Below, piece after piece: positions 1 to 64,000 of a stretch of DNA of 64,000 bases. The stretch is from Bacillus spizizenii TU-B-10. GTDB lineage: Bacteria > Bacillota > Bacilli > Bacillales > Bacillaceae. The stretch is from contig NC_016047.1 in NCBI RefSeq assembly GCF_000227465.1, forward strand, positions 3,142,857 to 3,206,856, written 5' to 3'. Each line of letters begins with the position of its first letter. The first letter of the stretch is position 1. The notes under the pieces were generated by a model, which worked only from the letters and a program-made list of their open reading frames with translations, ran no database searches and was not told the DNA's origin. The position numbers were made by a program, and so were the translations under genes.

Positions 1-144
1 TTTATGTTCTTTCTCAAGCTTCTCAAGGTCGCGCCGAATGGTTTCCTCTGTGACAGAAAATATGTCACTTAATTCGGATACACGGATGCTTGAACGCATA
101 TTCACTATTTCCACTATTTTTTGCTGCCGTTCTGCTACTAGCAT
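1..144 (-). CDS. rhaR: RhaR, DeoR-family repressor of the rhamnose operon (N-terminal part only)
   Basis: The first 48 codons of a minus-strand gene run off the left edge of the window. The translation begins MLVAERQQKIVEIV and contains a typical DeoR-family helix-turn-helix (SELSDIFSVTEETIRRDLEKL). The ATG at 142-144 is preceded by a GAAGGG-like ribosome site. DeoR-type proteins usually carry a C-terminal sugar-phosphate sensor domain, which is not visible here. It lies 60 bp downstream of rhaEW on the same strand, the order of the B. subtilis rhamnose operon (yuxG-yulB), so it is inferred to be RhaR/YulB, repressor of that operon. Confidence 0.8.
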   Translation of the reverse strand, partial: MLVAERQQKIVEIVNMRSSIRVSELSDIFSVTEETIRRDLEKLEKEHK

Positions 145-204
145 TGGTAACGCCCTTCCTCATATCATAATCCGTCTTATTGTTTTTAATATCATAGCAT
201 ATTT

Positions 205-2274
205 CTAACGCGTAAAAGCAGCCGGGACGCCGCCGTCTACCGTGATCATGCAGCCCGTTGTTTTTTCGGCTTTAGAAGAAGCGAAGAATGCGATGGCTTC
301 GGCAATATCCTGCGGGTAAATATTGACGAGCAGCGCCGTTCGTTTCCGATAATGTTCCTCCAGCTGATCTGGCTCAATCCCGTACGCCGCGGCCCGTTCC
401 TCCCGCCAGCTTGACCCCCAGATTGCCGATCCTTGAAGAACCGCATCAGGCAAAACGGAGTTGACCCGAATGCCGAATTCTCCACCCTCTGCTGCGATAC
501 ATCTCGCCAAATGGGTTTCAAGCGCTTTTACCGAGCTGTAGGCAGAGGCGTTTTTTCCCGCATAAACCGAATTTTTAGATCCGACAAATACCATGCTTCC
601 GCCTCTGCTTTGCTGTTTCATTTGTTTAAACGCTTCACGGGCCACAAGGAAATAGCCAGTTCCTAATACATTCATATTAAGATTCCATTCTTTTAGACTT
701 GTTTCGTCAAATGGGCTTGATGTGGCCAGTCCGGCATTATTGACGACGATATCAATGCCGCCGTAAGCAAGCGCCGCTTGTTCAAAGGCTGACCGTACTT
801 CCTCTTCCTTTGTCACATCCATTTTGACAGCCATTGCCCGTCCTTCTCCGTATGCATCGTTTATTTCCCCGGCAATTTTCTGTGCACCCTCTATATTAAG
901 ATCAGCAGCGATCACGTGCCCTCCTTCAGCTGCAAAGCGGCGGCATGCTGCACTGCCGATTCCGCCGGCTCCTCCTGTTATCAACGCTACTTTACGGGAA
1001 AATTCTGCTTCCGGCGGGGCTAGCGTGAGCTTATATAATTCGAGCGGCCAATATTCGACATGGTAGGATTCATTTTCATTTAAAGAAACAAAGTGACCAA
1101 GAGCTGTTGACCCTTTCATAACGGCGATCGCTCTCCGGTATAAAGCGCCGCTCACTTTAGACATGGCATAACTTTTTCCCGTATTCACCATTCCGATGCC
1201 AGGAATCAATATCACCCGCGGGGCTGATTCAAAGATTTGATCCCCCTCCTGCTGATTGCGTGTAAAGTAAGCATGATATTCTGATGCAAAATGCTCGACT
1301 CCTGACTTGACCAGTTCCACAAGCTTGCGCACATCTTGAGTTTCCGGATTCCACTCAATGTACAGCGGAACCCGTTTTGTGTGAACTAGGTGATCCGGGC
1401 ATGCCGCACCGATTTGCGAGAGCACTGGCGCTTGAACACTGTTTACAAATTCCAAGACGTCGTCATGATCATCATAGGAAAGGATCATTTTCTTTTCTTC
1501 ACTTACAGCGCCTCTGATCACAGGCATGATGCCTGCCAAGATTTGTTTTCTTTGATCTTCCGGCAGCGGCTGATATCTTTTGCCTCCGAATATCTTATTT
1601 GGATTGATCCGGTCGTTAATATACTGCTCGGCTTCTTGAATGATGGATATCGTTTTTTCATAACATGCTTCAGACGTCTCTCCCCAAGTGACTAAGCCGT
1701 GTTTCTCCATTAACACAAGCTCGGCGTTGGGATTGTTCGCTACGCCTTCAGCGATCATTTTAGACAAAGTAAATCCAGGGCGGACGTATGGCACCCATAC
1801 AAACCGGTTTCCGTAAATGTCTTCTGCAATTTGTTTTCCATTATCAGCGCAGCAAATGCTGATAATCGCATCGGGGTGGGTATGGTCAACATGATTGTAT
1901 GGCAGAAAAGCGTGTAACAGCGTTTCAATTGAAGGACGGGGATGTTTGCTGTCTATCATACAATGAGACAAGTAGTCTACCATTTCTTCATCTGACATGT
2001 GGTCCCTTTCAATCAGCGGGCGGATGTCAGCTAATTTTAAACCGGTAAAGTTATGCGCTTTCATTGTTGCCAAATCTGAACCGCTTCCTTTCACCCACAT
2101 GACTTCTGTTTCACGGCCTCTGAAATCCTTTTCCGTTGTTTTCATAGACGTATTCCCGCCGCCCCAGTTGCAGACAGTGCGATCTGACCCGATCAGATTG
2201 GACCTGTACACCAATTCCTCTACACCTTTCGGCAGCTGTGCAGCACGCTCTGAATCCCATACATGTTTCACCAT
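205..2274 (-). CDS. rhaEW: Bifunctional rhamnulose-1-phosphate aldolase / short-chain dehydrogenase
   Basis: This 689-residue fusion (yuxG in strain 168) splits rhamnulose-1-phosphate into dihydroxyacetone phosphate and lactaldehyde and then acts on lactaldehyde with its dehydrogenase half. The N-terminal two thirds is a class II aldolase domain with Zn-ligand motifs (HTHPDA, EKHGL). The C-terminal third, from about residue 425, is a Rossmann-fold SDR domain with TGGAGGIG and a YSSVK active-site motif. The ATG at 2272-2274 is chosen because GGAGGAA precedes it. The ATG 42 bp further upstream has no ribosome site and lies upstream of the likely transcription start. It is the first gene of the rhamnose operon seen here, followed by rhaR. 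Confidence 0.9.
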   Translation of the reverse strand: MVKHVWDSERAAQLPKGVEELVYRSNLIGSDRTVCNWGGGNTSMKTTEKDFRGRETEVMWVKGSGSDLATMKAHNFTGLKLADIRPLIERDHMSDEEMVDYLSHCMIDSKHPRPSIETLLHAFLPYNHVDHTHPDAIISICCADNGKQIAEDIYGNRFVWVPYVRPGFTLSKMIAEGVANNPNAELVLMEKHGLVTWGETSEACYEKTISIIQEAEQYINDRINPNKIFGGKRYQPLPEDQRKQILAGIMPVIRGAVSEEKKMILSYDDHDDVLEFVNSVQAPVLSQIGAACPDHLVHTKRVPLYIEWNPETQDVRKLVELVKSGVEHFASEYHAYFTRNQQEGDQIFESAPRVILIPGIGMVNTGKSYAMSKVSGALYRRAIAVMKGSTALGHFVSLNENESYHVEYWPLELYKLTLAPPEAEFSRKVALITGGAGGIGSAACRRFAAEGGHVIAADLNIEGAQKIAGEINDAYGEGRAMAVKMDVTKEEEVRSAFEQAALAYGGIDIVVNNAGLATSSPFDETSLKEWNLNMNVLGTGYFLVAREAFKQMKQQSRGGSMVFVGSKNSVYAGKNASAYSSVKALETHLARCIAAEGGEFGIRVNSVLPDAVLQGSAIWGSSWREERAAAYGIEPDQLEEHYRKRTALLVNIYPQDIAEAIAFFASSKAEKTTGCMITVDGGVPAAFTR

Positions 2275-2314
2275 ATTTGATATTCCTCCGTCCCTTTTAT
2301 TTGTATCCGTTTTC

Positions 2315-2361
2315 ATTATATATGATATTTGTTTATTTTTGAATTGTTTTTGTTTATTTTT
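2315..2361 (-). promoter_or_regulatory. rhaEW promoter with two operator-like direct repeats
   Basis: On the minus strand TATAAT (2315-2320) lies 17 bp from TTCAAA (2338-2343), a plausible SigA promoter. The plus-strand sequence TTTGTTTATTTTT occurs twice, at 2328-2340 and 2349-2361, exactly 21 bp apart, i.e. two helical turns. The first copy covers the promoter spacer and -35 element. Spaced direct repeats at the promoter are typical for DeoR-family repressors, so RhaR binding is inferred. Confidence 0.55.
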
Positions 2362-2370
2362 GTTTTCAAT

Positions 2371-2399
2371 AAAAAAAGAAAGCAGCTGATGCCGCTTTC
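2371..2399 (-). terminator. Terminator after tlpB
   Basis: An imperfect stem GAAAGCAGC / GCCGCTTTC (2378-2399) is followed on the minus strand by a T run (2371-2377). It lies 11 bp beyond the tlpB stop codon and separates tlpB from the rhaEW promoter. Confidence 0.7.
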
Positions 2400-2409
2400 T
2401 CTTTCATTA

Positions 2410-4398
2410 TTATGATTCAATTTTAAATTTCTTCGTGATGTCCTGAAGTTCTTCCGCCATGTTTGCCAATGTTTCAGCTGAAGAGCTGATTTCTTCCATG
2501 GAAGCAAGCTGTTCTTCCGCCGAAGCTGCGATGTCCTGAATGCCTGCTGAGCTTTCTTTCGACACTTCAGAAATGTCTTCAACCGCACTTGTCACTTCCT
2601 GCGATCCAACTGACAGCTGTTCAACCGTTGCGTTTAGGTTTTGCAATTCACCAGAAATTTGGGTTGTCATCTCGTAGATTTGTTTAAAGCTTTCCGCTGT
2701 TTGGTCAGTAATCTGCAAGCCTTCCTTCACTTCATGATTCACAGATTGGAACATCGCAAGCGAAGTGCTGATTTCTCTGACAATCTCTTGAATTAACCCT
2801 TCAATTTCCTTGGCAGAGCCTGCTGATTGTACGGCAAGTTTTCTGACCTCTTCCGCAACTACTGAGAAGCCTCTTCCGTATTCTCCCGCTCTTGCCGCCT
2901 CAATCGCAGCATTTAATGCCAGCAGGTTGGTTTGATCAGCAATGCCGTTAATCACATTCAAGATACTTGTGATGTCTTGCGATTTTGTTTCAAGACCCTT
3001 CACCACCGCTTCCGCTTTTTGAACGGATTGATCGATTGTTTTCATTTGACCGACTGTGTGCTCCACCAGTTTTTCTCCGCTGCCTGCTGCCTCGGAGGAC
3101 TGGATCGATGACTTCGTAATCGTTGAAGAGGCCTGAGCCACTTTTGAAATCCCATCGTTCATTTGAGAAAGATGGTTTGAACTTGTTTCCAGTTTCTCGC
3201 TTTGCGCCTCGTTGCCATCTGAGAACTGTTCGATGGCAAGTGTGATATGTTCGGTTGCCTTGCTCGTTTGGGCTGCACTTGCCGTCAACTCTTCAGAAGA
3301 TGAAGCGACGTTTTCTACAGACGTTTGAATAACCCCGATCACAGAACGCAATGAGGCAGACATTTCGTTAAAGCTATCGCCAAGCTGTCCAAACTCGTTT
3401 TTCGAGTGAATATCAATGACTTCTGTCAGATCTCCGCTGCTGATTTTCGCGGATGTAGAAACCAGTTTTCTTAACGGCTTGGTAATGGCACTGATAATAA
3501 AGAGAATAAGTATGCCGCCGATGACAAGTGACACGCATAGAATGATAATCGCTGTGTTCAGAACCGGGCTTGAAGCATCTTGCAATTCACTGACAAAGTA
3601 CGTACCCGCGATTTTCCAGCCTGTCAGTTTATTTGTCGTAAAGGCCATTTTCTTTTCTTTGCCTTCGAAAGTATATTCAAATGAGCCTTCTCCTTTGGAA
3701 TATACTTGGTTTGTCCAGTCGCCGGATCCAGTTGTCCCAGGCTTAATCGTCGGATGGGCGATATATTTTTTGTTGCCCGTTGTAATAAAGGCAAAGCCGT
3801 TTTTGCCGATTTTGATTCTCTGTGAAGCGGAAAGCACTTCATCCAGATTTAAATCAAGTGCTATAACCCCTGAACCGTCTTTTAATTGTTTTGAAATTGT
3901 GACAACCATATCCCCTGTTGCTTCATCAGTATACGGTTCTGAGAAAACAGCCTGTCCTTTTTTCGCAACAGCTTGTTTGTACCAGTCACGCCCTGTCGGA
4001 TCGAAGCCTTTAGGAACGCCGCTATCCGGATATTTGTAAAGCTTCTTATCTTCTGAAGCAACATAGATTGCGCCTACATCGGCATTCAATGTTGTATACT
4101 GCTTAAATTTCTCATTCAGTGAGGTTTTATTTTTTCCTTGTAATAGATCTTTATCGATCGTCTCACTGTAATAATCAATTGCTTTTACTTTATTATTCAA
4201 TTTGTTTTGCAGGGTGCTGTTGAGCTCTTCAACGTTCCCCATTGCACTACTCGTAAGTTCCCTGTCCAGTGCGTTCCAAGCTGATTGATAACTGAAATAT
4301 GCTAAAACCCCAACCGGCAAAATAAGCACTGCCAGAAACGCAGCGATAAGCGGTTTGCTGATCGATGGCTGTTTGATCCATTGTATCATTTTTCCCAT
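2410..4398 (-). CDS. tlpB: TlpB, methyl-accepting chemotaxis receptor
   Basis: This is a 662-residue transmembrane chemoreceptor. It has an N-terminal membrane helix (about 17-37), an extracellular double-Cache type sensor domain (about 40-280), a second helix (about 281-304), a HAMP domain, and a long cytoplasmic coiled coil with the conserved hairpin tip [20 protein letters not shown]. Such receptors control the CheA kinase and hence flagellar rotation. It is the last of four tandem paralogues in transcription order. Assignment to TlpB rather than another paralogue rests on its position next to rhaEW. The ligand is not evident from sequence. Confidence 0.88.
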
Positions 4399-4429
4399 TC
4401 TAGTTGACTCCTCCTTTAAGCTAAATCTA

Positions 4430-4457
4430 ATATCGTCAAACTAGGATAAAAGGTTTA
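4430..4457 (-). promoter_or_regulatory. SigD promoter of tlpB
   Basis: The minus strand reads TAAA (4454-4457), 16 bp, then GACGATAT (4430-4437), close to the SigD consensus TAAA-N15-GCCGATAT for motility genes. It sits about 30 bp upstream of the tlpB start codon. Confidence 0.65.
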
Positions 4458-4472
4458 ATAAAAAAACTAAAA

Positions 4473-4503
4473 AAAACACCCGAGCGTACAGGCCCGGGTG
4501 TTT
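4473..4503 (-). terminator. Terminator after mcpA
   Basis: The stem CACCCG (4477-4482) / CGGGTG (4495-4500) is extended by A/T pairs, with a T run on the minus strand. It lies directly after the mcpA stop codon. Confidence 0.75.
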
Positions 4504-4510
4504 TGGCTTA

Positions 4511-6499
4511 CTATTCGATTTTGAATCGTTTTGTCATATCGCGAAGCTCTTCCGCCATCGACGAAAGGGTTTCTGCTGACGAGCTGATTTCTTCCATGGA
4601 AGCAAGCTGCTCTTCGGCTGACGCCGCGATATCTTGTATATGAGCTGAGCTTTCTTTTGAAATCGATGCAATGTGCTCGGACGCTCCAGAAACTTCCTCG
4701 GAGCTGGCAGAAAGCTGCTGAACCGTCGCACTCATGTTTTGCAGTTCACCGGCGATTTGGTTCGTCATTTCAGAAATGCGTTTAAAGCTTATTTCTGTTT
4801 TATCTGTGATATCAAGGCCTGTTTGCACCTCTTGATTGACAGACTGGAACATGCCGAGAGATGTATTGATTTCCTTCACAATTTCGATGATTAATGCTTC
4901 AATCTCTTTTGCTGAATCTGCTGACTGAACTGCCAGTTTTCTTACTTCTTCCGCTACAACAGAGAAGCCGCGGCCGTACTCGCCTGCGCGCGCCGCTTCA
5001 ATTGCTGCGTTTAAGGCAAGCAGGTTCGTCTGGTCTGCGATACCGTTAATCACACGCAAAATATTGGTAATGTCTTTCGATTTCGTTTCCAATCCGCGTA
5101 CGACTTGTTCTGCTTCTTTTACAGACTTGTCAATGACGTTCATTTGGCCCACGGTTTGATGAACAAGCTTGCCGCCTTCGCTTGCAATTTCAGTTGACTG
5201 GACAGATGAATCTGTGATGACTTCAGAAGCTTGAGCCATATTCGTCAATCCGTCATTCATTTGATAAATGTGCTCTGCTGCAGTTTCAATGTTTTCGTTT
5301 TGTTTTTCATTGCCGTTAGAAAATTGTTCAATCGCCAATGTAATGTGCTCTGTTGCCTTGCTCGTTTGCGCGGCTGATGCGGTCAGCTCCTCAGAGGAAG
5401 CAGCAACATTGTCCACGGAATCCTGGATAGCGTGGATGAGAGAACGAAGTGACGACGCCATATTGTTAAAGCTTTTGCCGAGTTCGCCCAATTCATCTTT
5501 TGAACGGATATCAATGGTTTCAGTCAAATCTCCCTCGCTGATCCGCTTAGAGGAACCGACAAGCTGTTTCAGCGGCGTTGTAATCGACCGAATGATCAGT
5601 GTCATGACAATAATTCCTATGATAATAGCTGCGGCCAAGACAATTAAAGCAAGATGAAGGACAGGCTGGGCTGCCTCATGGATTTCATCCAAATACATGG
5701 TGCCGCCAATTTTCCAACCCGTTAACTTGTTTGTGTCAAAGGCCATTTTTTTCTTATCGCCGTCCATGGTATATTGAAAATCGCCTTTATCAGCATTTAG
5801 CATTTGATCGGTCCAGTCGCCTTTCAATTCAGTTCCTGAGGTTTCATTAGGATGGGCGACAACCTTATTGTCCTTCGTCATGATAAATGCGTAGCCTTGT
5901 TTGCCGATGTTGACTTTTTTAGTTGTTTTCAGCAGATTTTCAATCGTCATGTTGATTGCGATAACGCCTGAACCATCTTTTGTCTGTTGAGCGATTGTCA
6001 CAACCATTGTGTTCGTAGAGGCTGTTTTATACGGGTCTGTAACCACGACTTTCCCTTTATTCGCAACCGCTTTTTTGTACCAGTCGCGTTCGACCGGGTT
6101 ATAATCGCTCGGCATCTGAAGATCCGGGTAACGGGTAAAGCGCCCGTTTTTGTCACTTGTGTAAATGGATTCTACATCTTTGTTTATGCTGATATATTGT
6201 GAGAATTTCTCTTTAATACTTGCATTGCTTTTTGCATTATATCTCTCTTTTGTCAGCCATTCGCTGAAGTAAGCAGCGCTGTTTTCTTTTTCACCGATGC
6301 TGGTGTTAATGATTTCGTTTAATTGCTGTACATTTTCTAATGCGCTCCCCATCATCTGTCTGTCGAGCGAGCTGCTTGCCGATTGATACGCAATGGCAGC
6401 CAATATGACAACCGGTATGATGAGAATCGACAGAAAGGAAACGAGTAGCTTCCGTGTAATAGATCTTTGTTTTATTAGTTGGAGTATTTTTTTCATCAT
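4511..6499 (-). CDS. mcpA: McpA, methyl-accepting chemotaxis receptor
   Basis: A 662-residue chemoreceptor with the same plan as its neighbours: an N-terminal helix, a Cache-type extracellular domain, a second membrane helix near residues 280-303, HAMP, and a methylation/signalling coiled coil with the tip [20 protein letters not shown]. In B. subtilis McpA is associated with glucose and alpha-methylglucoside taxis (family knowledge). Two consecutive ATG codons follow GGAGAAATGA, and the first is used here. The sensor domain differs from those of TlpA and TlpB much more than the cytoplasmic half does. Confidence 0.88.
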
Positions 6500-6527
6500 T
6501 CATTTCTCCTTTTTTATGCTACCCTTC

Positions 6528-6535
6528 ATATCGGC
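6528..6535 (-). promoter_or_regulatory. SigD-type -10 element of mcpA
   Basis: The minus strand carries a perfect GCCGATAT at 6528-6535, about 30 bp before the mcpA start. The -35 region at the expected distance is only TATA/ATAT, a weak match to TAAA. Confidence 0.6.
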
Positions 6536-6618
6536 AGGAAATGGGTAAATATATACAGTAAAAAAGAAGAAATTTAACGAACATAACTAATTTCCCATAA
6601 ATAGATAGTTATTTAGCA

Positions 6619-8610
6619 CTATTCCTTATTCACTTTAAATCGTTTTGTCAGATCACGGAGTTCTTCAGACATTCTTTCAAGCGTCTGTGCCGATGAACTG
6701 ATTTCCTCCATGGATGCCAGCTGTTCCTCGGCTGAAGCGGCTATATCTTGGATGCCGTCCGAGCTTTCCTTAGAAATGGCTGTGATATCATTTGAAGCAG
6801 CGGAAATTTCTTGAGCTCCTGCTGACAGCTCCTCAACCGTCGCATTCATGTTTTGCAGTTCGGAAGCAATTTGATTGGTCATGTGAGATATATGTTTGAA
6901 GCTTTGTTTTGTTTCACCTGTCATGACAAGCCCTGTTTCAACTTCTTTGTTTACGGACTGAAGCACGTTCAATGATGTGTGAATTTCTTTCACAATTTCG
7001 CTGATCAGTGATTCAATTTCCTTTGCCGAGTCAGCTGATTGTACCGCGAGTTTTCTCACTTCCTCAGCGACGACGGAGAAGCCCCGGCCGTATTCTCCCG
7101 CTCTGGCCGCTTCGATGGCGGCATTTAAAGCCAAAAGATTGGTTTGATCTGCAATGCCGTTGATAACCCGCAAAATATTCGTGATATCCTTTGATTTGAC
7201 TTCCAGCCCCTTCACCACTTGTTCCGCTTCTTTTACTGAGTGGTCAATCGTATTCATTTGGCCGGCTGTTTTCTGTACAAGTGTCTCACCCTCGCTTGAT
7301 GCTTCTGTGGAATTTGCGGATGTTTCTGTAATCACTGCGGCAGCCCGCGCCAGTTCAGCCAATCCATCGTTCATTTCATTAATTTGCCCGGTTGTTGTCT
7401 CAATTTTGTCGCTTTGGCTTTCGGTGCCGTTTGAAAATTGCTCGATGGCCATCGTAATATGCTCAGTAGCTCTGCTTGTCTGGTCAGCGGATGCAGTCAA
7501 TTCTTCTGATGATGAAGCAACGTGTTCTACTGAATCTTTTATGCCGTGAATGAGTGAGCGAAGCGAGTGGGCCATATGATTGAAGCTCTGGCTCAGAACA
7601 CCGAGTTCATCTTTTGAATTGATTTCAATCGTTTCGGTTAGATCGCCTTCACTGATTTTTTCAGCTGATGTGACAATGCGTCTTAATGGCTTTGTGATCG
7701 ACCGAATTACAAAATAAATTGCCGTAATTCCAGCTGCGATGGCAATCGCCAGAACGATTGAAGCCATGGTCAGAACTTTGCTTGCAGCATCGCGGATCTC
7801 ATCCGTATACATCGTTCCGCTGATTTTCCAGCCTGTTGTTTCGCTTGTGGCAAACGCCATTTTCTTCTCTTTGCCTTGGTACGTATATTCAAAGTCGCCG
7901 CTTTTATTCTTGTAGAGCTTATCAACCCAGTCCCCTTTTAACTCTGTTCCCGCTTTTTCTCCGGAGTAGGCAATGACTTTTTTATTTGGGCTTAAGATAA
8001 AAGCATAGCCTTCTTTGCCGATATTGATTCCTTTAGCAGTCGTGACCAGATCATCAATTTTCATATCAATAGCGACAACGCCTGATCCATCCTCCGTCTG
8101 TCGGGCAATGGTGACGACCATTTTTCCTGATGAAATAGATTCATACGGCTCAGTGACGATTGTTTTGCCTTTATTGGCCATTGCTTCTTTGTACCAATCT
8201 CGTTCTAAAGCATTAAAGTCACTCGGCATGTCTGCGTACGGATAACGTGTGAATTCTCCGTCTTTACTGCTGGAAAATACCGCAGCTACATTGTCATTCA
8301 TTTGGATAAATTGTTTGAATTCCTGTTTCATCTCTGTTTTCTTTTTATCCTTAAACTTATCTGCTGTAGCCCAATCGCTGAAAAACGCGAGGCTTTTTTC
8401 AGTCGTGCTGATTTTATCATCAATGATATGATCTAATATTTGAACATTTTCCTTTGCGCTTTGCGTCATCTGTATATCAAGAGAGGCAACTGCTGATTGA
8501 TAAGCGCTTACCGAAAGGACGGTAATGGGAACAATTAAGATCAGCAGGAAAGAAATAATAAGTCTCCTGGCAATTGATGACCTGCGAATAGTGGTGAGTG
8601 TTTTTTTCAT
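6619..8610 (-). CDS. tlpA: TlpA, methyl-accepting chemotaxis receptor
   Basis: A 663-residue chemoreceptor, third in left-to-right order. It has an N-terminal membrane helix (about 16-38), a Cache-type sensor domain, a second helix (about 280-303), HAMP, and the conserved cytoplasmic tip [20 protein letters not shown]. The C-terminus FKVNKE is slightly longer than the FKIE of the paralogues. Position between mcpA and mcpB identifies it as TlpA. Its ligand cannot be read from sequence. I see no strong terminator between its stop and the mcpA promoter. Confidence 0.88.
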
Positions 8611-8643
8611 CCTATTGAACCTTCTTTCAATAATTTACAAATT

Positions 8644-8651
8644 ATATCGGC
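8644..8651 (-). promoter_or_regulatory. SigD-type -10 element of tlpA
   Basis: A perfect GCCGATAT on the minus strand about 34 bp before the tlpA start, with TAAT as a possible -35 element 14 bp upstream. Confidence 0.55.
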
Positions 8652-8748
8652 GGTTCTTCCTTTATATTACATTGAAATTGAAGGTAAAAATGAAAAATAG
8701 TTCTAATATCACCGTGAATATTAGGTCTTTAAGATTAATTCCTTCACG

Positions 8749-8779
8749 AAAAAACAGCGCCTTGATAAGCGCTGTTTTT
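8749..8779 (-). terminator. Terminator after mcpB
   Basis: The stem AACAGCGC (8753-8760) / GCGCTGTT (8769-8776) is flanked by A and T runs, with the T run on the minus strand. It lies a few bases after the mcpB stop. Confidence 0.8.
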
Positions 8780-8785
8780 CTGCTT

Positions 8786-10774
8786 TTATTCGATTTTGAA
8801 TTGCTTCGTCAGATCACGAAGCTCTTCTGCCATCTGCGCAAGAGTGGTCGCTGATGAACTGATTTCTTCCATAGAGGCAAGCTGCTCCTCGGCTGATGCG
8901 GCAATGTCTTGGATGCTTGCCGAGCTTTCTTTCGACACATCGGCAATGCCGCTGACTGCTGCTGAAACATGCTGTGAACGGCCTGACAGCTGTTCGACGG
9001 TGGAATTCATCGTCTGCAATTTGCCCGCGATTTCGTTTGTCATGCTGAAAATGCTCTGGAAGCTTTCTTTTGTATTGTCTGTGACAACAAGTCCAGACTG
9101 TACTTCCTGATTGACCTCTTTAAACATGTGAAGAGAAGTTTCGATTTCTGCTACAATTTCTTGGATCAGCTTTTCGATTTCTTTTGCTGAATCGGCTGAT
9201 TGAACAGCCAGTTTGCGCACTTCCTCCGCAACGACAGAGAAGCCGCGTCCTGATTCTCCAGCACGCGCAGCTTCAATGGCTGCGTTTAATGCCAGCAGGT
9301 TTGTTTGGTCAGCGATGCCGTTTATGACTCTCAAAATGCTTGTAATGTCTTTTGATTTTCCTTCTAAGCCTTTGACAACAGCTTCAGCCTGCTGAACCGA
9401 TTGATTAATCGAGTACATTTGTCCGACTGTCTGCTGGACAAACTTTTCACCCGTTCCGGCGATTTCCGTTGATTGGATAGACGCCTTTGTAATGTCTGAT
9501 GATGTTTGTGAGACTTGCTGGAGCCCTTCATTCATTAAGTTCAGCTGATGAGAGCTGGATTCAACCTTTTCGCTTTGCTCCTCGTTTCCGTTTGAGAACT
9601 GCTCAATCGCCATCGTGATATGCTCGGTGGCTTTACTTGTTTGTCCGGCAGATGCAGTAAGCTGTTCGGACGATGCAGCCACATTGTTTACCGAGTCCTG
9701 AATAGCACTGATCAGTGAGCGGAGAGATTGTCCCATTTCATTGAAGCTCACCCCAAGCTCTCCAAGCTCATCTTTTGAACGGATTTCGATCGTTTCTGTC
9801 AGATCCCCGCTGCTGATCGTTTTCGATGATTGAACGAGACGTTTTAACGGTTTTGTAATCGAACGAACGATAAACAGAATTAAAAACCCGCCTGCCACAA
9901 TGGAAGCGATCAGCACGATCATGCCTGTTATGAGCACAGACTTTGAGGCATCCTTTATTTCATCCATATACATTGTGCCGGCTATTTTCCACCCAGTCAG
10001 TTCATTTGTTGTATAGGTCATCTTTTTATCTTCGTTACCCAGAGTGTATTGGAGTTCACCGCTGTTATCGGCATACATTTTGGCAACCCAGTCTCCTGAC
10101 AGCTTTTCTCCAGCCTTATGGTTCTGGTGGGCAACATAGGTTTTGTTTTTCGTTGCAATGAAAACATAGCCTTCTTTTCCGACCTTGATTTGTTTCATCT
10201 GTTCTAACAATTTATCAATGGTGATATCCATGGCGACAACGCCAGATCCGTCCTTCAGCTTCTGGGCAATGGTAATGACCATACTTCCGTCACTCGCTGC
10301 CACGTAAGGATCTGTCACGACAATTTCACCGCCTGCCTTCATCGCATCTTGGTACCAAGGGCGTTGTCTCGGATCGTATCCATCCGGCAATTGTTCTTTG
10401 GGTGCTTGTACGTAGGTGCCGTTTTCTGCGCCTCCATAAATTCTGGCTACCCCTTGATTGATAGATACGTATTGTGAAAATTTGGCCTTGAGCTCTTCTT
10501 GATTAGACTTTCCTTTGAATGCGGAGCTTTTAAGAGTTTCACTGAAAAAGGTGACCGCTGTCACTTTTGTTCCCAGATCATTTGTAACGGTTGTATTAAA
10601 TGTATCGACACTGCTTTTCGCATTTCCCATAATTTCCTGTTCCAGCTTTCCGCTTGCGCTTCGATAAGAACTAAATTCCAATATAAGAATAGGGATAATG
10701 AGAATCGCAATAAATGAGACGATTAATTTTCTTGAGATAGACGGTTTCTTCAGCCAATTGATAAAAGTCTTCAT
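8786..10774 (-). CDS. mcpB: McpB, methyl-accepting chemotaxis receptor for amino acids
   Basis: A 662-residue chemoreceptor that matches my memory of B. subtilis McpB, the asparagine and general amino-acid receptor, nearly throughout. Domains are a membrane helix (about 16-36), an extracellular double-Cache domain (about 38-278) with the RPWYQDA motif, a second helix (about 281-304), HAMP, and a signalling coiled coil. The hairpin tip reads GESGRGF where the three paralogues have GEYGRGF. It is the first gene of the receptor cluster in transcription order and has its own SigD element. Confidence 0.92.
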
Positions 10775-10806
10775 GTCCAGTTTCTCCTTCAGGTTTGATA
10801 CAGTAT

Positions 10807-10814
10807 ATATCGGC
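10807..10814 (-). promoter_or_regulatory. SigD-type -10 element of mcpB
   Basis: A perfect GCCGATAT on the minus strand about 33 bp before the mcpB start, with A/T-rich TAAA/TTTA candidates 13-15 bp upstream for the -35 element. Confidence 0.6.
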
Positions 10815-10933
10815 TGCTTAAAAAAGTTTTAAAATAAAAAATGGAAGAAGTTCTTTTTCGGCTGTCTTCTGTCTTTTTAACTTTCATTGCCCAAGCCCTT
10901 TGCATATCTTATAAAAAACAAGGGGGGCTAAAG

Positions 10934-11671
10934 ATGATTATTGTATCCGGACAATTGCTCCGTCCCCAAGATATTGAAAACTGGCAGATTGATGAGAATC
11001 TAAATCCTCTGTTAAAAGAGATGATTGAGACGCCTGTTCAGTTTGATTATCATTCAATTGCAGAACTGATGTTTGAGCTTAAACTGCGGATGAATATCGT
11101 TGCAGCTGCTAAAACGCTGCACAAAAGCGGGGCGAAGTTTGCCACTTTTTTAAAAACATACGGGAATACAGCGTATTGGAGGGTTTCACCGGAAGGCGCC
11201 TTAGAGCTGAAATACAGAATGCCGCCTTCAAAAGCGATTCGGGACATAGCTGAAAACGGCCCGTTTTACGCGTTTGAATGTGCGACCGCAATTGTTGTCA
11301 TTTATTACTTGGCCTTGATCGATACCATCGGGGAAGAAAAATTTGATGCCACCTTTAACAGAATTATTTTATATGACTGGCATTATGAGAAATTGCCGAT
11401 ATATACGGAAACAGGACATCACTTTTTTCTCGGAGATTGTTTGTATTTTAAAAATCCTGAATTTGATCCGCAAAAAGCCCAGTGGAGAGGCGAAAATGTG
11501 ATTTTACTGGGAGAAGATAAATATTTCGCCCATGGCCTCGGAATCTTAAGCGGACAGCAAATTATCGATAAGCTGAATTCTTTTAGAAGAAAAGGAGCCA
11601 TACAGCCAGCCTACCTTCTGTCTCAGGCGACCAGACTGGATGTTCCGTCTCTTTACCGCATCGTCCGCTAA
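10934..11671 (+). CDS. tgl: Tgl, spore coat protein-glutamine gamma-glutamyltransferase
   Basis: This 245-residue bacterial transglutaminase forms epsilon-(gamma-glutamyl)lysine crosslinks in the spore coat; GerQ is the known substrate in B. subtilis. The catalytic cysteine is Cys116 in FYAFECATAIV. The ATG at 10934 is chosen because AAGGGGGG precedes it at normal spacing. An upstream in-frame ATG would add 31 residues without a ribosome site. CATATCTTA at 10903-10911 resembles a SigK -10 element, in keeping with mother-cell expression, although no good -35 is visible. Confidence 0.93.
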   Translation: MIIVSGQLLRPQDIENWQIDENLNPLLKEMIETPVQFDYHSIAELMFELKLRMNIVAAAKTLHKSGAKFATFLKTYGNTAYWRVSPEGALELKYRMPPSKAIRDIAENGPFYAFECATAIVVIYYLALIDTIGEEKFDATFNRIILYDWHYEKLPIYTETGHHFFLGDCLYFKNPEFDPQKAQWRGENVILLGEDKYFAHGLGILSGQQIIDKLNSFRRKGAIQPAYLLSQATRLDVPSLYRIVR

Positions 11672-11706
11672 AAACCCCATCGCCTATTTTCGAGACGATG
11701 GGGTTT
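11672..11706. terminator. Shared terminator between tgl and the convergent small gene
   Basis: A strong stem AAACCCCATCG (11672-11682) / CGATGGGGTTT (11696-11706) follows the tgl stop directly. It also overlaps the last codons of the convergent gene at 11684-11941, so it probably serves tgl. Confidence 0.7.
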
Positions 11707-11941
11707 CAAATGCTTTTCGTTTTCGATAAAAAGGGGCTGTGCCGAAAAACTGGTTCGCAGCCCACTCCATTTTTTCAAGGTCATGTCTTGTCACAATTGG
11801 ATCTAGACTGCTCCATTTGATAAAGCGGACAAAATAGTAGCCTTTGATAGGAGCCATTGTAACTTTTGAGTGAGGCCAGCCTTCAAATACAAACTCAATT
11901 TTCCCTCTTTTTTTATAAGAATATTGAAGAATGTTCATCAT
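11684..11941 (-). CDS. Small uncharacterised protein, 85 residues
   Basis: A small gene converging on tgl. The product is soluble and rich in basic and aromatic residues (motifs [25 protein letters not shown]), with no membrane segment or signal peptide. It may start at the first or second of two adjacent Met codons. AGAGGTGACAG lies upstream as a ribosome site. It lies 21 bp downstream of the flavoenzyme gene on the same strand and may be co-transcribed with it. I do not recognise the family and assign no function. Confidence 0.6.
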
Positions 11942-11962
11942 CTGTCACCTCTGTTTATCAAG

Positions 11963-12994
11963 TTACGTTCGGCAAAGCTCGGCTAACAGCGTTTTCACAT
12001 CAGCGGGCCTGTTCAGCATTCCGACAGATTGCCCAGCCCACAAAGACATGTACCCGGAATCTTTTTCTTTGGCTGCGTGTTTTCTCATCGGCTTTGTTAA
12101 CGTGTTTTGCAATGGATAAGGCAGCACGTTTGCCTCCTCAGCCTGCTGCTCTTTCATCCATTGATTGACTATACCCCTTGCAGGCTTACCTGAAAACAAT
12201 GCGGTGAGGCGTGTGTCTGTTCCTTGCGCTTTTTTTAATTCGCGCCTGTACGCTTCAGATACTTCGCATTCCTCACACATGAGAAACGGCGTCCCGATCT
12301 GTACGCCTTGGGCTCCGAGACAATGAGCGGCCTGGACACCGCGCCGGTCGGCAATTCCGCCTGCCGCGATCACTGGAACGGAAACGGCGTCTGCCGCTTG
12401 GGGAATGAGCGACATGAGGCCAAGTGTCGATTCTCCGCTGACCGGCAGAAAAGACCCGCGGTGGCCGCCCGCTTCGCTACCTTGCAGTACAATGATGTCC
12501 ATTCCGCATTCTTCAAGCAGAACGGCTTCCTGCGGAGTCGTAGCTGTCCCGATGAGACAGCAGCCATTTTTCTTTAACGCTTGAATGCTTTCATCCGGCG
12601 GAATGCCAAACGTAAATGAACAGGCTTTTACATTGTGTTTGAGAATGATGTTCATTTTTTTATGGAAGTCGTCCCATTCTTCTTCCTCTGAAGAGAATGA
12701 AGGAGCCTGTTCGGCGCACGGAATCTTATTTTTCCAAGTTTGAACGATGTCCTCATCCGGTTCTTTTCTGCTTTCTGGAACAAACACATTCACCTGAAAT
12801 ACTCGATCAGTCAGCTGCTGCATCTCAATGATTTGCTTTTCGAGCATGTCGGGACTGAGATATCCGGATGCCAGACTTCCAAGCGCGCCTTCATTTGACA
12901 CAGCGGCTGCCAGGACGGGCGTGACAAGCCCCCCGGCCATTGGCGCCTGGATGACAGGTTTTGTCAGCGATAATACTTTCATCCATTCCGTCAT
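11963..12994 (-). CDS. Nitronate monooxygenase (2-nitropropane dioxygenase family)
   Basis: A 343-residue FMN-dependent TIM-barrel enzyme. Visible family motifs are QAPMAGG near residue 16, GSEAGGHRGSF in the middle, IAAGGIADRRGV, and GAQGVQIGTPFL for phosphate binding. Members oxidise alkyl nitronates such as propionate 3-nitronate, and some are enoyl-reductase-like enzymes. The ATG at 12992-12994 follows CAGGAGGG; a further upstream in-frame ATG is unlikely. It resembles B. subtilis YrpB, which I place elsewhere in the 168 genome, so this is probably a paralogue. It follows yugU by 13 bp and probably shares its transcript. Confidence 0.8.
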   Translation of the reverse strand: MTEWMKVLSLTKPVIQAPMAGGLVTPVLAAAVSNEGALGSLASGYLSPDMLEKQIIEMQQLTDRVFQVNVFVPESRKEPDEDIVQTWKNKIPCAEQAPSFSSEEEEWDDFHKKMNIILKHNVKACSFTFGIPPDESIQALKKNGCCLIGTATTPQEAVLLEECGMDIIVLQGSEAGGHRGSFLPVSGESTLGLMSLIPQAADAVSVPVIAAGGIADRRGVQAAHCLGAQGVQIGTPFLMCEECEVSEAYRRELKKAQGTDTRLTALFSGKPARGIVNQWMKEQQAEEANVLPYPLQNTLTKPMRKHAAKEKDSGYMSLWAGQSVGMLNRPADVKTLLAELCRT

Positions 12995-13007
12995 GAAAAC
13001 CCTCCTG

Positions 13008-13406
13008 TTACCCCATGATTTTGATATAACAAGTCCGTGTACGCGGGCCGTCAAATTCACAGAAATAAATGCCCTGCCATGTTCCTAGAATCAGCCGGCC
13101 GTTTTCAATAATGACAAGCTGTGAAGCTCCCACCGTACTCGACTTCATGTGCGCAGCAGTATTGCCCTCCATGTGGCGGTCCAGCTCGTGTTCCCACGGA
13201 TACACCTCATCAAATCTTCTGAGCATATCTGTTTTGACATCCGGATCGGCATTTTCATTAATTGTAATGCCCGCTGTCGTATGAGGACAGTAAATCAGCG
13301 CAGCGCCGCTCGTTACACCTGTTTCTTGAAGAAACGCTTCCACCTCGCTGGTGATCTCAATCATTTCATCTCGTTTGTTCGTGTTGATTTGCAGTGTTTT
13401 CAGCAT
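13008..13406 (-). CDS. yugU: YugU, UPF0047/YjbQ family protein
   Basis: A 132-residue member of the UPF0047 (YjbQ) family, a small trimeric beta-rich protein. Hallmarks are [18 protein letters not shown] (residues 40-57), the [11 protein letters not shown] segment and the GTWQGI(Y)FCEFDGPR C-terminal block. Some members show weak thiamin-phosphate synthase activity, but the physiological role is unknown. The start follows GAAAGGAGAAACAA. It lies immediately upstream of the flavoenzyme gene. Confidence 0.88.
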
Positions 13407-13498
13407 TTGTTTCTCCTTTCATTTGTCCGCTCTATTTGCTAATTCGTTCTGTGTTCTTTTTTTCCTGTTAAACCACTCTCATAAACCTGATAAAAAAT

Positions 13499-13526
13499 AA
13501 AAAACTCCAGTCTCTGGCTGGAGTTT
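13499..13526 (-). terminator. Terminator after yugT
   Basis: The stem AACTCCAG / CTGGAGTT (13503-13510 and 13518-13525) is followed by a T run on the minus strand. Its upstream edge overlaps the yugT stop codon. Confidence 0.75.
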
Positions 13527-15189
13527 AGCACCATAGATATATTCTTGCTTCATACGGCTTTAACAGTACTGATGTCATGTGCTTATGCGGGTCTGTTTCC
13601 ACATTTGACAATACGAGTGCGCCTGATGACAATGGCAATCCGGGGTGCTTGAATAAGGCCGGCGTTCCTGTCAGATTGGCTGCAATCAGTGCAGCATGGC
13701 TATCGTTTTTCCGAAGATATGCAAAGATTTGCTGATCTTCCGGTAAAATGAGCGTATATGTCCCATTGATAAAAACATCGTATGTTTGGCGCAGCTTGAT
13801 CAGGCTTTTGTAAAAGTGGTATACAGATGTTTTATCGGTTATTTGCGCCTCGGCGTTCAGCCATTTGTAATTCTCATTGGTTCCGATCCACGGTTCGGCT
13901 TCAGAAAATCCGGCGTATGGATCGGCATTCCATTGCATCGGCGTTCGTGAATTGTCCCTTCCCTTTTTCCAGACAATCTTCATCACGTCCTCGTGTGATG
14001 CGCCTTTCGCCGTTTCTCTTTCATATAGGCGTTTCATTGCGACATCATCATAGTCCTCAATAGACGGAAATGCCACGTTTGTCATGCCGAGTTCCTGCCC
14101 CTGATAAATAAACGGTGTGCCTTTCATGAGAAAATAGACAGCGGCAAGCGCTTTTGCACTTTCCTTCAGGTACACTCCGTCATCTCCCCACACAGAAACA
14201 GAACGGGGCTGGTCGTGATTTTCCATAAACAAAGCATTCCAGCCGATCCCTTCAAGACTGTCCTGCCAGTCAGTTAGAATTCGTTTGAAGGAAGCGATAT
14301 CAATGCTTTCATTGATCTCTACATCCCACAGGCCGAGATGCTCAAATTGAAAAATCATGCTGAAGATGCCGTTTTTTTCTCCAACCCAATCTGCCGCTTC
14401 CTTTGCAGCGACACCGTTTGCCTCACCGACTGTCATAATCGGATAGCGGGAAAATGTGTTTTCTTTCAGCTCTCTTAGTAAATCCATTATGCCGTCAGCA
14501 TTCATATGATAGGGGAAGGAAGGAACGCAGTCCAGCCCTTTTGGATTCGGCATATCGGGAAGCCCTTCTTTTTTCTTAATATGCGTAATGGCGTCCACCC
14601 GAAATCCGTCAATTCCTTTATCAAGCCACCAATTAATCATGTCGTAAACGGCATTTCTCACCTTTTCATTCTCCCAATTCAAATCAGGCTGTTTTTTATC
14701 AAAAAGGTGAAGATAATACTGGCTAGTCTTTTGATCATATTGCCATGACGGTCCGCCGAAAATGCTTTCCCAATTGTTCGGCGCTTTTCCGTTTTTGCCG
14801 TCCTTCCAAATATACCAGTCGCGCTTTTCGGAGTGTATGGATGAACGGGATTCGATAAACCATGGATGTTCGTCGCTTGTATGGTTCACGACAAGATCCA
14901 TAATCAGCTTCATGCCCAGCTCATGAATGTCACCAAGCAGCTGGTCGAAATCCTCCATGGTGCCGAAATCGCTTAATATGTTTTTGTAATCCTTGATATC
15001 ATAGCCGTTATCCGCATTGGGCGAATCATACAGCGGGCAAATCCAGATGACATCAGCGCCCAGCTCTTTTATGTAATCAAGTTTGGATCTGATTCCTTGA
15101 ATATCCCCGATTCCGTCGCCATTTGAATCTTTAAAACTGCGGGGGTAAATTTGGTAGACAACCGATTCCTTCCACCAAGCCTTTTTCAT
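13525..15189 (-). CDS. yugT: YugT, oligo-1,6-glucosidase / alpha-glucosidase (GH13)
   Basis: A 554-residue glycoside hydrolase of family GH13, subfamily of oligo-1,6-glucosidases. The catalytic residues are visible as Asp199 in GFRVDA (nucleophile), Glu256 in TVGEANG (acid/base) and Asp326 in ENHDQPR. The calcium-site loop DSNGDGIGDI is at residues 21-30. There is no signal peptide, so it acts in the cytosol on imported isomalto-oligosaccharides or related sugars. The start follows AGAAGGGAGTGGCTGT. It is transcribed alone, with terminators on both sides. Confidence 0.9.
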   Translation of the reverse strand: MKKAWWKESVVYQIYPRSFKDSNGDGIGDIQGIRSKLDYIKELGADVIWICPLYDSPNADNGYDIKDYKNILSDFGTMEDFDQLLGDIHELGMKLIMDLVVNHTSDEHPWFIESRSSIHSEKRDWYIWKDGKNGKAPNNWESIFGGPSWQYDQKTSQYYLHLFDKKQPDLNWENEKVRNAVYDMINWWLDKGIDGFRVDAITHIKKKEGLPDMPNPKGLDCVPSFPYHMNADGIMDLLRELKENTFSRYPIMTVGEANGVAAKEAADWVGEKNGIFSMIFQFEHLGLWDVEINESIDIASFKRILTDWQDSLEGIGWNALFMENHDQPRSVSVWGDDGVYLKESAKALAAVYFLMKGTPFIYQGQELGMTNVAFPSIEDYDDVAMKRLYERETAKGASHEDVMKIVWKKGRDNSRTPMQWNADPYAGFSEAEPWIGTNENYKWLNAEAQITDKTSVYHFYKSLIKLRQTYDVFINGTYTLILPEDQQIFAYLRKNDSHAALIAANLTGTPALFKHPGLPLSSGALVLSNVETDPHKHMTSVLLKPYEARIYLWC

Positions 15190-15282
15190 ACAGCCACTCC
15201 CTTCTAAGTGTGTGGTCTATATATCTTATGTAGAAAAAAGGCTTTACAGCATTGCTTTTTCTGAAAACCGCCAGCCGTCATA

Positions 15283-15311
15283 AAAAAAAACAGCCGTTTA
15301 ATCTCCGGCTG
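15283..15311 (-). terminator. Terminator after yugS
   Basis: The stem CAGCCG (15291-15296) / CGGCTG (15306-15311) with flanking A/T pairs and a T run on the minus strand. It ends 4 bp before the yugS stop codon. Confidence 0.75.
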
Positions 15312-15315
15312 CTTT

Positions 15316-16608
15316 TTATAAAAAGTCGGTTTTTTTAATTTCTACAAAACGGATGTGATGATCTTCGGCGTCGAGGATTTTAAATTCACACCCCTCCGCG
15401 TGTATCACATCTCCTGCTTTCAGCTCCATTTTTTGCGTCAGAAGCCAGCCTGCAATCGTATCAATTTCTTCGTTTTCAATCGCAATGTCGAACAGATCGT
15501 TTACTTCGTCTATTAACGCTTTTCCATCCATTACATAATGATGCTCGCCTTTTTTCAAAATATGCGGCGTTTCATCCTGATCATATTCATCGCGGATTTC
15601 CCCGACGATTTCCTCGATAATATCCTCGACAGTGACAAGCCCCGCCGTTCCCCCGTATTCATCTACGAGAATGGCCATGTGAATCCGCTCCTTCTGCATG
15701 CGAATCAAAAGCTGCTGAACAGGGATGCTTTCAATGACTCTGATGACAGGCCTCATAATCTGCTTCAGCTTAATCGGCTGTCCGAGAAAATAAGCTTTAA
15801 ACATATCTTTGCTGTTGATGATCCCTAAAATATGATCTTTGTCTTCTTTAATGACAGGGTAACGTGTATACCGTTCATTAATGATGTGATGAATCGCTTC
15901 TTCAAGCGACTGCTCCAGAGAGATGACCGCAATTTCTGTCCGCGGAATCATAATCTCTCTTGCTACACGGTTGTCGAATTCAAAAATCTTATTCACATAG
16001 CGGAATTCAGACTGATTGATTTCTCCCTTTTCATAGCTTTCTGAAAGGATCAGCCTCAGTTCCTCCTCGCTTATGACAACCTCATGCTCCTTCACTGAAT
16101 GAAAGCCAAACAATTTCACAAGAAAACTTGCAGAGCCGTTCAATGCTTTAATAAACGGATACGTGATTTTATAAAACCAGATCAGCGGCTTTGCAATCCA
16201 TAAACTGACAGCTTCAGCCTTTTGAATGGAAACCGTTTTCGGGGCAAGCTCACCCATTACCACATGCAAAAAAGTGACGATGATAAATGCAATTACAAAT
16301 GTGACAATGTGGTTAAACGGTTCCGGTATGCCTGTCGCTGTAAATAAGGGATGAAGAATGCGTTCAAATGTCGGTTCACCAAGCCATCCAAGGCCGAGGG
16401 CTGTAATCGTAATCCCGAGCTGGCAGGCTGATAAATACTCGTCAAGATTGGAGATGATTTTATGTGCGGCAAGCGCCCGGCTGTCACCGCTTTCGATGAG
16501 CTGATTGATTTTTGAACCTCTGATTTTGACGATTGCAAATTCCGCTGCAACGAAAACAGCCGTAATGCCGATCAAAACAAAAATGGCGATCAATTGTAAA
16601 ATAAGCAA
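15316..16608 (-). CDS. yugS: YugS, CorC/HlyC-type membrane protein with CBS domains
   Basis: A 430-residue protein of the CNNM/CorC family. The order is an N-terminal DUF21 membrane domain (about residues 1-190) with four hydrophobic segments, a tandem CBS pair (about 210-330) with MIPRTEI at its start, and a C-terminal CorC_HlyC domain (about 345-430). Relatives are linked to Mg2+ or other divalent-cation efflux, and the hemolysin label is historical. The start is TTG (16606-16608). The good ribosome site AAGGAGGT lies 32 bp upstream with a perfect hairpin in between (see findings). It is downstream of yugP and probably in the same operon. Confidence 0.85.
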   Translation of the reverse strand: MLILQLIAIFVLIGITAVFVAAEFAIVKIRGSKINQLIESGDSRALAAHKIISNLDEYLSACQLGITITALGLGWLGEPTFERILHPLFTATGIPEPFNHIVTFVIAFIIVTFLHVVMGELAPKTVSIQKAEAVSLWIAKPLIWFYKITYPFIKALNGSASFLVKLFGFHSVKEHEVVISEEELRLILSESYEKGEINQSEFRYVNKIFEFDNRVAREIMIPRTEIAVISLEQSLEEAIHHIINERYTRYPVIKEDKDHILGIINSKDMFKAYFLGQPIKLKQIMRPVIRVIESIPVQQLLIRMQKERIHMAILVDEYGGTAGLVTVEDIIEEIVGEIRDEYDQDETPHILKKGEHHYVMDGKALIDEVNDLFDIAIENEEIDTIAGWLLTQKMELKAGDVIHAEGCEFKILDAEDHHIRFVEIKKTDFL

Positions 16609-16615
16609 AAATAAA

Positions 16616-16648
16616 CCCTTACCATAAATGGTAAGGGGCCACCTCCTT
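16616..16648 (-). promoter_or_regulatory. Hairpin between ribosome site and TTG start of yugS
   Basis: CCCTTACCAT (16616-16625) and ATGGTAAGGG (16628-16637) form a perfect inverted repeat. On the minus strand AAGGAGGT (16641-16648) lies just before it and TTTATTT-TTG just after. Folding would bring the ribosome site to about 10 nt from the TTG start. Alternatively the hairpin plus the T-rich stretch is a weak attenuator between yugP and yugS. Confidence 0.55.
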
Positions 16649-16652
16649 AACG

Positions 16653-17330
16653 TTAATTCTCATTACGACCGTTTAAGAAGATCATCACAAAGCGCAGAAG
16701 TTCAAACAGGGAAACCAGGGCGGCGGCCACATACGTTAAAGCGGCGGCGCTCAGCACTTTATTTACCCCATTCTCTTCATTGTTCCGGATGAATCCTTCT
16801 GACACAATAATTTGCTTCGCGCGTGAACTTGCATTGAATTCGACAGGCAATGTAATCAGCTGGAAAAAGACAGCGGCTGAAAATAGAATGATGCCAAGCC
16901 CGATCAAATTCAGGCTGCCGAGAAGCATACCTCCTAAGAAAAGCATAGGAGCTACACCGGATGCAAAATTCACGACTGGGAAGATTTTATGTCTCAGCAC
17001 AAGCGCACCGTATGACTCCTGATGCTGCAAGGCATGTCCGACTTCATGGGAAGCTACGGAGATGGCGGAAATTGAGCGGCCATAATAGACCGGCTCAGAT
17101 AAACGCACCACCCGTCTTGTCGGGTCGTAATGGTCTGTTAAAGTGCCTCTTACCGGTTCGACCGGCACGTCGTAAAGACCGTTTATATCTAAAATCCGTC
17201 TTGCCGTTTCTGCCCCTGTACGTCCGCTTGAGGCTTCCACTTTTGAATATTTTTCAAAGTTGCTCTTCACTTTAAATTGTGCCCAAAACGACAATCCCAA
17301 TGCGGCTATTGTTAAAAATATAAACAGCAT
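16653..17330 (-). CDS. yugP: YugP, membrane zinc metalloprotease
   Basis: A 225-residue membrane protein with an N-terminal helix, the zinc-protease motif HEVGH at residues 95-99 (in ASHEVGHALQH), and further hydrophobic segments around 110-160 and 190-220. This is the Zn-dependent neutral metallopeptidase_2 family. Its physiological substrate is not known to me. The gene is followed 44 bp later by yugS on the same strand. Full length for the family. Confidence 0.85.
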   Translation of the reverse strand: MLFIFLTIAALGLSFWAQFKVKSNFEKYSKVEASSGRTGAETARRILDINGLYDVPVEPVRGTLTDHYDPTRRVVRLSEPVYYGRSISAISVASHEVGHALQHQESYGALVLRHKIFPVVNFASGVAPMLFLGGMLLGSLNLIGLGIILFSAAVFFQLITLPVEFNASSRAKQIIVSEGFIRNNEENGVNKVLSAAALTYVAAALVSLFELLRFVMIFLNGRNEN

Positions 17331-17374
17331 TTTTCATCATCCTTTTTCCATAATCAAATCTTTCTTTATTACAA

Positions 17375-17638
17375 TTATTTTAATGAGTTTTCTTTCTCGT
17401 GTACAGAAAAGCGCTTCTTCTTCCGGCTCGGAGCACACATTCCAATCAGCAGAAAGAGCAGGCCTGCTGAAAACAAATAAAAGGCAAAGCTGCCGACAAG
17501 CTCTTTCAGAAAGCGAAGCCAGGAGAAGCTGCCGGAAAAGTGATTATATGAATTCAAATCGAAAATAAACAAAATCACCGCGGATGCCGCCAGCTGCGTA
17601 CCGATCAAAACCACGATCGTTCTTTGAATGATCGTCAT
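17375..17638 (-). CDS. Small two-helix membrane protein, 87 residues
   Basis: The product has two predicted membrane segments (about residues 7-27 and 44-68) and a strongly basic tail with SRKKKRF. The ATG at 17636-17638 is preceded by AAGGATGAAAAAAG, a weak ribosome site. It lies 44 bp upstream of yugP on the same strand and is divergent from mstX, whose start is 47 bp away, so the two share a short promoter region. I do not recognise the family. The hydrophobic pattern and operon position make a real gene likely. Confidence 0.6.
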   Translation of the reverse strand: MTIIQRTIVVLIGTQLAASAVILFIFDLNSYNHFSGSFSWLRFLKELVGSFAFYLFSAGLLFLLIGMCAPSRKKKRFSVHEKENSLK

Positions 17639-17684
17639 CTTTTTTCATCCTTTTTGTTTTAGTTTATGGAGAAATCCGTTTTAT

Positions 17685-18017
17685 ATGTTTTGTTCATTTT
17701 TTGAAAAACATCACCGGAAGTGGGACATACTGTTAGAAAAAAGCACGGGTGTGATGGAAGCCATGAAAGTGACGAGTGAGGAAAAGGAACAGCTGAGCAC
17801 AGCAATCGACCGAATGAATGAAGGTCTGGACGCATTTATTCAGCTTTATAATGAATCGGAAATCGATGAGCCGCTTATTCAGCTTGATGATGATACAGCC
17901 GATTTAATGAAGCAGGCCCGAGATATGTACGGCCAGGAAAAGCTAAACGAGAAATTAAATACGATTATTAAACAGATTTTATCCATCTCATTATCTGAAG
18001 AAGGAGAAAAAGAATGA
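17685..18017 (+). CDS. mstX: MstX (Mistic), membrane-associating protein
   Basis: A 110-residue protein that matches B. subtilis Mistic nearly residue for residue as I remember it. It is strongly acidic, with four amphipathic helices and no classical signal peptide or strongly hydrophobic segment, yet Mistic inserts into or associates with the membrane. It helps production of the downstream potassium channel. The ATG at 17685 gives the 110-residue form; an upstream in-frame start would add 19 residues. The stop overlaps the yugO start (ATGA), indicating translational coupling. Confidence 0.92.
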   Translation: MFCSFFEKHHRKWDILLEKSTGVMEAMKVTSEEKEQLSTAIDRMNEGLDAFIQLYNESEIDEPLIQLDDDTADLMKQARDMYGQEKLNEKLNTIIKQILSISLSEEGEKE

Positions 18018-19000
18018 AATCAAATCGGATATTTATTTCATGGCTCAAATGGCCGTTATTTATCCGAATCGGGGTTATTATTTTATTTCTGATTCTTTTG
18101 TTTGGCCAAATCATTTATATTCTTGAGCCGAAGCAGTTCACTTCGGTTTTTGAGGGCATTTGGTGGGCTGTCGTTACCGTTTCGACAGTCGGCTATGGAG
18201 ATTATGTGCCGCACACGCCGCTGGGACAGGCGGCCGGAATACTGCTGATTTTGAGCGGGGCAAGCTTTGTCACTGCATATTTCGCCACGTTATCAGCGGC
18301 CGCATTCAGCAGACAGCACCGTTACATCGAAGGAAAAGTTGCTTACAAAGGGCGCGGCCACATCATTCTGATCGGGTGGAATGAAAAAACAAACCGGCTT
18401 CTGAAGGACCTGCAGTTTACGGCCCCTTCCAAAACGGTTGTACTGATCGATGAATCTTTAAAAGAAGGCCCGCTTATCGAAAACGTCCATTTCATACGCG
18501 GGCACGCAGCCGATGATGAGACACTGAAACGGGCCAATATTACTGAAGCGGAATCAGTGATGATTACAGCCGATCAGTATAAAAGTGAAACTGAAGCAGA
18601 TATGCTGTCAGTGCTGATTCTTTTATCAGTTAAAGGGCTTAATCCCCTTGCTTACTGCATCGTTGAGATTTTGACTGACCGGTTTGTCACCAATGCAGAG
18701 CGGGCAGGCGCTAATCAAATCATCGGAACTTCAGAATTTATCAGCCGGGCGATGCTGCAGCATTACCAAATCAAATTACGGCCGTCTAAACAGCAGAATG
18801 GAATCAATTTGACACTTGATCAGCATGTGAAGCTTCTTCCTGTTCCTGACGATCTAAGGGGAGCCGCTTACAAAACGTGTGTCCTCTATTTCCTTGATCA
18901 CAACACGACAATTATCGGCGTACAAAAAGAGGAAGGGCCGATGATTTCCCCTCCTCTTACATACAAGGTGCTCGAAACAGACCAATTTCTTGCGATCTAA
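18014..19000 (+). CDS. yugO: YugO, potassium channel with RCK domain
   Basis: A 328-residue two-helix potassium channel. Helix 1 spans about residues 17-37, the selectivity filter TVGYGD is at 58-63, helix 2 spans about 70-97, and a cytoplasmic RCK/TrkA-N domain begins near 112 (GHIILIGWNEKT). In B. subtilis YugO releases K+ and carries electrical signals in biofilms. It overlaps mstX by 4 bp, the same pairing as in strain 168, and its stop overlaps that of the convergent yugN by 4 bp. Confidence 0.93.
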   Translation: MKSNRIFISWLKWPLFIRIGVIILFLILLFGQIIYILEPKQFTSVFEGIWWAVVTVSTVGYGDYVPHTPLGQAAGILLILSGASFVTAYFATLSAAAFSRQHRYIEGKVAYKGRGHIILIGWNEKTNRLLKDLQFTAPSKTVVLIDESLKEGPLIENVHFIRGHAADDETLKRANITEAESVMITADQYKSETEADMLSVLILLSVKGLNPLAYCIVEILTDRFVTNAERAGANQIIGTSEFISRAMLQHYQIKLRPSKQQNGINLTLDQHVKLLPVPDDLRGAAYKTCVLYFLDHNTTIIGVQKEEGPMISPPLTYKVLETDQFLAI

Positions 19001-19404
19001 TGCAGCAGAACATCCTCCAATTCTTTCACAAGGGAGGCGCCGATATCCAAATACGCCGGATCAATTTCCGCGTCGCGCCTTTCCGGCTCGGAAAATTGAT
19101 TAAAGAGTGATTGGAAAGGACCTCCCTCGGCATAATCGTCAAGATCCGCCTGAAACACCTGCCTCAGCATAAACGGCGTTCCGATCCGAACGGCCGCCCC
19201 GCGTTCATCGAGACTGCCCTGTACCGCATTGACTGGAATCCTTAAAAACAAATAGCCATTTGTATCATCAATTTTATAATCAAAGTAGCCGTGATCGTAT
19301 TCCCAACCGCCGTTTATCACATAACCGAGCGGCTTCATTACTTGTTCCAATTCTTGAAGCAGAAAAGACTGCCCATCTATCGCGGAAGGTATTGGTATCA
19401 TCAA
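18997..19404 (-). CDS. yugN: YugN-like family protein
   Basis: A 135-residue acidic cytosolic protein of the YugN-like family (Bacillaceae, unknown function). No membrane segment or known catalytic motif is visible; the C-terminus is ASLVKELEDVLLH. It converges on yugO with a 4-bp overlap of the two stop regions, so no separate terminator fits between them. The start follows an AAAAAGGGGCATTTTG sequence. Confidence 0.82.
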   Translation of the reverse strand: MMIPIPSAIDGQSFLLQELEQVMKPLGYVINGGWEYDHGYFDYKIDDTNGYLFLRIPVNAVQGSLDERGAAVRIGTPFMLRQVFQADLDDYAEGGPFQSLFNQFSEPERRDAEIDPAYLDIGASLVKELEDVLLH

Positions 19405-19460
19405 AATGCCCCTTTTTCACTTATCCTGTCCTGCCGAACAAGACTTCATTCAGAGGCGCA

Positions 19461-19832
19461 CTACATGGAAATCGTTGTTTCTTTGGTGCGGCTAACAGAA
19501 AAGAAAGCGCATTCAATTAAAAAGTAAACAGCCATTGCCGCTGCAAGCCCTGCAGCAGATTCCCATGAAACATAAACAACTGCGGCATAGAGTCCTAATT
19601 TAGTGAAAAGAGTATGAGATCGTTTTAACTGCATCATCCGGTGTACCGCATCGGTAAAAAGCGCAAGCGGCAAACCAATAAGAAGAAAGGCGTGGATGAA
19701 GAAGTGTGATAACGTGCCGCCAAAGTTTGAAGAAAACTCTGTATACACGGCATCGAAGGAGATGAGGATACTTAGAACAGCCGCAGAAAAACCGGCAATG
19801 ATGAGATGTTTAACCATTTGTTTCATGAACAT
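19461..19832 (-). CDS. yugM: YugM, small membrane protein
   Basis: A 123-residue integral membrane protein with three or four hydrophobic segments (about 10-30, 40-60, 75-110). The ATG at 19830-19832 follows GAAAGGTGCTG; another in-frame ATG lies two codons later. A longer reading frame extends upstream into pgi but lacks a ribosome site. It lies 58 bp after pgi behind a terminator hairpin. Function unknown. Confidence 0.8.
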   Translation of the reverse strand: MFMKQMVKHLIIAGFSAAVLSILISFDAVYTEFSSNFGGTLSHFFIHAFLLIGLPLALFTDAVHRMMQLKRSHTLFTKLGLYAAVVYVSWESAAGLAAAMAVYFLIECAFFSVSRTKETTISM

Positions 19833-19852
19833 CAGCACCTTTCTGATTTTAT

Positions 19853-19884
19853 AAAAAGCCGACCGGCAAATGCCAGTCAGCTTT
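19853..19884 (-). terminator. Terminator after pgi
   Basis: A long imperfect stem (19855-19884, two A-C mismatches, AAAT loop) followed by a T run on the minus strand. It starts 6 bp after the pgi stop and may let some transcription through to yugM. Confidence 0.75.
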
Positions 19885-19890
19885 CTCACA

Positions 19891-21243
19891 TTAATCTTCC
19901 AGACGTTTTTCAAGCTCAGCTTTTTTCTCTTCAAAGCCAGGTTTGCCAAGCAATGCAAACATATTGACTTTATATGCCTCTACTCCAGGCTGGTCAAACG
20001 GATTGACGCCAAGGAGATAACCGCTCATCGCGCAGGCTTTTTCGAAGAAGTATACAAGGTATCCAAAAGTATATGCATTCAGCTCAGGAATGTTGACGAT
20101 TAAGTTCGGAACATTTCCGTCTGTATGAGCAAGCATCGTGCCCTGGAACGCTTTCTTGTTAACGAAATCTACCGTTTTTCCGGCTAAATAGTTTAAGCCG
20201 TCAAGATCGTTATCCGCTTCCTCGATTGTCAGCTCATGTTTAGGTTTCTCTACATTCAGTACCGTTTCGAATAAATCTCTGCGGCCTTCTTGTACATACT
20301 GGCCTAATGAATGAAGGTCTGTTGAATAGTTAGCTGAAGAAGGATAAATGCCCTTCTCATCTTTCCCTTCACTTTCTCCGAACAGCTGCTTCCACCATTC
20401 TGCAAAGTATTGAAGGGCTGGTTCGTAGTTGATGAGCATTTCGATTGTTTTGCCCTTATTATAAAGCACATTGCGAACGACCGCATATTGGTATGCAGGG
20501 TTTTCTTCCAATTCAGATGTTGCAAAATCCTTGCTCGCATCCAGTGCGCCTTTCATCATGTCGTCAATGTTGACGCCGCTGACAGCAATCGGCAAGAGGC
20601 CTACAGCTGTTAATACAGAATAACGGCCGCCGACATCATCAGGAATGACAAATGATTCGAAGCCTTCTTCGTTAGATAGCGTTTTTAATGCGCCGCGCTC
20701 TTTATCAGTTGTCGCGTAAATCCGCGCTTTCGCTTCTTCTTTGCCGTATTTCTCTTCAAGAAGCTTGCGGAAAATACGGAAAGCGATTGCAGGTTCAGTT
20801 GTCGTACCTGATTTAGAAATCACATTAATAGAGAAGTCAACATCTTCAAGAAGATCCATGACATCTCTCATATAAGATGAACTGATGTTGTTTCCGATGA
20901 AAATAACTTGCGGATTGCCGCGTTTTGCTTTTGGCAAAGTGTTGTAAAACGCGTGATTAAGCGCTTCAATCGCAGCCCGCGCCCCAAGGTAAGAACCGCC
21001 GATGCCGACAACAAGCAATACATCAGAATCAGATCTGATTTTTTCCGCGCTTTTTTTAATGCGCGCGAATTCTTCTTTATCATAATGTTCAGGGAGGTCC
21101 ACCCAGCCTAGAAAATCGCTGCCCGCGCCTGTTTTTTCATGAATATTATGGTGTGCTGTTTTTACAAAGTCCCGCAAGTATGTAAGTTCATGTTCGTTGA
21201 AGAAAGTCAACGCTTTTGAGTAGTCAAAGCGTACATGCGTCAT
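19891..21243 (-). CDS. pgi: Glucose-6-phosphate isomerase
   Basis: This 450-residue enzyme interconverts glucose-6-phosphate and fructose-6-phosphate in glycolysis. Family blocks are visible: [16 protein letters not shown], the phosphate-binding [27 protein letters not shown], and AHTDGNVPN near the C-terminus. The ATG at 21241-21243 follows GGAGGGACAAGCA; an in-frame ATG five codons upstream overlaps that ribosome site and is rejected. Length equals that of Bacillus Pgi. Confidence 0.95.
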
Positions 21244-21321
21244 TGCTTGTCCCTCCATAACGGTATAATGTTTTCATCTTTCACTTTATATGAACTTATC
21301 TGTGAAATCAAGTCAAGAAGA

Positions 21322-21349
21322 AAGGGCGGAATGACTGTATTCCGCCCTC
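21322..21349 (-). terminator. Terminator after yugK
   Basis: The stem AGGGCGGAAT / ATTCCGCCCT, with a pyrimidine-rich TTTCTTCTT tail on the minus strand, just after the yugK stop. Confidence 0.65.
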
Positions 21350-21354
21350 TGGGT

Positions 21355-22527
21355 TTATAGAGACGCGCGAAGGATGGCGAGCACGTCATCTTTGTTCAGT
21401 TTTTGGAAGTTGCCGAAGCCGCCGTGTTCCATTTCTTTGGCTGCGATATCAGCAATCAGCTCAAGCTTTTCTTCTCCGATATTGTAATCGGCAAGTCGGG
21501 AAGGCGCGCCGAGGCTTGTCCAGAATGCAGACAGCTTATCGATGCCTTCAAGCGCAATTTCTTTATCTGTTTTGCCTTCAGTATCAATGTCAAACATGTT
21601 GAGCATGAGGTTTTTAAAGCGGCCGACATTTGTATCAAGCGTGTATCTCATCCAGTTCGGGAACAGAATCGCAAGTCCGCCCGCATGCGGAATATCATAC
21701 ACAGCTGAAACAGCGTGTTCCATTGTATGAGAAGCCCAGTCGCCGAAGTAGCCCATTTGGAGCGTGCCGTTTAAAGCGATTGTACCTGCATACAAAATCG
21801 TTTCACGATGTTCGTAGTTTTCCAGGTCTTCAAGAAGCTTAGGAGCTGTTTCGATGACCGTCTGCAGAACCGCAAAACACATTCTATCCTGAAGCGGCGT
21901 ATTTTCAACATTATGGAAGTATTGTTCAAATACGTGGCTCATCATGTCAACCATGCCGTATACTGTTTGATTTTCTGGAACAGTGAACGTATTTTCAGGA
22001 TCTAAAATCGAGAAACGCGGATGAGTCACATTGCTGCCCCAAACATATTTCTCGTTTGTTTCCCAGTTTGTAATTACGGAATCAGGGTTCATTTCAGAAC
22101 CTGTCGCAGCAAGAGTTAAAACAGTGCCGAACGGCAGCGCATCTTCTGCTGTTACTTTTTTGCTGAAAATATCCCAAGCGTCGCCGTCGTATTTGACGCC
22201 GGCAGCAATCGCTTTTGTGCAGTCAATGACACTTCCACCGCCGACAGCAAGCAGAAAATCAATGTCATGCTCTCTGCATAGGGCTATGCCTTTTTCCACT
22301 GTTGCAAGACGCGGGTTCGGCTCTACACCTGACAGCTCATGAACAACAGCGCCTTCTTCTTTTAAAATGCCTGTAACTTGATCATAGAGACCGTTGCGTT
22401 TAATGCTGCCGCCTCCGTAGACAAGCAGCACCTTCTTGCCGTATTGTTTTAATTCTTTTCTTAAATGTTCAATCTGACCTTTTCCGAAGATTAACTTCGT
22501 CGGATTATAATAAGTGAAATTTTCCAT
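21355..22527 (-). CDS. yugK: YugK, iron-containing NADH-dependent alcohol (butanol) dehydrogenase
   Basis: A 390-residue group III iron alcohol dehydrogenase of the BdhA/BdhB type. The nucleotide motif GGGS(V/I) occurs twice, and the metal-binding His and Asp residues lie in [14 protein letters not shown] and [24 protein letters not shown]. The ATG at 22525-22527 follows GGAGGTTTTACA. It is about 70% identical by eye to the adjacent yugJ, so the pair comes from a tandem duplication. The true substrate is unknown. Confidence 0.9.
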
Positions 22528-22595
22528 TGTAAAACCTCCAAATAATGCTGGTAAAAAAACAGATTTTCCATTGTAACATAAGCAGGCAAAAAGAA

Positions 22596-22630
22596 AAAGG
22601 GAAGCAGCCAAACGGCTGTTTCCCCTTTTT
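22596..22630 (-). terminator. Terminator after yugJ
   Basis: A long stem around GCAGCC / GGCTGT, with AAAAGGGGAA / TTCCCCTTTT outer arms and a T run on the minus strand. It separates yugJ from yugK. Confidence 0.8.
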
Positions 22631-23794
22631 TTATAGAGATGCTTTCAAAATGGCAAGCACATCTTCTTTGTTGAGCGATTTAAATTGGCCGAATGTACCG
22701 TTCGCCATAGCCTTGTCAGCAATTGTGTCAAGCTGCTCATCATTGATATCATAATTAGCAAGACGATTCGGAGCGCCAAGGCTTGTCCAGAACGCAGACA
22801 GCTTATCGATACCTTCAAGTGCGATTTCCTCATCTGTTTTACCAGCTTCTTCTACTCCAAACACGCGAACTGCAAGCTGTTTCATGCGGGCAGGGTTTTC
22901 AGACAATGTGTGTCTCATCCAGTTCGGGAACAGAATCGCCAGTCCGCCAGCATGAGGAATATCATAAACGGCTGATACTGCATGTTCAATATTATGAGTT
23001 GCCCAATCCCCTCTTGCACCCATAGAAAGCATGCCGTTTAATGCAATTGTTCCTGTGTACAGGATCGTCTCACGCAATTCGTAATTTTCGAGATCATTGA
23101 TCAGCTTAGGCGCTGTTTCAATGACTGTGCGCAGAAGTGATTCACACATACGGTCCTGATACGGCGTGTTTGATACATGATGGAAGTATTGTTCGAATAC
23201 GTGGCTCATCATGTCAACCATACCATAGATCGTGTGATTTTTAGGAACGGTGAACGTATTCACCGGATCAAGAATCGAGAATTTAGGGAATACGAGCGGG
23301 CTGCCCCAGCCGTATTTTTCTTTTGTTTCCCAGTTTGTAATAACCGAGCCTGAGTTCATTTCAGAACCAGTTGCAGCAAGAGTCAATACGGTTCCGAATG
23401 GCAAAGCATCCTTCGGCTGATGTTTTTTCGTGACGATATCCCACGCATCACCATCATACTTCGCTCCTGCGGCAATCGCTTTTGTACAGTCGATGACACT
23501 TCCGCCGCCGACAGCCAGCAAGAAATCAATGTTATGTTCTTTGCAGATGGCAACACCCTTATTAACAGTCGACACACGCGGATTCGGTTCTACACCTGCT
23601 AATTCATGCACGGTCACTCCGGCTTTATTCAGCTGTTCAATCACTTGGTCATACAGACCGCTGCGTTTAATGCTTCCGCCTCCGTAGACAAGCAATACGT
23701 TTTTCCCGTACGGTTTGAGTTCCTCTGGCAGTCTTTCCACTTCTCCGCGCCCGAAAATTAATTTGGTCGGATTCCAGTATGTAAAGTTTTGCAT
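22631..23794 (-). CDS. yugJ: YugJ, iron-containing NADH-dependent alcohol (butanol) dehydrogenase
   Basis: A 387-residue iron alcohol dehydrogenase paralogous to yugK. It has the same [15 protein letters not shown] cofactor block, the metal-site region [15 protein letters not shown], and [20 protein letters not shown]. The start follows AGGAGGAGATGTC. The two genes are separated by a terminator and may be independently controlled. Family members reduce aldehydes with NAD(P)H; the substrate here cannot be predicted. Confidence 0.9.
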
Positions 23795-23944
23795 GACATC
23801 TCCTCCTTAGATTTTTTATTATGCAGAATGTCCTCACTACATGTAAAGCAATCAGCTCTCACCGGCCAACATATGGCATGGTTTTATATGGCAAGATGCT
23901 GGGAAAGAAATTGATATAAGTGAGGGCAGACCGGTTTCCCTCAA

Positions 23945-23977
23945 TATGGAGAATGCATGTATAGATTCTCCAATATG
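23945..23977. promoter_or_regulatory. Inverted repeat upstream of yuzA
   Basis: ATATGGAGAAT and ATTCTCCAATAT form a near-perfect inverted repeat (one bulged base) with a 10-bp centre, about 50 bp before the yuzA start. It could be an operator or an RNA hairpin. No poly-T follows, so it is not a terminator. Confidence 0.4.
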
Positions 23978-24024
23978 TCACAATCTATAACTGTTTTAAT
24001 AATTCATGGAGGAGGTTGCAAAAC

Positions 24025-24261
24025 ATGAGTACCATCCAAAGAATTTGTCTTGTTTTAACGATCATTGGCGCTATTAACTGGGGACTGATCGGATTTTTCC
24101 AATTTGACTTAGTAGCGGCCATCTTCGGCGGCCAAGGGTCAGCCCTTTCCCGCATCATTTACGGACTTGTCGGAATCGCCGGCTTAATCAACCTCGGTCT
24201 GCTGTTTAAACCAAACGAGGAAAGATCACGTGAAGAGGCAGCAAATCCTGAAATGCGATAG
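24025..24261 (+). CDS. yuzA: YuzA, small DUF378 membrane protein
   Basis: A 78-residue membrane protein of the DUF378 family with two hydrophobic helices (about 6-26 and 40-60). It carries the signature GAINWGLIGFF and a charged tail NEERSREEAANPEMR. The ATG at 24025 follows GGAGGAGGTTGCAAAAC; a TTG three codons earlier overlaps the ribosome site. Function unknown. It stands alone between yugJ and the convergent yugI. Confidence 0.85.
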   Translation: MSTIQRICLVLTIIGAINWGLIGFFQFDLVAAIFGGQGSALSRIIYGLVGIAGLINLGLLFKPNEERSREEAANPEMR

Positions 24262-24264
24262 GAT

Positions 24265-24296
24265 AAAAAAGCACCGAACATTCCTGTCCGGTGCTT
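24265..24296 (+). terminator. Terminator-like hairpin after yuzA, first of two near-identical copies
   Basis: AAGCACCG ... CGGTGCTT with the loop region ACATTCCTG is nearly the same sequence as the hairpin at 24426-24462, but the T run after the stem is interrupted by TTCAGCG, where the short repeat element begins. Confidence 0.5.
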
Positions 24297-24418
24297 CAGC
24301 GAGTTGACAAACCTTCGCATTCGTTGTCAGGTCTGTGCGTCGGTGCTCACGAATTGTACATTCGCTGTGCTCCAATGCTCGCCCTTCCTAGACTTCAAAG
24401 GTTTTCAATCACGCTGAA
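24295..24418. repeat. MITE-like element with imperfect terminal inverted repeats
   Basis: This 124-bp stretch starts with TTCAGCGAGTTGACAAACCT (24295-24314) and ends with its imperfect inverse AGGTTTTCAATCACGCTGAA (24399-24418), 15 of 20 positions matching. It contains no reading frame. On both sides sits a near-identical terminator hairpin (GCACCG-ACATTCCTG-CGGTGC), as if a copy of the hairpin had been duplicated around it. It may be a small non-autonomous repeat, or the product of a local duplication. Confidence 0.5.
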
Positions 24419-24425
24419 AAAAGAA

Positions 24426-24462
24426 ACAAAAGCACCGGACATTCCTGCCCGGTGCTTTTTTC
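24426..24462. terminator. Bidirectional terminator between yuzA and yugI
   Basis: The stem AAGCACCGG / CCGGTGCTT with an A run on the left and a T run on the right can terminate both strands. It lies 5 bp from the yugI stop codon. Confidence 0.75.
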
Positions 24463-24466
24463 ATGC

Positions 24467-24859
24467 TTATTTTTTGATAAGGTCTTTGCGGTTGGACATT
24501 TCGATCCACTCTTCAAGCTTATCTTTTAATGTGTTGAAACCTTGTGGTGTAGAAGCTTCTTCGCTTACTTGCGCAGCTTTAGGTTTTCTTGGTTTGCTTT
24601 CTTTTTTCTCAGGCGCAGCTTGTGTCGCACGAATTGAAAGGCTGATTTTTCCTTTTTCTTCATCAACAGCAAGTACTTTTACTTGTACTTCGTCGCCAAC
24701 TGAAAGGTGCTCGTTGATATCTTTTACGAAACCGTGAGTCACTTCAGAAATGTGTACTAAACCTTGAGTTTCTTCATCTAATGCAACAAACGCACCATAC
24801 GCTTGTAATCCTGTAACTTTACCAGTGTAAACACTGCCCACTTCAAATTTTGCTGCCAT
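24467..24859 (-). CDS. yugI: YugI, general stress protein 13 (S1 RNA-binding domain)
   Basis: A 130-residue protein with an N-terminal S1 domain (about residues 5-75: VGSVYTGKVTGLQAYGAFVALDE, GLVHISEVTHGFVKDINEHL) and a basic linker (ESKPRKPKAAQ). B. subtilis YugI is known as general stress protein 13 and binds ribosomes or RNA. The start follows CTTAGGAGTTGTTATGA. It is a single gene between terminators. Confidence 0.9.
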   Translation of the reverse strand: MAAKFEVGSVYTGKVTGLQAYGAFVALDEETQGLVHISEVTHGFVKDINEHLSVGDEVQVKVLAVDEEKGKISLSIRATQAAPEKKESKPRKPKAAQVSEEASTPQGFNTLKDKLEEWIEMSNRKDLIKK

Positions 24860-24977
24860 TCATAACAACTCCTAAGTTAAATTAAATATCTGTTTATACG
24901 CAATTTAAAATTATATCACACATGTCTTATTTCCGCAAAGAAAACTTTTTATTAAAAAATCAGGTTTATGCACAGCA

Positions 24978-25054
24978 AAAAGGGGGTAAACTGAAAATAC
25001 CAAAGGCTTTCTAGTATTCCCCCCTTTTATTGGATGCGAACAAAAGGTTCGTAT
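24978..25054 (-). terminator. Two consecutive hairpins after alaT
   Basis: Directly after alaT lies ATGCGAAC (25034-25041) / GTTCGTAT (25047-25054). Next comes a long stem AAAAGGGGG-AATAC (24978-25000) with GTATT-CCCCCCTTTT (25014-25028). On the minus strand the second ends in a T run and fits a terminator. The first has its T run on the plus strand. Confidence 0.5.
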
Positions 25055-25060
25055 CTTTTT

Positions 25061-26221
25061 TTATGTTGTTTTATGCAGGAAGCGTTTCATTCTGACTAAC
25101 GCTTCTTGAAGCTGTTCGATCGAGGTTGCGTATGAACAGCGGATATACCCTTCACCGCTCGGACCAAACACACTTCCCGGAACAACAGCCACTTTTTCCT
25201 GCGTCAGAAGCTCTTCGGCAAACTGCTCCGAGCTCATTCCCGTGCTTTTGATGGATGGAAAAGCATAGAAAGCGCCGCCCGGATGATGACAGCTGAGGCC
25301 GATTTCATTGAGCGTTTCCACAAACAAATTCCGTCTTCTTCGGTAGCTTTTTTTCATTTTTTCTACGTCTTCCATGCCGTTCTTCAAGCCTTCAAGGGCG
25401 GCAAACTGCGCCATTGCCGGCGCGCACATCATCGCATACTGGTGAATTTTAAGCATTGCATCCCGAAGCACAGGTGGTGCTGCGGCAAAACCGAGCCTCC
25501 AGCCCGTCATCGCAAACGCTTTTGAAAAGCCTGAGATGACAACCGTCCGTTCCTTCATTCCCGGTAAAGCCGCTATGCTTGTAAATTCCTCATCATATGT
25601 CAGCTCCGCGTAGATCTCGTCGGCTAAGACGATGACATCATGTTTTTTGGCAAACTCAGCAATCTCATTCAGCTCTTCCTTCGAATAAACCGAACCTGTC
25701 GGATTCGATGGCGAGCAGATGAGAATGGCTTTTGTTTTTTCAGTGACTGCCGCTTCAAAATCCGCAGCCGTTGCTTTAAATCCTTTGTCTGCCGTTGTAT
25801 GAACGTGAACCGGGATGCCTCCTGCCAAGGAAACAAGCGCATCGTACGCCACAAAACACGGCTCAGGAATGATGACTTCCTCACCTGGATTCACAATGGC
25901 GCGGATCGCAATATCCAAAGCCTGACTTGCTCCTACTGTCACAATCAGTTCATTGTCTGGCGAATAGCTAAGGTCAAACCTGCTGCTCAAATAACGGCTG
26001 ATTTCTTCTCGCAATGAGTATAAGCCGGCATTTGCAGTGTATGACGTATATCCTTGTTCAAGGGAGAGAATGCTTGCTTCGCGGACATTCCATGCGGTAA
26101 CAAAATCAGGTTCGCCGACGCCTAAAGAAATGACGCCTTCCATCGTTGCCGCCAAATCAAAGAATTTGCGGATGCCGGACGGCTTTATTTGTTGTACATA
26201 GTCAGATAAATACGAAGTCAT
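25061..26221 (-). CDS. alaT: AlaT, alanine aminotransferase
   Basis: A 386-residue fold-type I PLP aminotransferase. The PLP lysine is Lys234 in SGFSKAFAMTGWRLG; SPSNPTG (170-176) and DEIYAEL complete the active site. In B. subtilis AlaT makes alanine from pyruvate. The ATG follows the alaR stop with no gap (TAAATG), so the two genes form a tight operon and are probably translationally coupled. Confidence 0.9.
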   Translation of the reverse strand: MTSYLSDYVQQIKPSGIRKFFDLAATMEGVISLGVGEPDFVTAWNVREASILSLEQGYTSYTANAGLYSLREEISRYLSSRFDLSYSPDNELIVTVGASQALDIAIRAIVNPGEEVIIPEPCFVAYDALVSLAGGIPVHVHTTADKGFKATAADFEAAVTEKTKAILICSPSNPTGSVYSKEELNEIAEFAKKHDVIVLADEIYAELTYDEEFTSIAALPGMKERTVVISGFSKAFAMTGWRLGFAAAPPVLRDAMLKIHQYAMMCAPAMAQFAALEGLKNGMEDVEKMKKSYRRRRNLFVETLNEIGLSCHHPGGAFYAFPSIKSTGMSSEQFAEELLTQEKVAVVPGSVFGPSGEGYIRCSYATSIEQLQEALVRMKRFLHKTT

Positions 26222-26722
26222 TTACGGTGACACCACGATTCTTTTGTCGTCGTCTCCTGTTTCAAACACTTTGCCGTCATGCTTGTATTTTTTCAGGATA
26301 AAATGGGTTGTCGTAGATACAACTGAATCAAGCGTGGATAGTTTATCTGAAACAAAACGCGCTACGTCAGACATCGAATTGCCGCGAATCACAACAGACA
26401 AATCGTACACGCCTGACATCAGGTAAACTGATTCAACCTCTTGGAACCGGTAAATCCGTTCCGCCACTTCATCAAAACCGACTCCCCGCTTCGGCGTTAC
26501 TTTAACGTCAATCATGGCTGTGACGCCTTCATGTCCGTCGACTTTTCGCCAGTCAATCATAGCGGAATAATCGATGATAACCTTTTCTTTTTCCAGCTTG
26601 TCAATAATTGTTTGTACTTCATTTACAGGGATACCCGCCATCTTTGCGATTGTTTCTAAATCGGCGCGACTGTTTTCGTCTAAAATTTCTAATATTTCTG
26701 TTTCTTTTTCTGTCAATTTCAT
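26222..26722 (-). CDS. alaR: AlaR, Lrp/AsnC-family regulator of alaT
   Basis: A 166-residue Lrp/AsnC-type regulator with an N-terminal winged helix-turn-helix (about 1-55: TEKETEILEILDENSRADLETIAKMAGIPVNEV) and a C-terminal RAM ligand domain (about 65-145). The ATG at 26720-26722 is preferred because AAAGGTG lies seven bases upstream; a GTG three codons earlier would sit on top of that site. It is the first gene of the alaR-alaT operon and is the known activator of alaT. Confidence 0.9.
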   Translation of the reverse strand: MKLTEKETEILEILDENSRADLETIAKMAGIPVNEVQTIIDKLEKEKVIIDYSAMIDWRKVDGHEGVTAMIDVKVTPKRGVGFDEVAERIYRFQEVESVYLMSGVYDLSVVIRGNSMSDVARFVSDKLSTLDSVVSTTTHFILKKYKHDGKVFETGDDDKRIVVSP

Positions 26723-26870
26723 TCGATTCACACCTTTGCAATGTCAAGAAATCTCATGACATTATATCACGTTTTTTGACGAATGCTAAGAAAAAACGAG
26801 GAGAAACTTCCGCTAGAATTGACAATTTCAGGGCACAATACAGACATCACATGAAAGGGAGTGACATAGA

Positions 26871-27692
26871 ATGGAGGCGGTTTCACCAACAAGGCGGCTT
26901 ACAGTCGATGGCGTAAATGTATACTACGAACATTATCAAAATCCGGGCAGGCACACGCTGGTTTGCATACATGGTTTTTTATCGTCTGCTTTCAGCTTCA
27001 GAAAAGTCATCCCTCTCCTTCGGGACAGGTACGACATCATCGCGCTTGATCTGCCTCCTTTCGGCCAATCTGAAAAATCAAGAACTTTTATCTATACCTA
27101 TCAAAACCTCGCTAAGCTTGTCATTGGGATTTTGGAACACTTGCAAGTCAAGCAGGCTGCGCTTGTCGGCCATTCTATGGGCGGACAGATTTCGCTGGCC
27201 GCTGCTCTCCAAAAGCCGGAGCTTTTTTCAAAGGTTGTGCTGCTTTGCAGTTCAGGGTATTTAAAACGTTCGCACCCATCGATCATTTTTGGGACCCACC
27301 TCCCGTATTTTCATCTTTATATCAAGCGCTGGCTTTCGAAAGAAGGCGTGATGAAAAATTTATTAAATGTTGTGCATGACAAATCGCTGATCGATGAAGA
27401 AATGATTGACGGCTATGGCAGGCCGTTTCAAGACGAGCAGATTTTCAAAGCCATGACAAGGTTTATCCGTCATAGAGAAGGAGATTTAGAACCCGAGCAA
27501 TTAAAGAAAATGAACAAGCCTGCTTTATTGATTTGGGGCGAGGAGGACCGAATCGTCCCTGTGGAGATTGGTAAACGGCTGCACGGAGATTTGCCCGATT
27601 CCGTGCTGTACTCACTAGGTCAGACTGGACATCTGGTGCCTGAGGAACGGCCTGAATTCGTTTCCGAACACATTGCAGAGTTTATCAAATAA
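26871..27692 (+). CDS. yugF: YugF, alpha/beta hydrolase
   Basis: A 273-residue alpha/beta-hydrolase. The oxyanion HG motif is in CIHGFLSSAFSF, the nucleophile serine in the elbow GHSMGGQ (around residue 100), Asp in WGEEDRIVP and His in GQTGHLVPEE complete the triad. There is no signal peptide. The substrate is unknown; similarity extends to haloperoxidase/esterase-type hydrolases. The ATG follows GAAAGGGAGTGACATAGA. Confidence 0.88.
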   Translation: MEAVSPTRRLTVDGVNVYYEHYQNPGRHTLVCIHGFLSSAFSFRKVIPLLRDRYDIIALDLPPFGQSEKSRTFIYTYQNLAKLVIGILEHLQVKQAALVGHSMGGQISLAAALQKPELFSKVVLLCSSGYLKRSHPSIIFGTHLPYFHLYIKRWLSKEGVMKNLLNVVHDKSLIDEEMIDGYGRPFQDEQIFKAMTRFIRHREGDLEPEQLKKMNKPALLIWGEEDRIVPVEIGKRLHGDLPDSVLYSLGQTGHLVPEERPEFVSEHIAEFIK

Positions 27693-27694
27693 CA

Positions 27695-27721
27695 AAAAAA
27701 CCGGTGCTGAACCGGTTTTTT
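27695..27721. terminator. Bidirectional terminator between yugF and yugE
   Basis: AAAAAACCGGT (27695-27705) / ACCGGTTTTTT (27711-27721) is a perfect stem with a 5-base loop. A and T runs on both sides serve both convergent genes. Confidence 0.85.
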
Positions 27722-27980
27722 AAGGCGTGCAGGAGCTGCTGTCTTTAATGAATAAAAGCTGGCCAGCCACTTCCCGGCAACTGTCAATCGGCAGCGTTTG
27801 TTCAAAAGAAGCTTCAAATATATGCTGAATGCTTTTTGCCAGCACGTCGGGATCGTCTTCATCATAGACAGCCTGCACGACATCAACAGCCTCCGTTTCG
27901 TAAAACTCTTCTCCATATTTAAACGGGTCCCATTTGGCAATGATCTTGATCATTTCCCTGACCGCTTGACTTTCTTCCAT
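27720..27980 (-). CDS. yugE: YugE, DUF1871 family protein
   Basis: An 86-residue acidic protein of the DUF1871 family (small four-helix bundle, unknown function). The sequence WDPFKYGEEFYETEAVDVVQAV is typical. The ATG at 27978-27980 gives MEESQAV; a GTG three codons upstream is the alternative. It converges on yugF with a shared terminator that overlaps its stop codon. Confidence 0.8.
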   Translation of the reverse strand: MEESQAVREMIKIIAKWDPFKYGEEFYETEAVDVVQAVYDEDDPDVLAKSIQHIFEASFEQTLPIDSCREVAGQLLFIKDSSSCTP

Positions 27981-28066
27981 ATTTATCACCGCTTATAATA
28001 AAATTTGCAGTTCAATTTTATCATAGTTACGTTAAGAAGAATAAACATACATGAGGGGGTAACAGA

Positions 28067-29230
28067 ATGAACTTTGATAAACGAGAAGAACGCCTTGGCA
28101 CCCAATCGGTCAAATGGGACAAAGCAGGCGAATTATTCGGCGTGACAGACGCACTCCCGATGTGGGTGGCGGATATGGATTTTCGCGCGCCGGAAGCGAT
28201 AACTGAAGCATTAAAAGTGCGCCTTGACCACGGGATTTTCGGTTATACGGCTCCAGATCAAAAAACGAAGGATGCTGTGTGCGGATGGATGCAAAACAGG
28301 CACGGCTGGAAGGTGAACCCAGAAAGCATCACATTCAGCCCGGGCGTTGTCACAGCTTTGGGCATGGCGGTACAAGCTTTTACAGAGCCTGAAGACCAAG
28401 TGGTTGTCCAGCCTCCTGTTTATACACCTTTTTACCATATGATTGAGAAAAACGGCCGGCGCATTTTACATAATCCGCTGCAAAAAAAAGACGGCACGTA
28501 TGCAATGGATTTTGAAGATTTGGAGACGAAGCTTAGTGATCCAAGCGTCAAATTGTTTATTTTATGCAATCCTCATAACCCTTCAGGACGTTCATGGGGA
28601 CGGGAAGATTTACTGAAGCTCGGCGAATTGTGTCTTGAGCATGGGGTTACAGTTGTGTCGGATGAAATCCATTCCGACCTCATGCTGTACGGACATAAAC
28701 ACACGCCGTTCGCTTCTCTCTCTGACGATTTCGCGGAGATATCTGTGACATGTGCTGCACCAAGCAAAACATTTAATATCGCCGGATTGCAGGCGTCGGC
28801 CATCATTATTCCGGACCGGCTGAAGCGCGCCAAGTTTTCCGCAAGCCTGCAGCGCAATGGTTTAGGTGGACTGAACGCATTTGCCGTCACAGCGATCGAA
28901 GCTGCTTACTCAAAAGGCGGACCATGGCTCGATGAATTGATCTCTTACCTTGAGAAAAACATGAACGAAGCTGAAGCCTTTTTGAGCACCGAGCTGCCGA
29001 AAGTCAAAATGATGAAGCCGGACGCATCTTACCTGATCTGGCTCGACTTCAGCGCTTACGGCTTGTCCGACGCGGAGCTTCAGCAAAGGATGCTGAAAAA
29101 AGGAAAAGTTATTTTAGAGCCCGGAACGAAATACGGGCCTGGCGGAGAAGGATTTATGCGCCTGAACGCGGGATGCTCTCTCGCAACCTTGCAGGACGGC
29201 CTGCGCCGCATCAAAGCAGCCTTAGCGTAA
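28067..29230 (+). CDS. patB: PatB, cystathionine beta-lyase / C-S lyase
   Basis: A 387-residue PLP enzyme of the MalY/PatB class. The PLP lysine is Lys234 in APSKTFNIAGL; CNPHNPSGR (168-176) and SDEIHSDL are further active-site blocks. It cleaves C-S bonds of cystathionine, cysteine and related compounds. The start follows GAGGGGGTAACAGA. It is transcribed alone and ends in a clear terminator. Confidence 0.9.
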   Translation: MNFDKREERLGTQSVKWDKAGELFGVTDALPMWVADMDFRAPEAITEALKVRLDHGIFGYTAPDQKTKDAVCGWMQNRHGWKVNPESITFSPGVVTALGMAVQAFTEPEDQVVVQPPVYTPFYHMIEKNGRRILHNPLQKKDGTYAMDFEDLETKLSDPSVKLFILCNPHNPSGRSWGREDLLKLGELCLEHGVTVVSDEIHSDLMLYGHKHTPFASLSDDFAEISVTCAAPSKTFNIAGLQASAIIIPDRLKRAKFSASLQRNGLGGLNAFAVTAIEAAYSKGGPWLDELISYLEKNMNEAEAFLSTELPKVKMMKPDASYLIWLDFSAYGLSDAELQQRMLKKGKVILEPGTKYGPGGEGFMRLNAGCSLATLQDGLRRIKAALA

Positions 29231-29244
29231 AATATAGCCTGTTA

Positions 29245-29281
29245 AACGCCTTTACGTCTACATTCGTAAAGGCGTTCTTTA
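29245..29281 (+). terminator. Terminator after patB
   Basis: A perfect 12-bp stem AACGCCTTTACG / CGTAAAGGCGTT (29245-29256 and 29265-29276) is followed by CTTTATA. Confidence 0.8.
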
Positions 29282-29318
29282 TAAAGGAATTTTATATTTT
29301 ACTTCTAATATTTAGTGT

Positions 29319-29324
29319 TATAAT
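29319..29324 (+). promoter_or_regulatory. Likely -10 element of kinB
   Basis: A perfect TATAAT lies 35 bp before the kinB start codon in very AT-rich DNA. No convincing -35 element is visible at 17 bp. Confidence 0.45.
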
Positions 29325-29358
29325 AGATTCATATTTTATACGAAAGGATTTCACACGA

Positions 29359-30645
29359 ATGGAAATTCTAAAAGACTATCTCCTGCATATCTGCTTTATT
29401 TTGTTTCCTATTCTTCTCTACCAAGTGTTTTGGCTTGGAAAGCCGGCGATCCTTGTGCCCAAAATAAACAGCGGGTTGGTCACGTTATTCGCCTGCGGCG
29501 CCTCTGTTTTATGCATTATATTCCCTATTCATGAAATGGACTACATACAATACGGCCTTCAGATGATTCCCGTTATCATTTGTTTATTTTACATTAGTAC
29601 TGCTTCCGGCCTTACAGTCGCCGCAGCTGTCTTATGTTTTGAACTGCTGTTTTACGAACCTTCCGCAATGTTTGTTTTCACTTTGCTGCCTTTTCTTATC
29701 ATCATCCCAATCTTATTTCAGAAAAAATGGCCATTCATGTCCAAAGCGAAAAAACTGCTGCTGTCTTTGTTGATCAGCTGCTTGGAGATCTTCTTATTTT
29801 TCGCCTCCAGCTGGATTTTTTCTGCCTTGAATATTTTAAATTTTCAAAAATCAGGAATTTTACTTTGTGAGGCAGCTGTCTCAGGGCTGTTCCGCTCCAG
29901 CGTTCTTCTTTTAAGCATCTATATTATAGAAAGCATCGCCGAAAATATCGCCCTGCGTTCACAGCTTATCCATTCAGAAAAAATGACGATTGTGAGTGAA
30001 CTGGCAGCGAGCGTCGCTCATGAAGTCAGGAATCCACTGACAGTTGTCCGCGGGTTTGTCCAGCTGCTTTTTAATGACGAAACCCTTCAGAACAAGTCGA
30101 GTGCGGATTACAAAAAGCTTGTACTGTCAGAGCTTGATCGGGCGCAAGACATTATTACAAACTATCTCGATATGGCCAAACAGCAATTGTACGAAAAAGA
30201 GGTCTTTGATTTATCAGCTCTTATCAAAGAGACAAGCTCCCTTATGGTGTCGTATGCCAATTACAAGTCTGTAACCGTCGAGGCTGAAGCAGAGCCGGAC
30301 CTTTTTATATACGGAGATGCAACAAAGCTGAAGCAGGCTGTCATCAACCTGATGAAAAACAGCATTGAAGCCGTTCCCCACGGGAAGGGGTTGATCCACA
30401 TATCTGCCAAAAGAAGCGGCCATACGATTACGATTAACATCTCAGATAATGGAGTCGGCATGACAGACAATCAAATGCAAAAACTCGGCGAACCTTATTA
30501 CTCATTAAAAACGAACGGAACGGGACTCGGGCTTACTGTGACCTTTTCAATTATTGAACATCATCACGGGACCATTTCTTTTAACAGCAGCTTCCAAAGA
30601 GGCACCACGGTGACAATTAAGCTTCCCGCTGATCTTCCTCACTAG
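29359..30645 (+). CDS. kinB: KinB, sporulation histidine kinase
   Basis: A 428-residue sensor kinase that feeds phosphate into the Spo0F-Spo0B-Spo0A phosphorelay. The N-terminal half is six hydrophobic segments (about residues 7-190) with short loops and no large extracellular domain. The phospho-accepting His221 is in SVAHEVRNPL, followed by N, G1 and G2 boxes (NLMKNSIEAV, DNGVGM, GTGLGL). The ATG at 29359 gives the known length; a longer in-frame extension overlaps patB. kapB follows after 45 bp in the same operon. Confidence 0.93.
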   Translation: MEILKDYLLHICFILFPILLYQVFWLGKPAILVPKINSGLVTLFACGASVLCIIFPIHEMDYIQYGLQMIPVIICLFYISTASGLTVAAAVLCFELLFYEPSAMFVFTLLPFLIIIPILFQKKWPFMSKAKKLLLSLLISCLEIFLFFASSWIFSALNILNFQKSGILLCEAAVSGLFRSSVLLLSIYIIESIAENIALRSQLIHSEKMTIVSELAASVAHEVRNPLTVVRGFVQLLFNDETLQNKSSADYKKLVLSELDRAQDIITNYLDMAKQQLYEKEVFDLSALIKETSSLMVSYANYKSVTVEAEAEPDLFIYGDATKLKQAVINLMKNSIEAVPHGKGLIHISAKRSGHTITINISDNGVGMTDNQMQKLGEPYYSLKTNGTGLGLTVTFSIIEHHHGTISFNSSFQRGTTVTIKLPADLPH

Positions 30646-30690
30646 CAAATCGATTGGAACTTTTATAGAATAAATGCGAGGTGATGAAAG

Positions 30691-31077
30691 ATGAGCACGT
30701 TTGAAACTGGCTCTATCGTTAAAGGATTTTACAAAACAGGTGTATACATAGGAGAAATTACTGCTTGCAGGCCACAGCATTATTTAGTGAAAATCAAAGC
30801 GGTTCTCACCCATCCCACTCAAGGAGACCTTCATCATCCAAAACAGGCTGATGTGCCTTTTTTTCATGAGAGAAAAGCGCTCGCATACGGCGAACAGACC
30901 AATATCCCCCATCATATGGTGAAGCCTTATGACGGTGAAGTGCCGGATTATACCGAGTCTCTTCGGGAGGCGGCAGCACAACTGAGAGCCAAATTGAATG
31001 AGGATGGTTCGGAGTGGGCAAAGCGCTCCCTGAATAATCTGGACGTTTTAGAACAAGAATATTTTAACCGGCCATAG
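30691..31077 (+). CDS. kapB: KapB, KinB activation protein
   Basis: A 128-residue protein required for KinB to signal in B. subtilis. It looks like a small beta-rich (SH3-like) fold followed by a C-terminal helix (ESLREAAAQLRAKLNE). It was described as a lipoprotein, but the only cysteine (Cys26, context EITAC) is preceded by a poorly hydrophobic stretch containing Lys and Glu. Membrane anchoring is therefore not obvious from sequence. Co-transcribed with kinB and ended by a terminator. Confidence 0.9.
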   Translation: MSTFETGSIVKGFYKTGVYIGEITACRPQHYLVKIKAVLTHPTQGDLHHPKQADVPFFHERKALAYGEQTNIPHHMVKPYDGEVPDYTESLREAAAQLRAKLNEDGSEWAKRSLNNLDVLEQEYFNRP

Positions 31078-31107
31078 CCCAGTCTGACAAAAGATTGGGT
31101 TTTTTAT
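31078..31107 (+). terminator. Terminator after kinB-kapB
   Basis: CCCAGTCT (31078-31085) / AGATTGGG (31092-31099), with one G-U pair, followed by TTTTTT. It starts right after the kapB stop codon. Confidence 0.8.
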
Positions 31108-31721
31108 GTTGCGCGCTTGAACAGTTCGGATAAATCGATTCTTTCGCCGATTGTCGGAGGTTTTGGCTTTTCGAGATACTGCTTATCCTGCTCGACAAGC
31201 TTAAAAAGCTTATAAGCAGTGAGGGCGTCATCAAGCGCTTTATGATGGGTGCCGGTTCCGGTATCTCCATACTCTTCGGCAGCTTTCCATAAACCCGTGA
31301 GTGTGCGGTCTCCAAAAAAGTTTTTGTATTCAAGCGATAAATCTCTCATTTCTCCTTTAAATGGGAAAGGAATATGGTTAAACATACAATTTTGCTTCAG
31401 AACTTTCATGTCCATGTTTCCCCACGTAATAATCGTGCTGTTTTTCTCAGGATCAAGCTCGTTTAGTTTACGGATAAAATCTTCGAACCTCATCCCCTCG
31501 TCTACCTGCTTTTGTGTTATTTTTAAAAATGATTTACAGCGTTTCGTCAGCTTCGGGAATTTTTTCGGTTTGATATAGCTAGAAAACGTCTCAACTACTT
31601 CATCATCAACCGACTTTACAATTCCTGCTTCAATGATTTCCGGGAAAAAGTTTTGCGGGCTGTACTTTCCTTCGGGCATCGTAAATTCGAAATCAATAAT
31701 GAGTAAGCTGTTTGTCGTCAC
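31104..31721 (-). CDS. kapD: KapD, DEDD-family 3'-5' exonuclease-like protein
   Basis: A 205-residue RNase T/DNA polymerase III epsilon-type exonuclease domain. Metal-binding acidic residues lie in IIDFEFTMPEG (Exo I), WGNMDMKVL (Exo II) and HKALDDALTAYKLF (Exo III), so it should be active. In B. subtilis KapD acts as an inhibitor of the KinA sporulation pathway. It converges on kapB, with its stop inside the T run of the kapB terminator. Confidence 0.88.
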   Translation of the reverse strand: MTTNSLLIIDFEFTMPEGKYSPQNFFPEIIEAGIVKSVDDEVVETFSSYIKPKKFPKLTKRCKSFLKITQKQVDEGMRFEDFIRKLNELDPEKNSTIITWGNMDMKVLKQNCMFNHIPFPFKGEMRDLSLEYKNFFGDRTLTGLWKAAEEYGDTGTGTHHKALDDALTAYKLFKLVEQDKQYLEKPKPPTIGERIDLSELFKRAT

Positions 31722-31902
31722 CTTTTTACACCTGCCTTTCCTCCGATCAGAAAATGCTATCTTTATAGTATATCTATTTCCCTTCTCGACCTTTCTTCAT
31801 TTTCTAAAAATAATGAATTTTCCCAGCCGCTTTGTTTCTTTTAAATTGTGAATCGTTTCTTTATAATTAGTAAGGAACCCGAAATAATAAGAAGGTGATG
31901 TT

Positions 31903-33111
31903 ATTTCTATCCGTAAGAAAAACTTTGTCATTGTGTGGCTGGCCAACTTTTTTGTCTCTGCCAGCACAACGATGATCGTTCCTTTTCTCTCCTTATATAT
32001 TGAGACGCTCAGCACTTTTTCAAACGGCTTTGTGCAAAGGTGGAGCGGCTATGTGTTCGGCATTACATTTCTCATGGCGTTTTTGGTATCCCCGTTTTGG
32101 GGGCGGTTCGGAGACAAACGCGGATACAAGAAAATTCTTATGGCAACCGGAACGGGCATAGCCCTCAGCATTTTATTAATGGGCTTTGTTACATCGGTGT
32201 ACCAATTGTTTTTTCTGCGTATGGCAATGGGGCTTGTAACCGGATTCATCCCGACATCTCTTGCGATGATTTCGGCACAGACTCCGAAGAGCTCAGCCGG
32301 TAAAACACTCGGCACGCTGCAAATGGGGCAAGTGTCCGGAAGCTTATTCGGCCCGCTTTTGGGAGGCATGCTTGCTGATAATTTCGGCTTTACGTATACC
32401 TTTTTTATCACATCCTTTGTGATTTTCTTATCTGTTCTTCTCGTGTTATTCGGTGTCAAAGAAAAACCCCTTGCAGAGAAGACAGCCAAACGTACGTCTT
32501 ACACGAGAAAAGAAGTGCTCTCCTATATTTTTCACCAGCCGGCGCTTTGGGTCATGATGCTGTTAACCATGCTGATTCAAACAGGCAATTTCAGTATCCA
32601 GCCGCTGCTCGCTTTATATGTAAATGAGCTGCACGGACCTGTCAACCTGGCCTTTTTCTCCGGCATGGCATTTTCAGCAACTGGACTCGGAAGTTTGCTG
32701 CTGGCTAGAAAATGGGGTGATCTGGGCGACCGCTACGGCCACCGCCGCATTTTAATCGGACTTTTACTTGCCGCCTCTTTCTTTTTTATTCCACAGGCGC
32801 TCGCGTCCTCACTCAACGTGCTCCTTGTTTTCAGATTTTTATTCGGAATGGCGATGGGCGGTTTGCTGCCATGCATCACGGCAGCGATCCGCGTTCAGGC
32901 TCCCGGCAGCATTCAAGGAGAAGTACTCGGCTACAATGTCAGCTTTCGCTTTTTAGGAAACGTGCTCGGGCCTCTTCTGGGCGGAATCATATCGAGCCAT
33001 TTTACAATTTCAGCCGCCTTTTATGTCACAGCGTTTCTCTTTTTCGCCGGCGCCTGCATGCTTTGGATCATGCAGAAATTCCGGAAAGATTCTTATGCCA
33101 AAGCAAGCTGA
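31903..33111 (+). CDS. yuxJ: YuxJ, major facilitator superfamily multidrug-type transporter
   Basis: A 12-helix MFS transporter of the drug-efflux type. It shows the loop 2-3 motif GRFGDKRGYKK and its internal repeat KWGDLGDRYGHRR. The usual start would be GTG at 31933 (392 residues), but that begins inside the first helix and has no ribosome site. In frame upstream lies ATT at 31903, five bases after GAAGGTG, adding ISIRKKNFVI. This gives the basic N-terminus normal for MFS proteins, so I extend the gene to this ATT. The substrate is unknown. Confidence 0.8.
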   Translation: MSIRKKNFVIVWLANFFVSASTTMIVPFLSLYIETLSTFSNGFVQRWSGYVFGITFLMAFLVSPFWGRFGDKRGYKKILMATGTGIALSILLMGFVTSVYQLFFLRMAMGLVTGFIPTSLAMISAQTPKSSAGKTLGTLQMGQVSGSLFGPLLGGMLADNFGFTYTFFITSFVIFLSVLLVLFGVKEKPLAEKTAKRTSYTRKEVLSYIFHQPALWVMMLLTMLIQTGNFSIQPLLALYVNELHGPVNLAFFSGMAFSATGLGSLLLARKWGDLGDRYGHRRILIGLLLAASFFFIPQALASSLNVLLVFRFLFGMAMGGLLPCITAAIRVQAPGSIQGEVLGYNVSFRFLGNVLGPLLGGIISSHFTISAAFYVTAFLFFAGACMLWIMQKFRKDSYAKAS

Positions 33112-33203
33112 TTCTCAGAAAAAACTGAGGAATCTTCTAAATTTAACCTTCTCGTAAACTCAAAAGAATGGTACGATATGGCTAGAATTTAGGAGAAAAG
33201 AGA

Positions 33204-35078
33204 GTGACCATGTTACGAAAAATAATCGGATGGATTTTGCTCCTTTGCATAATCCCATTGTTTGCATTTACAGTTATCGCTTCCGGAAAAGAAGTAAAAC
33301 AAATGAAGTCCCTCGATCAGGTGCTTGATAAAAATATTAATCTGAAAGATATCAGCCTTGTTCAGAACAGCTACATGTATGACAGGGACGGCTCCTTGGT
33401 CTCGGAAATCGTCAGCGATCATGAAAATCGCGTGCTCGTTCCATTTGACAAGATTCCCGAGGAAGTCAAACAGATTTTCTTAACGTCTGAAGACCGGCAT
33501 TTTTACGAGCATAAAGGCTTTGACTTTATGGGAATGGTGCGGGCAACCGCTTCTAACGTAAAAGACAAGAAAATTGATCAGGGCGCAAGCACCATCACAC
33601 AGCAGCTTTCAAGAAACTTGTATTTAAGCCACGAACGCTCCTTCAGCCGTAAGCTGACTGAGCTCGCGTATTCTTATCAGCTAGAGAAAAAGTATACGAA
33701 AAATGAAATTCTTGAAGCTTACTTAAATACCATTTACTTTAACAATGGCGTTTACGGCGTCGGTTCAGCGGCTGAATTCTATTTCAGCAAACCGCTGAAA
33801 TCTCTCACAGTGGGAGAAATGGCTTTTATCTGTGCTATACCTAATAACCCTACATTATATGATCCTCTCAAGCATTTTGACTACACGAAAAGCCGTCAAG
33901 AACGTTTGCTTAAAGGGTTAAAAGATGCCGGGGTCATTACAGATAAAGAGCTGAAAAAAGCCGTCAAACAAAAAATCAAGCTGGATGTTGAAAAGAGAGA
34001 AGACAAATATCCGGACTACGTTTCCTATGTCAATGATGAATTCACTCAACTGGTGTCTGAATCAGAAGGCTACGATAAACGTCTTCAAAAAGCGTCAGGG
34101 AAACAAAAAGAAAAAATCGAAAACGAGCTGTCCGCAAGAGTCAGCACTCTGATGAAAGACGGCGTGAAAATTTATACTGCACTTAATCCGTACATGCAAA
34201 ATCAGGTTGTGGCACAAATGAATGCCAAGCTCCCGTATGCGGACGTACAGGGCGGAGCGGCTGTGATTAATCACCAGACGCATCAAATCATCGCTCTATC
34301 CGGCGGGAAAAACTATCAAAAATATGACTTTAACCGCGCCTACCAGGCATACAGACAGCCGGGTTCATCCATTAAGCCGCTTCTTGATTACGGTCCTTAT
34401 ATTGAACAGACCGGCGCGACAGCAAGCAGCACCATTGATGCCAGCAAGTTTTGCAGCAGAGATTACTGTCCGCAAAACTACAATAACCGTACGTACGGGA
34501 CAGTGACGCTCGACACGGCATTTAAAAATTCATATAATACACCGGCCATCAGAATGCTGGACCGTGTGGGCATCCAAAAAGCATTCAGTTATATTGAGCC
34601 GTATCATTTTGCCAAACTTGTCGACAGCGACTATCTTCTCCCGGCCGCGCTTGGCGGATTTACAAACGGCATGACGCCTCTTGAGATGACAAAGGCGTAT
34701 ACGACATTCGGCAACAGCGGAAGCTATACGCCGAGCCATGCGATTACAAAGGTGACAGACCTTAAAGGAAAAACGCTTTATAAATGGAATGATAAATCGA
34801 CTCAAATATTCAGTGTCCGCACAAACATGCAGCTGAAAAACTTAATGTCTTCCGTTGTGAAAAGCGGAACAGGAAAAAAAGCATATTTTAAAGCGCCTTA
34901 CATCGGCGGTAAAACAGGAACATCAAATGATTATCACGATATGTGGTTTGTCGGCCTGACAGATACGTACACAATGGGTGTCTGGGTCGGAAAAGATACA
35001 CCGAGCAGCGTTGAATATCTTCACAGCATCAGCCCTCAGCTTTCCATCTTTAAAGGAACGCTGCAAGCGGCTTATTAA
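33204..35078 (+). CDS. pbpD: PbpD (PBP4), class A penicillin-binding protein
   Basis: A 624-residue bifunctional peptidoglycan synthase. One membrane anchor (about 7-27) precedes a glycosyltransferase domain with catalytic Glu96 in SEDRHFYEHKG and QGASTITQQL. The transpeptidase domain has Ser388 in SSIK (388-391), SYN at 443-445 and KTG at 570-572. All catalytic residues are present. The start follows GGAGAAAAGAGAGTGACC. yuxK follows 20 bp downstream. Confidence 0.94.
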   Translation: MTMLRKIIGWILLLCIIPLFAFTVIASGKEVKQMKSLDQVLDKNINLKDISLVQNSYMYDRDGSLVSEIVSDHENRVLVPFDKIPEEVKQIFLTSEDRHFYEHKGFDFMGMVRATASNVKDKKIDQGASTITQQLSRNLYLSHERSFSRKLTELAYSYQLEKKYTKNEILEAYLNTIYFNNGVYGVGSAAEFYFSKPLKSLTVGEMAFICAIPNNPTLYDPLKHFDYTKSRQERLLKGLKDAGVITDKELKKAVKQKIKLDVEKREDKYPDYVSYVNDEFTQLVSESEGYDKRLQKASGKQKEKIENELSARVSTLMKDGVKIYTALNPYMQNQVVAQMNAKLPYADVQGGAAVINHQTHQIIALSGGKNYQKYDFNRAYQAYRQPGSSIKPLLDYGPYIEQTGATASSTIDASKFCSRDYCPQNYNNRTYGTVTLDTAFKNSYNTPAIRMLDRVGIQKAFSYIEPYHFAKLVDSDYLLPAALGGFTNGMTPLEMTKAYTTFGNSGSYTPSHAITKVTDLKGKTLYKWNDKSTQIFSVRTNMQLKNLMSSVVKSGTGKKAYFKAPYIGGKTGTSNDYHDMWFVGLTDTYTMGVWVGKDTPSSVEYLHSISPQLSIFKGTLQAAY

Positions 35079-35098
35079 AGGATCGGAGGGGATCTGGC

Positions 35099-35512
35099 GT
35101 GGCATCAGAACAAATTCCAAATCGCGTTTTGCTGTTTGACGGCGTGTGCAATTTATGCAATGGCGCCGTGCAATTTATCATTAAACGTGATCCAGACGGA
35201 CTGATTTCTTTTACATCGTTGCAGTCGGAAACAGGACAGAGCCTGCTGAAAAAAAGCGGGCTCCCGACTGATCAGTTTGACAGCTTTGTCTTTATTGAAG
35301 ACGGCCAAGTGTACACAAAGTCAACTGCAGCCATTAAGGTTTTCAGGCATCTGCGGGGCCTATGGCGCCTATTCGTCCTGTTTTTCGCAGTGCCGAAGCC
35401 TTTCAGAGATCTGGTCTATTCTTTCATTGCCAGGAACCGTTATAAGTGGTTTGGCAAAAAAAATGAATGTATGCTCCCCTCCCCTTCTATCAAAAAAAGA
35501 TTTTTACCGTAA
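35099..35512 (+). CDS. yuxK: YuxK, DCC-family thiol-disulfide oxidoreductase-like protein
   Basis: A 137-residue protein of the DCC family (named after the D-x-x-C-x-x-C motif), visible as DGVCNLC near residue 15. The fold is thioredoxin-like, and a role in disulfide or thiol chemistry is assumed. The start is GTG with GGAGGGGATCTGGC before it. It is closely downstream of pbpD and probably co-transcribed. No signal peptide is visible. Confidence 0.85.
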   Translation: MASEQIPNRVLLFDGVCNLCNGAVQFIIKRDPDGLISFTSLQSETGQSLLKKSGLPTDQFDSFVFIEDGQVYTKSTAAIKVFRHLRGLWRLFVLFFAVPKPFRDLVYSFIARNRYKWFGKKNECMLPSPSIKKRFLP

Positions 35513-35516
35513 ACGA

Positions 35517-35550
35517 AAAAATGGCTAGCTTACACAGGTAAGCTAGCCAT
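35517..35550 (-). terminator. Terminator of yufK, overlapping its 3' end
   Basis: A perfect 13-bp stem ATGGCTAGCTTAC (35521-35533) / GTAAGCTAGCCAT (35538-35550), 4-base loop, with a T run on the minus strand. The stem includes the last codons and stop of yufK. On the plus strand there is no T run, so it should stop yuxK transcription less well. Confidence 0.7.
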
Positions 35551-36087
35551 TATGCTATTATAAAGCTTGATAAATATGAACAGAATACCGATAACAAAGG
35601 TAAACCAAAACAGCAGTTCCAATAGAATGAATCCGACTAATGACATGAGGGAAAGCGTCGAATAAATCCGGTATACAATAAACACAAAGTAAGCGAGCGT
35701 AACGACCGCAAACCAGATCACAATCCAGATGACATTTTGCAAGAGCACAAAGGATAAAATCCCGCCGCTTAAATAAATCATGGAACCCATTCTGATTTTT
35801 TTCAGATTGTTCCCTTCCGGATCATTAGCAAAAAACAGCAATGACAGCTCAGTCACGGTATTCGCAATTAATTTCAGAGCGGACAGAACCATAAAATATA
35901 AAAGTGCAAAGGCAGCAAATAACGCAAGCCTGATCCCTTTCTCTGAAAAATAATCGAGCATTCCATCATACATTCCAAATGAGGACAGCATCTTCAACGC
36001 ATAAAGTGAAGTTGAAATGGATAACGACGAACTAAAAAGCAGGATCGCAATCAGCGGAAAGTATCCTGTCAAATAAGTATTTTTCAT
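35530..36087 (-). CDS. yufK: YufK, membrane protein
   Basis: A 185-residue integral membrane protein with five hydrophobic segments (about 10-35, 52-78, 104-120, 122-142, 150-178). The ATG at 36085-36087 is supported by GAAAGGGAC upstream; a longer reading frame lacks a ribosome site. Of the family I can say only DUF5366-like; function unknown. Its stop lies within its own terminator stem. Confidence 0.8.
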   Translation of the reverse strand: MKNTYLTGYFPLIAILLFSSSLSISTSLYALKMLSSFGMYDGMLDYFSEKGIRLALFAAFALLYFMVLSALKLIANTVTELSLLFFANDPEGNNLKKIRMGSMIYLSGGILSFVLLQNVIWIVIWFAVVTLAYFVFIVYRIYSTLSLMSLVGFILLELLFWFTFVIGILFIFIKLYNSIMASLPV

Positions 36088-36264
36088 ATAAAAAAGTCCC
36101 TTTCTATAATCTACCTCATTTATTATGGAGGACTTAAAACACATTGACAAGATAAATTATTCCATTTTTTCTCCTTTTTACGAATTACGATCCCAAATCT
36201 TCACAAAGCAGCATTTTGAGAGTAAAGTAGTACGCAGGAATCATAAAACGTAAGGAAGTTTTAT

Positions 36265-37866
36265 ATGAAAAAAACATTGAAACTGCAAACCAGACTCACC
36301 ATATTTGTTTGTATCGTTGTGTTAATCGCGTTGCTCATTACATTTTTTACAGTAGGTGCCCAAACCACCACACGGATTAGAGATCAGGAAAAAGCCACTG
36401 CGCTGCAGACTGCTGAAATGGTAGCCGAGGCGCCGATCACAGCTTCTGCTTTAGAAAGCGGAAAAAACCAGAAGGAACTGCAAAACTACACAAAGAGGGT
36501 TCAGAAAATCACGGGCACGGAATTTGTTGTCGTCATGGATATGGACGGCATTCGTAAAACCCATCCCGACCCGAACAAAATCGGAAAAAAATTCAGGGGC
36601 GGTGATGAATCGGAAGTATTAAATGGTCATGTCCACATCAGCACTGCCTCTGGCACGCTCGGGAAATCGCAAAGAGCATTCGTCCCTGTCTACGCGGAGA
36701 ATGGAAAACAGGTCGGTGCAGTCGCGGTCGGCATCACCGTAAATGAAATTGATGAAGTGATCAGCCACAGCTTACGGCCGCTCTACTTTATTATCTGCGT
36801 CAGCATTTTCGTCGGTGTAATCGGGGCTGTTATCGTCGCACGTACGGTGAAGAATATCATGTACGGACTTGAACCTTATGAAATTGCCACTCTTCTTGAA
36901 GAACGGAGCGCGATGCTGGAATCGACGAAGGAAGGAATACTTGCTGTCGATGAACACGGTAAAATCAAACTTGCCAACGCGGAAGCAAAGCGTCTATTCG
37001 TGAAAATGGGCATCAACACAAATCCCGTTGATCAGGATGTAAATGACATCTTGCCGAAAAGCCGCTTGAAAAAGGTCATTGAGACAAAAAAACCTCTTCA
37101 AGACAGAGACGTCCGCATTAACGGATTAGAGCTTGTGTTTAATGAAGTTCCCATCCAGCTGAAAGGACAAACCGTCGGAGCGATTGCGACATTCCGGGAC
37201 AAAACCGAGGTAAAACATTTAGCTGAACAGCTTTCCGGTGTTAAAATGTATGCAAACGCATTGAGAGCGCAGTCTCATGAATTTATGAACAAACTGCATG
37301 TGATATTAGGCCTCGTCCAGCTGAAAGAGTATGACGATCTTGGAGATTATATTAAAGATATTGCCATTCAGCAAAAATCAGAAACAAGCGAAATTATAAA
37401 CGATGTCAAAAGCTCCGTACTAGCCGGTTTTCTGCTCGGAAAACAGAGCTTCATACGGGAGCAGGGCGCAAATCTTGATATAGAATGCAAAGGTGTCATC
37501 CCGAACGCGGCAGACCCTTCTGTCATCCATGAACTCATTACAATCATCGGAAATCTCATCAACAATGCCCTAGACGCCGTTGCCGATATGCCGAAAAAAC
37601 AAATCACCATGTCCATGCGCTTTCATAACAGCATACTGGACATTGAAATTACCGATACTGGAGCAGGCATGTCTGAAGAAGACCAAGCCAAAGTATTTGA
37701 GCAAGGCTATTCAACAAAGGGCAAAAACCGGGGATTCGGCCTTTATTTTACACAGCAAAGCATCGAAAATTTAAAGGGCCAAATGATCCTCACAAGCGAA
37801 GAGAATGAAGGAACGACATTCAGTCTTCGCGTCCCGTACGAACCGAAGGAGGAAAATCATGATTAA
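36265..37866 (+). CDS. malK: MalK (YufL), malate-sensing histidine kinase
   Basis: A 533-residue CitA/DcuS-type sensor kinase. TM1 (about 11-31) and TM2 (about 173-195) enclose a periplasmic-type PAS/Cache domain that binds malate. A cytoplasmic PAS domain follows (about 212-315). The phospho-accepting His338 is in [13 protein letters not shown], and the HATPase has [16 protein letters not shown] and GFGLYF. With MalR it activates malate uptake genes including maeN. The malR start lies inside its last codons (8-bp overlap). Confidence 0.92.
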
Positions 37867-38566
37867 TGTACTAATAGTTGAAGATGACCCCATGGTGGGT
37901 GAATTAAATAAACGATACTTAAGCCAAATAGAAGGCTTTCAGCTGAAAGGCATCGCCTCTTCCTTTCAAAGCGCTCTGCATATTTTAGGAGAGCATCACA
38001 TCGACCTTATTTTGCTCGATATTTATATGCCGGGTAAAAACGGGCTGGAACTGCTAACCGAACTGCGGGCCCAAAATGAAGCGGTTGACGTGATTGTCAT
38101 CTCGGCGGCCAGCGAGCTTGACGTTATCAAGAAAACACTTCGTTACGGTGCTGTCGATTATTTAATCAAACCGTTTGAATTTGAACGTTTCCAAACTGCC
38201 CTGTCTGATTACAGACGAAAACAAAAGGTATATTCAACCCATCGCAACATGAGCCAGAAAGAACTGGACGCCGAGCTTTTCCAAAAGAAAGAAGCAACAG
38301 AAAAAGTACAGCTTCCTAAAGGCCTGACAAAAAGCACGCTGAAGCTGATTTGGTCCAGTATCCAGTCATTTGAAAATGAATCTTTTACAACAGAAGACCT
38401 GGCAAAGCACACAGAAATCTCTCAAGTATCCATACGAAAATACTTGAAGTTTCTTGAAGATATACAGGTTCTAAATGTAGAAATGGCGTACGGTACAATC
38501 GGAAGACCTGTGTTTCAGTACAACGTCAACACAGGAAACCTTAATGGAATTAAGCAATATCTATAA
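37859..38566 (+). CDS. malR: MalR (YufM), malate response regulator
   Basis: A 235-residue CitB/DcuR-type regulator. The receiver domain (about 1-120) has the phosphorylated Asp54 in [10 protein letters not shown], conserved Asp9-Asp10 and Lys near 104 ([10 protein letters not shown]). The C-terminal helix-turn-helix (about 175-235) contains [18 protein letters not shown]. The ATG at 37859 follows AAGGAGGAAAATC, which lies inside malK. It activates maeN about 5 kb downstream. Confidence 0.92.
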
Positions 38567-38604
38567 AAAAACGCACTGTTCACTCCGAGCAGTGCGTTTT
38601 TTTG
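38563..38604 (+). terminator. Terminator after malKR
   Basis: ACGCACTG (38571-38578) / CAGTGCGT (38590-38597) with A and T extensions and a long T run, right at the malR stop. Confidence 0.85.
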
Positions 38605-39035
38605 TCATATCTCTTGCCAAGCTGCTTGTTCTATTGGTGATTAGTTATACAAGAATAATATAGGGCCTTTTTACATTTTTGAGCAAACAATTCTAAAAAT
38701 AGATATTTTTAAAAAATTATGCGAAATTCTATTTATTTCTTGTGAGTAAAATGATAAATTATGATTGGTTAGTTGATCCCAAAACTAAGTCATAAGTCTC
38801 ACTTCAGAAAAAGATGTCACGGTTTTCCGCCTGGAACGCCTTCCGCATCCTTCTCTTCCCCTCCTTTCGAAGGAAACACTCACACCACGCTTATTCAGGG
38901 AAGATCAGAACTGTCTCAGCGTATTCCATTTGTTATTATCAGAAAATTTTATCGATTCTAAGAAATTGTACAGACAGCCCATCACATGACTGGCCGGATC
39001 AGCTTTGAACCAAATTTTTCTGGGGGGTTATATCT
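38605..39035 (+). promoter_or_regulatory. Long leader/regulatory region of nupN with a CodY-box-like site
   Basis: This 431-bp stretch has no convincing gene. The left half is very AT-rich. TATTATCAGAAAATT at 38934-38948 matches the CodY consensus AATTTTCWGAAAATT at 13 of 15 positions. That agrees with the known CodY control of the yufNOPQ operon. CCTTTCGAAGG near 38865 is a small palindrome. A strong ribosome site TGGGGGG precedes nupN. I could not place the promoter. Confidence 0.5.
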
Positions 39036-40115
39036 TTGAATAAACGCAAAATCGGATTGGCGATGTCACTTGTGATCGCAGCAGGCACCATATTAGGAGC
39101 ATGCGGAAACAGCGAAAAAAGCAGCGGCTCCAGCGAAGATAAAAATAAATTCAGTGTGGCGATGGTTACTGACGTCGGCGGAGTAGATGACAAATCCTTC
39201 AACCAATCAGCCTGGGAAGGCATTCAAGCCTTTGGCAAAGAGAACGGACTGGAAAAAGGCAAAAACGGTTACGACTACCTTCAATCAAAATCAGATGCAG
39301 ACTATACAACGAACTTAAATAAATTAGCACGCGAGAATTTCGACTTGATTTACGGGGTCGGCTACTTAATGGAGGGCTCAATCAGCGAAATTGCTGATCA
39401 GCGCAAAAATACAAACTTTGCGATCATAGATGCTGTGGTTGATAAAGACAACGTCGCAAGTATTACGTTTAAAGAACAGGAAGGCTCATTTCTCGTTGGA
39501 GTGGCCGCAGCCCTATCAAGCAAATCAGGAAAAATCGGATTTGTAGGCGGCATGGAATCAGAGTTAATCAAAAAATTCGAGGTCGGCTTCCGTGCCGGCG
39601 TGCAGGCTGTAAACCCTAAAGCCGTTGTCGAAGTGAAATACGCAGGCGGTTTCGATAAAGCCGATGTCGGTAAAGCCACCGCCGAAAGCATGTATAAATC
39701 CGGCGTAGATGTTATTTATCACTCTGCAGGCGCTACTGGGACAGGTGTCTTTACTGAAGCGAAAAACCTGAAAAAAGAAAATCCGAAACGCGATGTCTGG
39801 GTCATCGGTGTCGATAAAGACCAATACGCAGAAGGCCAGGTAGAAGGAACAGATGATAACGTCACCCTCACTTCCATGGTCAAAAAAGTAGATACAGCGG
39901 TTGAAGATTTAACGAAAAAAGCACGCGAAGGAAGGTTCCCGGGCGGCGAAACACTCACCTACGGCCTTGATCAGGACGGGGTCGGCATTTCCTCATCTCA
40001 ACAAAATCTATCGGATGATGTGATTAAAGCGGTTGATAAATGGAAGAAAAAAATCATCGACGGATTGGAAGTGCCGGCAACTGAGAAAGAGCTGAAAACC
40101 TTCAAAGCTGAATAA
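39036..40115 (+). CDS. nupN: NupN (YufN), nucleoside-binding lipoprotein
   Basis: A 359-residue BMP/PnrA-type substrate-binding lipoprotein. The signal peptide ends in the lipobox ILGAC with lipidated Cys23, followed by a Ser/Glu/Lys linker. The binding domain shows [18 protein letters not shown], typical of nucleoside-binding BMP proteins. The start is TTG at 39036 with TGGGGGG at good spacing. It is the first gene of the nupNOPQ guanosine/nucleoside ABC transporter operon and is separated from nupO by an attenuating hairpin. Confidence 0.92.
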
Positions 40116-40123
40116 GAATCGCG

Positions 40124-40160
40124 GGGATAAGGAGGTCGAGCCCTTATCCCTTGTTTTTCT
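40124..40160 (+). terminator. Intercistronic terminator/attenuator between nupN and nupO
   Basis: GGGATAAGG (40124-40132) / CCTTATCCC (40142-40150) is a perfect 9-bp stem followed by TTGTTTTTCTTTTATTTT. Partial termination would keep the binding protein in excess over the ABC subunits. Confidence 0.7.
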
Positions 40161-40190
40161 TTTATTTTGATTAAAGGAGCGGTCAAATCA

Positions 40191-41723
40191 GTGGAATATG
40201 TCATTGAAATGCTCAATATCCGCAAGGAGTTTCCTGGTATTGTCGCCAATGACAATATCAATCTTCAGGTCAAAAAAGGCGAAATACACGCGTTGCTCGG
40301 TGAAAACGGAGCGGGGAAATCAACGTTGATGAATGTCCTTTTCGGGCTGTATCAGCCGGAGCGGGGTGAAATTCGGGTGCGCGGCGAGAAGGTGCACATC
40401 AACAGCCCGAACAAAGCGAATGACCTTGGCATCGGGATGGTACACCAGCACTTTATGCTTGTTGACACCTTTACAGTTGCTGAAAACATTATTCTCGGCA
40501 AAGAGCCAAAAAAGTTTGGCAGAATTGACCGGAAGCGTGCTGTCCAAGAGGTGCAGGACATTTCCGACCAATACGGCCTTCAGATTCATCCCGGAGCAAA
40601 AGTCGCTGACATATCTGTCGGCATGCAGCAGCGCGCAGAAATATTAAAAACCCTCTACCGCGGGGCAGACATTCTGATTTTTGATGAACCGACGGCTGTA
40701 TTGACCCCTCATGAAATCAAAGAACTGATGCAAATCATGAAGAATCTGGTCAATGAGGGAAAATCAATTATCTTAATCACCCATAAACTGAAAGAGATTA
40801 TGGAAGTTTGTGACCGCGTTACCATTATCCGCAAAGGAAAAGGCATCAAAACACTTGATGTCCGTGATACAAACAAAGACGAGCTCGCCAGTCTTATGGT
40901 CGGCCGCGAAGTATCGTTCAAAACCGAAAAGAAGGCTGCTCAGCCGGGAGCGGAAGTGCTTGCGATTGACGGAATAACTGTAAAGGATACCCGCGGAGTA
41001 GAGACAGTCAGGGATTTATCGCTTTCTGTCAAAGCAGGAGAAATTGTCGGCATAGCCGGCGTTGACGGAAACGGGCAGTCGGAGCTGATTGAAGCAATAA
41101 CAGGCCTTCGCAACACAGATTCAGGAACAATCACCTTAAACGGAAAACAAATCCAAAACCTGACGCCAAGAAAAGTGACCGAATCCGGAATCGGGCATAT
41201 TCCTCAGGACCGCCATAAACATGGTCTCGTCCTTGATTTTCCGATCGGAGAAAATATCGTGCTGCAAAGCTATTACAAAAAGCCGTATGCAGCATTTGGC
41301 GTATTACATAAAGGCGAAATGTACAAAAAAGCACGCTGCCTGATCAGCGAGTACGATGTCAGAACGCCGGATGAATATACACACGCCCGGGCATTGTCAG
41401 GTGGAAACCAGCAAAAAGCGATTATCGGGCGGGAAGTAGACCGGAATCCTGATTTATTAATCGCCGCCCAGCCGACTCGCGGCCTTGATGTCGGAGCGAT
41501 TGAATTTGTCCATAAAAAGCTCATTGAGCAGCGCGATGCTGGAAAAGCCGTTCTTCTCCTCTCGTTTGAGCTTGAAGAAATTATGAATCTCAGTGACAGA
41601 ATCGCCGTTATTTTTGAAGGACATATTATCGCCACGGTCGATCCGCAGGACACCACTGAGCAGGAACTCGGTCTCTTGATGGCAGGAAGCATGCAAAAGG
41701 AAGCGGGGAAAGCAAATGGTTAA
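40191..41723 (+). CDS. nupO: NupO (YufO), nucleoside ABC transporter ATPase with two ABC domains
   Basis: A 510-residue double ATPase, as in sugar and BMP-type importers. The first domain has Walker A GENGAGKST, signature ISVGMQQR and Walker B ILIFDEP. The second has a degenerate Walker A GVDGNGQSE and signature ALSGGNQQK with AAQPTRG. The GTG at 40191 follows AAAGGAGCGGTCAAATCA; an upstream in-frame ATG is not supported. Its stop overlaps the nupP start by 8 bp. Confidence 0.92.
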   Translation: MEYVIEMLNIRKEFPGIVANDNINLQVKKGEIHALLGENGAGKSTLMNVLFGLYQPERGEIRVRGEKVHINSPNKANDLGIGMVHQHFMLVDTFTVAENIILGKEPKKFGRIDRKRAVQEVQDISDQYGLQIHPGAKVADISVGMQQRAEILKTLYRGADILIFDEPTAVLTPHEIKELMQIMKNLVNEGKSIILITHKLKEIMEVCDRVTIIRKGKGIKTLDVRDTNKDELASLMVGREVSFKTEKKAAQPGAEVLAIDGITVKDTRGVETVRDLSLSVKAGEIVGIAGVDGNGQSELIEAITGLRNTDSGTITLNGKQIQNLTPRKVTESGIGHIPQDRHKHGLVLDFPIGENIVLQSYYKKPYAAFGVLHKGEMYKKARCLISEYDVRTPDEYTHARALSGGNQQKAIIGREVDRNPDLLIAAQPTRGLDVGAIEFVHKKLIEQRDAGKAVLLLSFELEEIMNLSDRIAVIFEGHIIATVDPQDTTEQELGLLMAGSMQKEAGKANG

Positions 41724-42762
41724 ACGTCTCTCTCATTTACTCGTGCCCCTCATTGCAATCATCCTCGGTCTTGCGGCCGGCGCGCTGATTATGCTTGCGA
41801 GCGGATACAGTGTGATCAGCGGATATTCGGCTTTGTGGAATGGGATATTCGGAGAAATCTATTATGTCGGAGAAACCATCCGGCAAATTACACCTTATAT
41901 TTTATCGGGGTTGGCTGTCGCCTTTGCATTCCGAACTGGACTCTTTAATATCGGCGTCGAGGGCCAGCTGCTCGTCGGCTGGACAGCAGCTGTTTGGGTC
42001 GGGACAGCGTTTGACGGACCGGCATATATTCACATGCCGCTCGCACTGATTACAGCGGCGGCTGCAGGAGGATTATGGGGTTTTATTCCCGGTGTTTTGA
42101 AAGCGCGCTTCTACGTTCATGAAGTCATTGTCACCATTATGATGAATTATATCGCGCTGCATATGACCAATTACATTATTTCAAACGTCTTGACAGATCG
42201 TCAGGATAAGACGGAGAAAATTCACGAATCCGCCTCCCTTCGCTCGCCGTTTCTTGAACAGATAACCGATTATTCACGGCTGCATTGGGGGATCATCGTT
42301 GCTCTTCTCGCAGCAGTTGTCATGTGGTTTATCATCAACAAAACAACAAAGGGATTTGAGCTTCGAGCGGTCGGATTCAACCAGCACGCTTCCCAGTATG
42401 CCGGTATGAGCGTGCGGAAGAATATCATGACCTCCATGCTCATCTCAGGTGCTTTTGCAGGTCTTGCAGGAGCCATGGAGGGGCTTGGGACTTTCGAATA
42501 CGCAGCCGTGAAAGGCGCATTTACCGGCGTAGGCTTTGACGGTATCGCTGTCGCTCTTCTCGGGGGGAACACAGCTGTCGGTGTTGTGCTGGCTGCATGC
42601 CTGCTCGGCGGACTGAAAATCGGTGCTTTAAATATGCCGATTGAATCAGGCGTTCCATCAGAGGTTGTCGATATTGTGATTGCCATTATCATTCTGTTTG
42701 TGGCTTCAAGCTACGCAATTCGTTTTGTCATGGACAAATTGAAGAAAAAGGGGGCGAACTAA
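41716..42762 (+). CDS. nupP: NupP (YufP), nucleoside ABC transporter permease
   Basis: A 348-residue BPD_transp_2 family permease with about nine or ten hydrophobic segments. The family blocks FRTGLFNIGVEGQL near residue 75 and GFDGIAVALLGGN near 275 are visible. It forms the membrane channel with NupQ. It overlaps nupO by 8 bp and abuts nupQ (stop TAA immediately followed by GTG), so the operon is tightly coupled. Confidence 0.92.
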   Translation: MVKRLSHLLVPLIAIILGLAAGALIMLASGYSVISGYSALWNGIFGEIYYVGETIRQITPYILSGLAVAFAFRTGLFNIGVEGQLLVGWTAAVWVGTAFDGPAYIHMPLALITAAAAGGLWGFIPGVLKARFYVHEVIVTIMMNYIALHMTNYIISNVLTDRQDKTEKIHESASLRSPFLEQITDYSRLHWGIIVALLAAVVMWFIINKTTKGFELRAVGFNQHASQYAGMSVRKNIMTSMLISGAFAGLAGAMEGLGTFEYAAVKGAFTGVGFDGIAVALLGGNTAVGVVLAACLLGGLKIGALNMPIESGVPSEVVDIVIAIIILFVASSYAIRFVMDKLKKKGAN

Positions 42763-43722
42763 GTGGACTTTGTGCAGATTTTATCCATCATTGTCCCAGC
42801 CACACTCGTCTATGCCGCCCCGCTTATTTTAACTGCTCTCGGCGGCGTGTTTTCCGAGAGATCAGGAGTTGTGAATATCGGTCTTGAAGGCCTCATGATT
42901 ATCGGAGCGTTCACCAGCGTGTTATTTAATTTATTTTTAGGTCCGGAATTGGGTGCCGCCGCGCCTTGGCTTTCACTCCTTGCCGCCATGGCAGCAGGCG
43001 CGCTGTTCTCACTGATTCACGCGGCTTCGGCCATTTCGTTTCGCGCCGATCAGACAGTCAGCGGCGTCGCCATTAACATGCTGGCGCTCGGGGCAACTTT
43101 ATTTATTGTAAAACTGATCTACGGCAAAGCGCAGACAGACAAAATCCCTGAGCCTTTTTATAAAACGAAAATTCCCGGCTTGGGCGACATTCCTGTATTG
43201 GGAAAAATCTTCTTTTCGGATGTCTATTATACGTCTATTCTTGCAATTGCATTGGCCTTTATTTCTTGGTTTATCTTGTTCAAAACACCGTTCGGCCTTC
43301 GTATCCGTTCTGTCGGAGAGCATCCGATGGCGGCCGATACGATGGGAATCAACGTATATAAAATGCGCTACATCGGCGTGATGATCAGCGGATTGTTCGG
43401 CGGTCTCGGCGGCGGCGTATATGCCTCCACGATTGCGCTTGATTTCACGCACTCTACCATCTCCGGACAAGGCTTTATCGCACTGGCAGCGCTTGTATTC
43501 GGAAAATGGCATCCAATTGGAGCACTGGGGGCCGCCCTGTTTTTCGGATTCGCCCAAAGCTTAAGCATCATTGGATCGCTTCTCCCTCTTTTTAAAGACA
43601 TACCAAATGTGTATATGCTGATGGCCCCTTATGTCTTAACGATTCTCGCTTTAACCGGCTTTATCGGGCGGGCTGATGCGCCAAAAGCCAATGGCGTGCC
43701 TTATATTAAAGGAAAAAGATAA
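42763..43722 (+). CDS. nupQ: NupQ (YufQ), nucleoside ABC transporter permease
   Basis: A 319-residue permease of the same family as NupP, with eight or nine hydrophobic segments. Typical blocks are FSERSGVVNIGLEGLMIIGAF near residue 30 and GQGFIALAALVFGKWHP near 235. The start is GTG directly after the nupP stop. It is the last gene of the operon and is followed by a terminator. Confidence 0.92.
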   Translation: MDFVQILSIIVPATLVYAAPLILTALGGVFSERSGVVNIGLEGLMIIGAFTSVLFNLFLGPELGAAAPWLSLLAAMAAGALFSLIHAASAISFRADQTVSGVAINMLALGATLFIVKLIYGKAQTDKIPEPFYKTKIPGLGDIPVLGKIFFSDVYYTSILAIALAFISWFILFKTPFGLRIRSVGEHPMAADTMGINVYKMRYIGVMISGLFGGLGGGVYASTIALDFTHSTISGQGFIALAALVFGKWHPIGALGAALFFGFAQSLSIIGSLLPLFKDIPNVYMLMAPYVLTILALTGFIGRADAPKANGVPYIKGKR

Positions 43723-43731
43723 AACATTCTC

Positions 43732-43762
43732 CCCTGGGAAGACGCTTCTCAGGGATTTTTTT
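43732..43762 (+). terminator. Terminator after nupNOPQ
   Basis: CCCTG-GAA / TTC-CAGGG imperfect stem followed by ATTTTTTT, ten bases after the nupQ stop. Confidence 0.75.
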
Positions 43763-43825
43763 CTAATCCAAAAGACCCTCTTAATTTAATTGTTTATCAG
43801 TTTTTTAACTTAAAAAAATATGAAG

Positions 43826-43839
43826 TGTTAACGCTTTCT
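43826..43839 (+). promoter_or_regulatory. Candidate cre (CcpA) site upstream of maeN
   Basis: TGTTAACGCTTTCT matches the core of WTGNAANCGNWNNCW with one mismatch and lies about 40 bp before the maeN start. CcpA binding here is an inference. MalR is also expected to bind in this region, but I could not delimit its sites. Confidence 0.45.
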
Positions 43840-43876
43840 TGTAGACTGTAACAAACAATACATGGGGGTGTATGAC

Positions 43877-45223
43877 ATGGGAGCAATTCCAAAAACGGGG
43901 ACAATTTCACCCGAGCAAAAAGACCCACAGGGGAAAAACCTGTTTCAAAAAATCTGGTCTTGGGAAATCGGTGTGATTCCTCTGCCATTATACACAGTAT
44001 TAGCTGTTATTATTATTCTTGCAGCCTATTACAATGAGCTGCCGGCAAATATGCTTGGCGGGTTTGCCATCATCATGATTCTTGGCGTGTTTCTTGGAGA
44101 CATAGGCCAACGCATACCGATATTGAAGGATATTGGCGGCCCTGCCATTTTATCTTTGTTTGTTCCTTCATTTTTAGTCTTTTACAATGTGCTGAATTCA
44201 ACATCTTTAGACGCTGTAACCAATCTGATGAAAACGTCTAACTTCCTTTATTTCTATATTGCTTGTCTGGTTGTGGGAAGTATCCTCGGAATGAACAGAA
44301 CTGTATTAATACAAGGGTTTATCAGGATGTTCGTTCCGCTTGTTGCAGGAACGATCGCAGCAGTTGCGGCCGGCATCCTTGTCGGATTTATTTTTGGCTA
44401 CAGTGCCTACGATTCCTTTTTCTTTGTTGTTGTTCCGATTATTGCCGGGGGAATAGGCGAAGGAATTTTACCGCTCTCAATCGCTTATTCACAAATACTC
44501 GGTTCATCCGCTGATGTGTATGTGTCTCAGCTGGTCCCTGCTGCTATTATCGGAAACGTTTTTGCTATCATCTGTGCTGCCTTAATGAAAAAGCTTGGCG
44601 ATAAGCGGCCTGATCTAAATGGAAACGGACGCCTCGTCAAATCTAAAAAAGCAAATGAGATTTTCAATCAAAAAGAAGCGGAAGCAAAAATTGATTTTAA
44701 ATTGATGGGAGCCGGCGTTCTGCTCGCGTGTACATTCTTTATTTTCGGGGGATTATTGGAGAAATTCATCTTCATCCCTGGCGCGATCTTAATGATTATT
44801 TCAGCGGCGGCTGTCAAATATGCGAATATTCTTCCGAAAAAAATGGAGGATGGCGCTTACCAGCTTTATAAATTTATTTCTTCAAGCTTTACATGGCCGC
44901 TGATGGTCGGTCTCGGCATCCTCTTTATTCCGTTGGATGACGTGGCATCTGTGATTTCTATTCCGTTTGTCATCATTTGTATTTCAGTTGTTATCGCAAT
45001 GATTGCTTCTGGATATTTTGTGGGCAAGCTGATGAACATGTACCCGGTTGAATCTGCAATCGTCACCTGCTGCCACAGCGGTCTCGGCGGAACTGGTGAT
45101 GTTGCGATTTTATCAGCGTCAGGAAGAATGGGCCTTATGCCGTTCGCCCAAATTTCCACCCGCCTCGGCGGTGCAGGTACAGTTATTTGTGCGACAGTTC
45201 TGCTTCGTTTTTTCACTTCATAA
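43877..45223 (+). CDS. maeN: MaeN (YufR), Na+/malate symporter
   Basis: A 448-residue symporter of the 2-hydroxycarboxylate transporter (2HCT/CitS) family with about eleven hydrophobic segments. The two reentrant-loop motifs are visible as IIAGGIGEGILPLS (near residue 190) and CHSGLGGTGDVAIL (near 405). It takes up L-malate with Na+. The ATG at 43877 follows GGGGGTGTATGAC; an in-frame ATG five codons upstream overlaps this site. It is the main target of MalK/MalR. Confidence 0.93.
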   Translation: MGAIPKTGTISPEQKDPQGKNLFQKIWSWEIGVIPLPLYTVLAVIIILAAYYNELPANMLGGFAIIMILGVFLGDIGQRIPILKDIGGPAILSLFVPSFLVFYNVLNSTSLDAVTNLMKTSNFLYFYIACLVVGSILGMNRTVLIQGFIRMFVPLVAGTIAAVAAGILVGFIFGYSAYDSFFFVVVPIIAGGIGEGILPLSIAYSQILGSSADVYVSQLVPAAIIGNVFAIICAALMKKLGDKRPDLNGNGRLVKSKKANEIFNQKEAEAKIDFKLMGAGVLLACTFFIFGGLLEKFIFIPGAILMIISAAAVKYANILPKKMEDGAYQLYKFISSSFTWPLMVGLGILFIPLDDVASVISIPFVIICISVVIAMIASGYFVGKLMNMYPVESAIVTCCHSGLGGTGDVAILSASGRMGLMPFAQISTRLGGAGTVICATVLLRFFTS

Positions 45224-45227
45224 TCAG

Positions 45228-45260
45228 AAAAAGAGTTCCGTTATATGCGGAACTCTTTTT
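45228..45260. terminator. Bidirectional terminator between maeN and yufS
   Basis: AAAAAGAGTTCCG (45228-45240) / CGGAACTCTTTTT (45248-45260), a perfect 13-bp stem between two convergent genes. Confidence 0.85.
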
Positions 45261-45476
45261 TTATCTGTTCACAATCCGGATATACTCTCGGGGGCCAAAC
45301 GGCAGATCCTTTGATTCCATTTCACTCAATCTGGCTGACAGGTGGTGCTCCAATAAATACAGCTCCCACTCCTCACTAGCATCCGCACCGCTGCGCCCGT
45401 CATATTGATTCAAAATGAATGCCCCAGCAAATACTGAGCAGAATAAACCTGAGCACATCAATACCTTTCTTTTCAC
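45261..45476 (-). CDS. yufS: YufS, small exported or membrane-anchored protein
   Basis: A 71-residue protein with a basic start (MKRKV), one hydrophobic segment (about 5-23) and a charged, acidic tail (SEEWELYLLEHHLSARLSEMES). It is probably anchored in the membrane. Two cysteines (CSGLFCS) lie in the hydrophobic part, but neither is in a convincing lipobox. AAGGAGCTGGTC precedes the ATG. Function unknown. Confidence 0.75.
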   Translation of the reverse strand: MKRKVLMCSGLFCSVFAGAFILNQYDGRSGADASEEWELYLLEHHLSARLSEMESKDLPFGPREYIRIVNR

Positions 45477-45599
45477 ATGACCAGCTCCTTACATTCAGCT
45501 TGATCAGGAATGATTTTAAATATACAAATGACATTATTTTTGTTAGACTTATTTTGAGGTCAAAAGAACTCATAAAAGCTCATTGCGCAGTTCGAAGCA

Positions 45600-45628
45600 T
45601 GGCAGCTTGCAGAAAAGTGCGATATAAT
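45600..45628 (+). promoter_or_regulatory. Likely promoter of the mrp operon
   Basis: TGGCAG (45600-45605), 17 bp, then TATAAT (45623-45628), about 75 bp before mrpA. GGTCGTTTGACC follows as a small palindrome in the leader. Confidence 0.5.
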
Positions 45629-45705
45629 TTGGACTAGGTCGTTTGACCGTATATTTGATACATAGCGCATTTTTCAATTGAGAAAGAGAAAAAGGAGGTC
45701 TAACT

Positions 45706-48111
45706 TTGCAGCTCTTACATTTTGCTATTTTATCGCCTTTCTTATTTGCTTTTATCATTCCCTTTTTGGCAAAATACGCAAAAAGAGTGCACACGGGCTG
45801 GTTTGTGTTGATCCTGCCCGTCTTGCTGTTTATATACTTTCTCCCAATGATCAGGATGACACAATCTGGAGAAACACTGCGGTCGGTATTTGAGTGGATT
45901 CCTTCACTTGGCATTAACTTTACCGTTTATATAGACGGTCTCGGATTATTATTCGCCTTACTGATCACAGGCATCGGCTCTTTGGTCACTCTTTACAGCA
46001 TTTTTTATTTATCGAAAGAAAAAGAACAGCTTGGGCCCTTTTATGTCTACTTATTGATGTTCATGGGCGCCATGCTCGGTGTCGTTCTTGTAGACAATGT
46101 CATTGTTCTCTACATGTTTTGGGAGCTTACCAGCCTTTCGTCCTTTTTGCTGATCGGCTATTGGTATAAGCGTGAAAAGTCGCGCTACGGCGCCGCCAAA
46201 TCACTTTTGATTACGGTCAGCGGCGGGCTGTGCATGCTCGGCGGATTTATTCTCCTTTATCTGATAACGGATTCCTTCAGTATTAGAGAGATGATTCATC
46301 AGGTTCAATTAATTGCCGGCCACGACTTGTTTATCCCGGCTATGATTCTCATTTTATTAGGGGCTTTTACGAAATCCGCGCAATTCCCTTTTTATATCTG
46401 GCTGCCTGATGCGATGGAAGCTCCGACACCTGTCAGCGCTTATCTCCATTCAGCTACTATGGTCAAAGCCGGCATTTATGTGATTGCGAGATTCAGTCCT
46501 ATTTTCGCTTTTTCTGCTCAGTGGTTTTGGATCGTTTCCCTCGTCGGGCTCTTTACGATGGTTTGGGGTTCATTCCATGCCGTGAAACAAACTGATTTAA
46601 AATCGATTTTGGCATTTTCAACCGTCAGCCAGCTCGGAATGATCATCTCCATGCTCGGAGTCAGTGCTGCGGCCCTTCATTACGGCCATACAGAATATTA
46701 TACAGTTGCCGCCATGGCTGCCATTTTCCATTTAATCAATCACGCTACCTTTAAAGGGAGCTTGTTTATGGCAGTCGGGATTATCGATCACGAAACAGGC
46801 ACACGGGATGTCCGGAAGCTAGGCGGCCTGATGGCGATAATGCCGATTACATTTACGATTTCCTTAATCGGAACATTTTCAATGGCCGGCCTTCCGCCGT
46901 TTAACGGGTTTTTGAGTAAAGAAATGTTTTTCACAAGCATGCTTCGCGTGACACATTTCGATCTGTTCAACGTACAGACATGGGGCATTCTATTCCCTGT
47001 TCTCGCCTGGATCGGAAGCGTATTTACGTTTATCTACAGCATGAAATTGCTGTTTAAAACATTCAGAGGAAGTTACCAGCCTGAACAGCTTAAAAAACAG
47101 GCTCACGAAGCGCCGATTGGCATGCTCGTATCACCTGTCATTCTTGTCGCTTTGGCTGTCAGTCTCTTCTTTTTCCCGAATATATTGTCGTACAGCTTGA
47201 TAGAGCCTGCGATGAACTCGATCTATCCGACACTGCTGGACAGCCATGAGAAATTCCATGTTCACATTTCACAGTGGCACGGGTTGAATACAGAAGTGCT
47301 GATGACTGCAGGCATTATTGTTATCGGCACCATCGGATATTTGTCGCTGAATAAGTGGAAGGGAATCTATAAGCTGTTTCCTTCGAAGCTCACACTCAAC
47401 CGGTTATACGACAAGCTTGTGACGCTGATGGAGAAAGGGTCTTACCGAGTCACAAAGCAATATATGACCGGGTTTTTAAGGGATTACTTGCTGTATATCT
47501 TCGCTGGTTTCATCATTCTGATGGGCGGAGCTTTTGTCATCAAAGGCGGATTTTCCTTTACAACAGAAGGCATGGCTAAAATCGGCGTATACGAAATCAT
47601 TTTGACGCTTGTCATGATCAGCGCCACAGCGGCAACTGTTTTTGCCAGATCAAGACTGACGGCGATTATCTCACTTGGTGTCGTCGGTTATGCGCTCGCA
47701 TTGTTTTTTGTGATTTTCAGAGCGCCGGACTTGGCCTTGACCCAGCTTGTCATTGAAACCATTTCTGTGGCACTGTTTCTGCTTTGTTTCTATCATCTGC
47801 CGAAACTGAGGCTGAAAAAGAAAACGAGAACGTTCCGATTGACGAACTTTATCATTGCTTTAGGCGTCGGTATTATCGTCACCCTGCTTGGTATCGCATC
47901 ATCAAGCCAGCGGACAAAAGACAGCATTTCATCCTTCTTCTTAAAACACAGCCACGATCTCGGCGGAGGGGATAATGTCGTCAATGTCATCCTCGTTGAT
48001 TTCAGGGGCTTTGATACAATGTTTGAAATTACGGTATTAACGATTGCCGCTCTTGGCATTTACAGCATGATTAAAACAAAAGTAAAAGAGGAGGGGAAAA
48101 GCGGTGAATGA
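45706..48111 (+). CDS. mrpA: MrpA, Na+/H+ antiporter subunit A
   Basis: An 801-residue membrane protein with around 20 helices. The first 500 residues resemble complex I subunit NuoL, including FWELTSLSSFLLIGYW and PDAMEAPTPVSAYLHSATMVKAG. The C-terminal 200 residues are the MrpA-specific and MbhD/MrpB-like region. It is the largest subunit of the hetero-oligomeric Mrp antiporter, which expels Na+ and supports growth at high pH. The start is TTG with AGGAGGTCTAACT before it. It overlaps mrpB by 8 bp. Confidence 0.94.
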   Translation: MQLLHFAILSPFLFAFIIPFLAKYAKRVHTGWFVLILPVLLFIYFLPMIRMTQSGETLRSVFEWIPSLGINFTVYIDGLGLLFALLITGIGSLVTLYSIFYLSKEKEQLGPFYVYLLMFMGAMLGVVLVDNVIVLYMFWELTSLSSFLLIGYWYKREKSRYGAAKSLLITVSGGLCMLGGFILLYLITDSFSIREMIHQVQLIAGHDLFIPAMILILLGAFTKSAQFPFYIWLPDAMEAPTPVSAYLHSATMVKAGIYVIARFSPIFAFSAQWFWIVSLVGLFTMVWGSFHAVKQTDLKSILAFSTVSQLGMIISMLGVSAAALHYGHTEYYTVAAMAAIFHLINHATFKGSLFMAVGIIDHETGTRDVRKLGGLMAIMPITFTISLIGTFSMAGLPPFNGFLSKEMFFTSMLRVTHFDLFNVQTWGILFPVLAWIGSVFTFIYSMKLLFKTFRGSYQPEQLKKQAHEAPIGMLVSPVILVALAVSLFFFPNILSYSLIEPAMNSIYPTLLDSHEKFHVHISQWHGLNTEVLMTAGIIVIGTIGYLSLNKWKGIYKLFPSKLTLNRLYDKLVTLMEKGSYRVTKQYMTGFLRDYLLYIFAGFIILMGGAFVIKGGFSFTTEGMAKIGVYEIILTLVMISATAATVFARSRLTAIISLGVVGYALALFFVIFRAPDLALTQLVIETISVALFLLCFYHLPKLRLKKKTRTFRLTNFIIALGVGIIVTLLGIASSSQRTKDSISSFFLKHSHDLGGGDNVVNVILVDFRGFDTMFEITVLTIAALGIYSMIKTKVKEEGKSGE

Positions 48112-48535
48112 ACAAAAAACAAATGACTTGATTCTTCAAACCGTGACAAAGCTGGTATCCTTTATCATTTTGCTTTTCTCTTTCTATTTATTTTTATCAG
48201 GGCATAACGCACCAGGAGGAGGCTTTGTCGGCGGACTGATCACGTCCTCTTCCATCGTTCTATTGCTCTTGGCATATGATTTAAAAACCGTGCGTTCCAT
48301 TTTGCCGGTTAATTTCATTTATATCGCGGGAGCCGGCCTTCTGCTCGCTGTATTAACCGGGGTTGGCTCCTTTGTCTTCGGGGCTCCTTTTTTAACCCAC
48401 ACATTCGGATACTTTCAGCTGCCGATCCTTGGGAAAACGGAGCTCGCCACGGCGACGATATTTGATTTAGGCGTTTATCTAGTTGTCGTAGGCATTACGA
48501 TGACCATTATTCAAACGATTGGAGAGGAAGAATAA
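48104..48535 (+). CDS. mrpB: MrpB, Na+/H+ antiporter subunit B
   Basis: A 143-residue membrane protein with four helices. The MnhB-family block GHNAPGGGFVGGLI (residues 30-43) is conserved. The start is GTG at 48104 inside the end of mrpA, with GAGGAGGGG upstream. Its stop overlaps the mrpC start by one base. It is needed for assembly of the Mrp complex. Confidence 0.93.
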   Translation: MNEQKTNDLILQTVTKLVSFIILLFSFYLFLSGHNAPGGGFVGGLITSSSIVLLLLAYDLKTVRSILPVNFIYIAGAGLLLAVLTGVGSFVFGAPFLTHTFGYFQLPILGKTELATATIFDLGVYLVVVGITMTIIQTIGEEE

Positions 48536-48876
48536 TGGAAATCTTAATGGCTGTTTTAGCCGGTATTATTTTTATGGCTGCTACGTATTTGCTGCTGTCT
48601 AAAAGCCTGCTTCGCGTCATTATCGGAACAGCACTGTTAAGCCATGGCGTTCATTTAATGCTTTTGACTATGGGAGGATTAAAGAAAGGTGCCGCTCCGA
48701 TTTTGAGCGAGCATGCCAAATCATTTGTCGATCCGCTTCCGCAAGCCCTGATTTTGACCGCAATTGTCATTTCATTTGGCGTTACATCATTCATCCTCGT
48801 CATGGCCTTTCGCGCTTATCAGGAATTGAAATCGGACGATATGGATCAAATGAGGGGAAATGATCAACATGAATAA
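48535..48876 (+). CDS. mrpC: MrpC, Na+/H+ antiporter subunit C
   Basis: A 113-residue NuoK-like subunit with three helices. LLSKSLLRVIIGTALLSHGVHL and PLPQALILTAIVISFG are the conserved blocks. The start ATG overlaps the mrpB stop (TAATG). Its 3' end overlaps the ribosome site and early codons of mrpD. Confidence 0.93.
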   Translation: MEILMAVLAGIIFMAATYLLLSKSLLRVIIGTALLSHGVHLMLLTMGGLKKGAAPILSEHAKSFVDPLPQALILTAIVISFGVTSFILVMAFRAYQELKSDDMDQMRGNDQHE

Positions 48877-50350
48877 TTTTGTTATTTTGCCAATCCTGAT
48901 CCCGCTTCTGTCGGCCATTCTGCTGATTTTCATGACGAAGAATCTTATGCTCATGCGGATCTTCAGCACTGCGGCATCGGCAATCGGGATTGTGATCAGT
49001 GGCATACTCGTACAGACTGTCTTTACAAATGGTATCCAGACACTCAGTTTGGGCGGCTGGAAAGCGCCGTACGGCATTGTGCTGGTCGCAGACCAATTCG
49101 CCAGCCTGCTCGTTCTCACAACATCGATAATTGGTTTATTGGTTGTGCTTTATTCCTTCCGTTCCGTCGGTGAAAAACGGGAGCGTTCCTTTTATTACTC
49201 TGGTGTTCAGTTTTTGCTTGCCGGTGTCAGCGGAGCGTTTTTAACAGGCGATTTATTTAATATGTACGTGTTTTTTGAGCTCCTGCTTATTGCTTCCTAT
49301 ATGCTGATTGTATTAGGCGGCACAAAAATTCAGCTGCGGGAGTCCCTTAAATATATTGTGTTTAATATCGTATCGTCTGCCTTGTTTGTCATCGGCGTCG
49401 GCTTTTTATACGCTGTAACCGGTACGTTAAACATGGCCGATCTTAGTGTGAAAATCAGCGAATCAGGACAAACCGGGCTGATCACTGTGATTGGTGTCCT
49501 GCTGCTTTTGGTATTTGGCATGAAGGGCGGAATCTTCCCCCTCTACTTTTGGCTTCCAGGCTCTTATTACGCGCCTCCAGCGGCAATCTCCGCGTTGTTT
49601 GGCGCATTGCTCACAAAAGTCGGTTTATACGCGATCACTAGGGTCTTCACATTGATTTTTATTCACGATACAGCCTTTACCCATCAGCTGATGATTTGGC
49701 TCGCGGCGCTGACTGTGATTTTCGGTGTTATCGGTTCACTCGCTTATTCGGATGTCATGAAAATTGTGATCTACAACATTATTACTGCTGTCGGCGTGAT
49801 TTTGTTCGGTGTGGCAGTTCATACCCCCGCATCAATCCAAGGCGCGATTTATTATCTGATTCACGATATGCTGATTAAAGGCGCTTTATTTATGCTGGCA
49901 GGGACGCTGATCGCATTGACTGGAACAGCGAGCCTGCACAAAATGGGCGGGCTGATCAAACGCTACCCTGTTCTAGGATGGATGTTTTTCATTTCAGCTA
50001 TTTCTCTTGCGGGCATCCCGCCTCTCAGCGGATTTGTCGGCAAATTGAAAATTGCGGAGGGCGGCTTCACAGAAGGTGAATTTACGATTTCCATGCTGAT
50101 TCTGCTTTCGAGTCTGCTCGTACTTTACTCTGTGCTGAGGATCTTTATACATGCGTTTTGGGGCGAAGAAAAAGAAACACCAAAACCAAATCATAGAACA
50201 GCTAAAGGACTTCTTTATCCGGCAGCTATTTTTCTCTTACTGTCTCTTCTCTTCGGATTGGGTACAGAATGGGTGTCACCTTACGTTGATCAAGCGGCCG
50301 AGACGTTGCTGAATCCGGAAAAATATATTGAAGCTGTTTTGAAGGAGTAG
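48869..50350 (+). CDS. mrpD: MrpD, Na+/H+ antiporter subunit D
   Basis: A 493-residue NuoN/NuoM-like antiporter subunit with about 14 helices. Conserved features are LFNMYVFFELLLIASYML (with a key Glu) and FPLYFWLPGSYYAPPAAISALFGALLTKVG (with a key Lys). The ATG at 48869 gives MNNFVILP; an ATG three codons earlier is closer to GAGGGG and is possible. It overlaps the end of mrpC. Confidence 0.93.
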   Translation: MNNFVILPILIPLLSAILLIFMTKNLMLMRIFSTAASAIGIVISGILVQTVFTNGIQTLSLGGWKAPYGIVLVADQFASLLVLTTSIIGLLVVLYSFRSVGEKRERSFYYSGVQFLLAGVSGAFLTGDLFNMYVFFELLLIASYMLIVLGGTKIQLRESLKYIVFNIVSSALFVIGVGFLYAVTGTLNMADLSVKISESGQTGLITVIGVLLLLVFGMKGGIFPLYFWLPGSYYAPPAAISALFGALLTKVGLYAITRVFTLIFIHDTAFTHQLMIWLAALTVIFGVIGSLAYSDVMKIVIYNIITAVGVILFGVAVHTPASIQGAIYYLIHDMLIKGALFMLAGTLIALTGTASLHKMGGLIKRYPVLGWMFFISAISLAGIPPLSGFVGKLKIAEGGFTEGEFTISMLILLSSLLVLYSVLRIFIHAFWGEEKETPKPNHRTAKGLLYPAAIFLLLSLLFGLGTEWVSPYVDQAAETLLNPEKYIEAVLKE

Positions 50351-50355
50351 ATCGC

Positions 50356-50832
50356 ATGGCATTTCAAATTTTATTAAATGTGTTTCTCGCTTTTTGCTGG
50401 ATGTTCTTGAGCAATAGTCCAAGCGCCGCAGGATTCTTCACAGGCTATATTCTGGGGATGCTCTCTCTCTTTTTCTTCCGGCGCTTTTTTACTCGCCAGT
50501 TTTATCTATGGAAAATGTTTTCTATCATCAAACTCCTTTTGATTTTTTTAAAGGAACTGTACCTTGCCAATGTCAGTGTGCTGAAATCAGTCCTATCGCC
50601 GAAGCTGAATATCAGACCGGGCATTTTCGCTTTTAAAACAGAGCTTACGACGGATTGGGAAATCACCCTGCTGTCACTGCTTATTACATTAACGCCGGGA
50701 ACCTTGGTGATGGACATTTCAGATGACAGGACGATTCTTTATATTCACGCGATGGATATTGAGGATGCGGAAAAGGCCATTTTTGATATTCGGGAGTCAT
50801 TTGAAAAAGCCATACAGGAGGTGAGCCGCTGA
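50356..50832 (+). CDS. mrpE: MrpE, Na+/H+ antiporter subunit E
   Basis: A 158-residue MnhE-family subunit. Two hydrophobic N-terminal segments precede a domain with LLSLLITLTPGTLVMDIS, the family signature, and a cytosolic tail. It starts 5 bp after mrpD, and its stop overlaps the mrpF start (TGATG). Confidence 0.93.
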   Translation: MAFQILLNVFLAFCWMFLSNSPSAAGFFTGYILGMLSLFFFRRFFTRQFYLWKMFSIIKLLLIFLKELYLANVSVLKSVLSPKLNIRPGIFAFKTELTTDWEITLLSLLITLTPGTLVMDISDDRTILYIHAMDIEDAEKAIFDIRESFEKAIQEVSR

Positions 50833-51116
50833 TGTTTACGCTGATTCTGCAACTCGCGCTCGGCATTATGGCAGTGTCTACCTTTTTGTATGTCATTCGT
50901 GTTATTAAAGGGCCGACTGTGCCTGACCGGGTCGTGGCTCTGGATGCAATCGGCATCAATCTGATCGCGATCACGGCGCTTGTCTCCATTTTGCTGAAAA
51001 CAAGTGCGTTTCTGGATATTATTTTGCTGCTGGGGATTTTATCATTTATCGGAACGATCGCATTTTCCAAGTTCCTGGAGAAAGGAGAGATTATCGAAAA
51101 TGATCGAAATCGCTAA
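50832..51116 (+). CDS. mrpF: MrpF, Na+/H+ antiporter subunit F
   Basis: A 94-residue subunit with three helices and the conserved [20 protein letters not shown] block. MrpF alone is also linked to cholate efflux in B. subtilis. It overlaps mrpE by one base and mrpG by 17 bp. Confidence 0.93.
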
Positions 51117-51474
51117 GGTCGTTGTGGCTGTATTCATTTTGCTTGGCGCACTTGTGTGCCTCGTTGCTTCATTAGGAGTAATTCGCCTTCCCGATGTGTT
51201 TACACGTTCTCATGCTGCATCTAAAGGCTCAACGTTGGGCGTCAATATGATTCTGCTTGGTGTCTTCTTCTATTTGTGGTTTGTGACGGGGAACATTTCC
51301 GCTAAAATTCTGCTCGGGATTCTCTTTATCTTTATTACGTCGCCTGTCGGAGGACACTTGATCTGCCGTGCCGCGTACAACTCCGGCGTCAAGCTTAATG
51401 AGAGAAGCGTACAGGATGACTATAACGGGATCAGAAACTTTGTGATTAAACGAAAAGAGGATTCTTACTTATAA
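51100..51474 (+). CDS. mrpG: MrpG, Na+/H+ antiporter subunit G
   Basis: A 124-residue MnhG-family subunit with three helices. [23 protein letters not shown] is the family signature. The ATG at 51100 follows AAAGGAGAGATTATCGAA within mrpF; a longer frame inside mrpF is rejected. It is the last gene of the operon and is followed by a terminator. Confidence 0.93.
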
Positions 51475-51481
51475 AAATAAG

Positions 51482-51516
51482 CAGCCGGACAGGCAGAGTT
51501 CCGGCTGTTTTTTTAT
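51482..51516. terminator. Terminator between mrpG and yuxO
   Basis: CAGCCGGA (51482-51489) / TCCGGCTG (51500-51507) followed by a long T run on the plus strand. It lies between convergent genes and may serve both. Confidence 0.8.
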
Positions 51517-51896
51517 TTTTTGATGACAGCCAGCGTGCATCTGGAGATACAGATCAGCCTCTCTTGCTCGTCATAAATGTGAATTTGATAGACAATAGTC
51601 GTTCTGCCTATATGAACGGGTTCGGCTACTGCCTTTACCGTTCCTTCCTTTACGGATTTTAAATGGTTAGCGTTAATTTCCAAACCGACACAAGCTTGTG
51701 TTGTGTGATCAATCAGATTCTGCGCACCTGCGCTCGCCGCGGTTTCCGCCAGAGCCACTGAAGCGCCTCCATGCAAATATCCGAACGGCTGCACCGTCCG
51801 ATGATCCACTGGCATGACTGCAACGCATCGTTCCGCTGTGTTTTCAACAATCTCAATACCAAGCGCTTCAAGCAATGTGTGTTTCGTATCCATCAT
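51513..51896 (-). CDS. yuxO: YuxO, hotdog-fold acyl-CoA thioesterase
   Basis: A 127-residue thioesterase of the PaaI/MenI-like hotdog group. GYLHGGASVALAETAAS holds the catalytic acidic residue, and GLEINANHLKSVKEGTV is the second conserved block. Such enzymes hydrolyse 1,4-dihydroxy-2-naphthoyl-CoA in menaquinone synthesis; that role for YuxO is probable but not proven by sequence. It lies 12 bp after comA on the same strand and is probably co-transcribed with it. Confidence 0.85.
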   Translation of the reverse strand: MMDTKHTLLEALGIEIVENTAERCVAVMPVDHRTVQPFGYLHGGASVALAETAASAGAQNLIDHTTQACVGLEINANHLKSVKEGTVKAVAEPVHIGRTTIVYQIHIYDEQERLICISRCTLAVIKK

Positions 51897-51908
51897 ATCC
51901 CCCCTTAT

Positions 51909-52553
51909 TTAAAGTACACCGTCTGATTTCGCAATCAAAACCGCTTCCGTCCGGGAACCGACATTCAGCTTATTGAAAATCGATGTCAGGCTGTATTCAA
52001 TGGACCGCTTGCTTAAATGAAGTGCATCTGCGATTTCTTGGTTTGTAAATCCCTTTTCAACTTCTTGAAGAATCAGGCATTCTCTAGGTGTGAGCACATC
52101 TTGTTCTTTTTGAGAGGAAGGAGCCGGCTTTGTTTTTTGCTGAGTCATCAGCTGTTTAAAGTAAGCAAAATCGACTAAAATTTCTCCATTGAGTACGTGG
52201 TATATGTATTGGGTGATCTTTTCTTTAGATTCCGTTTTGCTGATGGCACCGTGCAGTCCCGCACGAATCGCTTCCTCAAAATAATCCTCAACCTCATAAC
52301 CGGTATACACGATAATTTTACAATGAGGATTCTCTTGTAATATCTGTTTAGAAAGCTCCATCCCATTGACCTCGCCGCCTAAATTCAGATCCATTAAAAT
52401 GAGATCATATGACGAGAAATCATGCTGCTTGATAAACTGTTCGCTCGGTTCAGGACTGAGACAATCAACAGACAGATTCGAATCCGTTTCCAAAATTGTC
52501 TTGGTGCCTTCCATGACAGCCGGATGGTCATCAATCACTAGTATCTTTTTCAT
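51909..52553 (-). CDS. comA: ComA, competence response regulator
   Basis: A 214-residue NarL/FixJ-type regulator. The receiver has Asp8-Asp9, the phosphorylated Asp55 in LILMDLNLGG and Lys107 (AISKTESKE). The C-terminal LuxR-type helix-turn-helix (about 145-210) reads LTPRECLILQEVEKGFTNQEIADAL. Phosphorylated by ComP, it activates srfA, degQ and others. The ATG at 52551-52553 follows GGGAGGAAAAC; a start seven codons earlier overlaps this site. A hairpin separates it from comP. Confidence 0.95.
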   Translation of the reverse strand: MKKILVIDDHPAVMEGTKTILETDSNLSVDCLSPEPSEQFIKQHDFSSYDLILMDLNLGGEVNGMELSKQILQENPHCKIIVYTGYEVEDYFEEAIRAGLHGAISKTESKEKITQYIYHVLNGEILVDFAYFKQLMTQQKTKPAPSSQKEQDVLTPRECLILQEVEKGFTNQEIADALHLSKRSIEYSLTSIFNKLNVGSRTEAVLIAKSDGVL

Positions 52554-52587
52554 GTTTTCCTCCCTTTTACTCACTCATTTCCATTTT

Positions 52588-52615
52588 ATAAAAAAGACTT
52601 GGCCTGTGCCAAGTC
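52588..52615 (-). terminator. Terminator/attenuator between comP and comA
   Basis: GACTTGGC (52596-52603) / GCCAAGTC (52608-52615), a perfect 8-bp stem with a 4-base loop and a T run on the minus strand. It lies between two genes of one signalling pathway, so partial termination is expected. Confidence 0.7.
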
Positions 52616-52633
52616 GTTTCCGTTATAAAACCA

Positions 52634-54946
52634 TTACAATTCGATTTCAATATCAGCCTTAAAGCCCTTTCCTTCACTTGTTTCAATCCGAAGGCGTCCA
52701 TCTAAAGCCCTGACTCTCTCCTTAATGCCAGAAAGCCCCATACTCATGGAATGTTCATTATTTTTTTCTTGATCAAACCCTACGCCATCGTCCTCATAAT
52801 GAAGAACGATTTTGTTTTGAATACTGATGAGCATAATCAGCACATCCGTCACCTGGGAGTGCTTGACCGCATTAGACAGAAACTCTTGAATGATCCGGTA
52901 CAAATTCAACTGCGAATCCAGATCAAGCGAAGCCGTAAATCTGCCGGTATTTAAACGGATATGAAACGGAACCCGCTCCTGCTGCTGCGCCACCAGCTTG
53001 GACAGCGCCTTCACCAGCCCAAGATCATACAGAAGCTGCGGCCGCAGCTCATGACACGTCTCCCTCGTCATCGAAATCACATCAGACATCTGCTCATTCA
53101 TCTGTACAAGCTTGTCCTGTACCTCTTCCTGACACGGATTATTATCCTTCTTAAAATCAGCCAAAAACAGCTCACACTGGCGCTTTAATGAAATCAAATC
53201 CTGAAGAACAGAATCGTGGAGATCGCGGGCGAGATCAGAACGTTGTTTTTCTTCGATCGTGTACATGAGTTTTTTGAGCCAGACGGGGTTTGATTCTTGT
53301 TGTTTTAAATCCTCAAGATGCATCATCAATTCTTCAATTTTCATGACGTTTTCCAATGAAACACTTGTATAGAACGCTAATGTTTGAAGCCAAGCAATTT
53401 CATCTCTTGTTAATTTAAAAGTATTATAACTTGAGAAACAGAGTACTAAAAATGATCTGTCTCCTCGTTCACCTATTTTAATAATAAAACCTTGTTTAAA
53501 CTCTTTAATTTTACCGATATCACCAGAAAATTTTTTCACATATTGCTCATGATTTTTATAAGTCATATCTTTAAAGTTGTTCTTACTAAGGAGGGTGATT
53601 TCCCCTTTAGAATTATCATACACGCAAGCATTATCTATGTTTAATACTTCTAGGATTGTATTTTTAAAGTGATTAAGTACTTGATCTACCGATGATGCTT
53701 GCTTAATTAACTGAGTAAATTTAAAAATTCCATCTTGATAATTAAATTTCTCTGTAAATCTTTTCAACTTGAAACGAAAATCAATGATTTCTTTAAAGTA
53801 AAAGACAGCAAACATAAGCAAATATATTACAACTGTTAGTTTAACGGAGTAAAAGTTATCTTCTGGTTTTTGAATGTAATTAAATATGGTGACCACAATA
53901 ACAGTAGGAGTAATGGCTAAAAATCCATAGTACTTAAGCCGTCCTACAACAAAGTCAATATTATAAAGTCTATTTGTCATAAATTGATACACTAAAGAAA
54001 AAGGTATAACAAGGGTAAAAGCTGCCAAACTAAAGGGTGAAAGATACTTATCAAACAACACATAGGGAATAACAAAAAAGATAATAAAGGGACTAAAAGA
54101 CAGGATATTTATATAAGCAAGGATTTTTAAAATTGACTTTTGCTCATTTTGTTTGATTTTTCTAATCCCTTGATGGATAAGAATACATACAGTAAGGACT
54201 AGGACAAAAAAGGAAATCAAGTTCAAGTTAGACAAAAAAGCCGAAGAATTTAATCTATTACTCAAAACAGCTTCTAGTAACAGGTTTACGAGTGGAAGTA
54301 TATACATAATGATTAAAATCTTCTTTTTGAATAACTTAGTGCCCAATTCCGCAAAGTATTTATATATGAAATGTATATATAAAATTGGACAACTTACTAA
54401 AGTAAGGACAAGCAGGTAAGTGCTGACCTCTTCACCTCTTCTTGCCCCGCAGGCACTTACATATGCTACTGATACAAATAACAAAAATAAGATTAAAACA
54501 AAAGCAGAAGGTGATTTTCTTACTTTATTTATTCTGTAAACAAAAAATATACAAAATAAACAGATTGAATAAGATATGAGTGGAATGAGATACATAAATA
54601 AATTTTCTTCACTTATTAGGCTTACATTTTGTAAATGAAATGATTTATTATCTCTCTCAACAGTTAAGCTTTCTACGTTGACCAATCTTCCGCTTTCTAA
54701 CTGGATTTCGCTTCCCTTTTGCCCATTAACTTCAAGAATGATGTCACCCTTTTTTACACCTGAATAATATTCATCTGTATAATCCACAACTTTGGTAACC
54801 TCTAACTTACCCTGTTCATTAATCTTCACATCCGCACCTACAAAGATATTAAAAACAGAAATATAAGAGAGGTAGATAACATAAACAAAACTTAAAATAA
54901 TAAAAGCTAGAGACAAATATTTATAGAAGTTATTATTTCTGTGCAT
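52634..54946 (-). CDS. comP: ComP, histidine kinase receptor for the ComX pheromone
   Basis: A 770-residue sensor kinase. The N-terminal half has many membrane segments. A short PDZ-like extracytoplasmic domain (about 38-105: VKKGDIILEVNGQKGSEI) lies between helix 1 and the rest. Then comes a cytoplasmic GAF-like region, and a HisKA_3/HATPase kinase with His577 in ARDLHDSVLQD and EDDGVGFD. The 5' two thirds is clearly more AT-rich than the kinase end, as expected for the pherotype-specific receptor part. It starts 15 bp after comX. Confidence 0.93.
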   Translation of the reverse strand: MHRNNNFYKYLSLAFIILSFVYVIYLSYISVFNIFVGADVKINEQGKLEVTKVVDYTDEYYSGVKKGDIILEVNGQKGSEIQLESGRLVNVESLTVERDNKSFHLQNVSLISEENLFMYLIPLISYSICLFCIFFVYRINKVRKSPSAFVLILFLLFVSVAYVSACGARRGEEVSTYLLVLTLVSCPILYIHFIYKYFAELGTKLFKKKILIIMYILPLVNLLLEAVLSNRLNSSAFLSNLNLISFFVLVLTVCILIHQGIRKIKQNEQKSILKILAYINILSFSPFIIFFVIPYVLFDKYLSPFSLAAFTLVIPFSLVYQFMTNRLYNIDFVVGRLKYYGFLAITPTVIVVTIFNYIQKPEDNFYSVKLTVVIYLLMFAVFYFKEIIDFRFKLKRFTEKFNYQDGIFKFTQLIKQASSVDQVLNHFKNTILEVLNIDNACVYDNSKGEITLLSKNNFKDMTYKNHEQYVKKFSGDIGKIKEFKQGFIIKIGERGDRSFLVLCFSSYNTFKLTRDEIAWLQTLAFYTSVSLENVMKIEELMMHLEDLKQQESNPVWLKKLMYTIEEKQRSDLARDLHDSVLQDLISLKRQCELFLADFKKDNNPCQEEVQDKLVQMNEQMSDVISMTRETCHELRPQLLYDLGLVKALSKLVAQQQERVPFHIRLNTGRFTASLDLDSQLNLYRIIQEFLSNAVKHSQVTDVLIMLISIQNKIVLHYEDDGVGFDQEKNNEHSMSMGLSGIKERVRALDGRLRIETSEGKGFKADIEIEL

Positions 54947-54961
54947 CTCATCATCCCATAA

Positions 54962-55183
54962 TTAAATAAAACTTTTTCTTTTATCATCCTCAAAAAAACT
55001 ACTGATAGTTTCTATTGGGGGCCAATTGCTTGTTCTCGGTGCCTCTCCTTCTTCAAACGCATATAATATTGCTTTCTTTTCTTTTTCATTTATATTTAGC
55101 AAGGTTAAGTTCCCATTCTTAAATTGATCAAAAGCTTCCGGATTGTTTACTAGATGGCTTATGATTTTATCGATATGTTTCAA
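54962..55183 (-). CDS. comX: ComX, pre-pheromone of the competence quorum-sensing system
   Basis: A 73-residue precursor. The N-terminal part resembles other ComX proteins (MKHIDKIISHLVNNPEAFDQ), whereas the C-terminal signal region is variable. Here the only tryptophan is Trp54 in TSNWPPIETI, 19 residues before the C-terminus. In most ComX types the modified Trp is within about four residues of the end. The natto-type pheromone KWPPIE, farnesylated on an internal Trp, is the closest match I know. The mature signal is inferred to be NWPPIE (53-58) or a close variant. The start overlaps the comQ stop (ATGA). Confidence 0.9.
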   Translation of the reverse strand: MKHIDKIISHLVNNPEAFDQFKNGNLTLLNINEKEKKAILYAFEEGEAPRTSNWPPIETISSFFEDDKRKSFI

Positions 55184-56049
55184 TTTATATTCCCCCTTAA
55201 TAATTGATCAAGTAGTTTATTCTTTCTTTGTTCATCTAATCTCAGTTTTTTGAATGATTCTTTAAAATTTTCCAGTGCTATATTTTTAATAACATTCAAA
55301 TATTGGATTACACCTGATTCTTGTAACTTCTTTTTCAATCCATCCATATTATTTATCTGATTATTTTCTTGCGCATAAAAATTTAATAAGTCAATCGATG
55401 ATTGGTTATATTTATTTTTTAGATAGTAGAAGGCAAGATTGTGTCTAGTTTTTATGTCATTATTGTCAGGATAATATAGCCCATGGTGATCATTCGCAAT
55501 TTGCTCGACTATGCCCAAATAACGTGAATACTCCTCGACTGTTTCATTAAATTCTCCAGTTGCCAAATATACACCAAGAACACTAGGCAATGTTACAAGA
55601 GAACCTGACTTAAGTTTAATCATTTCAATATACTCTGATTCTGAAGAGACTGTTACATTTAAATCTGCATGTTGCCCTTGTAAAGATTGAAGTGAATATT
55701 GTAAAGTAAGACTTAAAAGTTTTGGATTATTCGAGACTGAACTTATCACTTGCAGACTCAATGTATAAAGTGCAGTTGCTGCGTTAATCACTATCGAAGG
55801 ATCTATTTTCATCCAAGAAGCCTGAAGATTGTCCTTATCCTCAATATCGTCAAAAATGTCAGCAGATAAAATTAAAAGTTCTATACCAGAAGCCAACAAC
55901 TCAATTGCTGTAACATCTTTTCCGTCAAATGCTATGTAATGGTGATAAGCTAATTCTGCAAATGAAAATTGTTTTTTTTCTTCAATAAAAGATATAAGTT
56001 TTGTTTTTAAGTCTTCATTTAAAATATTTTCATCTACAATCTCCTTCAT
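55180..56049 (-). CDS. comQ: ComQ, isoprenyl transferase that modifies ComX
   Basis: A polyprenyl-synthase-like protein of 289 residues from the ATG at 56047-56049. The aspartate-rich motif is DIFDDIEDKD (near residue 75); a second acidic stretch is weaker. It attaches an isoprenoid to the Trp of ComX and helps export. The frame stays open upstream to an ATG at 56133 (317 residues). AAGGAG is only about 3 bp before the chosen ATG, while GGGAGGGGGG lies upstream of an in-frame ATT, so the true start is uncertain. The gene is AT-rich and highly divergent between strains. Confidence 0.88.
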   Translation of the reverse strand: MKEIVDENILNEDLKTKLISFIEEKKQFSFAELAYHHYIAFDGKDVTAIELLASGIELLILSADIFDDIEDKDNLQASWMKIDPSIVINAATALYTLSLQVISSVSNNPKLLSLTLQYSLQSLQGQHADLNVTVSSESEYIEMIKLKSGSLVTLPSVLGVYLATGEFNETVEEYSRYLGIVEQIANDHHGLYYPDNNDIKTRHNLAFYYLKNKYNQSSIDLLNFYAQENNQINNMDGLKKKLQESGVIQYLNVIKNIALENFKESFKKLRLDEQRKNKLLDQLLRGNIN

Positions 56050-56205
56050 TTTCTCCTTGATTCGGACAGAATCTAAACATATCTGCTCAATAACGACTTC
56101 CCCCCTCCCATTCCATTTTACTAAATGGGACATTTAAAGGACAGCAGGTTTTTCGTTTTTTAACAATCATATAATACTTTATCCTTTTATTGTATGGGAA
56201 GAACG

Positions 56206-56233
56206 AAAAAAAAGACTTGTTTCCAAGTCTTTT
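56206..56233 (-). terminator. Terminator after degQ
   Basis: AAAAGACTTG (56210-56219) / CAAGTCTTTT (56224-56233) with a 4-base loop and a longer T run on the minus strand. It ends one base before the degQ stop codon. Confidence 0.8.
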
Positions 56234-56374
56234 TCACGAAATTTTCATTGCGTAATTGTATTTATCGAGCTGATCAATGCTTTTGTTAATGTTTCGTAAT
56301 GAATCTGTCGTTTCTTTAATATCAAGTTCGAGTCGGAATAACAATTGTTTTACTTCTTCAAGTTTCTTTTCCAT
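56234..56374 (-). CDS. degQ: DegQ, small activator of DegS-DegU signalling
   Basis: A 46-residue peptide starting MEKKLEEVKQLLFRLELDI and ending KYNYAMKIS, strongly helical and heptad-like. It stimulates phosphotransfer from DegS to DegU and so raises exoenzyme and polyglutamate production. The ATG at 56372-56374 follows AAGGAGTGTGGAAACG. Expression is driven by ComA through an upstream box. It is read from the same strand as comQ and separated from it by a terminator. Confidence 0.95.
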   Translation of the reverse strand: MEKKLEEVKQLLFRLELDIKETTDSLRNINKSIDQLDKYNYAMKIS

Positions 56375-56453
56375 CGTTTCCACACTCCTTTTTTTGAAAG
56401 ATCAATGAATTGTGTATGGTGAACGAGTCCTAGGTATTTGATCTGTTACTAAT

Positions 56454-56519
56454 AGTGTATCTGCTTTCGGCTTATTTTTCACCGAAAAGTATACAAAAAA
56501 GTCCTGCGTGACACCGCAA
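56454..56519 (-). promoter_or_regulatory. degQ promoter with ComA box and high-activity -10 element
   Basis: The minus-strand -10 element reads TACACT (56454-56459). As I recall, the laboratory strain has CACACT there and makes little DegQ, while undomesticated strains have TACACT. Upstream, TTGCGGTGTCACGCAG (56504-56519) is a ComA box (TTGCGG-N4-CCGCAA) with two mismatches. Confidence 0.65.
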
Positions 56520-56835
56520 ATCTCAATAGGCCCTTATGCTCAAAGGGATCACAACGAGAACGGGACTATCTTTCTATGCGGAAGAGCGTTAATATGTGCT
56601 GAAATTGAGAAAGATTCTTAATCTCCTTGATTTTAACGGGTTTCGCATTTTTACTAAGCAAGACTATAGTCCTTGGTACTGTATTTTCAAAAATGAATAT
56701 GCGATTCTTGGCGTATCCTGACCGACAAACACCGAAAAAGACCGCAACGCTAAAGTTGTGGCCTTTTCGCTTTGTCATATTCGGCAATTAAGGATCTATA
56801 CATATAGAAACATCCCTTTTGTGTGAGGTGCTCCC
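56520..56835. other. Intergenic region between degQ and yuzC
   Basis: This is part of a 461-bp gene-free stretch. Apart from the degQ promoter it holds a hairpin AAAAG-CCGCAAC (56736-56748) / GTTGTGG-CTTTT (56755-56767) that could terminate in either direction. A minus-strand reading frame of 73 codons (56566-56787) contains the hairpin, has no good ribosome site and resembles nothing I know; I do not call it a gene. Confidence 0.4.
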
Positions 56836-57204
56836 ATGAGTTATCGTTATCCTTGGTTTTACGCCTATCCGTATGAGATTCGCCGCCCTCCAGCTTCTCC
56901 TGCCAATCCAGATGTCTTTATCCGTTCAGCGAGGGAGGCGTCAGGGCTGTTCGCCGATGCCCAGCTTGTTCTCAGTCGCATTGCGGGCTCGCGGGAGCTC
57001 TCGCACCGCATTCTGACCGCAGCCGAGCAGTCAGACAAACAATCTGTAAAGCGCCTAATCAAACAAATGGGCGTACGGCATGAAGTGGATACGGTCTTTA
57101 ATCCCGACGGCATCTACATCACCCTCATCGGGACGCAAAGCCGAATGATTCTTGCTTTGCGGTGGTCAGAGGACCGCAATCATTTTGCGTCCATCAGATT
57201 ATGA
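56836..57204 (+). CDS. yuzC: YuzC, uncharacterised protein
   Basis: A 122-residue protein beginning MSYRYPWFYAYPYEIRRPP, a Tyr/Pro-rich N-terminus followed by a helical, basic middle (LSHRILTAAEQSDKQSVKRLIKQMG) and a beta-rich end. The composition would suit a spore or surface-associated protein, but that is only a guess. The ATG follows GTGTGAGGTGCTCCC. Its last 25 bp overlap the 3' end of the convergent pdeH. Confidence 0.8.
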   Translation: MSYRYPWFYAYPYEIRRPPASPANPDVFIRSAREASGLFADAQLVLSRIAGSRELSHRILTAAEQSDKQSVKRLIKQMGVRHEVDTVFNPDGIYITLIGTQSRMILALRWSEDRNHFASIRL

Positions 57205-58409
57205 CACCACTCCAGAGCTTCAAGGTAACATTCATACGCTTCTTCTTTATCCAGTTCTTTGCCTAATTCTGTGCAAGTGTCCCAGTTGTTGCTTTCAATT
57301 AATTTCACAAGCTCAAGCATTTGGTAATAGTCGTTTTGATGGCCTAATAACGCTTGCCCGACTTCATCTTTTAAAGGCAATTCTTGAATAATCTCCTCTA
57401 TTTCTCGGTGCAGCAGGGTGTCTATGAGAGAAAACATTCCGATCAGCATATAAGACGCAGGCTGCGGCCGGGCTGTTTTTCTCGCCAGCAGCTCACAAAG
57501 CTTTGCTCTCATCAAAGAAATCTTAATGATCTCGTGCTTGCTGGAATGCCCTTTTCTGCTTAAATCCTTAAAGGAAAGAATGTATATCCATCGTTTGATT
57601 TCATTAAACCCAAGCAGCATAATGGCCTGTTGAATACTTTCAATTTTCTGGCTCAAACGGCTGTGGGATGAGTTTAAAAATTTTAGGATTTGATAGGACA
57701 GTGATAAATCCCGCTCTATGTATTCGGTCACACGCTTTATGTTAGGCTGTTCTTTGCTCAATTCGTTAAGCAGTTCATAGTAAGAATAGAAATGAGTCGA
57801 CAGATCATGCCCGCTGATGATGCGCGGTTCGCTGAAAAAGTAGCCCTGGAATAATTGAAAGCCGTCTTGTGCCGCTTGTTTATATTCTTTTCGGGTCTCT
57901 ACTTTTTCCGCTAAAAAAATCAAGCCTCTGCAGCCGTAGGTTTGCAAAATTTTTCTGCGTTCCATTCGTGTTGTTTTGAGAAAATCAATTTTCAATATAT
58001 CAATATAGCTCATGAGCTTTTCCAATAAGCCTTCATTTTGCGGGTTTATTGCATAAAAATCATCAAGTGCCAGCATATACCCCATTTTTTTCAGCTCTTT
58101 GCATCTTGAGATGAGGGCCGGCGTGATCGGTATATCTTCAAGGATTTCAATGACAAGCTGTTTCGGATTGAAGGAGGTAGGAAGGTTCGAAAACATCAGG
58201 CTTTCCGTAAAATTAACAAAACAGCGTTTCCCTTCCGTCAGCTTCTCAATTCCGATGTTTAAAAAGCTGTTGATTACTAAATCTGTTGTTGCCTGATCGC
58301 CGTCTTTCGCGCTATATACATTCTCTTCGCTTTCTCTATACAGCAGTTCATAAGCAACAACCTGTTCTTTTCTATTAAAAATAGGCTGTCTTGCAACAAA
58401 CACCCTCAT
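57180..58409 (-). CDS. pdeH: PdeH (YuxH), cyclic di-GMP phosphodiesterase with EAL and HDOD domains
   Basis: A 409-residue protein with an N-terminal EAL domain (about 1-200) and a C-terminal HDOD domain (about 205-400). The EAL signature is ELL in YELLYR, and the downstream catalytic DD is present in LALDDF. In B. subtilis PdeH (formerly YuxH) is the phosphodiesterase that degrades c-di-GMP, so it favours motility. Despite the ELL variant the family member is active. The start follows AAGGGGGATAAATCA. It converges on yuzC with a 25-bp overlap. Confidence 0.87.
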   Translation of the reverse strand: MRVFVARQPIFNRKEQVVAYELLYRESEENVYSAKDGDQATTDLVINSFLNIGIEKLTEGKRCFVNFTESLMFSNLPTSFNPKQLVIEILEDIPITPALISRCKELKKMGYMLALDDFYAINPQNEGLLEKLMSYIDILKIDFLKTTRMERRKILQTYGCRGLIFLAEKVETRKEYKQAAQDGFQLFQGYFFSEPRIISGHDLSTHFYSYYELLNELSKEQPNIKRVTEYIERDLSLSYQILKFLNSSHSRLSQKIESIQQAIMLLGFNEIKRWIYILSFKDLSRKGHSSKHEIIKISLMRAKLCELLARKTARPQPASYMLIGMFSLIDTLLHREIEEIIQELPLKDEVGQALLGHQNDYYQMLELVKLIESNNWDTCTELGKELDKEEAYECYLEALEWCHNLMDAK

Positions 58410-58507
58410 TGATTTATCCCCCTTACAATACGCGCAGCTTTCACCCTTAAGTATATCAAATAATTTGACGAAAATTGTCTAAACATGAAAAATAATATAT
58501 TCAAAAA

Positions 58508-58543
58508 GAAAACTGGCCCTTCGCGAACGAAAGGCCAGTTTTC
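58508..58543 (-). terminator. Terminator after pncB
   Basis: GAAAACTGGCC (58508-58518) / GGCCAGTTTTC (58533-58543), a perfect 11-bp stem ending at the pncB stop. T residues follow on the minus strand. Confidence 0.75.
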
Positions 58544-58544
58544 T

Positions 58545-60017
58545 TTATTCTTCCTCAAGCTCTTCATCAAGTCTGCTTTTCACTTCGTGAATCCGCTGCA
58601 TTTTATTGCTCCAGCAGTCCTCGCTTAAATCTACCGGATATTCCTCCGGCTTGCTGATTCTCTTATACTCCTCCCACAGCAGGCTGAGGTTATCCTGCAC
58701 ATACTGCTGTATGTCTGAGATCTCAGGGTTTTGGTAGCAGAGAATGCCCTTTTCAAAAATCAGCTCATGAAGATCCTTCGCATAAAAATTCGTGACAAAT
58801 TTGCTGATGAATGTATGAACCGGGTGGAACATTCTGAGCCGCTTCTGATCATTCACCTGCTCATCATATAGCGCAATATAGTCGCCTTCAGAATGATGAT
58901 TGGACTGATTGATAATGCGGTACACTTTCTTTCTGCCCGGTGTTGTCACTTTTTCAGGATTGGACGAAATTTTGATCGTGTCGACCATTTTCCCGTCTTC
59001 TTCAATGGCAACGAGTTTGTAAACCGCGCCGAGAGCCGGCTGGTCATAGGCCGTGATCAGCTTCGTACCGACACCCCAGACATCAATGCGCGCTCCCTGA
59101 GCCTTTAAATTCATAATGGTATGCTCATCCAAATCGCTTGAAGCAATGACTTTCGCATCTGTAAATCCTGCTTCATCGAGCATTTTCCGGGCTTTTTTTG
59201 ACAGGTACGCCAAATCGCCGCTGTCCAGGCGGATGCCGATGAAATTAATGCGGTCTCCGAATTCCTTGGCCACTCTAATCGCATTCGGCATGCCTGAGCG
59301 AAGCGTGTCATACGTGTCGACTAAGAAGACGCAATCCTTATGCGTTTCCGCGTATTTTTTGAAAGCTGTATATTCATCACGGTAAGCCTGCACAAGCGCA
59401 TGCGCATGCGTGCCGGATACCGGGATATTAAAGCGCTTTCCGGCTCTTACATTGCTTGTCGCGCTGAATCCGCCGATTAAGGCTGCTCTCGCTCCCCACA
59501 TGGCTGCATCCATTTCATGCGCCCGTCTTGTTCCGAATTCAAGTGCGACTTCATCGCCGATGACGCCTTTAATCCGGGCAGCCTTTGTTGCGATTAATGT
59601 TTGGTAGTTCACAATGTTGAGCAAAGCCGTTTCAATCAGCTGCGCTTCTACAAGGGGGGCTTCCACCCTCATAATCGGCTCATTGTTAAATACGAGCTCT
59701 CCTTCTTTCATGGAGTAAAGTGAACCTGTAAACGTTAAACCACGCAAATATTCAATAAAATCTTCATGATACCCGAGTTCTTCCTGTAAATAATTCAGGT
59801 CACTATCCGTAAACTTAAAATTTTCCAGGTATTCGATGGCTTTTTCCAAACCTGCAAACACCGCATAACCATTTTCAAACGGAAGCCTTCTGAAAAAAAG
59901 CTCAAAAATGGCTTTCTTTTCATGAATGCCGTCTCTCCAGTAAGTTTCTGCCATATTGATTTGATAAAGGTCTGTATGTAATGACAGGCTGTCATCTTTA
60001 AATCCATACTCTAACAC
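58545..60017 (-). CDS. pncB: PncB (YueK), nicotinate phosphoribosyltransferase
   Basis: A 490-residue enzyme that joins nicotinate and PRPP to form nicotinate mononucleotide in the NAD salvage pathway. Visible blocks are SLHTDLYQINMAETYW at the N-terminus, EFGTRRAHEMDAA (active-site region), GTHAHALVQAY with the phosphorylatable His, and GIRLDSGDLAYLSKKAR. It starts 15 bp after pncA on the same strand, so the two salvage genes form an operon. The start follows GGAAGGGGAAAAACA. Confidence 0.94.
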   Translation of the reverse strand: MLEYGFKDDSLSLHTDLYQINMAETYWRDGIHEKKAIFELFFRRLPFENGYAVFAGLEKAIEYLENFKFTDSDLNYLQEELGYHEDFIEYLRGLTFTGSLYSMKEGELVFNNEPIMRVEAPLVEAQLIETALLNIVNYQTLIATKAARIKGVIGDEVALEFGTRRAHEMDAAMWGARAALIGGFSATSNVRAGKRFNIPVSGTHAHALVQAYRDEYTAFKKYAETHKDCVFLVDTYDTLRSGMPNAIRVAKEFGDRINFIGIRLDSGDLAYLSKKARKMLDEAGFTDAKVIASSDLDEHTIMNLKAQGARIDVWGVGTKLITAYDQPALGAVYKLVAIEEDGKMVDTIKISSNPEKVTTPGRKKVYRIINQSNHHSEGDYIALYDEQVNDQKRLRMFHPVHTFISKFVTNFYAKDLHELIFEKGILCYQNPEISDIQQYVQDNLSLLWEEYKRISKPEEYPVDLSEDCWSNKMQRIHEVKSRLDEELEEE

Positions 60018-60032
60018 TGTTTTTCCCCTTCC

Positions 60033-60584
60033 TTACTCTGCCACTTGCGCTCCGATGCTGTTTGCAAAATGGGAAAGAGCCCACGTGTGCCCCTCCTGAT
60101 TAAAGCTGGCAACAGCCTGTTTGTGCACAACAATCCGAAAACCTTTGTTGTAAGCGTCAACCGCTGTATGCAACACACAAATATCTGTGCAGACACCGGC
60201 AAGATGCAGTTCGTCAATCTGCCGCTCTCTGAGTTTGAGCTCTAAATCAGTTCCCGCAAAAGCAGAATATCTCGTTTTTTCCATGTAGTAAACATTTGGT
60301 TCATGTTCATGTTGCTGATATAGAGGCAAAAGCTTTCCGTACAGATCTTTTCCATCCGTGCCTTTAATATTATGCGGAGGAAAAAGACGGGTTTCAGGGT
60401 GATATTGATCCCCTTCATCATGAGAATCTACTGCTAATACGACGTAATCACCGTTTGTGATGAATTCTTCAGTCAAATTGACGATCGCCTCTTCAATCAT
60501 TCTGCCGGGCTCCCCGCAGGTCAATTTTCCGTCACTCGCCACAAAATCATTCGTATAATCAATACAAATAAGTGCTTTTTTCAT
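60033..60584 (-). CDS. pncA: PncA (YueJ), nicotinamidase
   Basis: A 183-residue isochorismatase-fold amidase converting nicotinamide to nicotinate. The catalytic Asp9 is in CIDYTNDF, the lysine in MEKTRYSAF and the cysteine in GVCTDICVLHTA; metal ligands lie in VDSHDEGDQYHPE. The ATG at 60582-60584 follows GGGGAGGCCGGCT; a longer frame lacks support. It feeds nicotinate to PncB next door. Confidence 0.93.
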   Translation of the reverse strand: MKKALICIDYTNDFVASDGKLTCGEPGRMIEEAIVNLTEEFITNGDYVVLAVDSHDEGDQYHPETRLFPPHNIKGTDGKDLYGKLLPLYQQHEHEPNVYYMEKTRYSAFAGTDLELKLRERQIDELHLAGVCTDICVLHTAVDAYNKGFRIVVHKQAVASFNQEGHTWALSHFANSIGAQVAE

Positions 60585-60653
60585 AGCCGGCCTCCCCGCC
60601 ATCAGTATGAGAACATTATATCTTATCTCCAGTTGTAAGTGAATTGCCATGAA

Positions 60654-60679
60654 TAAAAAGACAAACGGTCCGTTTGTCT
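60654..60679 (-). terminator. Terminator after yueI
   Basis: AGACAAACGG (60659-60668) / CCGTTTGTCT (60670-60679) with a T run on the minus strand, just after yueI. Confidence 0.7.
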
Positions 60680-60680
60680 C

Positions 60681-61079
60681 TTAAGGTTTCAGCACTGACC
60701 GGTTAAAAATGTCGTCCTGAATATATATCAATTCACGATTCACAGCGATGTCTGCCGCAATGACAAGGCCTAAAGGCGTATGAAACTGAAGATCTGATAC
60801 GATCTTGAAGTGCACTCCGTTCCGGTTCGCCATTTGGATATAGGGAGAGTACGACTGATACTGAAGCTCTCCATTAATCAAAAGGGTTATGTTTTTGCTG
60901 TTTTTCAGCGCCTGCTCCGCTTCTTCATACGGTTTGCTTCTGAGCACCTGCCCTTTCGTCAATGCCAAAAGCACTCTTTCCCTTAATGAGCCTAAAAACA
61001 AATGGCGCTCGTCAGGCTTTGTCTCCAAGGGCCCGTACATTCCTTGCTGCAAATAGAGATCCATTTTTTCATCACTCAA
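60681..61079 (-). CDS. yueI: YueI, DUF1694 family protein
   Basis: A 132-residue protein of the DUF1694 family, also called YueI-like. It has an N-terminal segment MSDEKMDLYLQQGMYGP and a compact alpha/beta domain. There are no membrane segments. Some Firmicute homologues are associated with RNA-binding-like folds, but the function is unknown. Transcribed toward pncA, with its own terminator. Confidence 0.82.
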   Translation of the reverse strand: MSDEKMDLYLQQGMYGPLETKPDERHLFLGSLRERVLLALTKGQVLRSKPYEEAEQALKNSKNITLLINGELQYQSYSPYIQMANRNGVHFKIVSDLQFHTPLGLVIAADIAVNRELIYIQDDIFNRSVLKP

Positions 61080-61150
61080 AAGCTTGTCCTCCCGTCTTGT
61101 TTGTCTTCATTATCACCTGATCAGGCAGGAGCTAAACTTTCAAGGGCGGT

Positions 61151-61399
61151 TTACATTTCTGTTACCCAATGAATGATTTTTTTGGCCAGCTCACCAGCCG
61201 GTTCTTCCTCTGTATGCCGGCGCAAAGAAGCTTCCAGCCGTTCAGGCAGAGATGCTTTATCTTCTTCATAAGAAATGATCGTACTCCACTCCAGCTGCGG
61301 AACCGCTACTAACGTGCGCAGTTCTTTTCTGTTTTCATGCAGATACACGTCCGTGATCATTCCGGTTTGCGTATTGATATTCGCTTTTCTGATTTTCAT
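61151..61399 (-). CDS. yueH: YueH-like family protein
   Basis: An 82-residue protein of the YueH-like family (Bacillaceae, unknown function). The N-terminus MKIRKANINTQTGMITDVYLHENRKE is beta-rich, and the C-terminus is helical and acidic. The start follows GAGAGGTCATGTT. It lies between yueI and yueG on the same strand with gaps of about 70 bp. Confidence 0.8.
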   Translation of the reverse strand: MKIRKANINTQTGMITDVYLHENRKELRTLVAVPQLEWSTIISYEEDKASLPERLEASLRRHTEEEPAGELAKKIIHWVTEM

Positions 61400-61437
61400 A
61401 ACATGACCTCTCTACTCAAAGACTACCCATATTATAC

Positions 61438-61471
61438 AATAAAAAAGCAACAGCCTCTCCTGAAAAGGCTG
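61438..61471 (-). terminator. Terminator after yueG
   Basis: AACAGCCT / AAGGCTGTT (61449-61474 region) with a T run on the minus strand, overlapping the end of yueG. Confidence 0.65.
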
Positions 61472-61693
61472 TTACCCGTTAAACGAAACTGTTTCATCAA
61501 TGATATCGGCATCTTTGAAAATCGTTTTACTGTGTTCATTATTGACCTTCATATAATCACCTAATTGAAACGCACCCGATCCTGCGCCTGTGTGATCAAC
61601 GCTCTTTGGCGAAATCGCAAACACATCTCCAAAGCTGGCCGCTGCATCACCTGATATGGACATAATATAAATCGGACCTACAATCGCAGGCAT
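61472..61693 (-). CDS. yueG: YueG, GerPA/GerPF-family spore protein
   Basis: A 73-residue protein of the GerPA/GerPF family. The start [25 protein letters not shown] and [11 protein letters not shown] are typical. Such proteins sit in the spore inner coat and aid germinant access. The ATG at 61691-61693 follows GGAGGTGGGGAA, and the longer in-frame ATG is rejected. It lies 59 bp downstream of yueF. Confidence 0.87.
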
Positions 61694-61752
61694 TTCCCCA
61701 CCTCCGCATTGATTTACAGCATCATATGCAAAGAGGCGCAAATGGTGCCCGC

Positions 61753-62862
61753 CTATTCAGCGGACTTGGCGTTTTCTTCAAGGCGTGACCGCTGGCGCAG
61801 CTTGATCAAGCGGACAATATTCAGGAAGAATGCCTTCACTACCGCGTAGACCGGCACTGCTAAAATCATGCCGAGAATTCCGCCGAAGCTTCCAGCTCCG
61901 ATCAACAGCAAAATAATTGTAAGCGGATGCGTATTCAGCCGCTTTCCGATCACGAGAGGAGACAGCAGGTTCCCGTCGAGCTGCTGAACGATGACAACCA
62001 CAATAATCGCAAACAGTGCTTTGGCCGGAGAGTCCATAAAACCAACAATGACAGCCGGCGCAGCACCGAGGAAAGGCCCGACATAAGGAATGATATTGGT
62101 AATCGCCATGACAATCCCAAGAATTAAGGCATACGGCAGCCCGGCAATTAAGTAGCCGATAAAACACGCTGTTCCGACAAAAAGACAGATCAACAGCTGT
62201 CCCTGAAAATAAGCCGCAAGCGTATCGGATAAATCTTTAAAAATCTTTAAGCCTTCTGTCCGATAGGAAGCCGGAAGAATTTTTACCGCCAGATGCGGAA
62301 AGCGGTGTCCGTCTTTCAGCATATAAAAAAGGATAAATGGAACAGTGATAATAACAAGCGTGATGTTTGTCACGACACCAAACACCGCAGATAAACTGGA
62401 CGTGATATTTTGCGGCAGGTTTTGGAGAAAGCTTGTCAACGACTGTTCAATTTTTGATATCGATACATAATCCTGATTCATCATCCAGGTAAACCATTGG
62501 GAATGGGACATATCTTTTGTGAGCGACTGAATCTGTTTTATATAATCAGGAAGATTGTTAAACAGCCCGGTCACTTGCGATGTTATGACAGGTCCGACTG
62601 ACGCTGAAACGAAGGCCAGCAAACCGATAAATAGTAAATAGATCAATAGAATGGATAATGTCCGCGGAATTTTTTTCTCAAGCAGGCGGACGACCGGATT
62701 AAAAATGAAATACAAAATTCCCGCAATCAGCATCGGGAAAAACAATGTCGAGATAAAAACGATAAACGGCTGAAATACAAATGAAACCTTTGTTGCTACG
62801 TAAATAATCAGCAAAACAAATAAAATCTGCAATGTCCAAAAATGGACTTTTGATTTCAACAA
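61753..62862 (-). CDS. yueF: YueF, AI-2E family membrane protein
   Basis: A 369-residue AI-2E (PerM/TqsA) family protein with about seven or eight helices and a long loop between the early and later helix groups (about 95-150). The conserved central block [20 protein letters not shown] is near residue 250. Family members export small molecules or, in some species, Na+; the substrate here is unknown. The tail is basic ([15 protein letters not shown]). The start follows AGGAGGAACAAAGC. Confidence 0.87.
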
Positions 62863-62973
62863 GCTTTGTTCCTCCTAGTTTTTCTTTGTCTGTCAGATAA
62901 AAGGACTTATACCCCATCATTGTAACAAAAATGAACTCATATCAGAACTCTTAATATAATGAAAGGAGTATTG

Positions 62974-63363
62974 ATGATGCAGGCAGTCACATACGACAGA
63001 GATTCACTGGCTTATATCTATGTTCTTCCTCCAAAATAGAGCAGGAATGTACGGTCTGAGGAGCTTAGAGTCAATGATTGCATCCTGCTGGATATCAGCC
63101 AAGACGGCAAAATTGCCGGATTCGAATGTTTTGGTGAGGCAGCACTGCTCTGTGCCCCATTTGCCGGGAAATCCAGGCTATATGTAAAAGATTCAGATGG
63201 TTATCATTTTCGTGTCCGCCAGCATGCTTCAGTCCGTTCCTGCTATACAGTGTACGGCGTCACTTTTTGTTTTTCAGATGGTGACTATCAAGAATTTGCC
63301 GGTTTTGACCTTGACGATACATTGTATCATAGTGCTTTTTTACAGCGCTTAACTGAAAAATAG
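62974..63363 (+). pseudogene. yuzE: yuzE, DUF2283-like gene with an in-frame nonsense codon
   Basis: A frame of 129 codons opens after AAAGGAGTATTG with MMQAVTYDRDSLAYIYVLPPK. A TAG at 63037-63039 (codon 22) then interrupts it. The same frame continues for 107 codons without another stop (DCILLDISQDGKIAGFECFG, FDLDDTLYHSAFLQRL) to TAG at 63361. The start resembles DUF2283 proteins (YDxxxDxLYI). The intact downstream frame suggests a recent loss. The symbol is given from its position next to yuzF. Confidence 0.7.
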
Positions 63364-63389
63364 GACGTCCCGGTGTACGCCTATTTTTC
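63355..63389. terminator. Bidirectional terminator between yuzE and yuzF
   Basis: GAAAAATAGG (63355-63364) / CCTATTTTTC (63380-63389), perfect 10-bp stem with A/T-rich arms between convergent genes. It includes the yuzE stop codon. Confidence 0.6.
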
Positions 63390-63403
63390 ATGCGCAAGCA
63401 CTG

Positions 63404-63640
63404 TTAAACCCGCTCACTATAATCTGGCGTAACGGAAATCATGTGCTGCATTCTGATCAAACAAACAGAATTTCGGGCTCCTTCAATGGTGATATGGTCA
63501 GGTTTTACATCGATCAGTCTGCCTCTGACCGTATCTCGTACTGTCTGTATCACGAACCTTGAGCCGATGAGCTTTTTAATGGTCTGATAGACATAAGGAT
63601 CGACTAAAGAGACCAGTTGCGGACTACCTTGGTTGACCAT
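63404..63640 (-). CDS. yuzF: YuzF, DUF2642 family protein
   Basis: A 78-residue protein of the DUF2642 family, a small beta-barrel-like fold with the pattern SRFVIQTVRDTVRGRLIDVKPDHITIE. Related domains occur in spore-coat-associated proteins. No signal peptide is present. The start follows AAAGGGGATTGAAGT. Function unknown. Confidence 0.82.
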   Translation of the reverse strand: MVNQGSPQLVSLVDPYVYQTIKKLIGSRFVIQTVRDTVRGRLIDVKPDHITIEGARNSVCLIRMQHMISVTPDYSERV

Positions 63641-63826
63641 ACTTCAATCCCCTTTTGATGTTTTATCTCAGTTTATGCCGCAATTATGGATAATGACACA
63701 GGCTTACCTGATAAAACCAGGAACGCGGGGATTTTAGGAGAATATGTTTGGAAGCGGGTGTAAAGGAAATGGTGATGAAGCGGAGACAGCGAAGAGAGCT
63801 GGCGCTGTTCCGTGAAAAAAAGGGAC

Positions 63827-64000
63827 TTATACAGGCTTTATCATGGATGCCTGGGCTTGGTCGATTAATCGGTCCAGCTTTTCTATTTTTTTACGTGCAG
63901 TTGAAGGATCGATTTGGCGGTAATGATGGTGGCCTCCCGGCTCTTCATCAAGTTCGTCCGCTTTTTTGACAATCTGCTGCAGCGTGTTTTTATCTAATTC
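63827..64000 (-). CDS. C-terminal end of a minus-strand gene, probably yueE
   Basis: The last 57 codons of a minus-strand gene enter from the right edge and stop at TAA (63827-63829). The visible translation ends QASMIKPV and contains a charged helix (ARKKIEKLDRLIDQA) preceded by EPGGHHHYRQIDP. From gene order I would expect yueE (HD-domain protein). The visible part has no diagnostic motif, so the identity is an inference. Confidence 0.55.
   Translation of the reverse strand, partial: ELDKNTLQQIVKKADELDEEPGGHHHYRQIDPSTARKKIEKLDRLIDQAQASMIKPV

Follow-up and report, generated by a model that had tools for sequence, protein, structure and literature searches.

The window analysed here, a stretch of 64,000 nucleotides from Bacillus spizizenii TU-B-10, contains a complete comQXPA operon (Table 1). 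The genes comQ, comX, comP and comA are adjacent, lie on one strand in the order Q-X-P-A and are all complete. The end of comQ overlaps comX by 4 bases, and 15 nt lie between the comX stop and the comP start. Directly upstream of comQ, a small ORF (56234-56383, minus strand) has a sequence that we take to resemble DegQ. To isoprenylate tryptophan, a ComQ needs DDxxD as its first motif and, as its pseudo second motif, NDxxx or GDxxx (PMC5331326); both are present in the window ComQ, as DDIED and NDHHG.

Table 1. Genes of the comQXPA operon and predicted parts of the ComX precursor (positions in the window)
Feature	Position	Strand	Basis
comX, pheromone precursor of 73 aa, one Trp (residue 54), TTG start codon	54962..55183	-	ORF call and PF05952
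ComX leader, residues 1-52, removal expected	55028..55183	-	Boundary by analogy with ComXnatto 53-58 (PMC5331326)
Predicted mature core NWPPIE, residues 53-58, farnesylation of Trp54 expected	55010..55027	-	Analogy with ComXnatto (PMC5331326)
C-terminal tail TISSFFEDDKRKSFI, residues 59-73, removal expected	54965..55009	-	Analogy with ComXnatto (PMC5331326)
comQ, tryptophan isoprenyltransferase; DDIED first Asp-rich motif, NDHHG pseudo second motif	55180..56133	-	PF00348, E 2.8e-17
comP, sensor histidine kinase, 770 aa, N-terminal half variable	52634..54946	-	HisKA_3, HATPase_c
comA, conserved response regulator (221 aa as called)	51909..52574	-	Response_reg, GerE

The comX product matches PF05952 (E 6.8e-10, 39.1 bits, above the family cut-off of 25), and this is the one match across the whole genome of 4,207,222 bases. 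The ORF translation and the PF05952 match bear out the first-pass annotation, which had placed the sole Trp of the protein at the internal residue 54, in the context SNWPPIE; 15 residues follow the core, and the C-terminal part of the protein is TSNWPPIETISSFFEDDKRKSFI. ComXnatto has 73 residues, carries a farnesyl group on Trp54 (20th from the C-terminal end) and gives a pheromone formed by residues 53-58 (PMC5331326, the review through which the primary work, Hayashi 2015 and Okada 2015, is cited here). Both ends of ComXnatto are processed; the review describes the order of farnesylation and trimming as unclear and names no protease for the processing (PMC5331326). With 73 residues, a Trp54 and a 15-residue tail past residue 58, the window ComX has the natto-type geometry, and its earlier description as natto-like therefore holds.

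The locus is best read, with a probability of about 0.88, as a natto-type comQXP pherotype cassette that releases a hexapeptide, NWPPIE, farnesylated on Trp54 and able to activate the matching ComP. By analogy with ComXnatto, ComQ would farnesylate the precursor at its internal Trp54, the leader and the tail would be cut away, and the modified hexapeptide would be released and secreted. NWPPIE would subsequently activate the matching ComP, which would phosphorylate ComA. The proposal that cuts are needed on both sides of the signal fits the geometry of ComXnatto. In vitro, the RO-E-2 ComQ accepts only a Trp placed 2-4 residues from the C-terminal end (PMC5331326). Since the Trp of the window ComX is the 20th from this end, or the 5th once trimmed, the window ComQ must work differently. 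The natto system shows that a ComQ is able to serve an internal-Trp ComX (PMC5331326). On this analogy, a natto-type ComQ must either accept a Trp inside the chain or work on the trimmed precursor, in which the Trp is still 5th from the end; which of the two steps, trimming or farnesylation, precedes the other is a question already raised in the literature (PMC5331326).

The position of the Trp was compared in genome sets containing one genome per species. The PF05952 profile matched 42 of 44 genomes of the genus at E 0.01, 75 of 80 genomes of the family (the 44 of the genus included) and, at E 0.001, 52 of 397 genomes drawn from the order, a sample that overlaps the other sets. The 118 listed ComX places, from 113 genomes, were read to the stop codon; 9 of them score below the family cut-off. 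In 112 of the 118, the distance of the last Trp from the C-terminal end is 1-7 residues. It is 20 in four, each with a precursor of 73 aa, and two places have no Trp at all. Outside the natto-type clade, no internal Trp was found among the 118 places. Viral contigs were also searched and held no relative of the window ComX. A scan of named contigs with exact short patterns of the window ComX matched 2 loci and missed the K-type allele described below.

The same survey contains ComX of other kinds. The two Trp-less ComX-like ORFs belong to the order sample (L126 in G155 and L128 in G110) and may be false matches, degenerate copies or carriers of another signal. Four ComX (L009, L091, L015 and L025, from G010, G017, G028 and G012) have two Trp near the C-terminal end, 2-3 and 8-12 residues away, and it is not obvious which of the two is modified. 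Some genomes of a further genus in the family have more than one ComX place, with two or three that differ from each other (L054-L056, L070-L072 and L074 in G065, G061 and G055).

The core of the natto ComX is KWPPIE, with a lysine at residue 53. NWPPIE is found in three of the four natto-type genomes, namely the window genome, Bacillus sp. N13C7 (G033) and the B. tequilensis type strain, KCTC 13622 (G038), and KWPPIE in the remaining one (G036). Codon 53 is AAT in the window and AAG in G036, and the replacement of Lys by Asn pointed out in the first-pass annotation is thus confirmed against the one K-type allele. The comparison of comX alleles that it had proposed shows that NWPPIE also occurs in other genomes. 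The letter strings NWPPIE and KWPPIE were not found in the literature searched. The annotation had also taken natto as the one known exception to a C-terminal Trp. The geometry is indeed that of ComXnatto, but the available part of PMC4008528 has listed a C-terminal ComX extension since 2014 for five strains: natto, TU-B-10 itself, BSn5 and two B. atrophaeus strains. A fifth ComX with such an extension was not seen among the 118 places, even though this partial text lists the B. atrophaeus strains (PMC4008528). The internal-Trp arrangement is already published, and what the window contributes is a natto-type allele of the N variant.

The relationships of the alleles were followed in the neighbouring genes. 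A ComQ tree was built from the 42 genus genomes that have ComX, less G017 (41 genomes, with no record named natto among them). In this tree, the four natto-type ComQ form one clade (100/100, stem 0.54), and the three that accompany NWPPIE form a subclade within it (97/89). Relative to the window, dS in the first 400 codons of comP is 0.083 and 0.088 for the other N-types (G033 and G038) versus 0.480 for the K-type. The corresponding values for G033, G038 and G036 are 0.178, 0.158 and 0.279 in the rest of comP, 0.083, 0.149 and 0.267 in comQ, and 0.137, 0.199 and 0.233 in comX. The flanking pncB and the gene at 57180-58409 give 0.228-0.274 for the three genomes alike. The protein identity of the ComP N-terminal half to the window is 98.8% and 97.8% in the N-types versus 89.0% in the K-type; this protein comparison sets aside the faulty G003 comP row and G033 comQ length. 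Over the four 500-base steps of 53501-55500, DNA identity to the window is 95-99% for the N-types, 88-91% for the K-type and 51-58% for G035, a genome of another pherotype. The flanks of G035 align with the window at 92-93% DNA identity, and 53816-55804 (the comP N-half end, comX and most of comQ) has no DNA match to it.

The simplest reading of these values is that the split between N and K within the natto type predates the divergence of the flanks of these genomes, and that the N-type cassette was probably exchanged later between species. The old split rests on comP, because the dS of the K-type comQ and comX is near the flank level. Low dS alone is no proof of exchange, because it is also low in comA (0.075-0.183). 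In a comparison of one K allele with three N alleles, with one genome per species, Asn53 appears to mark a natto-type subgroup in three genomes, whose ComQ and ComP sensor half have diverged from those of one K-type.

Within ComX, WPPIE and the length of 73 aa are invariant in the four natto-type alleles, and N53K is the only replacement in the core. A hand count of distinct changes among these alleles gives 14 synonymous and 4 replacing changes in the leader and core, versus 1 synonymous and 3 replacing in the tail. The sequence comparison leans towards a weaker constraint on the tail, although the difference is not significant (Fisher p 0.077). An origin of the tail by read-through of the comX-comP spacer was considered and is not supported: the best z was 2.5 in 31 tries, and 20 of 500 shuffles scored as high. 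The spacer alignment ran from the Trp codon to comP and drew on 31 of the 38 genus genomes whose ComX is not of the natto type; G008, G015, G017, G025, G027, G028 and G040 were left aside, and the spacer lengths of G013, G019, G029 and G034 were set by hand to the aligned comP Met.

Several other explanations bear on this precursor. The mature signal might retain its tail, as the C-terminal fragments of other ComX do; the peptide would then be longer, and its modified Trp would lie inside it. The near-terminal Trp of most ComX places agrees with this, as does the preservation of the tail, in frame and length, in all four natto-type alleles. On the other hand, the ComXnatto pheromone ends at residue 58 and lacks the tail (PMC5331326), and the share of replacing changes (3/4 in the tail, 4/18 elsewhere) goes, short of significance, in the direction of a discarded part. 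Retention of the tail is considered highly improbable. A decaying allele from which no working signal is made is scarcely credible. The TTG start of comX could be taken as its mark, but this start is common to the other three natto-type alleles and to eleven other members of the genus. Furthermore, all four genes are complete, the ComX protein is identical to that of G033 despite 5 synonymous changes in the gene, and dN/dS is below 0.3 for comQ and both comP halves against the three natto-type relatives.

The removal of the tail within the natto-type cassette allows more than one agent. The first-pass annotation held that an unknown protease must remove it, which was overstated, since tail removal is itself drawn from natto and ordinary peptidases could suffice. 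General peptidases might trim the tail down to a resistant farnesylated Trp-Pro-Pro block, with no need for a dedicated enzyme. Such trimming opposes only the claim of a special protease and leaves the natto-type identification as it is. WPPIE, invariant in the four alleles, fits a protease-resistant stop, and the operon holds only Q, X, P and A, as covered by the protein-domain scan of its genes. A statement on the expression of comQ plus comX in the accessible part of PMC4008528 points the same way, with the natto allele not said there to be included. The exact end at residue 58, however, suggests some specificity. Ordinary peptidases are a fair alternative to a dedicated enzyme, at slightly less than even odds.

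The natto-type cassette may come in two forms. NWPPIE and KWPPIE could represent diverged sub-pherotypes of the natto group, each with a co-evolved ComP sensor half, the N-type cassette having moved between Bacillus species by recombination. Taken as a whole this proposal is tentative, and somewhat more likely to fail than to hold. According to the sections available of PMC4408185, six isolates of the RS-D-2/NAF4 pherotype included only three that strongly induced the NAF4 tester, the comQ of this cluster forms two subclusters about 85% identical, and NAF4 appears in the strain list as a B. subtilis natto strain. The K and N alleles may be these two subclusters. If true, the sub-pherotypes would explain the published split in the response of the NAF4 tester as given in that portion of the paper (PMC4408185). 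Correlated divergence of ComQ, ComX and ComP is reported, and pherotype trends common to natto and B. spizizenii are mentioned, in the part available of a 2026 paper (PMC13432125). The window contributes a multi-species allele to the ComX type in which an internal tryptophan is reportedly prenylated by a bacterial enzyme. The natural K/N pair offers a means to probe what sets the specificity between pheromone and receptor.

Several known systems are close to the window locus. The ComX of Bacillus sp. N13C7 (L044) is identical to that of the window, NWPPIE included. The one of B. tequilensis KCTC 13622 (L045) has the same length and core and is identical in 69 of 73 residues, the differences being two leader and two tail residues. 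ComXnatto shares the 73 aa, the Trp54, the core at residues 53-58 and the comQXPA cluster, and differs in having Lys53, as G036 also does, instead of the Asn53 of the window. The C-terminal pherotypes (168, RO-E-2 and others) have in common with the window the ComX family leader, the ComQ motifs and the operon order, whereas their last Trp belongs to the 112 of 118 that lie 1-7 residues from the end. Against G035, whose ComX core is ADPITRQWGD, the identity falls to 47.5% for ComQ and 37.4% for the N-terminal half of ComP.
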